NCBI GenBank assembly: GCA_028753945.1
Contig: JAPNXP010000001.1
Location: 2,656,501 to 2,720,500, forward strand
Direction of reading: 5' to 3'
Source of the DNA: Hexactinellida sp. DTS-2022
Taxonomy: Eukaryota > Porifera > Hexactinellida
DNA: 64,000 nucleotides
In this document: positions 1-64,000 of the stretch, piece after piece
How the letters are laid out: every line of letters begins with the position of its first letter
Position numbering within the stretch: the stretch's first letter is position 1
Notes under the pieces: model-generated
What the model was told of the DNA's origin: nothing
Seen by the model: only the letters and a program-made list of their open reading frames with translations
Database searches by the model: none
Program-made: the position numbers and the translations under genes

Positions 1-85
1 GGATCCGGCCGGATCCCGGAAACACCACAAATGGGGAAATCCGGCCGAATCCGGAACCGGATCCAAGATCCAATGCACCTCTAGT
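1..85. repeat. CCGG-rich hAT terminal fragment
   Basis: The stretch is built from overlapping CCGGCCGGATCC-type words and ends in CCTCTA. It resembles the right terminus of the full hAT element at 61399-63950, which has the same GGCCGGATCCGGATATCC composition and ends GCTCTA. The rest of the element lies off the window or is lost. The assignment rests on composition and the last bases only. Confidence 0.4.
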
Positions 86-406
86 TTTTGAACCCGAGTT
101 AAATAAAAGGCGTGTTTCTTTGACAGTCGAATTATCTGAATCTTATGCGTGTGAATCTAAGGCATCTCTTCATCAAAGGAAAATATAAAATATGCATCTT
201 TGAAACAACAGCGAGTACGGTTATCGAAGGTTTTAGAGGCGATAGAACACTAGCTGAAATAGAATAGGTTTCAGAAGTGAAGATTGCCGCACTAGTATTA
301 TATCTCAAATCAATCAGATTGTCGGCAGGTTGCGCAAGTTTCGAAGTAGATAGCTCATGAAAGTTACCCATGTCAAATTGAAATTGCGGTACGGAAAGAC
401 TTAGAT

Positions 407-1590
407 TTGAATAAATATTTTTTCCTATTAGATATGCTAGAAATTTGGAAGAGAAAATATACCCAGCCGCACCAAAAATTACTTTTTAGTGACATCAAAT
501 TTCCTGCTTATCAGAAAGTTATTGATCACCGAAACAACAACGTATTGCGTACCTTCCTGCTACTATATCCTAATCCTACGACACAGATTGTTGTTAGTAC
601 ATCTTATCCAGAATTTGTCAAGCACACGTTGAAAAGAATTATGGCTACTATATCTCCACCTTCACCTAAAGATTTTCACGCTCACATTTCAGATAGCAGA
701 TGTCTTAAATGGCGCTGGGAGTCATACTATTTACAATCAGCATAGTATCAATACCTCTACCAAGTCTTTTATTCTATTTATTTCAAATCAGTTGTCATTA
801 AAACTTCCACAGGATTTGATCACTGGTAAAATTCTACTCCTAATTCTCCTTACTGTCACCGACCGATTTTCCTGTGTGCTGCTAAAGAAAATGAGAGCAA
901 CATCAGACAGTTTATGACGGAGTTAATCAGCCCATACAAAGATAAAATGACAAGTGTAGGTTTACCCCTGCGGATAATGAGCATGTTGGGATTGACATTA
1001 TTTTTAATTTGATGGGAAATGATTGGTATTCTTTCTGGAGCAGGGGGAGCAAGGTGCAATCTAAAGAATCGCGAAATCGTAATTCAGGAATTCCCAATTA
1101 ATAGACACGTTTCGGATGCCCATGATTTGTTTGAAGAACTTGAGATTGTGAATCATTATTTTATCTCCCTTCCAACGAACGAGTGAATTTAACCAATCTT
1201 CCTATTTCCATTATCAATAATACACCTGCTTCTACTCTACACTTATATACATGAATTTTTAGATTGTTGAATCTTTTTGTGTACCATTTGAATTATGGAA
1301 TAGTGGAAATTTAAGTGGTTACATAACTCTCTGACTCTTAGAGTCCATGATTTTTGTAACACTTGTTCAATAAAATAAAAAGTTGATCAACAAGAAAAAA
1401 AGTTAAAAGTTGATCAATGAGAAAAGCTGGAGGACGACATATACTGGAGGTGTTGCTAAAAGATCTTTTTCGAACGAATGTAAATGTATCGAATGCTGTT
1501 TTTCAGTAGCAGAAAATCCTACAAAGAACCACTTTCCAAGCTTCTATCTGCCATTTTTTGAATTCTTTGAATTTTTCAACATCATATCTT
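407..1590 (+). pseudogene. Transib/RAG1-superfamily transposase relic
   Basis: A degenerate coding stretch with several frame breaks. The first open part (407-745, 112 codons) contains a FPAYQKVIDHR block followed by a YP-containing segment and ends in KWRWE, a layout I associate with the N-terminal core of Transib transposases. The frame resumes at about 863 with AAKENES, runs through a GAGGARCNLKN segment (in the place of the zinc-binding CxxC part, second Cys missing), then STLH at about 1229. Near 1445 TYTGGVAKRSFSN sits where Transib and RAG1 have their NGNxAR block. The catalytic glutamate region would come next, but a P-like element follows at once. No intact protein is possible. Family assignment is from remembered motif order, not a search; another invertebrate transposase lineage is possible. 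Confidence 0.45.
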
Positions 1591-1592
1591 AA
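1586..1592. repeat. Target-site duplication, left of P-like element
   Basis: ATCTTAA lies directly outside the left TIR and is repeated at 4473-4479 directly outside the right TIR. P elements make 8 bp duplications; the eighth base differs here (C versus T) or has been lost. Confidence 0.75.
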
Positions 1593-4472
1593 CGTGAACT
1601 AAGTAATATAAGGACTGGAAACGACAAAGAAAAACTGGACAATGGATAGGTTAGGAGGGTATCCCTCTCCTCCATTATTTCCTCATAATTGCCAAAAGTA
1701 ATGTAGCTATTATTGTATTTTACCTTATGGTTGCATAATATTATTATTTTCGTCATAATAAGCAACCTTAGCTTAAATGGTTTAGTCGAATCTTTTCCTA
1801 TGTGAGTCCCTACCCTTTTCCTCGTAACTTTACTGTGCTGAACTATACTACATATTCTTTTATCTTTTCTAAATACTGTAGTACTAGCAAAGCATTTCAT
1901 GCCTAATAATTCTGTTTTTGGATGCAAGACCAACTACAAAGGTCATCCGAAAGCCACTGTCTTTAGATTACCAAAGGCCCACCTGAATTAGTTCACGATT
2001 GGATCCGAGCTTTATATAAAACAGGAACAGAAGACTTACAGTTGGATATCATTTTCATCTGTATTCACCATATTCGAGAGATGGACCAGAAACGAGTAGA
2101 CAGAGTCTTACATGCTGATGGTACTTACTCTGAAGTACCACGTGAAAGACCTACTTATCGTCTCAATGTTGCTCCTGTAATTTTTCAAGGTTATCCATCT
2201 TATTTTACCTCCAATTCTGCTACTTGTAAGCGTTATAGCCGAGAATCAAAGGAAGAAGCACACTTTGCTAAAAGTCTCAAGTATAGTTTAATTGAAGAAA
2301 AGCATGAAAAATTTATTTACTCTTTAGATTGTTCTGAAGATCTCAGACAAAAATTATCCACCTTGAAACTAAAACAAGATTGGGTCATTTGGTATTCTTC
2401 TAAACGTTACATATACTCAGGCTGCAATCGTTCGATTAGTTCGTCAGAGTTGAATCCACTCTTGCAATTAATTCAGATATAAACGTCTCAGCTAATAGTT
2501 TTGAGCAACATTCACCTTTGCCACTGGATAAAATAAATCACCAGACTGCTACAAATTTTAACAATCATTAGATTGCCTATTCCTTCCGACAACAAAGTCT
2601 CTTCGTCTTCTATCATCGAGTATTGGATTGGAAAATGAATACACTAATTTGCTTAAAAACATAACTGCTGATTTTTTAGAGAGGGAACGGCATCTTGTAC
2701 TCAACATGGACGAAATCCACGTTGCATCAGATATCTCGTACCAAAGTAGTGCGAGCATACGTGTGTAGTACATATAATACAATTTGACTATGCAACTACT
2801 TAGAAACTTTATATATTGTCTGTGATTTAGGTGGAAGAATAATCGGAGAGATATATCCTACAACTACAACTAAAAAAGTTTTTGCTCTGATGGTGTCTAG
2901 ACATGCTCTTATTTCCTTCAATTTACGATATTAGTAAATCGAATGAGGCTATGTTTGAGGATATTCGTTTACTGTACAAGTCTGAAAACACTCGATGGTT
3001 AAACAAGCCCACAGACTGAATTCTAGGGCATGTTGGCCAACTAGCTTTGAACGCCAGAATGTTAATGTAGCACTCCGCGTTTTCAATGATTCAACTTGTG
3101 CAGCTCTTAAAATACAGAACGATTCACGATCAAGGTTTAAAAACGATACTCCGAATTTCGTGGATATTATTGGTAAGATATGGAAGATCTTCAATGTGAA
3201 TACTTCCCTTAAACATATTCACTTGAATTATATATATTCTGCGCCACTTACGGAAGACGATTGGCGTTTCGGTTTTCTTAACTTAATCTCTAATTGGATT
3301 GAGAGATGGAATTATCAAATGGCAAGATTGGTAAACTTAGTGCTCAAACATTCGGAAGTTTGCGCCATTCTTGTATTACTCTGCCACTAATAGTTTCTCA
3401 TCTGATTCAAAATTGCAAGTTTAAATATGTTCTTACTTCCAGGCTTCAAAATTATCCAATATAACACCAATTCGGATTATATCGAATGATGATGGCAGCT
3501 CAATACCATGTTACTTATTCCCAAATATTAGAAAGTCAACGGCGTATGAACATTTAGAATATTCGTAAATTGTTTTCACAACAACAAAACAAGAGTGAAC
3601 TATCCCTTAGAAGATTTACTCAGTCTTTTACTCTAGCACCAGATGAATACAATAAGATTTGTTATGATCAATATCTTGGTGCGTTACATGATCTGAACTC
3701 TATCAAACTTGAAATTCTTATTCTCCAATATTTTGTCTTTATTGGAGGTTACGCTGTTTATTCTTACATTAAAACTTCAAAATGCCAACACAGTCTTGTA
3801 TCTCTTACTGAGAACAAAGATATAGATTTAAGTGATGCTGTTAAATTTGACTTGATAAAGTAAGTTGATCGTGGTTCTCTGAAGTGGCCCTCAGATCTTG
3901 TCGTTGACTCCATAGTGGTCTTATGGAAAATTTTCATTAAAATTGATGATGATGAGATATTGAAAACGCAATATTAGCATTTTACACATCCCCTTCGCGT
4001 ACAATATTAATTCAGTTAGCTGAAAGAGTGCTAGTGATTGAACAGAGTGAACACTGGAGAACCTACTGCGCTCATTGCAACATTTTAGATTGGAGGATAT
4101 TACACAAGATTCTTAACATATGCGGTAATTGCATATTAGATAATAAAACTAGAATGAGAATTCTTATATAGCATAGAAAAAGAAAGATACACGTAAATTC
4201 AAGAAATTTAAATCTACGTGAATAATGCTCGAGTCTCCAGTTAATTATATGAATAATAATTGCTGTACTAGTATTTGACAAATGTAATCATGTTTTGTTC
4301 ATTGAATTACTTTTTTCTGTAGCTCAATATTTGCGAAATAAACATTATAAGAACTTCATGTCCTATATTTACTTTTTCTATCGAAGATAAATGTAAATTA
4401 GTTTACCCTTCTAACATAACCATGGTCCATTTTATATTTGTCGTTTCCAGTCCTTATATTAAGTAGTTCACG
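1593..4472 (+). mobile_element. P-like (THAP) DNA transposon, 2.88 kb, degenerate
   Basis: Terminal inverted repeats of about 69 bp (1593-1661 and 4404-4472) begin CGTGAACTA and share AATATAAGGACTGGAAACG exactly. A 7 bp direct repeat flanks them. The interior holds a P-type transposase pseudogene in the same orientation. TIR length, TSD length and coding content all agree with the P superfamily. The gene has several frame breaks, so this copy is not autonomous. It is inserted at the edge of the Transib-like relic. Confidence 0.88.
1899..3962 (+). pseudogene. P-element-type transposase with THAP domain, broken
   Basis: The ATG at 1899 opens MPNNSVFGCKTNY, a THAP start in which the usual first zinc cysteine (position 4) is Asn; the second (C9) is present. 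After a frame break near 1985 come HDWIRAL (conserved Trp), CIHH (the C-x2-H pair) and NVAPVIF in place of the AVPTIF box, all in the frame at 2042-2482. NMDEIH (near 2704) matches the catalytic-Asp block of P transposases. At 2995-3390 the ERQNVNVALRVFND block and a DDWRFGFLNLISNWIE block are typical of the P insertion domain. At 3570-3863 GGYAVYSYIKTSKC and, after a stop, DRGSLKWPSDLVVDSIV give the C-terminus. At least four stops or frameshifts interrupt the frame. Confidence 0.85.
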
Positions 4473-4479
4473 ATCTTAA

Positions 4480-4870
4480 TAACAGCAACTCAGATGTATA
4501 TACGACTAGAGTAATTTGATTTAAAGGGCCGATAATTTACCACATTTAACAACACATATTTTTCAAATTTACAAATTTGGTAATTTAGTAACATCATCAT
4601 GATGTCATAACGGAAATTTCTTTTCTAGATATCGATATCCCATATGTAAATATTACATAATTTGTGTCTATTGTGTATATAGATGGCTGTTTCCTGGAAA
4701 ATCCCATTTTAAGCCACTGTGTTCGCCAATCTTACATCCTAAAAAAATAAACAAATCATCTAACTGAATGTGGTCTGAATAGTTATATAAAGTCTACTAG
4801 AACGTAGTTAACGAATTCAACAATATCCCCTTGTCCGCATAATAGCTTTAATCCAATTTAGAATACCGAA
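4480..4870. other. Non-coding A+T-rich stretch
   Basis: No open frame with protein-like composition, tRNA fold or terminal repeat was found. It holds only short chance palindromes, such as GATATCGATATC near 4628. Confidence 0.6.
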
Positions 4871-5023
4871 TTGCTATTTTTCGTCGGAATCATCGTGTCT
4901 TTATAGCCTGCTTTTAACATAGTTAAACACGTTCTAAATGTTCCAATTTAGAACATTTAGAACGCGTTTAACTATGTTAAAAGAGGGCTATAAAAACACG
5001 ATAATTCCCACGAAAAATAGCGA
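4871..5023. repeat. Near-perfect 150 bp fold-back (hairpin) repeat
   Basis: The left arm (4871-4942, from TTGCTATTTTTCGT to GTTCTAAATGTT) is matched by its reverse complement at 4951-5023 with few mismatches and a loop of under 10 bases. The shared core includes TTTTAACATAGTTAAAC and GTTCTAAATG. This is a fold-back MITE, or could yield a long hairpin RNA if transcribed. No coding content. Confidence 0.8.
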
Positions 5024-5176
5024 TTACGTAATCAAATGGTGATATAACACAATTCTAAAGGGTGATATGTATGCCTTGATATCATGTTCCTAACTACCTA
5101 AACAATTATAATGCATTGCTCAGGTCAGTCATTACTAGCTATTGAGATAAAGATATGTCAGCTAATAATCAATGGC

Positions 5177-5618
5177 CTAGGGTGCGACCCGTGCGGGCTT
5201 TATTGTAAATCACAGGCTGCGGGCCTTTTTCCACTGGCCGCGGGCACAAAACGGGCCGAAAAGAGTCAAAAAGATCAATTGTTAATTTTTCAATAACATA
5301 TAAATGTAAAAGTCTAGATGCACTATAGCTACTAACTTCCACCATTAATAGAAAGAAAAAGGAAACAACTAACGAAACTATCAAAGTGTTGCCGGTATAA
5401 AAGTTTCATGTATATACTATTTCCGCATACGATTTCCCGCAACATATAACGCGGAAATTATATGAATTCAAAATTACTAGAGAATATTTTCACGAATTCA
5501 GCCAACGGTGCCATAAAATAAACAAATTTCCTAAATCGCGGGCTGGCGGAATAAATAAGCGGGCCGCGGGCTTTGAATAACGGGCCACGGGCCACGGGCT
5601 TTACGGGTCGCACCCTAG
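5177..5618. mobile_element. hAT MITE, 442 bp, exact 8 bp TSD
   Basis: Both ends carry CTAGGGTGCGACCCGT (16 bp, identical in inverted orientation). The duplication TCAATGGC is at 5169-5176 and 5619-5626. Sub-terminal CGGGC/GGGCC words recur inside. The 8 bp TSD indicates hAT-type mobilisation. It contains no transposase; short open frames across it are chance products of the repeat. Confidence 0.92.
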
Positions 5619-5626
5619 TCAATGGC

Positions 5627-7230
5627 CTTTAAGTAATCCATGGTTCCGAGTAGTAGTAAGGCCTTATATAACGAAGTACAAGCATCTATTAATTAATAAT
5701 TAATTAATAGACAATAGAATTATTAATATACTTCTATCCTACATGTATTGTTATTGATCAATTAGTACTATTGTTGTCAGCGATGTACGCATTCCATAAA
5801 AGTAGGCATTATTTTGTCACTTTATTTTCTGTGTCTCTATTATTACATTATTATATAACAGTACATAGGTAACTTTGTTGACTTCTTTGATAATTGACAT
5901 ACTTAAGTATTCCGGTTGAAAATGAAATATCTCAACAACTCTTATGGCTCCCTAAAGACTGTGTTGCCCCATTGTAGTCAATAATTTCGTGTACCACGCA
6001 CTTTAGAAGCTTCTATACGTTCAGTGGTCATAGTAGTCCTCAAGGAGGTTAAAAGCTGTTTCCATATCAGGCAACTATATGATGTTGTTTGACCTGCCCT
6101 GGAAGACACAATTCCAAACCAGGAACCCGAAACTTAAATATTACAATTGAACGATGGCACGAAGATAAAAGTAGCTAAACTTTATACTCCATAACTGATA
6201 TTTCGCATAAATTAACGTGTTCATAATAACTATACTACACTGTACTAATAATTATCCCGTGCCCAACCTGTTAAAGAATTTCAACATGGATCCATCTAAC
6301 AAATACTTAGAAATGTATTATCACAAAAGTGGTAACAAAATATGTCATGGATTTCTAAGAAATATGGGAGAGAGAACTCATATTATAGCGAGAGTAAAAT
6401 TCCGTTAAAAGATTCTAACTTGCTGTTAACGTTAGATATGTGTTGTTAACAACAAATTAGAACAGTTAGCTGCAGCTTATTTACTCTTATTTGCAAAAAG
6501 GTGTTGTGGCTAGATTTAAATGCTCATCACCACAAGATAAAGTACAATTATGCAGATTGAGGGAAAAAGATTTATAGTTAAGAGCGGGTTTCTAGAAAAT
6601 CACAAAATACCACAAAACAGGAGTATACCTTCGCGATGAGGTGGGTGAGTCGAGGCATGCGCTATGGGTCATCAAACTCAGAAGGTTTGATTCATCAAAG
6701 AATTCTCAGTGCGGTTTGAATATAAGATGTTGTTCTTAACAAAACCTAATGCCTGGATCTCGCTCATTTGTATATACAAAAATGACATAAGTCATCCCCT
6801 AGATGGTACTCCAATTGACACCTCAGAAGGGTGCTTTCTATATATACATCGTCTTCTAGCTACTTGCAAATCCACGGGATAAATATGCCGATGAATAAGT
6901 GCAATCCCTAATTCCTTTTCTGCACAAAATAAAATTGAGTTGGTAGGCTTAGAAAAGTGCAGAACCCAAAAAATACTGAATTGATCGTTATGGATGAAAA
7001 GTAAATTAAGGAATATAATCCTCTTGTGCAAAAAGCTGAAATATCAACGTAGAATTTGTGTATTGGCAGCGCGTTTTGGGCCATCAACATTTCAGTCTTC
7101 TCATAGTTGACATGAATAAAAATCTGTTAGTTTAAACAAACTGAGCAAAGAAAAGAAATGTATATGTAATAGTGAAAAATAAATTTAAATAATACATAGT
7201 TTACTCCTAGAATATTCTGTTCAAACTCAC
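5627..7230. other. Non-coding stretch; probable kinase-gene intron or flank
   Basis: No gene recognised. A 26 bp A+T palindrome lies at about 5685-5710 (CTATTAATTAAT and its complement). If the kinase gene continues beyond the exon at 7231-7418, this is intron. A minus-strand stretch near 6790-6919 has a good acceptor but no kinase motif and is not called as an exon. Confidence 0.5.
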
Positions 7231-7418
7231 CCTCTCATTTCTAAGTTTTCTCAATAATGTTAATAGGTCTCCGTAAGGGACAAACTCCAGAATAAGACAA
7301 ATAGGACGATCAGAACTGACACATCCCAAAAATTCCACAATATGGGGATGTTTCCCGATTTTCTTCATTCTATATATTTCTTGAACAAGATCATTAACCT
7401 CAATGTCAGTGGAATCAT
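7231..7418 (-). CDS. Receptor tyrosine kinase, helix-C/hinge exon
   Basis: This 188 bp exon is bounded on the minus strand by an acceptor TTTTATTAG (before 7418) and a donor GTGAGT (7225-7230). Read in the phase left by the upstream exon it encodes about 63 residues without a stop: the helix-C block VQEIYRMKKIGKHPHIVEF with the Glu that pairs with the catalytic Lys, then the hinge LILEFVPYGDLL and LRKLRNER. This order (GKHPxIV, then EFVPYGDL) is typical of class III-V receptor kinases (PDGFR/VEGFR/FGFR-like). It ends in phase 0. The catalytic loop, DFG motif and C-lobe should follow at lower coordinates and were not found before position 1, so the partial model ends here. Confidence 0.9.
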
Positions 7419-8407
7419 CTAATAAAATTACAAAGGTTAATAGATCAAAATAGGTGAAATTATAACATTTGATTCAACAGCATTACTTAGAATGGTTTTG
7501 AAGTCTTGACTAGCAATCTCACAAGGTTGGATCGATTATATTGGGAGATTTATTTGTCCTGTGTCTTTAATGAAAATTTAAATCAAATAATTCCAGATTT
7601 AAGGCACATGATCTACATTTAAACTATTTTAAGATACATAAATTTTAAAAATGTTTTAGATTGCAGACAGGTTCCAACATACCAAAAATTATAATCAAAT
7701 ATTTATGTGTCTAAGTTTATTAAGGGAAAACTATTAACAAATTTAACCATTTTTAAACTGATGTTTCGTGTATAATTTTTTACAATTTGTCAACTATGGA
7801 TTTGAAATATCGATTCGAGTAAACATAGACACTTTGAGGTGATAGGACATATGTTGCCGATTCAGGAATGTATAGCTATTTGAAACTGCAAAAAATATTG
7901 GAAAACTAACCCATTAATTTAAGGGTTTTGAGTTGAACTCTTTGGGAATTAATTGGATGAGAACATTGACAAGCAAAGTAATCTAATTAACTCTAATCAT
8001 TTGATAAAATTAATTGTGGTGGCACTATATATTTGGGGCTGAGTGTTAATACCTATACAAGAAATGTTTTCAGCACAACTGAAATGTTAGATGATCGACA
8101 TGTTATTAGCAATAATTTATATAGGTGTTCTGGAAAGCACGGCTCAAAAAGGTTTCGGAGGATTCCTTCTAATTCACTATATTTCAGAGTTGTAAATTTT
8201 TAGTAACAAGATTATAGGTGATGAGTCAGTGTTTTGTTATATTTGGAATTTATTGTTGTTTACTACAAATTTTTTGGGAGACGGATACGTTCGAATTCTA
8301 AAAAAACACGAAGTTTCATCACCTTAGGTGTCAAGAGCCGTTTGCTGTCTTATTATATACCACAAGGTTCAATAGACAATTTGAAACTATATGTGTAACG
8401 TATGTGT

Positions 8408-8530
8408 TATCAAGCTTAATATGAACTAGGGCGCTACGCTTGTTCGCTCGCTTCGCAACGTGCGGTACCATTCACAACAAACGCTTTGCGGGTGTTGTGA
8501 GAAGGACTCAGTAATTTGTGCCTCGCTACG
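8408..8530. repeat. GC-rich GCTTCGC-type repeat block
   Basis: A sudden GC-rich patch in A+T-rich intron, with alternating GCTACGC, GCTCGC, GCTTCGC and GCGGGTG words. Similar patches occur at 27148-27213 and 27660-27710, so it is probably a dispersed repeat, perhaps a Helitron-like or MITE end. No element boundary is seen. Confidence 0.4.
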
Positions 8531-10009
8531 GAGAAAACAGAAAACAGTAACTAGGAATATTACAATATCATTAATATTTTTTGTTATGAACCATAATAAT
8601 TTAAATAAGTATTAAATAATTAAGTAATTCCAGTTTTTTATTAGACGGTCACACCGCATATGCATGCAAATTCTCAGCCGTCAATCTAGATAGGTGTGGC
8701 CAGCAATCTGTCTATGGAGCTGGAAAATTATATAAAATACAGCTGTCCAGACGGAAATTTGTTTTGGAAACCATATAATTTGGAGGTTGGAGACTGTTTC
8801 CATAATTAATGCTTTATGCCCAGGTGTTTTTTTAGAATTAAAAGGAATATACCACATTATGGGAATCGATTTAAGCATAGCACAATGTGTTGTAGTACAA
8901 GCCATTCGGTATCGGTTACTTCGCTAAGGAAAAGATAATTCTACGCTGTCTCAATTTATTCCTTACAATCTATTTCAAACGTGACAACGAAAAAGAATAT
9001 ATTAATGAAAATTCAATTGAGCATATGCATTCATTATTATATCCTAAAAGATAGTCTCTATAGGTCATAACACTTGAGAAATTGTTAGCATACTTTGTAA
9101 CAATGGCAAAAGCAATTTAAAAAATCATATATTATAAAAATCAAATTCAAAAACAGCAAAGCCATCTACCAGTTATACGTGTACCTGTTGGAAGCTAACC
9201 TCAAAAAACTCATGCCGAAATCTAATTAATTCATTTGTCTATTTATTTTAGAAATCTAAACAAAAATACCCAAATATAATTCATAATTACCAAATTCGAA
9301 ATCAACAACTTGTTTATTACAATAATATTTGGAAGCTACTCTACATTTCAAATTACATGTTTTTCTCTCTTTTACTCTACCATTTAAGTACAATTCAGAT
9401 AAATACACAAACACTGAAAATTGGCCAAATAAACATTTGTCGGTAACTAATGATGAGTTTATTATAAGTAAAGATCGTTGGTTACAAATTGTAAAATGAG
9501 CAGTACCATTATTGGAGTGTAGGGAAAACATTTGTTTGACATTATTTTTAAGCTAATTTAGTTCTACCAAAAAAACAGACAATGAACCAGAGATAGATCC
9601 AGCATAAAATATCTGGGAGTTGCAATGCCCAGGGTTGGGCCTTAGAATTGTGGACGCCGTGGGAAGCGCACGCGGGTCAAATGTGGCAGTTTTTGGACGT
9701 TCTTTATTAAGAACTGCATTTGAGAAAGCAACTTTAAAGAAAGTTGAAATATATTTAATATACCTCAAAGAAATATATTCCAAATTCATACAACTATAAA
9801 TAAATAAGGAACTAATTAAACTATCAATTAACCAACAATCACAATGAACTAATAGTTAACGAGTAGTTAACGATTTTTCCTGAAATTTGATATACAACGT
9901 TCCCAAAAGTATTCACAGAAAAGATAAGGAAGTGAACTCTGATATATTTCTTTCAAACAATCTTGGAAATTGTGCCAGTCCCTAGATATAATTTTTGGAT
10001 TATATTATC

Positions 10010-10100
10010 ATATTCTTGAGGGGGGAGGGGTTCGCACTCCCCAGAGCCATTTTGGGGGGTGAAACCCCCTGAACCCACCCGATGGATCCATCCCTGCAAT
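10010..10100. repeat. G/C-run repeat fragment
   Basis: Runs of GGGG and CCCC (GGGGGGAGGGG, then a CACTCCCCAGAG word and TTTTGGGGGG) ending in ATCCATCCCTG look like a single hAT-type terminus. No partner end or duplication was found. Confidence 0.4.
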
Positions 10101-10504
10101 GAACCATCGTTATAACGTAGTGCTTGGATCTGTAAATAACTTCGTTATTTCGTTATAACCAGATATTCGTTACAAGCAGAAATTACCTAAGCATTTAGTA
10201 CTATAGGGGAAAATTAACATTTAGTTACAAGCGAATTTCGCTATATTCGACTTCGATATAACGGTAGTTTACTGTAATCCAAATTTATAGATATATTTTC
10301 AAACCAACAATTTTAACACACTTAATGGTGTAATGGTGTTGTCAATCCATTCATTTGATTGTGCAAACTCAAAATGAGTTAACACAGTTCTGGTTCAATC
10401 ACAGCAACATGCAAATAAATTCGAAGGCATCCTACCATCTAACACTAATAAATGTATTATTGTTGAATAGAAAGCCAACAATTAGTCATCGAATGCACAT
10501 AAAC

Positions 10505-11071
10505 CAGTGATTCCCAAACTTTTTTAACTCGTGAACCCCCTGATATCCGAAAATTTGGAGGTGCACCCCCAGGACATACCTAAGTCTGAAGGATTTATTG
10601 ACAAGGGCATCGATTATAAAAACAGGATGGGGGGTGAACATCATATGGTCTCATTAGGATGAAAAGCGTTAGTATGTAATATTATCACAAGGTTAATCTA
10701 AGTATACAAGCGCAGCGAGCGAGAGATTTTCAAATATCATTGAGTATTATTAACAATTTATGACAATTAATCTTTTGCTGATTTAGGGAGGATAAAATTA
10801 TGAGGTGCACCAATATTGGGGGGCGGGGGGGGGGGCGAATGTCCAAAGGTAGGTTGTGGTAAATGGACTAGTACGGACCAAGCCCTCTTTGAAAATTCGT
10901 CGGGTAACTTACAGAACACAATTGTAATAAATCAATAAAGTCGAGTAATCAGAATTTAACTTGTAGATTATAACTATATATAATTTTTATTTATTTTAAA
11001 TGCTCAATATTCACTCCACTCAAGTCCCTTGCACCCCCAAGAGGTCCATGCACCCAGGTTGGGAACCACTG
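10505..11071. mobile_element. hAT MITE, 567 bp
   Basis: The left end is CAGTGATTCCCAAACTTTTT and the right end, inverted, is CAGTGGTTCCCAACCTGGG, the standard hAT terminus form. The flanks are ACATAAAC (10497-10504) and ACATAACC (11072-11079), an 8 bp TSD with one change. A G-run of about 20 bases sits near 10820. No transposase. Confidence 0.9.
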
Positions 11072-11498
11072 ACATAACCATTAAAAACCGGGAAATATAA
11101 TATAAATGCCAGTAAATGGTATCTACTCAGGAATGGCCAAATGCTTGACCCAAAAGCTCAGATTGAACTTTCACGGAAGTATAAGAATGTACTTAATTGC
11201 GTTTTAAGCATACGATCGTGTTGCTCATTTATATTCCCCAAATGGGAGAAAGTAAACGATGACATTGATTCTACGCAAATGATGATTGAATTGAAATTCA
11301 TCTGAATGAGCTAAGTGTTACAGAATATCAGTAATAAACTAGTTTGATCTAATTAATTGTTTATCTTTAAAACACTTATCCATAATACTATATAATCACG
11401 GGCGTTGCACGGCTCTGAAAAATCTCCGGCCAAATAGTTAAAGTAGTCCGGCCAAAACCGGACCGTCCGATATAATATAGTAGAATAAATGAAACTGC

Positions 11499-13527
11499 GG
11501 CCGTATTCACAAAGAACTTAAGTACTAAGATCAGTATTAAGTCTTAAGATCGATCTTAAGACCGAACTTTGAGCTATTCACTAAGAATTAAGATCGAACT
11601 TAAAAATAACTTTAAGGTAAATATGATTAGAATAGAGCATTATCCTATTAAATATAAAACTAATGTATAATTTAGTTATGGTAAGTGTTTATTTATTATT
11701 GATCTAGTAAAAATATATATTTCTTAATTATTTTTTTTGAGCAACAGTTGAGGCAATTTTAATGTCAAATTATTAGGAACAAAGAAGAATGATTCCCCAC
11801 TCCTATAATACATAGCTTCTATTTATGTAGTTGTACTGCCTGCACGCCGGCTGGCGAGTCTCATGATATCGGTGGTGCCAGTATTGTTTTAACTTGATTG
11901 GATTTATTAAGAAAATTCAATGTTCTATGTTTGTAATCTATAATATAATGATTATACACTAGTAGGATTATATAAAACTTCCAACTAGGAACCTTAATTA
12001 AATATCAAACGAAGATAAGGAATCTTCCTGACAACCAACACATCTATTGAATGTGATTAGAAATGTACAATATAATAACTTATACTGTTGAAATATCAAT
12101 GTGATCTTTACTTGCACTCCGATGAAATTTACTCGAGTATAATTGTATATAATGAAAAATGATATGCATATTCTCATTTGTTAGTGCTACTATCATTATC
12201 ATACTCTTCACTTTTCATCTAAATGGCAGGAATGATTCCATTGTTTTTAGCAGAAGAATCGGAAAATTCTCTCGCTCGAGAGAGAGTCTTCAGAGATCGT
12301 AGTGATCCTTTGGAATTCTATGATGATCTAGAATTAGTGCAACGTTACCGCTTCTCAAGGTCAGCAATATTAAGGATAAAAGAGATCATAGTTGATCATC
12401 TTAATTCAACTGATAGATCTCATGACGCACATCCACATGTACAAGTTTGTGTCGCTCTACAATTTTTTGCATCTAGGACTTTTCAGATAATTTGTGGTGA
12501 TGGAGTTCACGTGAGCCAACCCTCAGCTTGCAGGTACATTAGAGCCGTTGCACTCGGACAACAATCGGTATATTCAAAGTTTATTAGCATGCCCGGTTCT
12601 GCTGACAAGGCTACGATTAAGTCCCAGTTTTATGAGCTCGCGAACCTACCCGGCGTTCTTGGACTTGTAGATGGGACACATGTTCGTATTCAAAAGCCTT
12701 CTGAAAATGAAGCTGATTATGCAAACAGACATTTCTACCACTCCATAAATGTTCAAGCTCTCTGTCTACTCTACCTGATGGTAGATTTTCCGAAGTATTG
12801 GCAAGATTCCCTGGTTCAGTACATGACTCACGTATTTGGAAGCTCTCTCAGGTTGGAACATATGTGGAGAATAACTTCTTGGTTGGAGACCATATCTTAG
12901 GTGATAGCGGGAATATGCTGAAATCCTATTTGTTAACTCCATACAGGCAACCTGCTTCAAATGTCCAAGAGAATTATAATTATTCCCACAAAAAAACGCG
13001 TGTATTAATCGAGCAAACCTTTGGGAGGTGGAAGAGAAGATTTCATTGCCTTCACGGAGAGATCCGCATGGCTCCAACAGTCATATGAATAAATATATAA
13101 ACCCTTTCTCTATGGTAATGCATATTAGAACTAGTATTATACATACATTTCAAACAATGTAGGTATGTTTATTCATACAATTAGTAATATTATGCTACGA
13201 ATTATATCATGTGTTTACACACGATACCAGAAACCTTTCAAAAATATTTAACGTTTATTTGAAGTCTAATATCAATCAAAGGTAGATTAAATCTTCGATA
13301 GAATTAAATTTGAACAACGTTTATGAAGTAATTAGTGAAAATCGAATCAAATACAATACTTAAGACACCTCTCTAAGTAGCATAAAGTTCGGTCTTGAGT
13401 TCGGTCTTAAGATCGAACTTAAATCTTAGTGAATACCGATCTTAGTGAATACGACTTAAGATCGAACTTAAGAATTAAGTACTAAGATCGATCTTAAGTT
13501 CGATCTTAAGTTCTTAGTGAATACGCC
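11499..13527 (+). mobile_element. PIF/Harbinger transposon, about 2.03 kb
   Basis: The ends are GGCCGTATTCACAAAGAAC and, inverted, GGCGTATTCACTAAGAAC. Sub-terminal regions (11515-11620 and 13385-13520) are packed with inverted copies of TCTTAAGATCGATCTTAAG-like words and extra GTATTCACTAAG motifs, giving complex palindromic ends. The interior holds a HARBI1-type transposase. The usual 3 bp TSD is not clear; GCC flanks both sides if the TIR starts at GTATTCAC. The second gene common in Harbinger elements, a Myb-like protein, was not found. Confidence 0.85.
12223..13088 (+). pseudogene. HARBI1-like DDE transposase with one frameshift
   Basis: The ATG at 12223 opens a 225-codon frame with the N-terminal RYRFSRSAILRIKEII block and the first catalytic Asp (about residue 150) in GLVDGTHVRI, then YHSINVQALC. 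Near 12760-12768 the frame shifts, and ARFPGSVHDSRIW (second Asp, codon at 12825) continues in the frame open at 12798-13088. LLTPYRQPAS, then TRVLIEQTFGRWKRRFHCLHG supplies the catalytic Glu (codon at 13011). The frame stops after RMAPTVI, where HARBI1 relatives carry on to an LHN motif, so the C-terminus is short or continues after an unseen intron. Triad residues are intact, so decay is recent. Confidence 0.88.
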
Positions 13528-14049
13528 GCTGGTCCGGCCATGGCCGGACCAGCGGATCGCGTGCTACGCCTATGATAATGCAGTGGCGTTGAAATCTGTT
13601 CAAAGGTGGTTAGAACACTCTTCCACTGGCCTGATCCAGTAGTCAGGCTAAAGTTTGTTAGCTATACAGAATGTAAAATTGGTCTAATCATGGCCTGACT
13701 GCCTGATCGCTGCGCTGCCCATGTAATGAACACAGTAAGCTTTCTTTCAATATACACGTACGTGGTTTTTATTAATTTCAAATTACGTAATAATAAATTA
13801 ATATACCTTAGCAACAACAGTTCAAATGGAATCATGAATGAACAGATATTGAAATACGTATTAACTAGAAAATGTGAACGGATAGGACGAAAAGGCAAAT
13901 GCATTCTGAAACAAACTTTACAATCGAAGTCCACCTGATTTTTCCCTATCAAACCCTAAAGGTACATAAATAATTGTTTACATGCAGAAAGTTTACGGCT
14001 TCTATTTTAGCAGATACATAGCCTTATTTAGTATCATATTTAACAAGTA

Positions 14050-14690
14050 CAGTAGAGTTGCTTTATTAGCAACATTGTTCTATTAACAAAACCAATTTCC
14101 AAGTACCTTCGCTGTACCGATCAAAAGAATTGGGAATTCTATACAGTCAAGTTCCCCCATTAGCTACTCGTTTAAAAACAATATTGGTATATTAGCAACC
14201 TATATTATGGTCCCAAGTGTAGATATGTTCCCCTATAAGCAACTCAAAGTTACTAATAGACGAACAGCAATTAAATAACTCGTACAGATAATAATTAATC
14301 CAAAAACTAGCACGTACACATACGTATTGCGTCGAAATATTTAGGTTGGTCATCTGACTTGATAATTTTTCCAAGTAGGACATCCTCAATATATATATTA
14401 TTTCATTTTCAACATGTTTACTCTCCAATGTGGGGTTTCTGGTTTATAACTTTCCCGGTAAATTGACCTCTTTAACCATTTCCAGGAAAACTGTATGCTC
14501 TTCTGAAACCAGTTGCTAATCAAGAAATACCGTGAGGAGTGAAATAATGTGAATTTTCATTATAATTTCTAGTATCTTACTATAGAATGACAAATAAAAA
14601 CGTAAAACATGTTTTGCTCTATTTAAAGAAAATTTCACATTAGAAACTACTTTTTCAACCAAACCCGAGGTGCTAATAAAGCAACTCCAT
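14050..14690. mobile_element. pogo/mariner-type MITE, 641 bp
   Basis: The left end CAGTAGAGTTGCTTTATTAGC and the inverse right end ATGGAGTTGCTTTATTAGC are TIRs, flanked by TA on both sides (14048-14049, 14691-14692). The TA duplication and CAGT start fit pogo or Tc1/mariner mobilisation. No transposase inside. Confidence 0.75.
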
Positions 14691-14703
14691 TATATGTAAC
14701 AAC

Positions 14704-14890
14704 CAGGGTTGGGGCCGATTACGAGTACAATTGTAATCGATTACACATTTGGCTGTAATCGTAATCGTAATCGTAATAAGATTATTATATTAGAGTGTAA
14801 TTGTATCGTAATCGTAATCAGATGATTATATTAGAGTGTATTCGTATCGTAATCGTAATCATGTTATTTTATTAGCGTAATTAACTTTGA
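14704..14890. repeat. hAT-like end with GTAATC minisatellite
   Basis: It starts CAGGGTTGGGGCCGATTACG, a hAT-type terminus, then continues as iterated GTAATC/GTATCGTAATC units interleaved with two copies of a TTATATTAGAGTGTA word. The opposite terminus is not seen, so this is one end of a MITE or a locally expanded satellite. Confidence 0.6.
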
Positions 14891-15018
14891 AATTAAGGAT
14901 ATATTATCAATTGGTAGGATTGCACCTGCGAAAGTGCATTTATTCAATAACAGTTACATTAATTCGAATTCCATCATAATATATACAGTAAAAGTAAATT
15001 TATACCTTCCTTGTTGTT

Positions 15019-15241
15019 AGTACTGTTGTATGAGATTCTTACTACTTTGAATACAAGGACCATGGATGACAAATTGCTATGATATTCTTACTACCATGAG
15101 ATTCTTACTACCTTTGTCATTCTTTCTCACCAGTTTTCTCAAGATCAATTCTCAATATATTTGAGTGTTAACCACATGAATAACCAATTTATAAAGGAAT
15201 AGCAAGAATTTACTTGTGATATTGTAGTGGAGTAAATTCCA
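15019..15241. repeat. Left arm of a 2.55 kb inverted repeat pair
   Basis: The arm begins AGTACTGTTGTATGAGATTC and includes CCATGGATGACAAATTGC. The same sequence lies in reverse complement at 17349-17571 with only a few differences. The pair could be the TIRs of a composite element or two opposed copies of one repeat. Confidence 0.8.
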
Positions 15242-15354
15242 TTACAATATCTCAATTCGCTATTATAATTATTGCTACAATATTTATTGTAATTGTACAG
15301 TATCAATTAAATTTTAAATCGTTGTAATGTCAACTTATGTGTATTTTGTATATT

Positions 15355-15500
15355 CTAGGTTGCCGGCGGCACGGGTGCACCCGTTGCTCCGGTCAATTTT
15401 TTCTATTGCATGAAGGGGGAGTGCGGGAGGGCTTTGCACCCCAGGTTTTGGTTTATTGTTCACCCGTTGCTCCGGCGGGTCGCCGGCGCCCCATATTATA
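15355..15500. repeat. GC-rich CACCCGTTGCTCCGG repeat
   Basis: Two direct copies of CACCCGTTGCTCCGG about 85 bases apart, with CCGGCGGCACGGGTG and GTCGCCGGCGCCCC at the edges. It is a GC island in A+T-rich DNA, probably an eroded MITE. The open frame across it is not protein-like. Confidence 0.5.
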
Positions 15501-16267
15501 TATTTGTTGTTGGCAACTAAGATAGGCTAAGAAATGAGAACAATTTCATAGAATAATATTATCTATCCAAAATATATATAGGTAATTTTTTCCAAAAACT
15601 TCTTATGTGTCAATCTATTATCAAAATGTTAAAGTTTTCGAATTAAGTTGTTTTCAACAGCTATAATGGGGTAATCAACTATGTTGACATGAATTTACCA
15701 ATTATACATGACATAGGTCACAATACTTTGACATTATGCAATCTTAATATATACTCACTTTATAGGAATTAAAATATTATCATAATATCTTCAAGTTGAC
15801 AATCGTGCAACTACCTCTTACAAACCTCAAGGGACAATTTAGACAATTAATATCGATATCTATCTACGTACTAGGAAAAAAGATTATAGCTGAGGCTGGT
15901 ATAGAGTTATCTAAATGTTACAACCTCCAGTATTATCAGTAAACAGTAAATAAAAACGTTTCACTGCTTATAGTTCGTTCTACATGATATTGGAAGTGAA
16001 TTCTACTTTCTCTTGCCCTTCCGATATTTATATTCGAAATATATTGTACAAACACTGTAGCAGAAAATACTGGCTGTCTACTACTTCTCTAACTTCCATT
16101 CCAACTTTCCAGTAACTAGTATAGTGACAAATATCAAAATGTAACCTACTCTATTTTTAAATCCAGCGATAATTGGCAATGTTTATTCCAGTCGCCCTGA
16201 GTCTATTGAACCACATGGGAACTGTTTTTTTCCTAGCAATATCTGCTATATTCGGAAAAATACACAA

Positions 16268-16701
16268 CAGTAGATGCCGGTTATAAGAACATTGTCGGGA
16301 ACTGCATATCAAGGCTGGATTTGGTTAGCCGTTTCTAATATCGTTAGCGGTTACAGAATTCGTTAACCAGTTTTCCGGTCTGTTGAAAATCAGCAGTATT
16401 ACTTGGAAATTATTGTATAAATAATTAAAATTATCTGAATTGTGTTAGAAAATGATATCATAAATCCATTTCATTTTAACTTACCCAAATTATGAAATAC
16501 ATCAATTAATGACTATTTTTTGGCAATACTTTTTAAAGCTGAGTCTTATTCAGTAGATAGTATAATCTGGATTTTCTAGAGGATTAGTTGTATTGAGTAG
16601 CAAGGGCGGTTAATTAACCATGTCGATAAATCGAATCGAAACCGTAGCCTAAGAACGGTTAATGTTCTTATAACCGGTGTTCTTAGATACAACATCTACT
16701 G
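16268..16701. mobile_element. pogo-type MITE, 434 bp
   Basis: The left end is CAGTAGATGCCGGTTATAAG; the right end, inverted, starts CAGTAGATGTTG and carries ACCGGTTATAAGAAC a few bases in. TA follows the right end, while the left flank reads AA. A related single terminus lies at about 20750-20790. No coding content. Confidence 0.65.
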
Positions 16702-16884
16702 TACTAGATAAAGAAATACAAATTCATTGGAATACAAGGAGCTGGATTTAATTGGGTTAGTTGGAAGTCAAGTTAGTGGACACTCACCAACAGAATATCT
16801 TCTGATTTCTAAAATTGATTAAAATCAGATTTTGGCAAAGGATATACAATTAGAGGAAGACTCGTGCTAATTATAATTTCAATA

Positions 16885-17154
16885 CAGTCAACTCCGCTTA
16901 ATAGAGCCACCGGTTAATCGGTTTCTCCGCTTAATCGGGTCAAAATTTCACAGGATTTAAAAGACAGAATTACAGTTTGGCTTACAATATTTTTGGTTAA
17001 TCGGTTTCTCCGCTTAATCGGGTCAAAAATTTCACAGGATTTATAGTGACATAATTACAGTTTGGCTTATAATATTTTCGGTTAATCGGTTTCTCAGCTT
17101 AATTGGGTAAAAAAAACCTGGTTCCGAGGTGGTTCTATTAAGCGGAGTCGACTG
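16885..17154. mobile_element. pogo-type MITE with internal tandem units
   Basis: The TIRs are CAGTCAACTCCGCTTAATAG and, inverted, CAGTCGACTCCGCTTAATAG, with TA on both flanks (16883-16884, 17155-17156). Between them an about 83 bp unit beginning GGTTAATCGG and containing CGCTTAATCGGGTCAAA is repeated about 2.5 times. Copies of this family are at 31813-31980 (one unit) and, damaged, at 39650-39760 and 53995-54100. Confidence 0.85.
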
Positions 17155-17348
17155 TATAATGAAAACGTGGAGAAAACACCAGCCAAGCAAAATAGTTAGC
17201 AAATTTGGATCACCATTTCAGCATGTTACTGATCTCATAAATGGTCGTTAACCTTCATATTTTAGTAATGTACATATTTACAGTCAAAACTCTTTTGTAA
17301 TACTTTATAGAAATTAGTTAGTAACTAAATAATACTAATCTATTAGCA

Positions 17349-17571
17349 AATGGAATTTATTCCACTACAATATCACAAGTAAATTCTTGCTATTCCTTTA
17401 TAAATTGGTTATTTGGTTAATACTCAATTATATTGAGAATAGATCTTGAGAAAACAGGTGAGAAAGAATGACAAAGGTAGTAAGAATCTCATGGTAGTAA
17501 GAATATCATAGCAATTTGTCATCCATGGTCCTTGTATTCAAAGTAGTAAGAATCTCATACAACAATACTTT
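17349..17571. repeat. Right arm of the 2.55 kb inverted repeat pair
   Basis: Reverse complement of 15019-15241, ending CTCATACAACAATACT. The two arms enclose the GC-rich repeat and both pogo MITEs. No target duplication is visible at the outer edges. Confidence 0.8.
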
Positions 17572-17808
17572 TAGATTCGAATTTAACAAACTTAGCCAGA
17601 CCGCATTTAGTATACATTTGGGATATTTTCATAATCTTAATCATATACAAGTTTATAGTAATCTTACAAAATAGTTGCCTTGACCTTCTGAGGTGAAACT
17701 TGAGATGTCGCATCATCCAGTAATTAATTGTCATGCCCATGGACTGCTTGTGAAGTATTATTAACTTATATGCCAATGGCAGCTGTGAACGGATTGAATC
17801 CTATAAAT

Positions 17809-17962
17809 CAGGCCTCTTCAATTAGCGACCCGCGGGCCAAAAGTGGCCCGCCGCGTATATTTGGTAATGTTAAGTAATGTAGAAGATCAATGAATAGTGG
17901 CCCGGGGGCCTTGCCTGATTTTCCAAAAAGTGGCCCAGGAAAAAACTAATTGAAGAGCCCTG
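17809..17962. mobile_element. hAT MITE, 154 bp, exact 8 bp TSD
   Basis: The ends CAGGCCTCTTCAATTAG and CAGGGCTCTTCAATTAG (inverted) are flanked by CTATAAAT at 17801-17808 and 17963-17970. The interior has repeated GTGGCCC words. A very short non-coding element. Confidence 0.92.
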
Positions 17963-17970
17963 CTATAAAT

Positions 17971-20142
17971 TATGCACATATTTAGTCACTTGTGATCATA
18001 TGAACCCAAATATAATATAATATACACTCCCCTACCAAAATTATTCGTACAAAATTTTTTTAGGCCAATTTCTGACCAATAATTTTTGTGACTTTTCGAG
18101 AATATCACATCTTGATACAATTTATTTAGTATAGTCGGTTGATAATCGTATTGCGACTAATATTATATAAATAAATTTACTCAGGGTACCGGTAGTATAT
18201 TTGTATTTGCTAATTTGGGGAGGCTATTATTGAAGGTAGGCAATTATTCGAATAGGGGCTACTATTAGAGTATATACGGTATGTCTAATATTTAGCGCTA
18301 ATGTATGCAAATTCTATAAGATGTCGCCACTTTTGTTTCAGAATCGTATTCTACGCCACGGAATTAACCAAAGTAGAAGCTTTCAACTCAATTATATTAT
18401 GATTACTTTAAATTATTATCATCCAGTGTGATCATGTACCACTTCATCTTATTGCCCCAATTCTACAAGATGGGAATAAGCGGCACATGGTGGCATTTTA
18501 TTATAATTTCAGCCTAATCAGTTGGTAATATATGTCAAAGTTTGTGCTATGTATATTTCGAATGCGTAGAATACGAATATGAAATCAAATTTACAGTATC
18601 CCATATACGTATATCGTACACAAAACACATTATTTTGCACACACTATATTACTATTTTGTATGGGAATGTTGAGTAGTGGGAAGACTTTTGGTAGGGGAG
18701 TATTTTCAATGAGTGCAATTTCGCGTGTGCAAGGAATAATATGAACATTTGATCGTATTTATTCGACACCTTGAACTTTTCCCTATTTTGGTGAACCAAA
18801 AGAAAACGGTATTTATTAGAAAAGTTATACAATAAGCAAATGTTCGTGATAATATACTACTGTTTAATAAGTTGCGAAACAAACTCACTATTATTTGCTC
18901 AGTACAGTTGAATATTACATAAATATACTATACAGTAGAACCCCGCATATCGGGGCAGTAAGTTGTAAATTTGCTTCTTTCCCTTTAAAAATAACCCCGC
19001 GTATTAGGGCGCCATTCACTTATCGGGGCACTCCACCGAAGATTATTTTCTCTTGAGTAACATGCTTTACTTTTGAGCAGCTTAGTATTATTTGTAATGA
19101 CCGCTAAGCGTCACCCACTACGCTAGAGACTCGTGCTGAGGTAATCGAGGGATTTTTTCATAAAAGAATATTCCGTGAATATCATAGATTTGTGACTCCT
19201 GGTGTTAGGCAAAGTATAATGTGAAATTGTGATGTGTAGTACTGCGTAAATATCAGCCTTAACTCTAGGTTTTGACTATATCTATATTATTAAATCTCGA
19301 TTGTTGTGTGTGTTAGTTCATGTGTTTGTTTGTTTGTCCGGATTGTATTAAAGTGATGGGGGAATAGAAACCGCATTAATATATGAGAGGCTCGACCCAC
19401 AACTTCACTAATAATGTCCCTATCAAATCCAAACATATATCAGTTTTAGCCCTATCTATATTGCTAATAAATCCGCAATCAAAATTGAATTCGAATAATA
19501 TTCACTCGAGTGATTGATTATAGTTCCATAATGCGTAATATTAAATTCCTATAGCCGATGATTTTATATGCCGCCAAATTGAAATTTTTTTATTGATGAT
19601 TAAGAGTTGTTTAGCATTTGGATATTATCTATGTTTCTAAACAAAGAAATGCAGGCACTTTGATGTGAAATAATACTCACAATATTGTTCAGTAAAGCTT
19701 CAAATTGAAACTATTCAAATTTCAATGATTATTATACATTTTTCTGATTCAAACACTTACAACAATTATTTTCATTTATTGTGAACATCGTAACTGCCTG
19801 CAGAGCTTGATTTATGTATGATTTATATGCCTGAAGTGTAAAATTATTAAATACATTTAAGAATTTTTCTCAAAATGGGCCCATGCATGTGTAGGTTTGG
19901 AGTTTGGAGAAAAATATCCGATTATTTATATTATAATACAGTTTAGTCTATAGAAATTACTTATATAGAACTCAGCTCTAGTAGAGTTCAGTTTTTCAGT
20001 ATGTGTAATCAGGCACTGACAAAGGTCAGTTTTTTCCCAAGCTTTGAAATTGACCTTTAGAAAATAAGCCCGGGCTTTTAGTATGGGAAAAATCTGAACT
20101 CTACAAAGCTCAGCTCGATACAAGGATTCTCTTAACTATATA
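17971..20142. other. Intron stretch with repeat fragments only
   Basis: No coding exon is supported. Fragments seen: a CGAATAGGGGCTACTATT-type piece near 18250 resembling 59140-59185; a pogo-type left end CAGTAGAACCCCGCATATCG at 18933; and a GTTTGTTTGTTTGTCCGG repeat near 19320 that is also found near 60190. Confidence 0.5.
18933..19040. repeat. pogo-type terminus, CCCCGCATATCGGGGC family
   Basis: CAGTAGAACCCCGCATATCGG is preceded by TA; CGTATTAGGGCGCC and CTTATCGGGGCAC follow within 80 bases. No partner terminus was found, so this is a truncated copy. Confidence 0.5.
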
Positions 20143-20310
20143 CAGGTAAACTTCCCAAAGCGGCACCCATTGGGAGAATGATTTTGTGCCGCTTTGGGAG
20201 GTTGCTCGTAAGGTAAAACTCCTAAAGCGGCACCCATCGGGAGAATAATTTTGTGCCGCTTCTCGGAGGTTGCCGCTACTCGGAGGTGCCGCTTTGGGAG
20301 GTTTACCATG
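20143..20310. mobile_element. Short MITE with duplicated AAAGCGGCACC units
   Basis: The left end CAGGTAAACTTCCCAAAGCGG and the right end, inverted, CATGGTAAACCTCCCAAAGC are TIRs, flanked by TATATA on both sides. Inside, an about 70 bp unit (AAAGCGGCACCCATNGGGAG to TGTGCCGCTT) is repeated. Long minus-strand open frames here come from this repeat and are not a gene. Confidence 0.75.
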
Positions 20311-21071
20311 TATATACACTCCATTCAATAGAAATCTTAAATAGTGGTTATATAACAATGTTAACTAAGTAATATTATGCAATGGTTTAATCTTAAGTTG
20401 TTAGGTTTTGAGCATTACAAATTAGATTATTTCGCTATAAAATGTGACGAAATCCCCACCTAATTTTGCATTACGTCAGTGGCTCAAAGTGGCGCAAGGT
20501 GGTATATTTCCTAAGTATTTGGAATTTCCGGATAAAATTCCTGTGAATATACCCCATCTATAGAGCTTGCGGAATATGCAATAATATACATTTAATCAAT
20601 GTTCTGGGCCTTCGTCCTGATGGTGTGGGTCGAGCCTAAATATAAACTAACTGTCAAATGTTGTAATTGGTAAACAAATGTTATAATATGTAAACAAGTA
20701 TGCTGAACACGAATTTCGCATTCATAAATTTATAATATGAATATAAGTGCAGTTCCCGGCGATGTGCTTATAACCGGCATCCACTGTATAATGGGCCATT
20801 AGTGCTATGGAGTATCATTCTGTGCAGTTTAATGTCAAACTTTTGTTAAATTTCATTGGTTGCTACATAAAGTGAGAAAATCTATTTTTGGGATTTTTGT
20901 AGTAATTGAACAATGCTCATTTAAATGCACTCACATAACAAAAGTATTGGAATAAATCAACAATTTGTGTCACGAATGGGACATGGCGGGTATATGTTGC
21001 GAATTTCATGTGTGCCCTATAAAACTATTCTGAAATGTACTATTTTCGAGTTTGGATAATAGCTTTTTATA

Positions 21072-21804
21072 CAGGTATCCCTCTTTTTACGGGGTAGATG
21101 CGTTCCTTGAAAAGCCCGCGTAAAACGAAATCGCGTATAAAAAACGTTCTATTCTCATAGTAACACATATTAAACCAATAGATGCGTTTCCAAATATTAT
21201 CAACATCGAATAAAATTATAAATACCTAGTGTTCAAACGCTCAAACCTCCAACATCCGGACCTCTCAGATAGCCTACGTTTCCGTGTGTAAATCACATGG
21301 GATTTGCAATATAGGATTGGAATGGAAATTAATTTAACTTATGGGAATCCTGATATAAATCAACTTGTGAGAATACTTGGGAATTCCCACAGAAAGGGAA
21401 TTGTGGTGTGAAGGGAATTAAAATTCCCTTCACACCGCAACCCTACACCTACGGGTACATCCCACAACCGGGTATCTTTAGTGTGTATAGTGAAGCAAAT
21501 ATGTATTTATTTGACAAATAATATATTTAGATGAACTTACTATATTACAAATACATATCTCAAAATATCTACTACCGTATCCCTAAAAGATGATTTTTTT
21601 ATTTTTGGAAATGTAGAACAGCTTTGTAGCCAATAAATCTTAAAATTATCTAAAATCTCGATAAAAAAAATAATTAATTGTATGAAAATCATAGATAAAC
21701 CGCGAGAAACGAGTTGAGGATCGCGTAAAAAGTTTTGGTTATAAAAAATTGTTCCGCGTAAAACGAAAACGCGTGAAGAAATAGCGCGTAAACGAGGTAA
21801 TACT
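21072..21804. mobile_element. Probable TIR MITE, GCGTAAAACGAAA family
   Basis: The left end CAGGTATCCCTCTTTTTACG and inverse right end CAGTATTACCTCGTTTACGC are imperfect TIRs. GCGTAAAACGAAANCGCGT occurs in direct form near both ends (about 21117 and 21756). The right flank lacks a clear TA, so the boundary and class are uncertain. Confidence 0.55.
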
Positions 21805-22203
21805 GTCCTATATTTTGGGGCCGTTGACGAAAATTGTTCCCTATGCTTTTGATCCATCCCTTTAAGAAGCGATTTATGCTAAGTGGGAAGATGGGTCCAT
21901 TAAGCAAAGATCTAAACAGTCCATCAAACAGGAAAAAGACAATAAAGTTTCTATGAAGACTATCAAATCGTGAGATATTGGTTTATTACTGGGCATAAGC
22001 TATAATTTTAACTTGTGATGATACAATATTTTTGACTTGTGTTTCGCTTTGATTATCTATATCTATAAAATAATTACTAAGCAAACTATCATTAAACTCA
22101 TTTTATCAATAAATGAACTATATATTAGAGTTCATAGAGCTACTGGATAATCGTGCAAACCCTTAATTGAGGCAATTTCAACAGGAAAAGAATCACGCCA
22201 ATA

Positions 22204-23396
22204 GAAACTAATGCTGAAGATTTTCCATTGATTGGGTGAGTTTCCTTCAAAGTGACGAAATTCAACGGAGTCAACTATATGTGAGAAGAATTGTACCTGC
22301 GACGAATTTTAAAGCGACAAATTTTCCGCTATTCGTGTGGGAGTGCATTAATGCTTACTTATTTCGAAAAACTTTTTTCGTAAACGGAAACAAATATTTA
22401 ATTAGCAAATTAGCTAGTTGATTTGGATAACACGTCAAAGTTTTGAAGCCTAAAAAACTTGGATTTGAGGCTACAGCACAAATCTGAACATCTGTGTCAT
22501 ATAAAACTTGCACCGATGGTAACTTAAAAGGCTTGAGGCCATCAATTTTATGAAGACAGAATGTGAATCTAGCTTTATGAATCTTCGATTGTTCCAACGT
22601 CGCTGCTCTTAATATCCAGCAAACGAGTATTACACAAATTAGCAGATCCCAGCCCAGGAGCTTTAGTTAAATAAATAGTCGCGTATGGAATTTATTTAGT
22701 CATACCCCTAGGAAATGTATCCACCTCAACGATCTAGATAACTTGACACTCAAGTAGAATAACCCGAGGTTCCAATTACTTACTTCAGTAGTTTGTTGGC
22801 TAGATCAGTGGAAAGGATTAGGATTTCAGGAAGGTAAACTGAAACAAAACTTTTACAACCTTTCAAAAGTCGTGTATAACGTTTCCCAAACATGTTGAAT
22901 ACTCGAAAGAAGACATCGGTTTTAGCTAAGTACTCAGCTCATTTGCGCATAATGTCGCATTGATCCTATAGTTCACCACTCTGAATTGTAAATAGAAAAT
23001 ATCGGGATCCAATAATCTATCGGTTTGTCAAGTGCATTGGGAATGAAATAACTCACAAATTATCCAATATAAAAATTTTTTCCAATGCCAAAACTACAGT
23101 TCCGAAGGATAGAGCTACTTTATCGAATTTCTCAACTCCTTCATATCTCAACATGATGACATTTCCGAATGTGGAAAAGCAGTTGACTTACAGATTTATT
23201 TTTCAATATCGGTAAAGTGTACTGACCCATCTATTGAAATACAACATGCATTGGCATTTAATTCTGGTGATGTAGCCTTTTCTATGTTGAAAAGTTCATT
23301 AAAACCTTCGAATTATGTAATGAGTGTGTCATTAACTCAAGATAAATTTATCGATATTGAAGAAATACGACAATATTTGAGTTTAATGACATAGAT
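22204..23396 (+). pseudogene. Unrecognised protein-like relic
   Basis: Short plus-strand stretches read like protein but are interrupted: 22236-22421 opens with WVSFLQSDEIQRSQLYVRRIV, and 23212-23394 reads KCTDPSIEIQHALAFNSG, then SLTQDKFIDIEEIRQYLSLMT and a stop. No family was recognised. It could be a decayed transposon gene or a retained host fragment. It lies just left of a hAT MITE. Confidence 0.25.
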
Positions 23397-23416
23397 ATAA
23401 TGAGTAGATACTAGAT

Positions 23417-24450
23417 CAGGGGGTTTCAACCTTTTCTAAACCATGACCAATTTTCCAAACCCACCTTTGTTCGCGCCCCAACCCCATGAATGTACACGTA
23501 TAACCAAAACTCAAATTTCATAATATTTTTTGAATTATTTTGACATAAGAAATGTCCCTTACTCACAAACAAGTATGCAAATTTACAAATTCAAATTTCG
23601 AATAATTGTTGTTTATTAAGATTTTCTTAAGTGCTCAGACATAATGTAAAAATTAATATACAAAATAAAATTAAAATATTTTTTATCCAGAATCATAAAC
23701 GTCCCTATCTCCCCTTTAAGGTGTGTTATATTTGGCCAACCCAATTGTGGGAAGGACCTAAAAATTCGATTTGACCTGTGTTCAGAGTCAGTTGAAAACT
23801 GCGCTTATAGAAATATATAATCTGAAGTAAATACATGTTCAACTTTGCCAAGCTTTATTTCATAGGAATATTGATATTTTTTCAAATATTTTGACATAAG
23901 AAACGTCCCTTAGTCACAAACATGTATGCAAAGTTGTAAATTCAATTTCGAAAAATTGTTGTCAAAAATAATTTCTTTTTAGTGCTCAGACATAATGTAA
24001 AAAATAAATACAAAGAATAGAATTTTTAAAGATTTTTATCCAGAATCATAGACGTCCCTATCTCCCCTTTAATGTGTGTAATTTTTGGCCAAATCCAATT
24101 GTTGTAAGGGCCTCAAATTTGGATTTGATCTGTGCTCAGTTGAATACTGCGCCAACTTCACACTCGTCTAGAAAGGTATTTATATAATTATTTGTTGTGT
24201 ACACTAGGCTGGACTTGCAAGGTTATTAATAATTATTGTTAAAATATCAAACTGCAATATACTATGTCTTCCATCTTATTTCATAATCAATACAGTGATA
24301 ACTTAAATTGACAATATAATTTATAATAACGCAATACGACACTAACCACAAATTAATAGTAGTTATATAATCACTGAAACTGAGCAACACGTCCTACCTT
24401 TCGCGACCCACTAAAATACCTCTCGCAAACCCACTGGTTGAAAACCCCTG
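23417..24450. mobile_element. hAT MITE, 1.03 kb, with internal duplication
   Basis: The left end CAGGGGGTTTCAACCTTTTC and inverse right end CAGGGGTTTTCAACCAGTGG are hAT-type. The flanks TACTAGAT and TACTATAA agree at 6 of 8 positions. Inside, about 280 bases (23521-23803) are repeated at 23872-24152 with a 351 bp period. No transposase; older than the other hAT MITEs, judged by its eroded TSD. Confidence 0.8.
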
Positions 24451-24530
24451 TACTATAAAGTATAGTTTACGTATATTGTACGTCCGTAAAAAGTATACCC
24501 ACCTTGATATAAATGGGTTTCGGCGCCACT
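24451..24530. repeat. Solo hAT terminus CAGTGGCGCCGAAACC
   Basis: Read on the minus strand, CAGTGGCGCCGAAACCC is a standard hAT end. It separates the P-transposase fragment from the MITE at 23417-24450, so an older hAT insertion probably carries the younger MITE inside it. Its other end was not found. Confidence 0.5.
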
Positions 24531-24961
24531 GATTCGCAGAATATCTTGAGAGCAAGATTGACATTTTGAAGTTCGAAAGATGTCTGCCAGTAAACTTTAT
24601 CGATTAATCTTGGAGCTAGTTTGGTACATTTATATAGCTCTCTCTATAAAGAAACAATATTTACATGCTGGAAGTCATCAAATAATGAAAATTTAAGTAT
24701 CGTATAATGGATCTTGATGCTACGAAAGGATTTTAAGATGTGAACGATTTCAAAAATTAGAAACAAATATTGAGTCGGATCTACAGGATATTGCATAACA
24801 GGTTGCAATAGGTTGTAGGAGAGAATAATTTGAAGAGATTGACATTCAGAGGATATCCAAAAGTGCACAAAAAAATGTAAATCGCTAATCGATGGTGGCA
24901 AATTAAGCCACCACCCCAATTTTTCTGGTGGGTAAAGAATAAACAACGGCCAGTTTAACAA
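24531..24961 (-). pseudogene. P-element-type transposase fragment
   Basis: On the minus strand the frame ending at 24644 contains YLFLIFEIVHILKSFRSI, the P-transposase block seen at 33240-33300 as TFDFVHILKSIRN. After a stop it continues LYKCTKLAPRLIDKVYWQTS, then FELQNVNLALKIFCES, matching the ERQNV block of both other P copies in this window. The fragment ends abruptly at a hAT terminus at its C-terminal side. The N-terminal THAP region and C-terminus were not found. Confidence 0.75.
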
Positions 24962-25420
24962 ACCAGGGGTGGCTTAACAAACTTCTGATGCTGTGAACCA
25001 ACATTAATGTTAATACCAAATAATGCTAATCTAAACAAACTCAATGAACCACAATTTATGGTGTATCAGTTAGGCCATCAAAGGCCAAATCTGATGGCTA
25101 GAAAATATTTTTGGTGGATAATGTCACCAAACCACTAAATTTGCAGAACCAAGATATGAAATTGTAAAGACAAATTTAATAGTAGGGAACAGTTGACTTG
25201 CGGAAGAACAGCCTAAAGGTAATTATCCATTTTGTAAATACGTGCACTAGACACCATTACATTGAATAGTGTTTTTATCGGGTCAGTCGGGTCAAGAGAA
25301 ACATCAACAACTATTCTTGCCTTGTAGGTAAAATTAGATTTTGCATGAAACTAACCATTTGACAATTAGATTTTCTCTTGAGGTTTAAAACTTGCTCTTA
25401 GTTACTTAAGATATGTAGAA

Positions 25421-25821
25421 TACCTTATTATAGAAAATTAACGCGCCATGAAATTAACGCGAAGGAAATTAACGCTCCATGAAATTAACGCGATTTGGAG
25501 CTGAACAATTTGAAATTCATGAAATGAACGCGAATAAATTTTAGTAAATATTTCAGGATCATTAATCTCCTGATTAAATATTATTTATTGTGTCCAAATA
25601 GGCTTCCAATCTACCTGATAGACATGGTATATCCTTTCAACTTATTGCACATATGAAAATAAGTAGCTCGGAAGTTTGTCCATACATTGATAACTTTGAT
25701 AAATAGCAGGAAATTAAGGTCATGGAAATTAACGCTCCATGAAATTATGGCGAAGGAAATTAACGCGATTTTGAGAAATTCGCGTTAATTTCATGGCGAG
25801 TTAATTTCCTATAATAAAGTA
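25421..25821. mobile_element. MITE built from GAAATTAACGC repeats
   Basis: The left end TACCTTATTATAGAAAATTAAC and inverse right end TACTTTATTATAGGAAATTAAC pair as TIRs. CATGAAATTAACGC/GAAGGAAATTAACGC units repeat four times at the left, three at the right, and in inverse orientation at the end. Class not assigned; the 3 bp TAC at both ends is part of the inverted repeat. Confidence 0.65.
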
Positions 25822-26279
25822 CTCATTACCGAACCAAACAAAGAATACCGATTCTGTACTGAATTGTAATTAGCTAAGGCAATACACTCAAGATACAGTA
25901 GGATTTACAGCCTTTGAGTTATCTCCAATACATGATATTGCATTCTGAAGAAGTACAGTGGACGGACCGATCATATCTCTAGGTTGATACATCTTATCTT
26001 CGAAGGAGAGCTTAAGGTATTTACTGACTGAGTGAGTAGTGTATCGATTTTGTCTGAAATGTAATCGATTCCCAAGATATTATTTGGACTTAAAGTAACC
26101 TCTTGATGTCATCGTGTCTCGAAGGTCAAGGCAGCTTCTATACTAATAACTCCTGATTTAGAAGGATTTATGAAGTTCAACAAATCGTCCTGCAAGAACC
26201 CCAAAAGCCAAGGCTACCGGATAGCTAGAATTCTAATTCTCCCTCAGATCAGAAAAAGATTTGCTTTGAACTCATGCCG

Positions 26280-26460
26280 ATATCCAGGCAAAATTTCCTG
26301 CGCGCCTAGATTCACTTTGAGCTCGATCATACGCGCCTAAATTACTCAATTTGTATTACCTCTATGGGAGCTTCTCTCGATTTCCGCGCGCCTAGATAAG
26401 TCTCCAATCGAAATCACGCCCCTCGAGGCGCGTTCCGCACGCTTGGATGAAACCTTGTAT
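26280..26460. repeat. GCGCGCCTAGATT-type repeat cluster
   Basis: CGCGCCTAGATTC, CGCGCCTAAATTAC and CGCGCCTAGATAAG recur about every 55-60 bases. CGCTCCTAAATT-type words recur at 37785-37895 and 38630-38660. It is a dispersed GC-rich repeat of unknown class inside A+T-rich DNA. Confidence 0.45.
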
Positions 26461-27147
26461 GAACTTCCTTCCTTCCGCAACTTGTGTTTTTAAGACTAAG
26501 ATTACGAGCAATCGCAAATATTCACGCGAAAAGCTAGATGCCCACGCTGTCAGAGTAGAAGATAAATGGGCCAGATAGCAAATTTAACGAAAAGAGGTCG
26601 TCGTTTGAGATAATAGATTTCCAGACAATCATAACATCTTTGGGTTCTATCAATGTCCTGTTCGTGGAAATGCATCACAAGGACATAAAATAACTTATGA
26701 GGATTATCATGTTTACAGTGCAACGCATTAAGTTAAGTTTGACAAAATTTTGAATACTCTGCAGAATACAAACAGCCGTGTAAAGATCGGTTACATAATG
26801 ATCGCTCTTACAAGCGTGAGCCCAGGATTTGTTGGGCACACCCGTTGCAGAAGACGAAACGATTGTTAAATAAATGAAAAATTATGGATTACTACGAGGA
26901 AGAAATTTTAATGGAGACTAAATTGTAAACAATTAAAGATTTTCCAGAGAATGAACACACCATCAATAGAATTAGTATGAATACAAGTATACGTATTAGA
27001 AAAACAGTGAGATAGAAGAGCTTAAGCTGAAATGGACAATATTTAGGGATTTAAAAAGGAAATTAATTGAAAATAATTAGATTCGATCATTAAACTAACA
27101 TTTGAGTGGGAAAAACAGTAATTATGGTTGCATTTTATCTAATAATA

Positions 27148-27213
27148 GAGCGCTTCGCTTGCTAGGCCGCTTCGCGGCAGAACACATAACACACCACCCG
27201 ATTCGCGGGTGCT
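27148..27213. repeat. GC-rich GCTTCGC repeat block, second copy
   Basis: GAGCGCTTCGCTTGC, GCCGCTTCGCGG and GATTCGCGGGTGCTGTG mirror the block at 8408-8530. The remaining intron from 25822 to 28093 shows no gene. Confidence 0.4.
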
Positions 27214-28101
27214 GTGCGGTTTATATACGTATGACATATATTATAAAGTGTACATAGGCCTAAATTGACGAATTTAAGAATGTGAAATTCTAGTGATTAC
27301 CTCATAGTGCGATAATGAGCTAGCATGTCGGCAATCTGGTGTGACCAACGTGTCCGCATCATTAATGTCCATGTTCTATTAAATTTCAGAACTTTATCTC
27401 TTAGAGGACGGGAATTATGTGCGATTAAGTGAATTTTCATGCTTCTCGAAATGTGACAATGATGTCATAACTTGGCGAGGTGTGACAAATTTTCAGTGGA
27501 AACGTCAACTTCTTGGCGGGTGCCAAAAGTTACCCCTATATGCCAAAAATCACATGTGGAAACCGTCCAGTTTCTTTAATCAACTCTGAACATACAAACA
27601 AATATATATATACGCACATATACACATAAAGGTTTGGGTTATGATAATATACAAGCTGCTCGTCTGCGCTACGCTCGTATTACAACTTGCACTCGGGCCA
27701 GCGGCTCTCGCTTATATTTAAAGCAGATACCTTTGTAAATTAAATGCCGGTTGTATTTAAATACATACTCCAATAGACGTATTGCAAATTGAGTAATTTA
27801 TATGCATGATTTAGCTCAAATTGATTCCAGGCGTTTATAAAAATGTTGGTTATGTAACGAAAATTAAAACAAAAATTATATACCCCCTCCCTACAACACG
27901 CTTTTTGCCATTTACTTTCAAAAAATAGGGCTGTAACACTTACACCTTGAGTATTAATTAATATTCAAAGGCCCAATGTATAGGTTCATTATATTACGGG
28001 GAATCATATGGTTAATATTTGGGTCACCACTAGTGACACAAGTGAAAGGAATGCTATAGATTCAAAGTAGGCCTGTGCCCCCCTAAGCAGTCTATTTATA
28101 T

Positions 28102-28510
28102 CAGGGTTGCCAATCCAGAAGATTTTCGATTTCTGATTGCTGCATTTTTCATTGAATGTATTGTCGATTGGATTCCTTCGATTTTTATCGATTGGATAGC
28201 AAACGATGAATTTTCATCGATCTTTTACGATGGTTTGTTTCTAAATAATGCCAAAATTTTAAATGCTCAATTGCTCGTCAATTAAACCCAATAATATATG
28301 TTTTAAGTTTGAACATATGATGAAACATAACTCTTTTTGATATAATACTGAGGATTAAACGATCGAAAAAAATCGGAGAAACAATCCCAAAAAATCGATG
28401 ATATTTTGGATTGTCGATTGCGATTGGATTGTCATCCGAATAATCGATTGTCGAAATTTGGATCGCCGATTGTGCAAATTTGGCTCGATTGGATTGGATT
28501 GGCAACCCTG
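28102..28510. mobile_element. hAT MITE, 409 bp, exact 8 bp TSD
   Basis: CAGGGTTGCCAATCCA is present at both ends in inverted orientation. ATTTATAT is duplicated at 28094-28101 and 28511-28518. The interior is rich in GATTGGATT and CGATTG words. No coding capacity. Confidence 0.93.
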
Positions 28511-28539
28511 ATTTATATCCGTGAGCCACAGTCATAGGT

Positions 28540-28802
28540 ATCGTATTTCCCAGAATAAGCGCCCCGGCGCTTATTGTTTTCGTGGGTCAATATTATACTG
28601 AGATTCTTGTGAATAATCCAGGATATAATATTTTAATCGGTTCTAATGGTTTCCACCTACAGTATACCTACCGAAGTTGCCAAAATCAATGGAATTACAT
28701 TAAAGTGATCAACTAATGTGTATAAATTTTATCATACAAATGTCATTTTTATTGACCCGGCGCTTATTCAAGCCCCCGGCGCTTATTCGGGAAAATACGG
28801 TA
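28540..28802. mobile_element. mariner/pogo-type MITE, AATAAGCGCC family
   Basis: The left end reads TATCGTATTTCCCAGAATAAG and the inverse right end TACCGTATTTTCCCGAATAAG, both followed by GCGCC. TA at both edges fits TA-targeting transposons. CGGCGCTTATT is repeated near the right end. Confidence 0.65.
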
Positions 28803-29445
28803 TACGTATAAGGACAGAAAAAATATATTGGGAAATAGTAGTACAAATCAGCGTCTGTACTGTTGAATATTTATGCCAATTAGAACTGACAATTTTCTAG
28901 ATATTAACGCATGTCCGTGATTAACACAAACCGACTCCAAATAGAAAATTGATAAAATATCACTAAGGGACTGTACAACTCTGTGGACCCCTGATTTGGG
29001 ATGTGGAGAAGGTGTTTTATTGATTCGTAATAAACAAATAGACAACATGGAATGTTAGAAATATATGGGTAGACAGAGGGAACACAATAACTAATTGGAT
29101 GAATGAACTTCCTCTCGACCTATTAAATCACAGTCTCAGATAAGCATTTATAATGCACAGTTAACAATTGATCGAGACACTAAATTTTTTCAACTAATTG
29201 AATGCTAGCAGCTAATCCATACTGTTAAACCCTCGAATTTAATAGGCTAAAGTTTTGTCACCTTTAGGGAGGGAGGGAAGATGTGAACATTTTTCTTAGA
29301 CATTAAAACTAGTTTCTAGATATACTATTCCCCAACCCCCTAGCAAATTTCAAGTCTGTAGCTCTCACCTGTTCCTCAATCAATTCTGAACAAACAAACA
29401 AACTAACAAACAAAAATCAAAGTGATATAATATAATTCATATATA

Positions 29446-30871
29446 TGTCGCAGGCGAAATTGAGTACCAGGCGAGATTGAGTCATACTTATAGAAAATGT
29501 TTAAATAAATATTATGGGTTGTTAAAAATTCATTATATCCCAGGTCAAATCCACTTATTTGCTCACTTCTAAATGTGTATACTAGGTAAACAAGTATGCT
29601 GAATAAGAATTTGACAATCACAAATTTCGGTTATGTCTATTTGTTGTAGTTATTGACAATATAGGTAAACAAGTTTGTAAATATTAGAATTTACATAGAG
29701 ATTAGACGGTTATTTTAAGTAATTGCATATGCTAAATACGAATTTAGAATTAACTACATATGTACTTGCAAATAAGGACTGTTTGTTGTTAAAGTTGGTG
29801 AATTAATTACTAAGAATAAGATTGAGATTTTAAATTTGAAGTAAGTAAGCAAACAAGTATCATAGTTACGTATATAGATTAATATTGAAGACTTGACAAA
29901 ATGAATACGAGTCCTTTTGTAAGTTAATTATATTGCGTGGTAGTGTAAATTATAAATGATAATAAATTTAGTGGAATAGTTTAGTATTCCCTAACAAAAG
30001 CGAACGAGATTATAGGCACGTAATAAATATTTATCCTAATCTACTCGCGAATTCAAACCATTTCACTCAAGACACCAGTTTAATCTTCAATACATAATAA
30101 TAATATTATTATTATAATTACATATCATTATCAATACATTCACTACATAAACAGAATATAATTAAACGGACACATTCTTTACTGATAAGCTGGTTCTTGT
30201 TAGTTGTTTTAATAGTTGGCTGGATTGTTAGTTGTGTTAATAGCTGGCTAGCACTGAAGAAACAGGGAGGTAGCATGATCGAGTCAAGTAAGAAACGGTT
30301 CAGGCCTCTAGACATCGGCGACAACGTCCGGATACCTATCCCTACTGTTGACAGAGCCCCTATTGGCCCTGTCAGCCTGGTTGGCACTGTGACTGACGTA
30401 TATTCAGAGGGAGGCGCATTCCAAGTAGGCACTAAGCATGGTACGATCAAGACTGCTTTCACTCGCTCAGATTTGACCCCATGTGGTACAATCAAAGCCA
30501 GAACGAAACAAGAATTCCATGAAGAATCAGATTAAATAGTTTGCAATGATACGAAATTGAAATTGAAACGTGAAGCATGTTATTCAATAAGCTGTTAAAT
30601 AACAGCCAACATACTTAGAATGATATAGTAGTTACAAGCTTAGTTAACTGCATAGGCATTTCGATTATTATTTCAAGCGTGAAATATACGTTATTGTAGC
30701 TATGAACGGAATGAATCTCAACATTTTCAAACTTTTTATACTGACCCATAATATTTATTTAAACATTTTCTATAAGTATGACTCAATCTCGCCTAGACGA
30801 AAATGAGACTCAATTTGGACTAGTCCAAAATGAGTCTCAATTTGGACTGAAACTCATTTTCGCCTACGACA
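29446..30871 (+). mobile_element. Ginger-like DNA transposon, 1.43 kb, internally deleted
   Basis: The left end TGTCGCAGGCGAAATTGAG and inverse right end TGTCGTAGGCGAAAATGAG are TIRs beginning TGT. Further in, both sides share GGCGAGATTGAGTCATACTT and about 45 more bases. The flanks are TATA (29442-29445 and 30872-30875), a 4 bp TSD. TGT ends, short TSD and a remnant of an integrase C-terminal domain are the signature of Ginger elements. The right TIR has an extra duplication of an ATGAGACTCAATTTGGAC unit. Confidence 0.7.
30245..30535 (+). pseudogene. C-terminal domain of a Ginger/KRBA2-like integrase
   Basis: The open frame 30197-30535 has a protein-like tail from about 30245: SKKRFRPLDIGDNVRIPIP, then VDRAPIGPVS, a TVTDVYSEGGAFQVGTKHG turn and TRSDLTPCG. 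GDNVxxPxPxVDR followed by a GTKxG block is the pattern at the C-terminus of KRBA2-like proteins, which derive from Ginger-type integrases. ATG codons at 30197 and 30275 are in frame, but no integrase core with DDE residues lies upstream within the element, so it is a remnant. The base composition is GC-richer than the surroundings, as expected for coding sequence. Confidence 0.6.
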
Positions 30872-31170
30872 TATACACATAATATACTTCATTAGATTTG
30901 TCTCATAGAGTGTTATGCAAACTATTACTTCTGACCCATCCCTAGTCACAATTTGTCTTCAGTTGTTGTTGTGCCAGGTTAGATAGGCTATTGTCAATCA
31001 AACTAAACTTTGTGTAGGTTAAGCCTTTTAAATTTAGAAAAAATTAAGAATCATACACATAATTAATAACCAACTAGTAATGGATTTTATATAAAATACA
31101 ATAAATAAATGCGTCAATACGTTAATATTTATGTATAGGGTTATACACTAAGAATATACTGAAAACAAAC

Positions 31171-31533
31171 CTCTTGTCATCTTGACAGCCACAACTATAG
31201 AATATTTTGCACTTTTTTTCAATATTGCTTTCTTAACAAGGCCAAAAGCACCTGTACCTAGCGTTTGAGGCAAAAAAAGCAATTGAGGAAAAGGTATTTC
31301 ATACTTATCAATTGAGAATCTAGACTCAGATTGGCTAAGTCTTAACCTCCCTTTATTTCTTTTTGTAATTAAGAATATACAAGAGAAAACAATAATTAGC
31401 AATGTTCCGATCAAAAGTGTTACGAAAGGGGTAATAATTAAGACAGTAATCTTCGACAATGATTCTTGGATTATTGAGTTTTCTGTTGGAATGTTCGTAT
31501 CCATAATATGTAAATTTGTATCAATCTGAGGAC
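31171..31533 (-). CDS. Receptor tyrosine kinase, transmembrane/ATP-loop exon
   Basis: On the minus strand the exon opens after an acceptor TTAATGCATTTAG and closes at a donor GTTTGT (31165-31170); it is 363 bp, phase 1 in and phase 1 out. It encodes about 121 residues: a 28-residue extracellular stub, a transmembrane segment ITVLIITPFVTLLIGTLLII continuing to about residue 55, a basic stop-transfer TKRNKGR, the juxtamembrane KYEIPFPQLLF, glycine loop LGTGAFGLV and the catalytic lysine in VAVKMTR. The YEIPF juxtamembrane is closest in style to PDGFR/VEGFR/Pvr receptors. Its splice phase fits 7231-7418. Ectodomain exons should lie at higher coordinates and were not recognised. Confidence 0.9.
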
Positions 31534-31812
31534 CTAAATGCATTAATATAAAAATCAAAAAATCAAATGCACGAATATATAATTCAAAAGAAACAAAGTG
31601 TATGTCGCATATGAATAGAAATTAACTGGACTCATTTAGTTTGTGACAATATAATGAGTGACAAAAAATTCGTGACCTGACAAATGTTTAATGTAAATGT
31701 TGTTCAAAACAAGATACACAAAATTCTACATACAATTTTGAACGATTTAATTAATTTAAGGCTTTTTGAAGCTGAAATAGGAAATACGTAACATCTCTGT
31801 CTATTATATATA

Positions 31813-31980
31813 CAGTCAACTCCGCTTAATAGAGCCACCGCTTAATCGGGTCAAAATTTCACAGGATTTATTGGACAGAATTACACTCTGGCTAACAATA
31901 TTTTCGGTTTATCGGTTTTTCCGCTTAATCGGGTCAAAACAACTGGATGCCGAGGTGGCTCTATTAAGCGGAGTTGGCTG
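31813..31980. mobile_element. pogo-type MITE, 168 bp
   Basis: CAGTCAACTCCGCTTAATAG at the left and CAGCCAACTCCGCTTAATAG inverted at the right, with TA on both flanks (31811-31812, 31981-31982). It carries one CGCTTAATCGGGTCAAAA unit at each side and lacks the expansion seen in the copy at 16885-17154. Confidence 0.88.
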
Positions 31981-32115
31981 TAATTAAGAAAAAAAAATTT
32001 ACACGAAAAAATATAAATACATTGTAAAGTAAATTGGAAGAACAACTGTTAAGTTATCAATGGTGTGAGATTTTGCTGTTAAAGGATCCGATTAACATTA
32101 GTAAATAACACTTTC

Positions 32116-34907
32116 CATAGGCTAATATAATTATGCCTACCAATAAAATACCATGGATGAAAATCAGGATATAAACATTTAAATACAATTATCCCCTAAT
32201 AAATAAAAGGCCTACAATCAAAGCTGATATTTTGCACCAAGGATGAAGTAGTGTACGATATTATTATTGACCCATAGTTATTTACATTTATCTCTGTTCA
32301 GTTAGAAATATTCTAAAAATAGTTGGATCAACTTGTTACAGATTTTTGTCAATTTTTAGTAATTAATTAATACAATTCTCCTTCGACCGATATTTTAAGC
32401 ACTTCCTAGTACTATATTTGACTTTGTTTCTTTTTAATAGTTAGATATTCAATTTTTCTCAATGCCGAACTGTTCTGCCCCTGGTTGTAGGGGTAATTAT
32501 ACCCCAGAAGAGCGGTCCCAGTTTTCAAACTTCCAGATGGTTCACCTGAGTTACGACATGCCTGGATACGTGCTCTCCATTGTGAGGATATTTCTCAACT
32601 CAAAATGGTGTATGTGTGTGCTAAGCATTTTTCGGAGGAAGATATTCAATATTTTCACACGGTACCCAGAGGAGATGGCACATCCTATGAGGTCCCGCGA
32701 AGAAGACCCAAATTAAATCCTGGCGCTGTCCCATCTCTCCTTCCTGGTTGTCAGTCTTATTATTCCTCTACCACATCAATTAGAATCAAACGAACTCGGT
32801 TCTCTTGCGACTCCAAAGAGGAAGATTTATTGAACCAAGGAAATAATCTCAGCTTGAGATCAGAGAATACAGAAATGGAGAAGTTTCGTGTTGGTTGTAT
32901 ACAAGAAATATGAGATAAGTTAGTATTGATAACAATCCCAACTGACTGGTTAGTTTGGATTCAAACAGATAATTGTGTGAGATTTTTTGACTAAGATGGA
33001 AAATCGTAATATTTGTGCAGATGTTTCTCTTGAAATAAATTCTTTTTTATCTGTGAACGGGTATATATATATAGGGAATCCATTTCTCTCTCACTTATCT
33101 CCATCACTGATATTCGACAAATTAAAACGATGTTTACAGAGATTACTCTGAAACTTAGCTCATCCCTCCTCAACATATCTCTAAAGCAAAATAACATATT
33201 GAGGAGGCCATCTGATAATAAAAGAAAACTCTATGTAACTTTTGACTTTGTGCACATTTTGAAAAGTATTCGAAACAAATGGTTGAATCAGAAAGATATT
33301 CGGAAACCTTTCACTTTCCTAACTTTCAGAACATTTAGCTGGATTACTGTGTGTATCCTGTTCAAATTTACTCTGCATCTTTTAGTGATGTGCGTCTCCT
33401 CTATAATTTAGAGAAAGAATCCTTAGCTAAGTTAGCTCCTAGCTTGACTATCAAAGCTTGTTACCCTTCTGCTATTGAGCGCCAAAATGTGAAACTTGTT
33501 TTGAAAGTATTTAACGAATTAACTGCTGCAGCTCTGAAGTTACAGAATGAACTCCGTAACCAAGAAGACCGAAACAATACACACGACTTTGTTGAAATGC
33601 TTCAAATTTTGAAACTTTTCAAAATAAATTCCCAACTTAAAGGTAAACGTTTGAATGATGATATCTCAAGACCTCTAACATACCAGGACGAACGATTTTC
33701 ATTCTTAGCTTGTGTTGTTATTTGGTTAGAGACTTGGCTGGCCTTCCAGGAAATGTAGGAAAGTTAAGTAAACAAACGTTTACCAGTTTTAAACATGCTT
33801 GTACTGTATTGCCTCGAAAAACTAACCATTTAACTGGATTTGAGGAAATAATTATCTTTTGACATAATTTTTACAGACAGAGCCACTGGAATATCACTAT
33901 GGCCTATATCGTATGATGTCAGGTTCAAACTACCATATCTAGTATCTTAAAATCCTTGAAACTGAACGCCGCCTCAAGTTATCCAACATATAAAAGATTT
34001 TTGATTTACAAAAAGATTGTGGCTTATATTCAATTCAGACATTTATTTATTCATACTCATCCGTTGATACGAATAATGGCGGTGAAATAGATGTCCAACT
34101 AGTCTGGGATGAAATTGATGATCTAACTTCCATTGAATGTAGTTTACAGACTCTTCAGTCATTAGCTTTTATTGGTGGTTATGCAGTACATAAATATATT
34201 TTAAAAACTCAGCCATGTCATGTCTGCATTGATCTTTTGACCATTGACAAAACTTTGATGAAGATTCACAACCCGAGTTCAGGCTTTTGCAATTAACTGA
34301 CCTTGGTGGCCTAAAGTTTCCATCTGAGTTTATCCTCGAATCTATAGTAACTTTATGGAAGACGTTAATTGCAATTGAAAGCAAATAAAACTTGTTGGCG
34401 ATATTGATGCAAGGCCATCCAGAAAAATATTGTGGAAGTAACCTTGATATTCTTAGAAGAGACTGATGCGATTGCTAAATCGAGTTGCATTTCTTGTGGT
34501 GTCTCTAAATTGACTTTCCTAAAAATGTTGTTTTCACTTGCTCCAACTGTTTACTAGCTAACAAGATTAAATTATAACTCCACTGTTACATCTAAAGGTA
34601 TAGAAAAGCGAAAACTGAAGAAGTTCTCACATTAATGAAATACACCAGAAGGCTACCCTTCTATTATTATTATTGTTATTATTATTGTTATTTGAACCCA
34701 CATTATTATTTATGTATTATTATCATTGTTGTTAAGTAGCAATAAAGACTCAATAGAGAAAATCTAATAATTTACTGGAATTATTTAGTATAACAAATTA
34801 ATTTATAAATGAAGTTGAAAACATTGAACTGTGTTTATCACTTTCTCATCGTACACTACTTCATCCATGGTATATTTGATGGTAGGCCTTATATAAAGTA
34901 GGCTATG
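32116..34907 (+). mobile_element. Second P-like (THAP) transposon, about 2.8 kb, degenerate
   Basis: The left end CATAGGCTA and inverse right end CATAGCCTA open imperfect TIRs that share GCCTACC and TACCATGGATGA further in. A second left block at 32206-32260 (AAAGGCCTACAATCAAAG, then GGATGAAGTAGTGTACGAT) matches the inverse right end too, so the left end is duplicated or rearranged. No convincing TSD (ACACTTTC against AATTATCT). The interior encodes a P-type transposase with several frame breaks. The ends differ from those of the copy at 1593-4472, so it is a different P family. Confidence 0.75.
32462..34390 (+). pseudogene. P-element-type THAP transposase, broken
   Basis: The ATG at 32462 opens MPNCSAPGCRGNY with both N-terminal zinc cysteines (C4, C9). 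A frameshift near 32518 leads into VFKLP, HAWIRAL (conserved Trp), VCAKHFSEEDI (the C-x2-H pair) and GAVPSLLPG (AVPTIF box), so the whole THAP zinc site is readable. DWLVWIQTD follows after a stop near 32913. At 33130-33330 TFDFVHILKSIRN, and at 33396-33758 ERQNVKLVLKVFNELTAAAL and FLACVVIWLETW mark the P insertion domain. Near 34150 FIGGYAVHKYILKTQPCHVC and then LTDLGGLKFPSEFILESIVT end the protein. Multiple stops rule out function. Confidence 0.85.
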
Positions 34908-35261
34908 AATTATCTTATTTGAATATTATCCTGTTGAAATATATCATACTAATTCATGGCTACTTTATAAGATCATTAGATCATTGAATAAAGAAAACAT
35001 TAGGAGCAACAAATCCAACATCCTACGTAAAATTATAGTATGAAAAAATATATTACTACGCTATCTACTAAAAATGTTTTAACTTTTAAATTTATTCAAT
35101 TTATGTGGATCTTCTCTAGCTTTAGTAGAGATTTCCGAATTATAGTTCATCACTATATTTGAAATAATACAATTAGAAGTAACAAAATTCAGTTTGTGCG
35201 ATATCTCAACCTTCCGTGTTATACTGGGATAATTTATCGCGCCAATGGTCGCCAACTGGAG
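34908..35261. other. Non-coding A+T-rich stretch
   Basis: Nothing recognised between the P-like element and the next hAT MITE. Confidence 0.55.
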
Positions 35262-35269
35262 GATTTTTC

Positions 35270-35751
35270 CAGGGCTTTTCATGAGTCACCGAGTCGTTTG
35301 ACTCTAGACAAAATTCAGTGACTCGAGTCACGAGTCTGAATCGATGACTAGTGGTGACTCGCGAGTCATCAAGTCAATCAGATAATATCTTTTGAGATTC
35401 ATGGGGTTTAAAATCCTGAATATAATCAGAATAGTAAAAGATTATTCAGGTTATACTCAATTTCCAATTGCTTAATCTTACCATATGTACACATCAATAA
35501 TATAATTCGCGATTCCTGAACTCGATGGTTCGCGAATCCTGACTCGATGGTTCGCGAATCCTGACTCGATGACTCGCGAGTCCTGACTCGAGTCACCGAG
35601 TCAATTGACTCGTGATAAAATTCGATGACTCGAGTCACCGAGTCAGTTGACTCGTGACAAAATTAAGTAACTCGAGTCACCGAGTCAGACTCGATGACTC
35701 GTGGTGACTCGCGAGTGATCGAGTCAATCAAGTGACTCGTGGAAAGCCCTG
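35270..35751. mobile_element. hAT MITE packed with GAGTCACCGAGTC satellite
   Basis: The ends CAGGGCTTTTCATGAGTCAC and CAGGGCTTTCCACGAGTCAC (inverted) are TIRs. The flanks GATTTTTC (35262-35269) and GACTTTTC (35752-35759) form an 8 bp TSD with one change. Much of the interior is iterated GACTCGAGTCACCGAGTCA-like units in both orientations, plus a TCGCGAATCCTGACTCGATGG triplet near 35519. Non-coding. Confidence 0.9.
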
Positions 35752-35759
35752 GACTTTTC

Positions 35760-38051
35760 AAACTAACAATACAATGCAAACTTTCAGACTTCTATATCTT
35801 TGAAGTAAGACTTCGACTGCCAATTTACAAATTTCGTCCAATCAATCAAATTTGGAGGTCGAAATGAGACTATAAAGGGCTATAGCTCCAAAGTTTGCAT
35901 GGTAGATATTAGCTTGAAAATCTTCCGGAATTACATATGTCCTCATTAGTTTAGACTTGGTTTCAACCAATTTGGACCAAATTTGCAATAATTGTACTTA
36001 ATGTAAATTTATTTCATCTGAGAAATGTCCATTGGATGATGATACACATTCCTAAGCTCTAAAATGGTCGATCAAAAGGAGAGGTCAGATTCACCTGAAA
36101 ATCTCGGAAAAGCGGTATTTTACTGGGTACAATCCGAAAACATTCGAATCTCAATCTCAATCTTGAGTATAGTGGGCCCATAATTACTAAGACAAATAAA
36201 TCGATAATAGCGTGTACAAAACATCAAACTAATATATAAAAACTTCCAATACTTACTAATATATGTACATATTGACAAATAAATACATGTATTGCTTTCG
36301 GTTTCAAATCTTTTGAGCTAAGTTTTGTGTAACCTAATCTCCATATTTAGCATTCTTTCAACTCTTTGTCAGATTAGCCCCACAGTTGTAAAATGAATAA
36401 CGGCGAAGCTTATAAATTACTAACAGATAATGGGAACGTTACTGACGCAGCGCGCGAATACTTGGCAATTTTCAAAATGGATGAATCCCATTTTATGGAA
36501 CTGAAACCAAATTGAGCCGATTAAAGTTTACAAGAGCAACGTAACCCATGTGAAAAATGAAAATATGGATATTTGGAATTCCCAACCTTTTGAGCAAGCA
36601 GAGACACAATAAAAGAAATTCTCTAAGAAACATAAATCTCTTTCTACGAAAGATTCATTTCCCCTTGATTCTATGTGCAGTACTTGTGGTAGCGAAAGGA
36701 TAACTCTATGCTTTAATTGCTCAGATGGGATTATATTTCAATTATAAATTTTAGAATCAGAGATTATTATATGTAGGACTCGACTGATGTGTGAATAATA
36801 ACCATCATATAATATATTATACTATATGGATGATATATGATTGAATATACTAGTGACTATATTCATTATCTGTTGAAAATATGGGGATAAAGTAGAGTTT
36901 ACTGTCTAACCTAAATATTTTGATTAAGTATGATGGTGTCATATCTCACAGATATGAAGCCGTACAACTGAGGTGAATGTCTCAATCGAGTCCTAGATAT
37001 CGATAACCTATAGGCAGACAATACCTTTTAGTAGCCTATCTGGGCTCTAAATACCTAATCGTTGTAAGATGCCAATTCCTGCCACTGTGATATACTAACC
37101 AGTCAAAAGTATTGGAACAACAATCATTTGTACTCATACATCTAAACTTCTAGCAGCATAATAATATTTGTAGATGGTTCAATATGGATGTTGAAATAAT
37201 ACGATATGTTAACAAAATAAAATAATATTATTTTTGAATTTACTTATTTATGGAGTTTAACTATTTAATTAGCCGAATAAATATATAATTTCTGATAAAT
37301 ATGAGGTATTTATAATATAGAAATTCGGATTTCAAATTTGAATTCCACATGATCTAATAATTCTAGGTGAAAAATTTCTAATGATTACGATTATCTTCTA
37401 AAGAGATACAGCCACATTCCCATTTGTGCCACAAGTGGAACATGGCAAAGACACTTATGCCACTACATGGATATTGGCAAAAATAAAATGAAATCATATA
37501 ATTAATTAATTTATAAATATATCAAGATATTTATTGCCATTTCAGAGTAGGTTAAACAGCCGTTATTGATTTACATGACGAATATAGTGTCGGCATTATA
37601 ACTCCTGTAGCTCAAATACCTTTGGCTAGTTTTCGTACGTGACAGTCCTTATAACTATATATAAAATTGTCAAGAATATTTTCGTCAATGTTAAAAATAA
37701 ACGGATTAATTATTAATTCTAACTTAGAAGCAGTGTATTATACAGTTATTTGCAAATACGTTCCTATCCTGGTCTCGTCCAATTTTTACGCCTAAATCGC
37801 AAATTAATGTTACTGTATAGGAGAGGATTCCAAATTTTCACGCTCCTAAATTCAATTTTTCCAAAAATCTGCTCTCGCGCTCCTGGATAACGCTCCTGGT
37901 AGCTTAGAAGCCATACTCAGGGGTCAAAGATTTGAGTTGAGCTACTATTTCGCATTTGAGGCAAAACTTTAAATATACTAAATGTTAACCAACTACTCTC
38001 AAGTGATATGTGGTGTTGTGTCAAAATTTAAGTGGTTAATCATAAGTTGCC
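35760..38051. other. Non-coding stretch with weak coding relic
   Basis: No gene of known family. A possible relic at 36394-36730 is listed separately, and a GCTCCTAAATTC-type repeat lies at 37785-37895. Confidence 0.45.
36394..36730 (+). pseudogene. Unrecognised relic with Cys motif
   Basis: An ATG opens 40 codons that read MNNGEAYKLLTDNGNVTDAA, then REYLAIFKMDESHFM, to a stop. After a break, MCSTCGSERITLCFNCSDG gives a CxxC...CxxC pattern like a zinc ribbon or hAT/THAP zinc site. It is too short and broken for a family call; both the reading frames and the zinc idea are tentative. Confidence 0.25.
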
Positions 38052-38059
38052 CAAATAAG

Positions 38060-38472
38060 TAGGGCTGAAACGAATATTCGAAATCTAACGAACGAACCTT
38101 TTTCTAAACGAACGAATATTCGAATATTCGTTCGTTTGGATGACTAAGCATTAAATCAAATTCTAGAGACAAAATACATTGGAAAATAGGTTTTTGATAA
38201 TGTTACAATGGTATAATAATAGTTACATAGTGTATTATACACAAGTTAACTAATAATCAGCTAGTTTAAGTGGGATTATATATTTACGATATCTCTAAGC
38301 TATACAAAAGTCTTGTTGTTGTCCAAAATTAGTTAACGAATATCCGTTTCAATCTAATATTCGTCCAAACGAATATTCGTTTCGTAACGAATATTCGTTT
38401 GCAAACGAACGAATATTCGTTCAATCATTTCGAACGAATATTCGAATATTCGGTATATTCGTTTCAGCCCTA
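38060..38472. mobile_element. hAT MITE, GAATATTCG family, copy 1
   Basis: The ends are TAGGGCTGAAACGAATAT and, inverted, TAGGGCTGAAACGAATAT. CAAATAAG is duplicated exactly at 38052-38059 and 38473-38480. Sub-terminal regions are dense in CGAATATTCG palindromes and AACGAACG words. Two relatives lie at 56160-56514 and 59623-59882. Confidence 0.95.
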
Positions 38473-38480
38473 CAAATAAG

Positions 38481-39936
38481 TATCAATGTGTTACTAGGGG
38501 TAGGAGATTATTAACATAAAAGATTTCTTAGGGGACAAATTCGAGTAAAATGCTAAAACAAATAGATTCGCTAGAGAAAAAATAAATTATTATCAACAGT
38601 GTATCCCCGCTTCCGATAATGGTTTCGAACGGATCGCATTCCAATTTATGCTCCTAAATTTACAAAGTAGCCCGTTCCCCACATTCGGCATTTAGAGGGA
38701 AATAGGATATAAATTTTATCACCTTAGACAATTCTTTAATATTTTACCATTGAATTCAGCAGATATTATAACAAATAAATGCATATCTAGATAGATATCC
38801 ACCGGTTATATTGGTTCTTATGGTGATGATTCTTTTGTTCAAAATGAACAGTAAGAATTTTGATTCTGTGGTTTTCTATTGTGGAGAATTTCAAAGAAAA
38901 AAGAAATGAATAGAGGATAGTTATATTGACTAATGCATAAATAATATATTCACCCAACCTTTAAATAGTATATTGTGATACTGGTAATTAATAGTGGCCC
39001 GTCGTATGCAGGTGTTTATATTGTTTCAGGACGCAGAGTACTATGTTATATGTTTAGTTTGGATTTAAAAGGTTTGGACTTGATTTGTTCGGATTATCAT
39101 GGTCTCATTTTAATGAGGCGGACACCATATTTTTTTAAATCGGAACAACTATGTTCCGATTAGCGAGGGTGCATTGTATTTGGATTACATTTGAAAGACT
39201 GAATCTGAGGTCACTATGAACATGTTTAGAGAGAGCAGCAGGCCGGATAACTTCGCCTGGCGGGCCAGATCTGGCCCTCAAACCCAGGGTTGCCGACCCC
39301 TGACCTAGAGGAAGCAGTGCTCAATCAGCGTATACTTTTATAATAGCCACTATTTTCAGGAAATAGAATACACTGTATTGATTTTCGTAAAACATGGGTA
39401 AGATCTTTACATACATGCCTACAAACTCATTAATACGAACACCAACTTATGGTAATACTTTGTTCGTAATATTCGAGTTCTTATAACCAGAAGTAATACC
39501 AATTGAATAGCTATTGTAGCTACCTGTTCTGTGGACCTGTTTGTTCGTCTTTCTCGGTAAATTGTATTAACCGTGTTCGTCTAAGGAGGTTCTACTATAA
39601 TATGGAAATATCCGTCGAATACAAGATAGGAATTGGTATAAATTTAGTAGCAGTCGACTCCGCTTAATAGAGCCACTAGTTAATAGTTTTCTCGCTTATC
39701 GGTTCTAAATTTCTCAGGATTTCTAGGACGGAATGATTTTTTGCTTAAAATAGAGCTTGGTTGGCATGTACGCCCTGGGAAGATAAAATTTGTGCGCATT
39801 ATACTAGTGTACTTACTAAGAGACTTTACACAATATTAAGATAGATAAATTTACTAAATTGGTTAAAAAAATGAGCACTACTAAGCCGAAGTACGTGCTA
39901 ACCCAGGTTCGTGCAAACCGATTTCTACTTTAGTAC
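38481..39936. other. Non-coding stretch with solo transposon ends
   Basis: It holds a solo hAT terminus at 39262-39297 (inverse CAGGGGTCGGCAACCCTGGG), the damaged pogo copy at 39650-39760 and no supported gene. Confidence 0.5.
39650..39760. repeat. Truncated pogo-type MITE
   Basis: GCAGTCGACTCCGCTTAATAG is followed by TCGCTTATCGGTTCTAAATT and TCACAGGATT-like sequence as in the 16885-17154 copy, then similarity stops. The right TIR is absent. Confidence 0.65.
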
Positions 39937-40745
39937 ATATGTATATGTATACAAAGCGAAATTAACTCTGTCAATTGAAGGTTAATCAATTTTTAATGCT
40001 GATATTAGTAATCAGCATACAATTTACAGTCATTATAGGTGCCACATGACCATGCTTTGGTTGGGGCATTCGTTGACAACGCTGGAATGTGACACATTCC
40101 ATTCTCAATTATTGTTTCTACCCTATCGTGTGACCTCTCTTTCTTAACTATGCTTATTTACACGGTCTAAGATGTCATTTACACGTTTCGCTAGAGCGGG
40201 CTTTTTTCCTACTTTTTCCTAAATTTTTTGGACGTCATCTTCAAAATACTGTAATTTCGTGTTGCCTCCATATCCTATCTTTTAAAAAAATATTATCTAT
40301 GTCTGTGCCAATTTCATGCTTGCATAAAAAATTGAACAATTGGTACAGTATTGGCACATACATAGATAAAATATATCAAAAGAAGATATGGATGTATCGT
40401 GAAATTATATTATTTTGAGGATGGCGACCAAAAAGTGTCGGAAAAGTTGGACGAAATCATTCTATGGCGAATGCTTTCTAAATGATCTTGGAGACTGTTT
40501 TTATAGTCACAGTTATTCTCAGATGATTATGCGGGAAGAAAGAGGGCCACTCGATGGGGAATAAACTATTTCTAAGAATGGAATGTGTCACATTCCTGCG
40601 TTGTCAAGGAATTATTTTGTACAAACACAGTCAATGTGACCCCTATAATATTGGAAACCTATGCTGCTTACGAATCTCAGCATTAAAAATTGATTGAACT
40701 TCAATTGACAAAGTTTATTGCGTTTTATATCCATATTTCTAAGAT
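39937..40745. repeat. 800 bp fold-back made of two element ends
   Basis: The first arm (39937 to about 40345; includes TGTCAATTGAAGGTTAATC, GAATGTGACACATTCCATTC and CTATGTCTGTGCC) is repeated in reverse complement from about 40345 to 40745 (CATACATAGATA ... TTGATTGAACTTCAATTGAC). The second arm is also the inverse partner of 47540-47960, across the coding region. So it is both a fold-back and, in its right half, the left TIR of the large element at 40345-47960. Confidence 0.8.
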
Positions 40746-42720
40746 GTATAACATATACTTGCGGGCTAAATAAATATATTTATTTTCTGCACTTGGTATT
40801 TTTTCATATTGTTATAAAATATTTCCTTTACTTGCAAATTACTGTCAGAATTAATTAATAATTTTGTGATTCTATTTTGACTTATTTGCTCTAGTCCATT
40901 GCACGTTCAGGATAACATGTCTTCCATTCAAAAATTCAACTTAGATGATCCAGAGCATCTGAGGACATCAGTTTCCGTGCATCAAGTTGAAATCAACTGG
41001 AACCTGTGTGTCATGTGCCAAGAGTACAATGCAGAGCAGCTAACATGTCCTTCACAGTCGAGAAGATCTTATGTTGGGAGTGGATACACTTCACTGAGCT
41101 GAAAACCTAATGAAATTCAGCGAACTTGGTCAACTTCCACATACACTCAAAATAGATAGACTGGATCAAGGGGTCGGCATTGAAGCCACCTGGTTGTACA
41201 CAATGCACAGTATCACAAGAAGTGCCAACTCAAGATCAACAACACTATGTTGAAGAGAGCTGTAAAACGGACACTTGAAACTGAAGGTCATTGCCAGGAC
41301 GGATACGAATCAGGAGTATACAAGCACATGAGGTCACAATTTGGATTTTCTGAGAAGTGCGATCCAGAAACATTGTGCTTCTTCTGTAAACAAGCAGCTG
41401 GTGAAGAAGGATTCCGCACAGTATTAACGTTCCAGCTAGACACCTGGGTGCGGGCCTGTGCGGGATTCTTGACGACACAAAGGCTGCTTGCCAGACTCAG
41501 TATGGGAGACGTTGTGGCTCTGGAGGTTAAGTACCATGCCAAATGTTTAGTAAGTTTGGACAATCGAGCAAGGAAAGCAAAGGCTGCAGAATCTCAGAAA
41601 TTGCTCGTGACAGGGAAATAGATCCCACTGTCTACGCCGAATTGGTTTTATACATCGAAGAAACACGTTTTGCGGCGACTGTACCGGTGTTAAAACTGGC
41701 TAATATTGCACGTCGATACACGGCTAGGTTGGAACAACTAGGAGTCAAAGTAGATGGGAGACTTAACACGACACGACTGAAAGAACGACTCCTGTCACAG
41801 ATAACAGATATGAGCGGCCATAGGAAAGGGAAATATGCTATTCTTGTGTTTAATGAAGATATTGGTCCTGTGATTACCACATTCTGCGAGTTAGACAGTG
41901 ACAGAAATGCGGTGTGTCTTGTTCGAGCAGACATGTGGTCCGCCGCCAAATGTTTCAAGAAGTTAAGCCTTTCACTGGTTTCGCAGATGGATGCCAAGGA
42001 TCTGTCCACAAGTACTGCTTGGCCTTGTGAGAATGATATTGGATGGTGCCAGTATTAATGAAAACGTGACACACACGTCGACCGCAGCACTAACGATCTC
42101 CCAGTTGATTAAGTTCAATAGTGTCAAGCAGAATCGGACGCCTGGGGCAACAGTCTATGTAAATTTCCGGCACACACCATCTCAGGAGACACCTTTCCCC
42201 ATCTACTTAGGGTGTTCATGCTCACACACGCAAGAGGGAATTGGTTGACAATCTTTATCATTTTGGGATTAGCATTCCATATGACCGTCTTCTCCGAATC
42301 TCAGCACAGATGGGAGACAACGTCTGCCAGCAGTTCCTTCGAGAGCAAGTAGTTTGTTCTATAAAGATGCGAGGCAGTGTATTCACAACTGCTGCTGTTG
42401 ATAACATAGACCACAATCCCAGTTCAACAACAGCTAAGGAAACCTTCCATGGTACAGCTATCTCATTATTCCAGCACCCATCATTCACTGGCGAAGGAGT
42501 TAATCGGAGTCTCGTGATCGCAGAAGGATCGGAAAAGACAAGCGATAGGAAGATCGTCATAAACTTGCCGTACGACTTTACTAACATTCCAATTATCACC
42601 AGCACCATTACAAATCTAACTATCCCACCTCCTGATGTGGTGTATTTGTGCCGAGAAGGCGTCACAGAACATAGAAAGACTGAATATCTGTGGTTAGAAC
42701 ATGTCAGGCAGGTCCTTGAA

Positions 42721-43212
42721 CAGTGGCGGCGCCAGAATTTTAATCAGGGGGGCTCTGGGGGGGGCAGGGGGATTTCAGGGGAGCACAATTAATTTATATT
42801 TTTATGCTCCATTGGAGACTATAGTATAAAGTTTAAGAAATGCATCAAATTTATAGTAATAAAGGAGCTACAGCAGAGGAGGGAATTGTCGATTGGTACA
42901 GAGGTGAAGCGGTTAAGAATACTTGAATTTTCATAATTAGAATAAATAAAAATTATTTGCCATTTTTTTATGAATATATAACTTAGATAGTGAATTGGTG
43001 AATACGAAATGAAAATAAATGAATTCCAATTACTATTATATGCTTACATTTTTCAAATATTCATTCAAATTCAAAGGTATAGGGACAACATAATGTAATT
43101 TCTAAATTACAACCTCGTGACATGTAACATCCTTATGAGGATGATATTCTATTGCAGCTCATGGGGGGGCTCAGAGGGGGGGCTCGAGCCCCCCCTCATG
43201 GCGCCGCCTCTG
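42721..43212. mobile_element. hAT MITE, 492 bp, exact 8 bp TSD
   Basis: CAGTGGCGGCGCCAGAATTT at the left and CAGAGGCGGCGCCATGAG inverted at the right. TCCTTGAA is duplicated at 42713-42720 and 43213-43220. G-runs lie just inside the left end and G/C-runs inside the right. It interrupts the transposon gene after VRQVLE; removing it and one TSD copy joins VLE to RFDVESV. Confidence 0.95.
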
Positions 43213-43820
43213 TCCTTGAAAGGTTTGATGTAGAGAGCGTTTCACACTAACCGTCAACCACCAAAAGGTCAAATGATATGCCCCACTTCTTGGCGCCCAC
43301 TGTTTCTTGAGAGAGCACACACAATTGCTATGATCCGACATTCAATGGACGTTTTACAAAAATGTATTGAACATTTTAACCCAGGACAGATACCAGTAAT
43401 CACTTTCGACCAAGCCCTGTTTGACTTGGCCAAGAAAATTCAGTGGAAGTGGTCAGATAAATACTGAGAAAATAAAATAGTGGTAATATTTGGTGGTCTC
43501 CACATCAAGTTGCAGCCCTGAAGATGGTGGTGACAGGCTGCAAGGAAGTGGTTGGGTTCATGCATTAGTGCAAGCTGAGATCACAACACCAGGGACAGCT
43601 GATTCGTTCTTGCACGCATCCCACATCACACGTACAAGACTAGCACACCAGGTAACCGTATCTTCACTATACATCTTACTAAACGAGCCTAAGACAGAAG
43701 CTGTCAGATACACTCAGCTGAGGCAGGTGAGACGGAAAACATTGAAGGCTAGTGTCATAACAGAACACATGCATATCCTAAATTTCATTATTGGACAACC
43801 GTGCTGGAAATAGAAGTTCT

Positions 43821-44423
43821 GGGCCCGTATTCACTAAGAAGTTAAGTACGTACTTAAGTACTAAGTATGTACTTAAGTCGTATTCACTAAGATTGGTATT
43901 CACTAAGATTTAAGTGTGTACTTAAGTACATACTTTAGTACAAAACTTAAGTAACCTACTAAGTTAACGTAACTTATAAGAATATACTTTTATTGACTCT
44001 TTAGACGTTGGTGTTTAATTAGAACATTGTATTAGATTTCTAGTAGTACTTTGCTTTACTTCAGGTGAAGTTTATGATTCTATTTTCAACATTTATTACT
44101 ATTGGTTGTTGTTTTCTAAAAGTTCTGTTTTTTCTCAGGCACACAAATCACAGGAACTTCATTGAGAATATTTTTTAAGTTAAAAGAATACAGCAAGCTA
44201 TTACAAATAGCATTCCATACACTAATATGCTATGCTATTAAATATAATTTAATAAATATAATTCAATTTCGTACTTAAGTACGTACTTAGTTAAGTATGT
44301 ACTTAAGTACAACAATATTTCTTAGTGAATACGACTTAAGTATGTACTTAGCTAAGTACGTACTTAGTACTTAAGTATATACTTAGTACTTAAGTACTAA
44401 GTAATCTTAGTGAATACGGGCCC
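43821..44423. mobile_element. Harbinger-type MITE, 603 bp
   Basis: GGGCCCGTATTCACTAAGA is present at both ends in inverted orientation. Both sub-terminal regions are runs of TACTTAAGTACGTACTTAAG palindromes with extra TATTCACTAAG motifs, the same architecture as the Harbinger element at 11499-13527, with which it shares GTATTCACTAAG. No coding content. The 3 bp TSD expected for Harbinger is not visible (TCT against TGA). Confidence 0.8.
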
Positions 44424-44427
44424 TGAT

Positions 44428-44729
44428 CATAGGCGTCGTTGCAGGGGGGCGGGGGGGGCCTGCCCCCCCCCGAAAAAATGTCGGGGGGGGCAGCATAGGT
44501 CTCGCCCCCCCCCAGATTTCGCATACCTGCCAACCTATTTGAGTCATGTCCCTGTACAGGGCTCCAATTTTCCCCTGTACATTGGCCAAAATCCATGTAC
44601 ACACCCCCAAAAATATCTCGCTCGCTGCGCTCGCTCGTCCAAGGAATTACTATTCACTTACATTGCTAAATTAGTACTGGGATAGGAGAAAGCATTGAAT
44701 TATATATTGTACAGGGAATCCCTGAACGC

Positions 44730-44766
<37 letters not shown>

Positions 44767-45180
44767 AGTTGTGCCTTTATGTGGCCAATGCAGAATGCAC
44801 GGCAGAATATACTCTCATCACTGTAGACATTTTAGGCATTATTTGAAACATAATTAGTAAATTAAAAATCGCCAAAAAAATGTTTAAATCCCTGTACTGT
44901 ACGGGGAATCCCTGTAGGTTTGGCAAGTATGCTTTCGTCCCCTCAGCTGGCGTTTCTCTTGAAAATTAGTTGAAACAGTGGAGGATAACAGCATTTAATT
45001 TGCCAAAAATTTCAAGTTACATAAAGCTTTCTCAGTAAATTTGCATCTCTCTTACGTTATTTATTTACTATTTATGCGTGATTTTTGCGCATTAATTGCA
45101 AAATAAAATAAATGTCATATAAATGTTCTCTGGATGCCCCTCCCAGATTTTCAGAAAAATTGTAAAGTTCGACGCCTATG
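44428..45180. mobile_element. hAT-type MITE, 753 bp, exact 8 bp TSD
   Basis: The ends CATAGGCGTCG (both, inverted) are flanked by GCCCTGAT at 44420-44427 and 45181-45188. The TSD overlaps the last bases of the Harbinger MITE, proving the order: Harbinger MITE first, this one second. It contains G/C-runs, an about 36 bp (AT)n run near 44727-44762, and a TCGCTCGCTGCGCTCGCTCG word. A truncated relative lies at 60640-61010. Confidence 0.93.
44727..44762. repeat. (AT)n microsatellite
   Basis: An uninterrupted AT dinucleotide run of about 18 units inside the MITE at 44428-45180. Confidence 0.9.
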
Positions 45181-47539
45181 GCCCTGATACTCATTCTCTA
45201 CGGTGGCATCATAAAAATGTATCTCGACGCCCTGACTGAACTCGCCTGCTGGTTCCACGCTCTGGATAGTATTTGCATCCAAGTCCACCTGAAAGACATG
45301 GCTGAACTTTCAACAAAACACCCAGATGTTGCCGCAAAATTCATGGTTGGCAACTTCACAGCTCAGAAAATCCAGAGTGTTCTCTTCAAACCCAATTGAC
45401 CAAGTACATGAGCAGAACAACGCCCTAATTGAAGGGGGCGGTTGTGCAGCTGGTGTTGTAGGCCTTACTGATAACCCAAGTGCCCTTCGGAGTTGGATGA
45501 TTGCTGGACCAGAAATTGTATCGGCAATACAAGAGTTTGAAGATGAGTACCTGCACAGGAGAATGCAAATGGATACACAGCACCACGATCAGATATACAA
45601 TGTGCAGACCGCATTTACCAAAGATGTCATACCCCTTGCTAGTGTCATAGAAGATCTCGGCAAACCATTCGAGGAAGAAAGCCTGAACCTCATCGTTCTC
45701 GACTCCAAAGAAATTGTAACTCCTGCAGAGGTCGATGCTGTCCGGAACTTGAAGATGATTGGCAAGGTGCAGTTCGACACTTCACCAGAGAGCATCTGGT
45801 AGAAAGAACGAAGCCCACTAATGACATCATAAGTAGAAACAATCTCAAAGTTTTTGTCAAACCCAGGCCGAAGAGATCAAGTAATGGGTAACACCAACTA
45901 GCGTGTCTGAAAAATAACGTCGGACACTTTTCGCGGCTGTACATTGGTTGTCAGACCAGGGACAGAAACCTAGAGGAGTTTCTTCGACATGAGAACCAAG
46001 CATTCCCTCCAGCACTCTATGATGATGGTAGCCTGCGCTTAGGCACTAAGAGTGACCTGCTTCAATGCCTAAAAAGCATATATAAGTCCATCTTGATGGT
46101 CCTGTTACAACCTGTATAGTGATTGATCGTGCTGCCATAGTTCACATGTTGAAGCCGGGTACTGCAAAGAAATTTGATTAGTGTGCTAGTCAGATATTAA
46201 TTCCCTACCTGGCCACAAAACTGAAGCAAGTGTCACGCCTGGATCTAGTGTGGCACACCTATAAGCAGGATTCACTGAAAGGAATGGCAAAAAGAAAACG
46301 AGGACAAGGAGTGCGCAGACGTGTTCTAGCTGAAACTGCAATAAGAGGAAATTGGCCAAGTTTCCTCTGTGTGGACTGTTACAAGACGGATTTCTATAGG
46401 TTCCTGTCTGAAGCTGCCCTCCAGTTGTTCAACATGGAGGGTAAACAGCTAATTATCACCGATGGAGAGAGAGTCCTCAGTAATTTGCCAATATATGATC
46501 TGGCATCACTCGCACCATGCAACCATGACGAATCCGACAATCGCATGTTGCTGCATGTGTCACATGCTGCGCATCATGGCCAACGAAAGATCATGCTTCG
46601 GACAGTTGACACAGACGTTGTGGTATTGGCCGTATCTGTGGTAAAGGAGCTGCAATCTAAAGATGAACTCTGAGTGGCATTCGGAACTGGAAAAAGTTTT
46701 CACTTCTTGGCAGCCACGAAATGGCAACTGGGCTTGATCGTCATAAGGCACGGGCATTGTCGATGTTTCGCGCTCTGACAGTGAGCGACACTGTATCCAG
46801 CTTTGCTGGACATGGTAAAATACTTCCTGGGCCATCTGGGCAGCATTTCCAGAATTAACAGCTGCGCTACTGAAAGTCTCTCAGGGCCAACTATTGTAGA
46901 AGAGTGTGTCATGCATACCATCGAAAGGTTTGTATCCTCTTATACGACCGAAAAAAGTAACAACTCTAATATAGCTAGACAAAAGATGTTGCCAAGAAAA
47001 ACAGCGTGCAGTTAATTCCACCAACAAGGGCAGCTTTAGAACAACATATTAAGAGGGTAACCTAATCAGGGAGGTCATGTATGGGGGAAGACAATTCTAC
47101 CAAATCCAAAACTCCCTTGCTCCGATAACAGGGGATGGACCAAGACAAGTGATAACTTATACGAACCATATTGGACAAAGCGATCCGAGGCATCAATGGC
47201 TTGTCACGAGCTTGTTTCATGCAAGTATAAAAGAAAAAATATGAAGCGATAAACTTGCAGAAAGGCTGAACTTCAATGTACGGCCTTATGTAGGTGTGAG
47301 GAAAACTGTTCTTCTACCAGTGATAGCTAGTATGTAATTATGTATTGTTGGCCAATTATAGACTAGACCCCGTGTTTGACATCGTAGCAATTTATTTATA
47401 ATAACTCATAAACTATATGTGATATTTACGTATTTGGTAAATTAGATATGACTCCTCTAAAAATCAAAGTTTCAACTAGACATCAAAGTCGATACCATAA
47501 GATCATTTTGATTCATATTATTATATTACGGACGCCATC

Positions 47540-47960
47540 TTGGTGCAATCAACTTTGTCAATTGAAGTTCAATCAATTTTTAATGCGGAGATTCGCAATC
47601 AACATAAAATATACAATATTATAGGGGTCACATTGACTGTGTTTGAGGAAAAGAAAATTGCTTGACAACACAGGAATGTGACACTTTCATTCTTAGAAAT
47701 AGTTCTTCCCCATCGAGTGGGCGTATTTCTTCACCGCATAATCATCTGAGAACAACTGACTATGAAAACAGTCTCCGAGATATTTAGAAAGCATTCGCGA
47801 GAGAAGGATTTGTCCGACTTTTCCGACACTTTTTTGCCGCCATCGTCAGAATAATAAAATTTAACGATGCCTCCATATCCATATCTTAAAATATATTTAT
47901 CTATGTCTGTGCCAAATTTAATGCTTGAATCAAAAATAGAACAATTTTATTGCTATGCTG
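47540..47960. repeat. Right long TIR of the 40-48 kb element
   Basis: It begins AACTTTGTCAATTGAAGTTC and runs through AGGAATGTGACACTTTCATTC, CCCCATCGAGTGG, CGCATAATCATCTGAG and CTATGTCTGTGCC. It is the inverse of 40345-40745 and the direct homologue of 39937-40345. Similarity ends near GAACAATTTTATTGC. Confidence 0.8.
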
Positions 47961-48669
47961 CCCCACTATTTGGGCAAGTAGGAATGTAGTTTTGCGGAAA
48001 CCTGATCTTTACGCACAGTTTCACCGATCTGCTTCATTTCTCATGTACCAATAAATTTAATACAATATATTTGGACAGATCACATATTGCTATGGACAAT
48101 CTACAACATGCCAAATGGATACTGGAATAAATAAAGTACTCATTTTCTAATTTTTGATTTATTTTAATAGTATGAGCAATAATAATTTCCATATATGGGT
48201 ATGTATATTAGATTACGTCATTGTGGTTAATTCCAAAGTGAAATCATTCTCAAAGTATTTTAGATGTCTAGCATATTTGATAACCTAAGTTTAGTTTATT
48301 CCATGACAATAAGTTATTCATTTTATGAGCAATTAGATAGTAACACTGGCCTGAAAATGAAATGAGCAAATACTTGACATATCTAGCCGTTTTCAGTTTA
48401 CTTTAAATTCAGTTCGATAAAAGGACAAAAAAATATTTAAGTTGGATTTCAGTATCAGTTAGCAGCACTACATATCATTAAGTTTATTAATTCTGGCACA
48501 TCAATATTATTATTATGAGTGATTCGTGGTTTAACAATAAAATACCTTGAAATTTCAAATGGGTCATGGGTAATAGGTGACGAATCCGTGACTCATGACC
48601 CATCTGAACCATCGGTTTAGGTGACCCAACTGACCCATGAGTTTTCCTGAATTGGGTGTATTCGGTCCG
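47961..48669. other. Non-coding stretch with GGGTCATGGGT repeat
   Basis: Only one oddity: at about 48560-48645 ATGGGTCATGGGT and its inverse TGACCCAT words recur, possibly an eroded MITE. No gene seen. Confidence 0.5.
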
Positions 48670-48956
48670 TTTGTGAACCTTTTATTCCCTATCCCAAATA
48701 TCTTTCAGCTATACATTCAAAATTTGCATACGTATCAAATGGTACATAATAGCACATTATACTCAATAGTTCCATAAATCTTAAATATATCAATGAAGAA
48801 GACGATCGCACTGATCGAATTTATACATCTTGATATTTAATATGCTATCCTGGCGACTGTATTTCTGTAATACAGTTTATAGCCTGATAACCATAAATGG
48901 TGAGCGGATATCCGGGTCCGGCCCGAGCATAGATTCTCAAATCCGGTACAGCTCTA
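48670..48956 (-). mobile_element. Truncated 5' end of the 61.4 kb hAT family
   Basis: Read on the minus strand, TAGAGCTGTACCGGATTTGAG starts the piece; the following 280 bases match the left end of the element at 61399 closely (shared ACAGAAATACAGTCGCCAG, TGTATAGCTGAAA and TATTTGGGAT). Similarity stops just before the transposase start. The rest of the copy is missing, so it is a deleted or interrupted second insertion. Confidence 0.85.
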
Positions 48957-50140
48957 ATGAGTAACGATTGTCTTTCAAGATATTTCAACTGAAAGCGAAA
49001 GATTCGAAGGACCTGACAACTAATAAAATATCCCGAAATAAATTTAACCTCTCAGCTTAATGAATTTTCTTGCCCGACTTCGAGAGTTTAAAAGGTGCGA
49101 ACATTTCCTATCGGAATTTGACTAATTACTTCGCCAATTTTTTTTAAATTTCAGATAAATTGTCGAGGGAAGATCAATGCTTATTTGAGATAATTGCAAT
49201 GCATATGAAGAGATAGATTTCTGTCGTCGAACACCATAAATTCAAACGATTGAAATTGTCTAATAGAGACTGGAAACGATACTTGTTTACAGCAATCATC
49301 ATCAATAGTTTAATTATTTACTAGATGATCAAATGTTTTGATAAACTAAGATTTAACGGAACTGTGAAGGTTGATCAACTAAGTTGATCAATGAGATAAA
49401 ATGAGTAATAATTCAAATTTTAAATGCATTTAAAAAGCATCTTAGTTTTCAAATCACTTGATGAATAGCAATCGCAATCGCAATCGAATGTCGATATTTA
49501 TATTAAGTTTAATGTCTGAATGCCCTCAAAAAATTCTAAAATGATCAGTTGCATCGCTGCAAGTTCTAATTATTAGGTATAGTAGTACCAGCAATTGTGT
49601 ACATAATGAGCTTCCATCTTTTTCTCTTGTACCACTGTCGTAGTGTTTTTGCTTAAGGGGGGAGGCTGAATTTTCAGCGCCAATCAACAAATGGTTCTAT
49701 TGCAATTCCAAAAAATCTGTACAAGTCATAATAGTTCCCAGCTGGACTAGTGGCAGTGGAAGCGTACATAACGGAAATTCCAGCAAAATCAGAGATTCCC
49801 CTAAATGTCAACCATTTTGGCCAGTTACTCAATAAAGGGGTGGTCTGTCACACATTGGTTGAATCGCCTACATTGGAAGCGTAAGGTATTGTTAGAACCA
49901 CTTCAGAAAAGTTATAATATATTCAAACAAATCGGATTGAAATGAAACTATACACAGTTCGTAGCATAAATGATTATAAATAATATATTATCTGAAGTTC
50001 CTCATTTAGAACGACGAGAATTTACAGAATCATTTCGCCAATATAAATCAAAATTCATTGCAAGGTATCAACCTCATTTGGTTAGAACATATAATTAAAT
50101 TGCATTGAACATAGCCGCAAACTTTTGACCTGTAGCCAAA
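48957..50140. other. Non-coding stretch
   Basis: Nothing recognised except a TTGATCAACTAAGTTGATCAATG inverted motif near 49372, similar to one at 1383-1420. Confidence 0.5.
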
Positions 50141-50320
50141 AGTGCCAGTGGTGCACCTCATTACAAAGTACAGGAAGTGCCAGTGGTGCACCTCAATACA
50201 AAGTACAGGTGGACCTAGCACCACCTAGCACCACCAGCACTTCTATCGCTGAGTGCAGGTGGTGCACTTGCACCACCGGCACCACCGTACTTTGCGCCTA
50301 TGGCATTGAATCAAAGCAAT
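50141..50320. repeat. GGTGCACC/CACCACC repeat cluster
   Basis: AGTGCCAGTGGTGCACCTCA followed by TACAAAGTACAGG is repeated after 35 bases. Inverse versions (AGCACCACC, GGCACCACCGTACTTTG) follow, so the whole folds back on itself. A probable MITE; no TSD was found. Confidence 0.6.
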
Positions 50321-50860
50321 GACGGATTAGGAACGTTGAAATTGAATAATTCATATACAATAGAGATATCGTAACATTGACATCGTATTGAGCTATAGTT
50401 AAATACATATACATTAATACACAGGAATGTAAAACAAATTCAAAAAATTAATAATACATAGACTTTCAACTATGAGGAATTTGTGCCAGTCATGGTTATT
50501 AGCGCTTCATAATTAATACTCAAGCCAACGTTGCATAACTAGATAATCATAAGATAGAACCGGGGGTAGCCAGTGGGCATCCAGGGCAGTACAGTAGCCT
50601 GATTTCGCGGACAGGCGCTGCATTGGAAGTGCGGAACGAGTAGTCACTACAATTATTTACTATCAATTATTTATCACATGTTTATTTCGGATTACCTAAT
50701 CTAAACATGATTTGCAAGGGTGTTTATAAATTGCTAAATATAACAAGTACAATAATATGCATGATTCCTAATAAACAATACTAAGTGTATTTAATTCGAG
50801 ATGATATCTTCTTTTAGAATTGCTTGGGCAGGTTGCGAGCAAATAGTAAAAAACACAATT
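50321..50860. other. Non-coding stretch
   Basis: No gene, element end or RNA recognised. Confidence 0.5.
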
Positions 50861-50869
50861 CCCCTATCT

Positions 50870-51360
50870 ACCACCAGTACTAGTTGTCTTCAATCAGTTT
50901 TTATTCCTCTTCACCACTGAAAACCTTCTCTTAAAGGAATCAGTGGTTTTAGGAAAGTCCACAGCTATCCTGTGAAAAGTATAGAATACAGACTTGCTTC
51001 TTTAAGTACTTTAAAAGACTAGATATACCTTGTAAACAGCAGAACCAATTCTGAACTCTGGAGAATTTAGAAGAAATCAGTCACATTACTAATATCTTCA
51101 ACACAATCCACAATGTAGAGATTTATCTTGTGTGCATTACAGTGGTGTAAAACCACAATGGAACTTTATCCGTCACACAATGCGACACAATGTTGGATAG
51201 CGACACCTTCCCTGGAAAGAGTTTCCACAATAACAGTAAATAGACTTTGAGTTCATCAGCAGAAATGAAATTTTGGAGCTCTTTGTGTGGCTCATCATTC
51301 AGAACATATCTTAGTGCAGAATGAAATTTGTTCCTCTTTGGAATGCTCATTGGTTTCAAC
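50870..51360 (-). pseudogene. Unrecognised protein-like relic
   Basis: The minus-strand frame 51123-51359 reads NKFHSALRYVLNDEPHKELQ, then LWKLFPGKVSLSNIVSHCVT and PLWFYTTVMHTR before a stop; further open pieces follow below 51120. The composition is protein-like, and PLWFY...MHT with downstream DC-rich sequence recalls transposon-borne proteins, but I cannot name a family. Confidence 0.3.
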
Positions 51361-51539
51361 GACTAATAGACCGAAAAATAAAGCAGAGGAAATTTCCGTA
51401 GCGATTTCACGACACACACTAGGAGCAATAATCTGTATTATTTATGCCAGGCGTTCAACCCTGCATAGCATTCCACGTCGCCCCCTCTTGTTGCTTGTCA
51501 ATTGCCTTCATGCAGTTATTCCAACAGTCAAAGCAATAC

Positions 51540-51615
51540 CTCAACCATTGGCGGCGCTAACTCGGCGCAACTTCTGGGGCACAGGCCCATGAGGCCCCAC
51601 CCTCACGCCGCCCCA
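51540..51615. repeat. GGCGGCGC hAT-like end fragments
   Basis: TTGGCGGCGCTAACTCGGCG and CACGCCGCCCCAGAT lie 60 bases apart and look like two remnants of GGCGGCG hAT termini around a TGGGGC core. No TSD. Confidence 0.4.
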
Positions 51616-52495
51616 GATCTCGATCATACTTCACCAGTGCGAGTGTTACATAAAGGCGGCAACTAAAGAAAAGAGCTCGAGATTTCGATAAAGAATATTC
51701 CAACAAAGATTCGTCAGTATACTATGTAGTTCGGATTAATTTAACCATGCTTATCAGCCAATAGCAGAAGAAATTTACAGTTGGTTGAAATGGATTATGT
51801 AGTTTATTCAAACAGTATAACATTGTTGCTTATACAATTGAGTTTATTCCCAGGGTATTTGACCCACTTATGGATTGAGGAAGTATATTTAGCCAGGTTT
51901 ATATTGTACGTATGTCTCTACAAAGTAATTCAGAACGCTCTAATTTTTAATGCCCATTACTGGAAGTCCATAAAAAGTCAATCAGAATTTACTCTGGGAG
52001 ATTATATGGCATGTTCTTGTCAGGATGAATCAAAACGTCCAAAATCCAAACCAAGAAGGGGGCAAAAATTGGGCATCAGCTATAAGTCCATCAAATTCAT
52101 CCACATCCCACAAAATTCGGACCTGGAACCTATTAGAATGACTCTAAACGATTGAGACACTAAATTCACAATATTGCTAATTATAATTTTTGACCATATA
52201 TGGTCATATGGATGTGCCACTTTTGATGACGCAGCAATTATATATCTCACGAAAGAGAAGTCGTGGCGACTAGCTCTAACCATCTAAAGATATCAATTTT
52301 AAAACAAATTCAATGGGCAACAAACTGGGAATACATATCTGAAGCTTACGATTAGGATTTTGTATTTCATATATGGAAGTGTCATGTGGCACATTTGATG
52401 ACCTAAGCAAAATTAAAATTCTAGACCTTACTTCTAGCTACTGGACATTATCAGCTGCTGATTTTAGACGGTCTTGCGAGGATTACTACTAAATA
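51616..52495. other. No supported gene
   Basis: A 124-codon plus-strand open frame (51781-52155) starts in hydrophobic A+T-rich sequence and has no recognised motif or codon signature; it is probably chance. Confidence 0.45.
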
Positions 52496-52603
52496 CATAG
52501 GCGCCAATTTCCCTTTTTTCGGGGTTTGGACCCCATTAGGACCACCCCAATTTCCAATTAGGACCCCCCAACTTTTGGAGTCCGACCTCAAAAGTTGGCG
52601 CCC
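52496..52603. mobile_element. Very short TIR MITE
   Basis: ACATAGGCGCCAATTT at the left and AATGGGCGCCAACTTTTG inverted at the right enclose two copies of AGGACC and runs of CCCC. Like the 44428 family it has GGCGCC ends, but the TSD is unclear. Confidence 0.5.
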
Positions 52604-52902
52604 ATTACTATATAACAAGTGTATTTATACCCGTGATAAATTAATGTTACCGCGTGGTTTAGTATCCTTTTGTCCGATTCCAAGCAAGATTTTGGGACAA
52701 TTTTGATTTGTATTGACAAGGATTTGCCAAATAATATTCTAGAAAAAATTTGACGAATTTTCTAGTCATGGGCATATAAAAATTGGAGCATTCTGAATAA
52801 CTTTGTGGAGACATACAATACAAACCTGGCGAAATATTACTCCCTACCTCCTTAAAGGCGTTATCCATAGAAAGTCACCGTATTTCAGTGTCGAAAAGTA
52901 GA

Positions 52903-52985
52903 GTCATACGTCATATCGCACTCCATTTTGTCATACGTCATATCGCACTCCATTTTTGTCATACGTAAATCGCACTCCATTTTTA
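52903..52985. repeat. Tandem repeat, 28 bp x 3
   Basis: Three copies of GTCATACGTCATATCGCACT plus CCATTTT(T) follow one another; the third lacks a few bases. Confidence 0.9.
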
Positions 52986-55900
52986 TTTTTATAATTAATT
53001 ATCATAATGACTATAGTCATCACTGTTAGAAGCATTGTTTTCAATCATGTGCTTGTCTGTGGATTATGTAATGAATGCTTGTGACTTCGGACGAACCATC
53101 ATTCACTATCTTTTGGAAAACAAAACATGAGCCAAGCATTGCTGGTCCGTCATCGGTACAAACTCAACACAAATACTTTCCACAATTGTAATATCTTGAA
53201 AAAAGTTATCAATCAATTAGTTGTGGTTTCATGTAGGCGACATAGCAAATCAATTCAAAAATAATTGTATTTTCTGATTGCTTTTTACTTGTTACTTTTG
53301 AACTCTTCATTCTTCAGAGCTACTGAACCAAATTGGGATTAATTTTCTATTTGCGTTATTGGGAACAGCATACCTTGTATTATATTGTTATTACATTCAA
53401 TAATTGCCTTGGAATTTCATACTGAGTGTAACTTTTCATTGATAGACTGACATAAATCGATTTCAAGCATATAGCGATACAGCTTTTCACAACTCTGTCA
53501 TAATTTATCTATTATTAACTTACTAATTCTTGTTTTATTCAACGTTTTCTTGATGTAGTGCACCTTCACGTGGTCAAAAACCATCTAACTTTTTGACTTG
53601 AATGCAATATTTGCACGGGATATGACTCGAATTAATTGAATTATACAATAACGACATTAAAATTTTTGAATTTTAGTATAAGCTATCTAGCTGCAATTAG
53701 TATTTTTTAATATCGCTAATATAAGATGGTCAAACGTAGGCGTGGAAAGAATAACCAATGATACATTCCGGACGTGCTACAAGTTATCTATAAGGTCATA
53801 ACGAAAGAACAACTATATTACCTATATTGTTTGAGTATATATAGTAAATCCTATTCTAATTCTATTCATATAGAGAAAAATGAGACTCATTCACTACAAT
53901 TGCTGTGGAATTCAAAATATTACATTTAAGAACTAATACCAAGTTTTTTAACGAAATACACCGGAATACTACTCCTAATAGTACTCCCGGGTAACAGATT
54001 TATCCGCTTAGTGGTGTCAAAATTTCACAGGATTTCTAGGACGAAATTACAGTTTGACTAAAAATATTTTCGGTTGTTAGATTTCTGCGCTTAAACCAGT
54101 TTCACAGTTGCTTGCAGAGATTAAATATTCCTTGAACAACATGCAAAACATACACTTTTGGCACAAATCATGATCCAAGAAGTGCTGCTTTTCTAGTATA
54201 TCTCGTGGATATATTGGATCGATACAATGCATTGAATCTCTCACTCCAGGGAAATAAAGTATATTAATTATTTTAGTGATTCAGATCTTTTTAAATTATG
54301 GTTCACATTTGGAGAGAAAAAATTGACTCAGAGACAATTTGTATGTTTGAAAGATAATCGAAAAATTACAAAACACTGACATTGAATTGGATTATGATTC
54401 AAAAACTATAACTCTGAACACCTTACGGCACTAGAAGAAGAATTTCCCATTATTATACTGAGTGGATGGACACACATTTGAAATTACTGAGAACTCAATT
54501 TACTACATCTCAAGAATTATCAGACAACAATGATCGGCCACATGAATTGATAGACCTTATTAATGATGTAACGGCCAGAGAATTAGTTGAAAGAGATGAA
54601 CTGAGTAACCTATGGTCCTCAATGGAGTATTCCTACTACTCTACAAACAAAATTATGCAATATCTTGTATGTGAATCACGTTTTTCATCCCTCTCACAAA
54701 TTAAACAAGTAGTATAAACAAAATAAAGGTAGAAGATTAACTTACAAGCTCTGAGACCAGGGGGTACGAATGGTTCTAATCATGATCTATATCCAGTCCA
54801 TAGTCCATAACTAATTATCAAATCCATATGAAATCCATTCGGAAATTCAAATTCAAAATATTACAAAATTAAAATGGGTTTGTATATACATACTGATTTT
54901 TAGAACCAAATGATTGATTTTGAAATATTTCTAGTAAGCATCATACGGATGGTATGAAGAACATTATTAACCCCAAAATATATATTACGATACGACTATT
55001 ATGGATTTGAGAATATTTCAAAATCCATTCCAAATTCATAAATTAGGGATTTGGAATACGTCAAATCCATGCTTCTGTAATTCCGTATTCCATCCGAACC
55101 TTCTGACTAAGACAGAAATTCATGATTTAGTCTAGGAAAACAACTACATCCATATTTTTCAGACTATTCTTTAAAGAATATATTTTTGTAAGCAAATTTA
55201 GATGTCGTAAATTAATTGGATGACAACGTTCTGAACCGCTGCTTTAGTTGAACCAAATTACCGTAAATTAGTGAGGAATGCGGATTTAATTGTTCGACTT
55301 CGACCACATCCAGGGAAAAAATTCCTATTCTATTGTGATGCCTGATTTGAGTGGCAGATAAGTTATTAGCAGCAAAATTGCGAATATTGTAGACAAATTT
55401 TGTCCGGGATAAGCCGTATGAAATCTGGGAAAACTATTGGGAAGTCCCGATTCATATGCATTCATTTGAAAAAATACAATATGTTAAATGAGGAATAAAT
55501 TCCAAATATTGGAAGATTCAAAATTTATAAGTTCTTGAAGGAGCTTGTTTTAGAATTAGATGGAAAGAAAATTGAAAATGTGAAAGAAAATTAGATTGTT
55601 AAAGTTCAATTAAGCAAATAATTTGTTCAAAATACACAAATTTAATAGCCCAGAGAAATTTAAAAATAGAACTTACGTAAATAAAAGTGGATAATTTGGG
55701 TGAACAATCCATGTCCAAATATATTAATAGCTCGCATCTATATTGAGAAGAAGATAAAAAATCAAATGTAACTTGAGTGTATTGTGTATAAATTTAAAAG
55801 GCATTTGTGATCATTTTTGAGAAAATCAATGCTTTTAAAATAATAGGTTGCTTATGTGTTTATGTCTGTGTGTAAATGTGTGCGTATGTGTGATACGTAC

Positions 55901-56151
55901 AGTATATGCAGGGGCGGCGGAAGCGGTCTGAACCAGGGTTCCCTGGTCCAAATTCCACATTCTATTGTGAAACCTGTTATTAAGTAAGCTATAGTTTTAA
56001 TTAATTTGCGGAGGTTCTTGAACATGGCAAGTGACGTGCAATTCTGACCACTTGGAATATAATCTGGATATAACATGAGAATTTGAGGAAGAGAATTTTA
56101 GTAGGTTAGTGTAAGTTTAATGTTGAAGAGATGTTTTTACTTACTTGTGTC
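52986..56151. other. Non-coding stretch with solo ends
   Basis: It includes a damaged pogo MITE at 53995-54100, a doubtful open frame at 54466-54717 with no recognised motif, and a solo hAT terminus CAGGGGCGGCGGAAGCGG at 55910. Confidence 0.45.
53995..54100. repeat. Truncated pogo-type MITE
   Basis: TCCGCTTAGTGGTGTCAAAATT, TTCACAGGATTTC and AAATATTTTCGGTTG match the interior of the copy at 16885-17154. Both termini are lost. Confidence 0.6.
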
Positions 56152-56159
56152 AAAATAAG

Positions 56160-56514
56160 TAGGGCTGAAACAAATATTCGTTCGTATGCAAACAAATATT
56201 CGTTTGGACGAATATTAGATTGAAACGGATATTCGTTGACTAATTTTGGACAACAAGACTTTTGTATAGCTTAGCCTTAGAGATATCGTAAATATAAATT
56301 GCCACTTAAACTAGCTGATTATTAGTTAAATTGTGTATTATACACTTTATAACTATTATTATACCATTGTAACATTATCAAAAACCTTTTTTCCAATGTA
56401 TTTTGTCTCTAGAAATTGATTTAATGCTTTGTCATCCAAACGAACGAATATTTGAATATTCGTTTGTTTAGAAAAGGTTCGTTCGTTACATTTCGAATAT
56501 TCGTTTCAGCCCTA
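56160..56514. mobile_element. hAT MITE, GAATATTCG family, copy 2
   Basis: TAGGGCTGAAACAAATATTC and inverse TAGGGCTGAAACGAATATTC ends, with AAAATAAG duplicated exactly at 56152-56159 and 56515-56522. The interior is the reverse-orientation homologue of 38060-38472 (shared ACAACAAGACTTTTGTATAG). The TSD differs from copy 1 by one base. Confidence 0.95.
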
Positions 56515-56655
56515 AAAATAAGGATTCAATCCAAATTGACAAGACTTAATCAAAAGCGAAGTTAGCAGTTATCTTTTCGAGATAATAGTAAAATTCACAT
56601 TCACAAAAATATTGGAACATATAGTTTAAGTAGATTACTTGGATGTGGCAACAAA

Positions 56656-56940
56656 CAGTAGCGGATTAACCATGGCGCACTTGGCGCACATGCGCCAGGC
56701 CCATGAATTCCAGGGGGCCCACAAAAAAAAATCAAAATTGTCACATAGGCGACAATTCTGATACGTGTATTATATTTTCATTGATTTGGCATACATTTGA
56801 AGCAAATTAATTTACAATCTATAATTTATATTCATGCTCGCAATTTAAATATTTTTTATCTATTCCTACATTATTTTCACTCATATATGGGGCCAAAACT
56901 CCGCCTTGCGCCAGGCCCACTCATAGTTAATCCGGCACTG
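56656..56940. mobile_element. hAT MITE, 285 bp, exact 8 bp TSD
   Basis: The ends CAGTAGCGGATTAACCATG and CAGTGCCGGATTAACTATG (inverted) are flanked by GCAACAAA at 56648-56655 and 56941-56948. TGCGCCAGGCCCA occurs near both ends in inverted-repeat context. Non-coding. Confidence 0.95.
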
Positions 56941-56948
56941 GCAACAAA

Positions 56949-57430
56949 TGCGCTCGAGAAATTGCATGTAGGTATAGCAAGCTGCAGATTTAAAAAATGT
57001 TCGGAGCGGAGCACATTCAGTGTCAATGAAGCGATACCTGGACATACAGCGCATAAAATTTCAAGACAAATGACCAGTTATTTTCCCACATGTAAGTACC
57101 CAATGTTAAATTTTGCAAAAGAATAATAGCCAAAGATTCTTCAATTTGAATTTAACAATTATTAATATTGTATTCAGTTAAATAAAAATGTATAACTATT
57201 ATATTTTGTCACGTCACAAAAGATTATAATTTGCATATGCATCATAGAGACATAATGAGAATATACATATAATACATACTAATTAAGAGCACACTGCTTG
57301 TGTAAACTAACAATCAGTAAGAATGTACTAAACGAATAATACTTTTACATCAGAGATTGAGCAAATAAAGTATGTACTGTACACTAAGAGTATGAATTAT
57401 CAATTCTGCAAACAATTTTAAAATATAATT
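56949..57430. other. Stretch with a possible coding remnant
   Basis: After the TSD the plus strand reads NALEKLHVGIASCRFKKCSE, then STFSVNEAIPGHTAHKISRQ to a stop at 57126; it is GC-richer than its surroundings and could be a small relic, but no family is recognised. The rest is A+T-rich non-coding sequence. Confidence 0.3.
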
Positions 57431-57432
57431 GA

Positions 57433-57605
57433 ACCTGAATAGGATCGACTGGAATAAGATCGACCTGAATAAGATCAACCCATTTTCACGTCTATAATAA
57501 GATCGACCGGAATAAAATCGACTCATTGCCACGACTGGAATAAGATCGACCGGAATAAGATCGACCCATTTTCACGACTGGAATAAGATCGACACATTTT
57601 CACGA
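57433..57605. repeat. GGAATAAGATCGACC minisatellite
   Basis: About eight copies of (G/T)GAATAAGATCGAC(C), some spaced by CATTTTCACGACT, giving a higher-order unit of about 43-46 bases. It is followed by a CGAATAGTAGCCCCC piece of a TA-type MITE. No open frame follows the repeat. Confidence 0.85.
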
Positions 57606-58362
57606 CTATCTCGAATAGTAGCCCCCAAAGTAGCAAATATAAATTTATTACTACTGTCCAGAGTAAACATATTTTATGAATATAAACCATAATACGATAA
57701 GCAACCGACTAAAAAGTATAAATTGTGACAAAAAGTAATATTCTCGAAAAATAACAAAAGCCTTTGGTCCCAAAATGTCGAAAACAACAATTATCGCCTA
57801 TAAATACGTTAATTGAAATACTTTCAATTACTAAATAATGTCCGTAGTCACTGTCAGAAGAGATATACTGAATTTGTGGAGTCCAGTGGAGAAAATACAA
57901 ACTAGGTCAATGTATGTAAACATATGTTGACTGATTGATCAGGTAAAGATGATCAGAGAAATGTAGTTTTGTTTCTCTTCTGAACATGGGAATTCTATGT
58001 CTGATTTGTGAATAGATATGTATAATATTGATGAAGCATATGGGTAAATGGTCAAAACAATATCGCAAAAATAACTCTCTAATTTTGCTGTTACATAAGC
58101 TCAAAATGTATATACGTAGATGTATCATTGTAGAATCATAAATAACTAATTAATTCATGTTGTACATATCTACTTAGTATATGATTGATTTAAATACTAA
58201 ATTTCCTGAATTTAATAATCCCATGGGTCCCCCTACTATTTATGGCATTAGTACATCATGATGTCTAGGGAGAATTGAATGTGATACTGAATAATTAATT
58301 TAGTATGTCAGTATATTGTGGAATTATGGAATCAATTTTCGAGCAGTGGGCCCGGAAACAAG
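57606..58362. other. Non-coding stretch
   Basis: Short minus-strand frames exist, but none has protein-like composition. Confidence 0.5.
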
Positions 58363-58364
58363 TA

Positions 58365-58808
58365 CAGTGAAACCTCTATAGTGGGGTTTCGATCAATGGG
58401 GAATTTTCCACACAAATGAACCTCTGTAGTGGGGCAATGGTAAATCAGGACCTTGATTTGGACCTTAAGGAGTTATTATCCCCATTCAAAGTGAATTCCA
58501 TAAATGGGGGGAATGGACAAATTTATAATAAATCCACTCTCAAGTTGTACAGAACAATTATTTCAATGATTTTACTCTAATGTTTGAAGAACAAATCGTC
58601 GACTGCAGATTGGTCACGTATCAGCGATTTACTAAATTGTTTAAATATACAAATAGTAACTAGTAAATACCATAAATCGGGTGTTATGTGCATATTGTAT
58701 AAGATGACCAAATCTAGTGTTTATCCATTATAAAATTAGATCCGGGAAGTAGGGTCAAATTAAAATTCTACCCGTACCATGAATCCCCCACATATAGAAG
58801 TTGCACTG
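58365..58808. mobile_element. pogo-type MITE, 444 bp
   Basis: CAGTGAAACCTCTATAGTGGGG and inverse CAGTGCAACTTCTATATGTGGGGG ends with TA on both flanks (58363-58364, 58809-58810). AACCTCTGTAGTGGGGCAA repeats the end motif 45 bases in. No transposase. Confidence 0.85.
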
Positions 58809-58810
58809 TA

Positions 58811-59614
58811 TATATCCCCGGAATCCCTTAGATTATCAAGCGGCACTGCGGGCGGACATGGGTGAATCCCCTGGCGTTGGCATGTATAAAATTGGTTGTG
58901 TAAAGAAATTAAACCCCAAAATTGGGTTTACCGTTTAAATGCAAACTTTCAGATATTTTACCGTTTGTATGAACCGTATCTAACCATGTTTTTTCAGTTT
59001 CTTAAGAAATCCAAGTTATTTTCCTAGGATAATGGGATTGCCTGGATTTAATTGCTAAATACCTGGAAATGGATATTTTGACATTAATTTCGTAAAGAAT
59101 AACTTTATATGTACATACAATGCATATTTAGATATGGAAATATACCGTATTGCCTTGAATAGTAGCCGGGGCGATTATTGATTTCAAGATTATTGATTTT
59201 AAGTATTCCAAGTTAATCGTAGCTCCATTGTTACATATACATTTTATGGATGGAAAAGCGTCCTTCCTGAAAAATAGTTTGCACCCTTTGACCCCTCCTC
59301 CCCACATTTTCGAAAAGCCTGGCGGCGAAAGGTCACCGAAAATACGATGCGAATCCAGAAGGTTATAAGAAATTAATACCTGTTAGGAGTGGAAACTATA
59401 CAATGAACCTCTAAGAAAAAAGGAATGGGTGCTAAAGGTAGAGAGGATTCCAGTTAGACCGAGGCCAAATTTCAGGGATAAGAAGGCCGTATATTAATTT
59501 CTCTTTGATGCACATGGTCCACTTGCCCACATAATTATCTACAAATTATCACAATCACGGAGACTTTACGTCAATAGTAGCGTATGGGAGGTGGAAGACT
59601 ATTGAGATCGGAGA
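58811..59614. other. Non-coding stretch with MITE fragment
   Basis: A TACCGTATTGCCTTGAATAG terminus at 59144 is related to the TA-type MITE family of 28540-28802; no partner end. Confidence 0.5.
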
Positions 59615-59622
59615 CCAAATGG

Positions 59623-59882
59623 TAGGGCTGAAACGAATATACTGAATAATCGTTCGGAATGAATGAACGAATATTATATTGAAAGAGAAATTCGCTGACT
59701 ACTTTTCGACAACAACATGACTTTTGTTTAGGAAGGAGATCGTGAATGTAGAATAAACTAGCTGAGTAATAAATAACATGTGTAAAATACACATTGTAAC
59801 TATGATTAAACTATTGTAATAATAACAATAATTATTTTTCTTTGTATTTTAAACGAATCTTCGAATCTTCGTTACAGGCCTA
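59623..59882. mobile_element. hAT MITE, GAATATTCG family, copy 3 (decayed)
   Basis: The left end TAGGGCTGAAACGAATATAC and inverse right end TAGGCCTGTAACGAAGATTC; the flanks CCAAATGG and CCAAAATG are a blurred TSD. The interior keeps GACAACAACATGACTTTTGT, as in the other copies. It is the most diverged of the three. Confidence 0.8.
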
Positions 59883-60013
59883 CCAAAATGAGGTACTCGG
59901 GACCTGAGATAATTACACGGTAATGAACGGCCACACAAGAAAAGCTGATAAAGAATGAATTGGAAAAAATGAAAGTCATTGAGCAAGAACATTCACCCGA
60001 CTCACCGGATCCA

Positions 60014-60127
60014 GTGTTCCCTCTAAGGTTTTTTCGGGGAATCCCCCGAAAAATTTGAATTTTTTTCCCTAGACCCCCCGAAGAAAGTCTTGTTTGATCA
60101 AGGTTCCCGAAAATTAGAGGGCATTAA
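60014..60127. mobile_element. Probable short hAT MITE
   Basis: CAGTGTTCCCTCTAAGGTTTT at the left and AATGCCCTCTAATTTTCGG inverted at the right enclose inverted CCCCCGAA/TTCGGGG words. No clear TSD. Confidence 0.45.
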
Positions 60128-60179
60128 GGCCACTAATTTGGTATAAATATTGCTTCTTCTACTCAAAATCAATATTACT

Positions 60180-60440
60180 GAAACCTCGATGGTTGTGTGT
60201 TTGTTTAATTTGTTTGTTTGTATTTTGCCCGGAATGAATTAAAGTGATGGGTGAATAGAAAAAGCATTTACGTGTATAGTTGAGATAAAAACTAACTTCC
60301 AAAATGTTATAATAGGTAAACAAGTATGCTAATTTCGAATCTCGCATTTATTATTTTATAATATTAATATTTGTTGTTGATGTTTACACAAATTGATAAA
60401 AATTCAAAATCAACCTAGATGCTAGCTTTCAACGGCTATT
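60180..60440. repeat. Dispersed repeat, GTTTGTTTG / TAGGTAAACAAGTATGC
   Basis: TTTGTTTGTTTGTATTTTGC is followed by AATTAAAGTGATGGGTGAATAG and then TAGGTAAACAAGTATGCT. The first blocks recur at 19310-19380 and the last at 20690-20710 and 29583-29600. A shared, decayed repeat of unknown class (Helitron-like is a guess). Confidence 0.5.
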
Positions 60441-60639
60441 TAGGTAAACAAGTTAAAATTATGGAAATTGGTAGAAAGGGATGTATATAACATCCTCCAA
60501 TGGTGGCTTTCTCCCATTTCCCATGGAGAAAGAGCGATAAGTAAGGCCGCATTCGGTCGGTAACTTGAGGGGTGTACCACCGATCCGTCGCGAAGCAGGG
60601 AAGTCATTACGGGGAGTGCATAGGGAGTAAGTGCCCCCC

Positions 60640-61010
60640 CCCTGGTAAATTCCTTGCCCCAGGGCAATGCCCCCCCAAGTAAACATTTTGTAACTATTTC
60701 ATTACTCTAATCCATTGAATTCAATCTAATGAGTTCAAACTTTCCAAAACATTTGAGTCATATCTCTCACGAGTCTCCAATTTCCCCTCTACATTGCCCA
60801 AGATCCCTGGAAACCCCAAATATTTTTCTCGCTCGCTCTGCTCCCTCGTCTAAAATGTAAATCTACACTTATACTGAAACGAATTACACTAACTGAAGCA
60901 TTATATAAGTTTTACGATCATATTATTTATTCTTATTTAGTTTGACATACGTAAATCAAATAATCACTTAGGAACGAAGAAAATCCCTGTAAAGTTAACA
61001 GGAATGGAGT
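60640..61010. mobile_element. Truncated relative of the 44428-45180 MITE
   Basis: Shared in order with the 44.4 kb MITE: TGAGTCAT, CTCCAATTT, CATTG-CCAA, ATCTCGCTCGCT-like and CTCGTC words, and a run of CCCCCCC at the outer side. The TIRs are not preserved. Confidence 0.6.
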
Positions 61011-61037
61011 GTTACTGATCTAGTTGCGCCTATAGGA

Positions 61038-61311
61038 CAGTGGTGGACACTAGGGGGGGCGAGGGGGGGCAGTCGCCCCCAAATAATTTCGAAAGAATAA
61101 AGTTTAAAGAAATTTGAGTCAAAAAGTGGAAACAAAGGAATCTTTTACTTCAAAAGTGGAAGGAGAGCGTACAAATTGTAATAGAAACAACAACACCAAA
61201 ATAGCATAATTATATAGCGAAATTGAGAAAAGACACTACTAATAATACTGAAAGTGTGATGAGTCCCAATTAATTTCGCCCCCCCAATATTTCGTCAAGT
61301 GTACGCCACTG
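61038..61311. mobile_element. hAT MITE, 274 bp, exact 8 bp TSD
   Basis: CAGTGGTGGACACTAGGGGG and inverse CAGTGGCGTACACTTGACG ends, flanked by CTATAGGA at 61030-61037 and 61312-61319. G/C-runs sit just inside. Non-coding. Confidence 0.95.
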
Positions 61312-61398
61312 CTATAGGATTTCTTAGTTATTTTGGCAATTTTGGTTCTAAGTTCTGATAATCTGTTTTACAAACCCGATACACCTAATAATTTAGAC

Positions 61399-63950
61399 TA
61401 GAGCTGTACCGGATTAGAGATTCTCTGCTCCGGCCGGATCCGGATATCCTGTCACCAATTATCCGGTTATCCGGCCGGATAACCGGCTAGAGATAGTATT
61501 GCAGAAATACAGTCGCCAGAATAGCATATTTCAATATCAAGGTGTATAAATTAGATTATCAGTAGGATCGGCTTCTTCACTGCTATCTTTAAGGTTAAGG
61601 TTTCTGGTACAATAGAATATTAATGTGATATACTGTACACATTGATATGTATGCACATTTCAATGTATAGCTGAAATTATATTTGGGATCTTTCATTCTA
61701 TCTATTTCCATAATCCATATGAGCGAAATTTGGTCATTCTTCTCAATTTCTAAACACGACTCTTCGAGAGCACTGTGCAAGGAGTGTGACGCCAATATCT
61801 CACGTGGGAAGAATCCCAAAACATACAGTACATCCCCACTGTGGAATCATTTAAAAAATTCACATCCGGAAATTTTTAAACACACTAACAAGTCAAAATC
61901 TGCTCTTCCCACATGTCGACTACAACCAGAACAGCTCTGCAACAATTATCCCAATGTTATTGAATCTTCCAGAACCAGTATTACTCTGATCCCGCATACT
62001 CAATCAGATCTAAATGCAACTACTCAAGAAACGTTATATCAGACTTTCGAAAAACAAAGAAAATGGCAGATTGACGATCGTGCAATGGAAATTCACTATC
62101 GAATCGGAGAAATTATAGCGAGTGATAGCCAACCTATTTCTATAGTTGAGAATATCGGATTCAAAAGATTGATCAGTCATATTTCTCTGAGATATGAAAT
62201 TCCAAGCAGAAAATATTTTCAAGAAAAGATAATTGCGAATATTTATGAAAAACTAACACATTCTATCTCACAGCTGTTAAAAGATCAAAAACACATTTCC
62301 TTTACTTCAGATATTTGGAGTGATATGCATTCAAACCTGTCATATATTAGTTTAAGCGGTCACTTCATAGATCTATCGTTTCAGAGGAAGGATGTTGTTC
62401 TAAACGTCAAACATTTTCCAGGTAGTCATACCGGAATTGCCATTTCTGATATTCTTCAAGAAATGAGAGATGGTTGGAATATTTCTAATATAAAATATCA
62501 TCTCCTCATTCGCGATAATGCCGCGAACATGCGCCTAGGTGCGGAATTGTCCAATATAGATAGTGAAGGTTGTTTTATACACACACTCCAATTGGCCCTA
62601 AACGATAGTATTTTCTCACAAAGAAGTATTAAGGATATTATACATGTTAGCAGAAACATTGTTGGCCACTTTCATCATTCACCTTTAGCAACAAATCGTC
62701 TCAAAGATTTTCAAAATGAACTTGGAATTCCACAACACAAACTAATCCAAGATGTGAGAACTCGATGGAATAGCACGTTTTACATGTTGGAACGTATGAT
62801 AGAGCAAAGAAGAGCAATTGGAATGTATTCAAATGATTTTGGGATTACAAACCTCACTATATACCAGTGGCATTTAGTTGAAAATATGTTAAGATTATTG
62901 CAACCAATTGAGGAAGTTATAAAACGGTTTAGTTCCAATTCAATATCCATTTCTGAAGTCATCGTCGAAGTACAAATTCTTTTACGATACCTTTGGAAAA
63001 AAGAAAATGATGAAGGAGTGCAAACAATGAAGAACGAATTAAGGAAATCCATTGAGACACGTTTTGTGATTGATGGAAAGATATTTACCAAAAAACATTA
63101 CCTAATCGCAACAATACTTGATCCCAGGTTCAAAACTTCATTCTTTACTATTCAACAGAAATACTCTTTGGATGCTATCAAGGATATAATTATTTCGGAG
63201 ATGGAGAAAGATCTAGAACTTGAAGTTAGTTTGCCCACAAATGTAAGGGATAATTTGATAACTGAAATTAATAGCTGTGAACCTCCGCCACCTAAGAAAC
63301 CTTTAAGGGAAGAAATCCATGATTCTATCATGAAGTGTTATGATGAAATTCTTGATGGAGCATTAGATTACGAGAAAGAATTATCATGTAGTGAGGAGGA
63401 GCAGATGAACGTTACTCTTGGAGTAAGCCAGAATATAATTGAAAATCATAACAAATTTCAACTTGAATGTTATTTGAAAGATCCATTACTCCCTAGATCA
63501 GAAGATCCCTTACTTTGGTGGAAAAGGAATGGGACTATCTATTCGAAGTTAGTTTCCGTTGCCCTGAAATATTTATCGGCTCCACCAAGTTCAATATACA
63601 GTGAGAGACTATTCAGTACTGCAGGGAAGAAAAACGCAGCTCTCTTCTCCCAGAAAATGGAGAGCGATTAATATTTATTCAGAAGAACCTCTCATTATTT
63701 AATTACAAATATTAGTTAGTGATGTGGAATAGCTCCTAAATAAATTCTGAGTGCGCTATTACTTATATAATCATATTCTTAGTGAAATATGATAAACTAT
63801 TTTCATTATTAAATCTGCTTTCCAAACACAATGTTATCTGTATAAATATCCGGCCGGATATTGCTTCATGTCCGGCCGGATCCGGATATCCGGTAAATGG
63901 CCGGATATGGCCGGATACCGGATTAGAACCGGATATCCGGTACAGCTCTA
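61399..63950 (+). mobile_element. Full-length hAT transposon, 2.55 kb
   Basis: TAGAGCTGTACCGGAT at both ends (inverted) and an exact 8 bp TSD ATTTAGAC at 61391-61398 and 63951-63958. Sub-terminal CCGGCCGGATCCGGATATCC words are repeated at both sides (61434-61490; 63850-63945), probable transposase binding sites. It encodes one long transposase frame. Structure and near-intact coding make it the youngest large element in the window. A truncated second copy is at 48670-48956, and position 1-85 may be a third trace. Confidence 0.95.
61719..63671 (+). CDS. hAT-family transposase with BED zinc finger
   Basis: The first ATG (61719) gives 650 codons; the frame is also open upstream from a TTG at 61683. 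Residues 2-55 are a BED finger: W-x-FF, CKEC, then WNHLKNSH (C-x2-C ... H-x4-H). The RNase H-like core follows with TSDIWSD (first Asp) near residue 200, LLIRDNAANM (second Asp) near 270, and WHLVENMLRLLQPIEEVIKR carrying the usual catalytic Glu region. LLWWKRN and SSIYSERLFSTAG are the hAT dimerisation domain. After FSTAGKKN the frame runs off to a stop at 63669-63671; the expected RSSLLPENGERLIFIQKNLS tail is encoded in the -1 frame from 63635 to a stop at 63713-63715. So one base is missing or extra in GAAGAAAAAC, or the tail is lost. Otherwise no lesion. Confidence 0.9.
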   Translation: MSEIWSFFSISKHDSSRALCKECDANISRGKNPKTYSTSPLWNHLKNSHPEIFKHTNKSKSALPTCRLQPEQLCNNYPNVIESSRTSITLIPHTQSDLNATTQETLYQTFEKQRKWQIDDRAMEIHYRIGEIIASDSQPISIVENIGFKRLISHISLRYEIPSRKYFQEKIIANIYEKLTHSISQLLKDQKHISFTSDIWSDMHSNLSYISLSGHFIDLSFQRKDVVLNVKHFPGSHTGIAISDILQEMRDGWNISNIKYHLLIRDNAANMRLGAELSNIDSEGCFIHTLQLALNDSIFSQRSIKDIIHVSRNIVGHFHHSPLATNRLKDFQNELGIPQHKLIQDVRTRWNSTFYMLERMIEQRRAIGMYSNDFGITNLTIYQWHLVENMLRLLQPIEEVIKRFSSNSISISEVIVEVQILLRYLWKKENDEGVQTMKNELRKSIETRFVIDGKIFTKKHYLIATILDPRFKTSFFTIQQKYSLDAIKDIIISEMEKDLELEVSLPTNVRDNLITEINSCEPPPPKKPLREEIHDSIMKCYDEILDGALDYEKELSCSEEEQMNVTLGVSQNIIENHNKFQLECYLKDPLLPRSEDPLLWWKRNGTIYSKLVSVALKYLSAPPSSIYSERLFSTAGKKNAALFSQKMESD

Positions 63951-64000
63951 ATTTAGACCTGTTACCCTGTCAAAATTGACTTAAGTGTCATTATATATAG
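63776..64000. other. hAT right end and short flank
   Basis: The transposon ends at 63950; the last 50 bases after it show nothing. The short open frame across the CCGG repeats is a chance product. Confidence 0.7.

Follow-up and report, generated by a model that had tools for sequence, protein, structure and literature searches.

The question raised by this locus is whether a decayed multi-domain gene and the long inverted repeats on either side of it form a single mobile element and, if so, to which class of transposon that element belongs. The window, the whole stretch of DNA analyzed, comprises 64,000 nucleotides of Hexactinellida sp. DTS-2022. We consider it probable that the copy in the window is a dead cut-and-paste DNA transposon with long terminal inverted repeats (TIRs) and that it is of the Academ type, AcademX-like as judged by published description. 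The features of the locus are as follows.

39806..40341, minus strand: a distinct, older inverted arm, derived from a related element and adjoining the left TIR; ~22 bp gone from its outer end
40350..40740, plus strand: left TIR; outer ~50 bp lost
40881..42058, plus strand: N-terminal part of the gene with cysteine zinc-like motifs; ORFs in several frames
42211..42720, plus strand: part 1 of the putative transposase core (VDNIDHN ... FHGTAIS); aligned across lineages
42721..43212, no strand: nested insertion 1; 8-bp repeats TCCTTGAA on either side
43234..43810, plus strand: part 2 of the putative transposase core (TFDQALF; GSGW; GTADSF); frameshifted
about 43818..44426, no strand: nested insertion 2, a fold-back with GGGCCCGTATTCACTAAGA arms
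44428..45180, no strand: nested insertion 3; 8-bp repeats GCCCTGAT on either side
45189..46119, plus strand: middle region of the gene; tblastn to L026-L058
46098..46858, plus strand: FEN/XPG-like nuclease region; two in-frame stops, one frameshift
47545..47968, minus strand: right TIR; tip CTGCCCCACTA intact

The original prediction described inverted repeats of about 400 bp around a decayed gene at 40345..47960. Positions 40351-40721 and 47545-47915 are indeed inverted repeats (86% identity over 377 columns) with the gene between them. The element is present at this place; however, its right arm ends at 47968 with an exact 15-bp tip common to its relatives, and at its left boundary the transposon tip is absent, approximately 50 outer bases being gone. 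Since the left tip is lost, the target site duplication (TSD) of this copy is not readable. The similarity exceeds chance: apart from the query itself, 40 places at E 2e-42 or better were among the matches listed in the search. The window holds two of them, namely, the right arm of the element and the upstream arm at 39806-40341. The identity of the upstream arm to each arm of the window element is 71%, whereas these two arms are 86% identical to one another; with gene-less relatives the upstream arm shares 75-81% identity. The window copy is dead: it carries three nested insertions, frameshifts, and stops, and has lost one tip.

The coding blocks listed in the original prediction were all found in ORFs of the decayed gene. 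The VDNIDHNPSSTT and FHGTAIS blocks lie within 42211-42720, the GSGW block within 43487-43810, and the DTDVVVLAV block within 46182-46670. The N-terminal part at 40881..42058 matches the N-terminal frames of L055, L056, and L058, and searching the genome with the first part of the core (42211..42720) gave 56 matches at E<=0.001, one of them the query. The region at 45189..46119 corresponds to the stretch of the relatives that contains the end of Pfam DUF6589 and what lies beyond it. In better preserved relatives, which are 5.6-6.5 kb long with long inverted repeats, the gene encodes zinc-like motifs at its N terminus, then a DUF6589 core, and finally a nuclease-like part resembling FEN/XPG at the C terminus. 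Long frames are preserved in L055 (1166 aa) and L063 (924 aa).

The TIRs and the gene belong together, a link that the original prediction had raised conditionally, because relatives carry the gene between TIRs of their own, with 3-bp duplications. All four copies fetched at 9 kb (L055-L058) have their own, mostly diverged TIRs around the gene, and the gene of the distant lineage B (L063/L064) is likewise located between its own TIRs. The TIR of the gene-bearing L057 shares 76% identity over 114 bp with the window TIR, and that of L056 shares 71-72% over about 110-120 bp with the TIRs of gene-less relatives. When five further gene copies were tried at the predicted arm position, a second arm was found in two (L026 and L039); the arms of L039 are 77% identical over 188 bp, and its left tip was not found. 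No second arm was seen in L030, L037, or L038, for which 850-900 bases at that position had been fetched.

Two observations that the original prediction had named as contrary to this linkage do occur. Of 29 gene loci (L026-L054), each taken with 1.5 kb flanks, L053 alone has a match to the window TIR at E<=1e-5; this is harmless because the other checkable copies have their own diverged TIRs. L009-L024 are TIR arms without the gene; they are also harmless to the linkage, since their tips, the same as those of the family, and their 3-bp duplications fit non-autonomous relatives, with gene-less elements measuring 2-3.6 kb. It could be argued from the number of these gene-less elements, and from the three gene copies lacking a second arm where predicted, that a host gene or another mobile gene was merely trapped between fold-back arms. 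We regard this as very improbable; it is largely contradicted by the four of four copies at 9 kb and by lineage B, in which the gene has its own, different TIRs and 3-bp duplications.

The original prediction also called for a TSD of fixed length, and this was found in three groups of copies. Exact 3-bp TSDs flank all eight gene-less loci having both tips, four of five gene-bearing lineage A copies, and all three lineage B copies in which both tips were found; in the remaining lineage A copy, L056, the TSD bases are alike at only two of three positions. The duplications vary in sequence. For L055-L058, the flanking sequences were inspected by eye to read the TSDs. These counts exclude eight of the 16 loci L009-L024, in which one or both exact tips are missing (L011, L014, L015, L018, L019, L020, L021, and L024); the gene copies L030, L037, and L038, which showed no second arm; and L039 and one of four lineage B copies (C11, 5.2 Mb), in each of which the left tip was not found. 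The tips of the relatives start with TAGT, with TAGTGGGGCAGC in the family of the window element, and those of lineage B start with TATACGGGG. A downstream tip scan gave a best tip match with <=3 mismatches in 25 of 34 loci, versus six of 34 with the reverse-complement motif and six of 34 with shuffled sequence. The scan is only supportive because its loci overlap: L025 is the window locus, and L029, L027, L053, and L040 reappear as L055-L058.

A RAG1-like transposase was considered for this TIR family and rejected. L009 is a 7-kb element with window-type TIRs and a 532-aa frame weakly similar to Pfam RAG1 (E 8.6e-5, below the cut-off); the best PDB relative of the frame is 6pqn (E 2.5e-20), and its family has 86 listed genome matches, itself included. 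However, the frame is located in 3561-7066 of L009, a stretch with no match in the other fetched elements, which match both sides of it, and we took it as a nested, separate transposon.

The middle of the gene in related copies is covered by Pfam PF20231 (DUF6589), a family without an assigned function. This model scored above its curated cut-off at six places in the genome, each of the six with a DTD-block match 1.04-1.08 kb away, and reached E 4.5e-10 in L063; a Pfam scan of the pieces of the window copy gave no DUF6589 match.

The DTD block was previously taken as a hint of a PIN/FEN-type nuclease. This holds at the motif level: the block looks FEN/XPG-like, and the C-terminal part of L055 and L063 keeps, in order, the seven acidic residues that bind metal in FEN/XPG nucleases. 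The host FEN/XPG nucleases GEN1 and EXO1 have these seven residues in the same order and with similar spacing (gaps of 43, 93, 2, 24, 2, and 57 in L055 versus 44, 64, 2, 19, 2, and 49 in GEN1). The positions were chosen by eye. In an alignment of 27 rows, several of them near-identical copies, 19-26 rows are informative per position, and 92-100% of those carry an acidic residue there. The acidic site EAD is ESD in the window copy. Profile, Pfam, and PDB searches gave weak or negative results and do not prove the fold. In hhalign comparisons with host XPG-family proteins, a 12-row profile gave a weak match (probability 5%, E 0.0076; 16% identity over 76 columns), as did the 27-row profile (probability 3%, E 0.014). 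The score of the latter, 25.3, exceeded 59 of 60 column shuffles, with one unexplained shuffle at 134.1, and the reversed profile scored 18.2; we consider this result to be suggestive only. Pfam scans of the gene frames gave no XPG match, and the XPG_I model matched only six other places in the genome, none of which is a gene copy. PDB profile searches with A1, A3, and the L063 frame returned no nuclease or transposase, the best match of the profile being HflX (E 0.0013), which is not a nuclease. AlphaFold2 on the nuclease region of the window copy, run with no alignment, gave an uninformative model with a pLDDT of 35.4. No relative was confirmed in viral and prokaryotic contigs searched with one protein or with alignment A1.

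We infer that the DUF6589 region is a putative DDE/D (RNase H-like) transposase that would cut at the tips, and that the long TIRs may give rise to flaps or hairpins which the nuclease would trim or resolve. Gene-less relatives of 2-3.6 kb may also be mobilized by this protein. A bolder proposal makes DUF6589 the catalytic core of a widespread DNA-transposase superfamily, non-homologous to the published Academ transposases, in which a FEN-type nuclease processes long-TIR hairpins during transposition; we consider this to be unlikely. If true, a set of orphan invertebrate proteins would have to be reclassified as transposases. Equally doubtful is the related view that the elements form a long-TIR superfamily distinct from Academ, sharing with it the 3-bp TSD and a FEN-like nuclease and defined by DUF6589 as its transposase. 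No Pfam, NCBIfam, or PHROGs transposase model matched the gene frames, and a literature search on DUF6589/PF20231 found no relevant paper among those searched, which favor separation; however, published descriptions of AcademX agree with these elements in TSD length, nuclease, and size.

A DUF6589 and FEN-like protein is tied to defined transposon ends and 3-bp TSDs in one genome and two diverged lineages, and on these concrete grounds an orphan DUF protein can be annotated as a likely transposase. It also opens the question of the role of a flap-type nuclease in cut-and-paste transposition. If the element belongs to Academ, as is likely, its class is already known, though little-studied, and the value of the result is in annotation rather than in a new kind of element.

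Among other known systems, CACTA/EnSpm and PIF/Harbinger elements produce duplications of about 3 bp, and CACTA/EnSpm elements have a 5'-CACTA tip. The 3-bp TSD and the TAGTG/CACTA letters at the tips might suggest a member of one of these groups. However, the tips have 5'-TAGTG, which is reversed relative to CACTA elements, lineage B starts with 5'-TATACGGGG, and no DDE_Tnp_4 or Transposase_21 model appeared in the Pfam match lists; such membership is highly improbable. Kolobok elements have a TTAA duplication. Their terminal bases are RR..YY in the part of PMC9587614 consulted. Kolobok was rejected, the tips starting with 5'-TA and the duplications being 3 bp of varied sequence.

Academ remains the preferred reading. 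The superfamily and its AcademX lineage reportedly trace to Kapitonov and Jurka in 2010 and Kojima in 2020, and AcademX encodes an XPG-type nuclease with its transposase. The portion of PMC10045372 consulted gives AcademX a 3 or 4 bp TSD plus a nuclease, and AcademH, placed in the same superfamily in the literature, TSDs of 9-10 bp and a helicase. The present group of elements differs from AcademH in its 3-bp TSD, and the Pfam match lists of related frames contain no helicase. The mean length of Academ elements in bivalves is 5565 bp in the section of PMC10294476 consulted. The original prediction left the class unassigned; TSD length, nuclease motifs, and size now make membership of Academ (AcademX) likely by description, the better preserved relatives resembling AcademX in their 3-bp TSD, TIRs around the gene, large nuclease-like gene, and length near 5.6 kb.

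The original prediction that the gene and the long terminal inverted repeats (TIRs) belong together was supported by related copies in the genome from which the window comes (18 contigs totalling 112.4 Mb). In this genome, the DTD block of the C-terminal nuclease-like part had at least 129 matches and the VDNIDH block of the putative transposase core at least 56, the window included in both counts. Inverted repeats were present on both sides of the gene in all four of the 9-kb gene copies L055-L058 (85 bp, 78% identity; 431 bp, 98.8%; 271 + 190 bp, 98-99%; 353 bp, 81%), which are not a random sample because each was picked for having a long reading frame, for resembling the window copy closely, or for a flank that looked like a TIR. 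The distant lineage B (L063/L064) carries a TIR of 329 bp with 97% identity. Among five further gene copies tested by predicted position, a second arm was found in two (L026 and L039) and was not seen in three. The TIR sequence of the window element itself is lacking from most gene copies. It was missing at E<=1e-5 from 28 of the 29 gene loci with 1.5-kb flanks (L026-L054), the sole match being L053, which is the same place as L057. The L057 TIR was 76% identical to that of the window over 114 bp, and the L056 TIR was 71-72% identical to those of gene-less relatives over ~110-120 bp.

In the window, the predicted gene blocks were confirmed on the + strand, spread over several frames and with in-frame stops. 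Three insertions break up the gene, and we take the first and third to be hAT-like, judging by the 8-bp length of their target site duplications (TSDs):

42721-43212, insertion that has inverted ends and is flanked by 8-bp repeats TCCTTGAA
~43818-44426, fold-back insertion that has GGGCCCGTATTCACTAAGA at its ends and arms rich in ACTTAAGT
44428-45180, insertion that has inverted ends and is flanked by 8-bp repeats GCCCTGAT

The window copy is dead, and no TSD of its own was readable. Its predicted arms were recovered at 40351-40721 and 47545-47915 (86% identity, 377 columns). The proposed right end stood but extends to 47968, where the arm closes with the 15-bp tip known from related elements, matched exactly; the proposed left end did not, as this arm lacks the tip and ~50 outer bases. 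Adjoining it, a second arm of the same TIR family lies in the opposite orientation at 39806-40341, also without its tip (~22 bases). Since this arm was only 71% identical to each arm of the window element and 75-81% identical to gene-less relatives, it is most simply read as an older neighbour. One deletion may have removed the tips of both arms. The two inverted, tipless arms meet within a few bases at 40342-40350, and this junction may be the footprint left by a transposition event that failed or was composite.

The gene-less relatives are 2-3.6 kb long (L009 is longer by a nested insertion), and most have interior segments in common and the tip TAGTGGGGCAGCATA. Of the 16 loci fetched (L009-L024), eight had both exact tips, and all eight of these had identical 3-bp flanks (ATA, ATT, ATA, TAA, ACT, TAA, TTC, and ACC). 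The gene-bearing copies of lineage A, that of the window, have tips that all start with TAGT and diverge further inward. The fixed-length TSD that had been anticipated was exact at 3 bp in four of five of these copies (L055 ATA, L057 TAG, L058 AAT, and L026 AAA); the flanks of L056 differ (CTA vs GTA). Lineage B tips start with TATACGGGGAATCTG, and the three copies with both tips have the TSDs TAA, AAC, and ATA; the left tip of the fourth copy was not found. At the gene locus L044, a tip motif with one mismatch lies downstream of the nuclease block, ~0.5-1.5 kb away. Its orientation is opposite to that expected, and it perhaps belongs to a neighbouring element.

A separate RAG1/Transib-like transposase family is nested in L009 (3998-5593, - strand). 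It has at least 86 matches in the genome, with some frames longer than 700 aa, and its best PDB relatives are 6pqn (E 2.5e-20) and RAG1L 6b40 (E 4.1e-9).

DUF6589 (PF20231) exceeded the curated cut-off at six places in the genome, and in every case a match to the DTD block of the window lies 1038-1083 bp away. It also matched a 924-aa frame of L063 (E 4.5e-10). It had no match in the pieces of the window copy. No other Pfam family exceeded the cut-off among the other scanned frames of the gene, and neither NCBIfam (five proteins) nor PHROGs (four proteins) gave a significant match. Candidate transposase acidic residues (VDNID, DQPLY, and GTAD/GSAE) align between both lineages, except that L058 has N at the second and L055 has ICD at the third. 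They may form a DDE/D triad. In the literature searched, no link between DUF6589/PF20231 and transposons was found.

The suggestion of a PIN/FEN-type nuclease is supported at the motif level by seven C-terminal acidic positions (D; D; E-x-D; D-x-D; D of GCD), whereas overall similarity to the XPG family was too low for proof by profile comparison. In an alignment of 27 rows, some of them near-identical copies, 92-100% of the informative rows (19-26 per position) have an acidic residue at each of the seven. The gaps between these positions, chosen by eye, are 43,93,2,24,2,57 in L055 and 41,97,2,20,2,55 in L063. Host proteins found by Pfam XPG_I, which we read as GEN1 (44,64,2,19,2,49) and EXO1 (49,72,2,19,2,53), have the seven acidic positions in the same order with nearly the same spacing. 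The best match in a PDB profile search was HflX (E 0.0013), which is not a nuclease, and single-sequence structure prediction of the nuclease region gave no usable fold.

We propose that the DUF6589-containing protein would bind the long TIRs, cut at the tips, and insert the element with a 3-bp stagger, the 3-bp TSDs themselves being observed. The flap-type nuclease attached to it probably serves to remove flaps or hairpins, and gene-less elements with the same tips are presumably moved in trans.

The nuclease of AcademX is of the XPG type; a literature search for Academ together with XPG found no paper. In the Academ superfamily, TSDs are 3 or 4 bp in AcademX and 9 or 10 bp in AcademH, a difference tied to a nuclease and a helicase (PMC10045372). 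Of two other papers, one reports that Academ elements average 5565 bp in bivalves and treats Academ as DDE/D (PMC10294476), and the other places it among the DDD/E superfamilies (PMC9587614). The class had been left unassigned in the original prediction. With lengths of 5.6-6.5 kb, 3-bp TSDs, FEN/XPG-like motifs, and no helicase match, the present elements fit the published description of AcademX.
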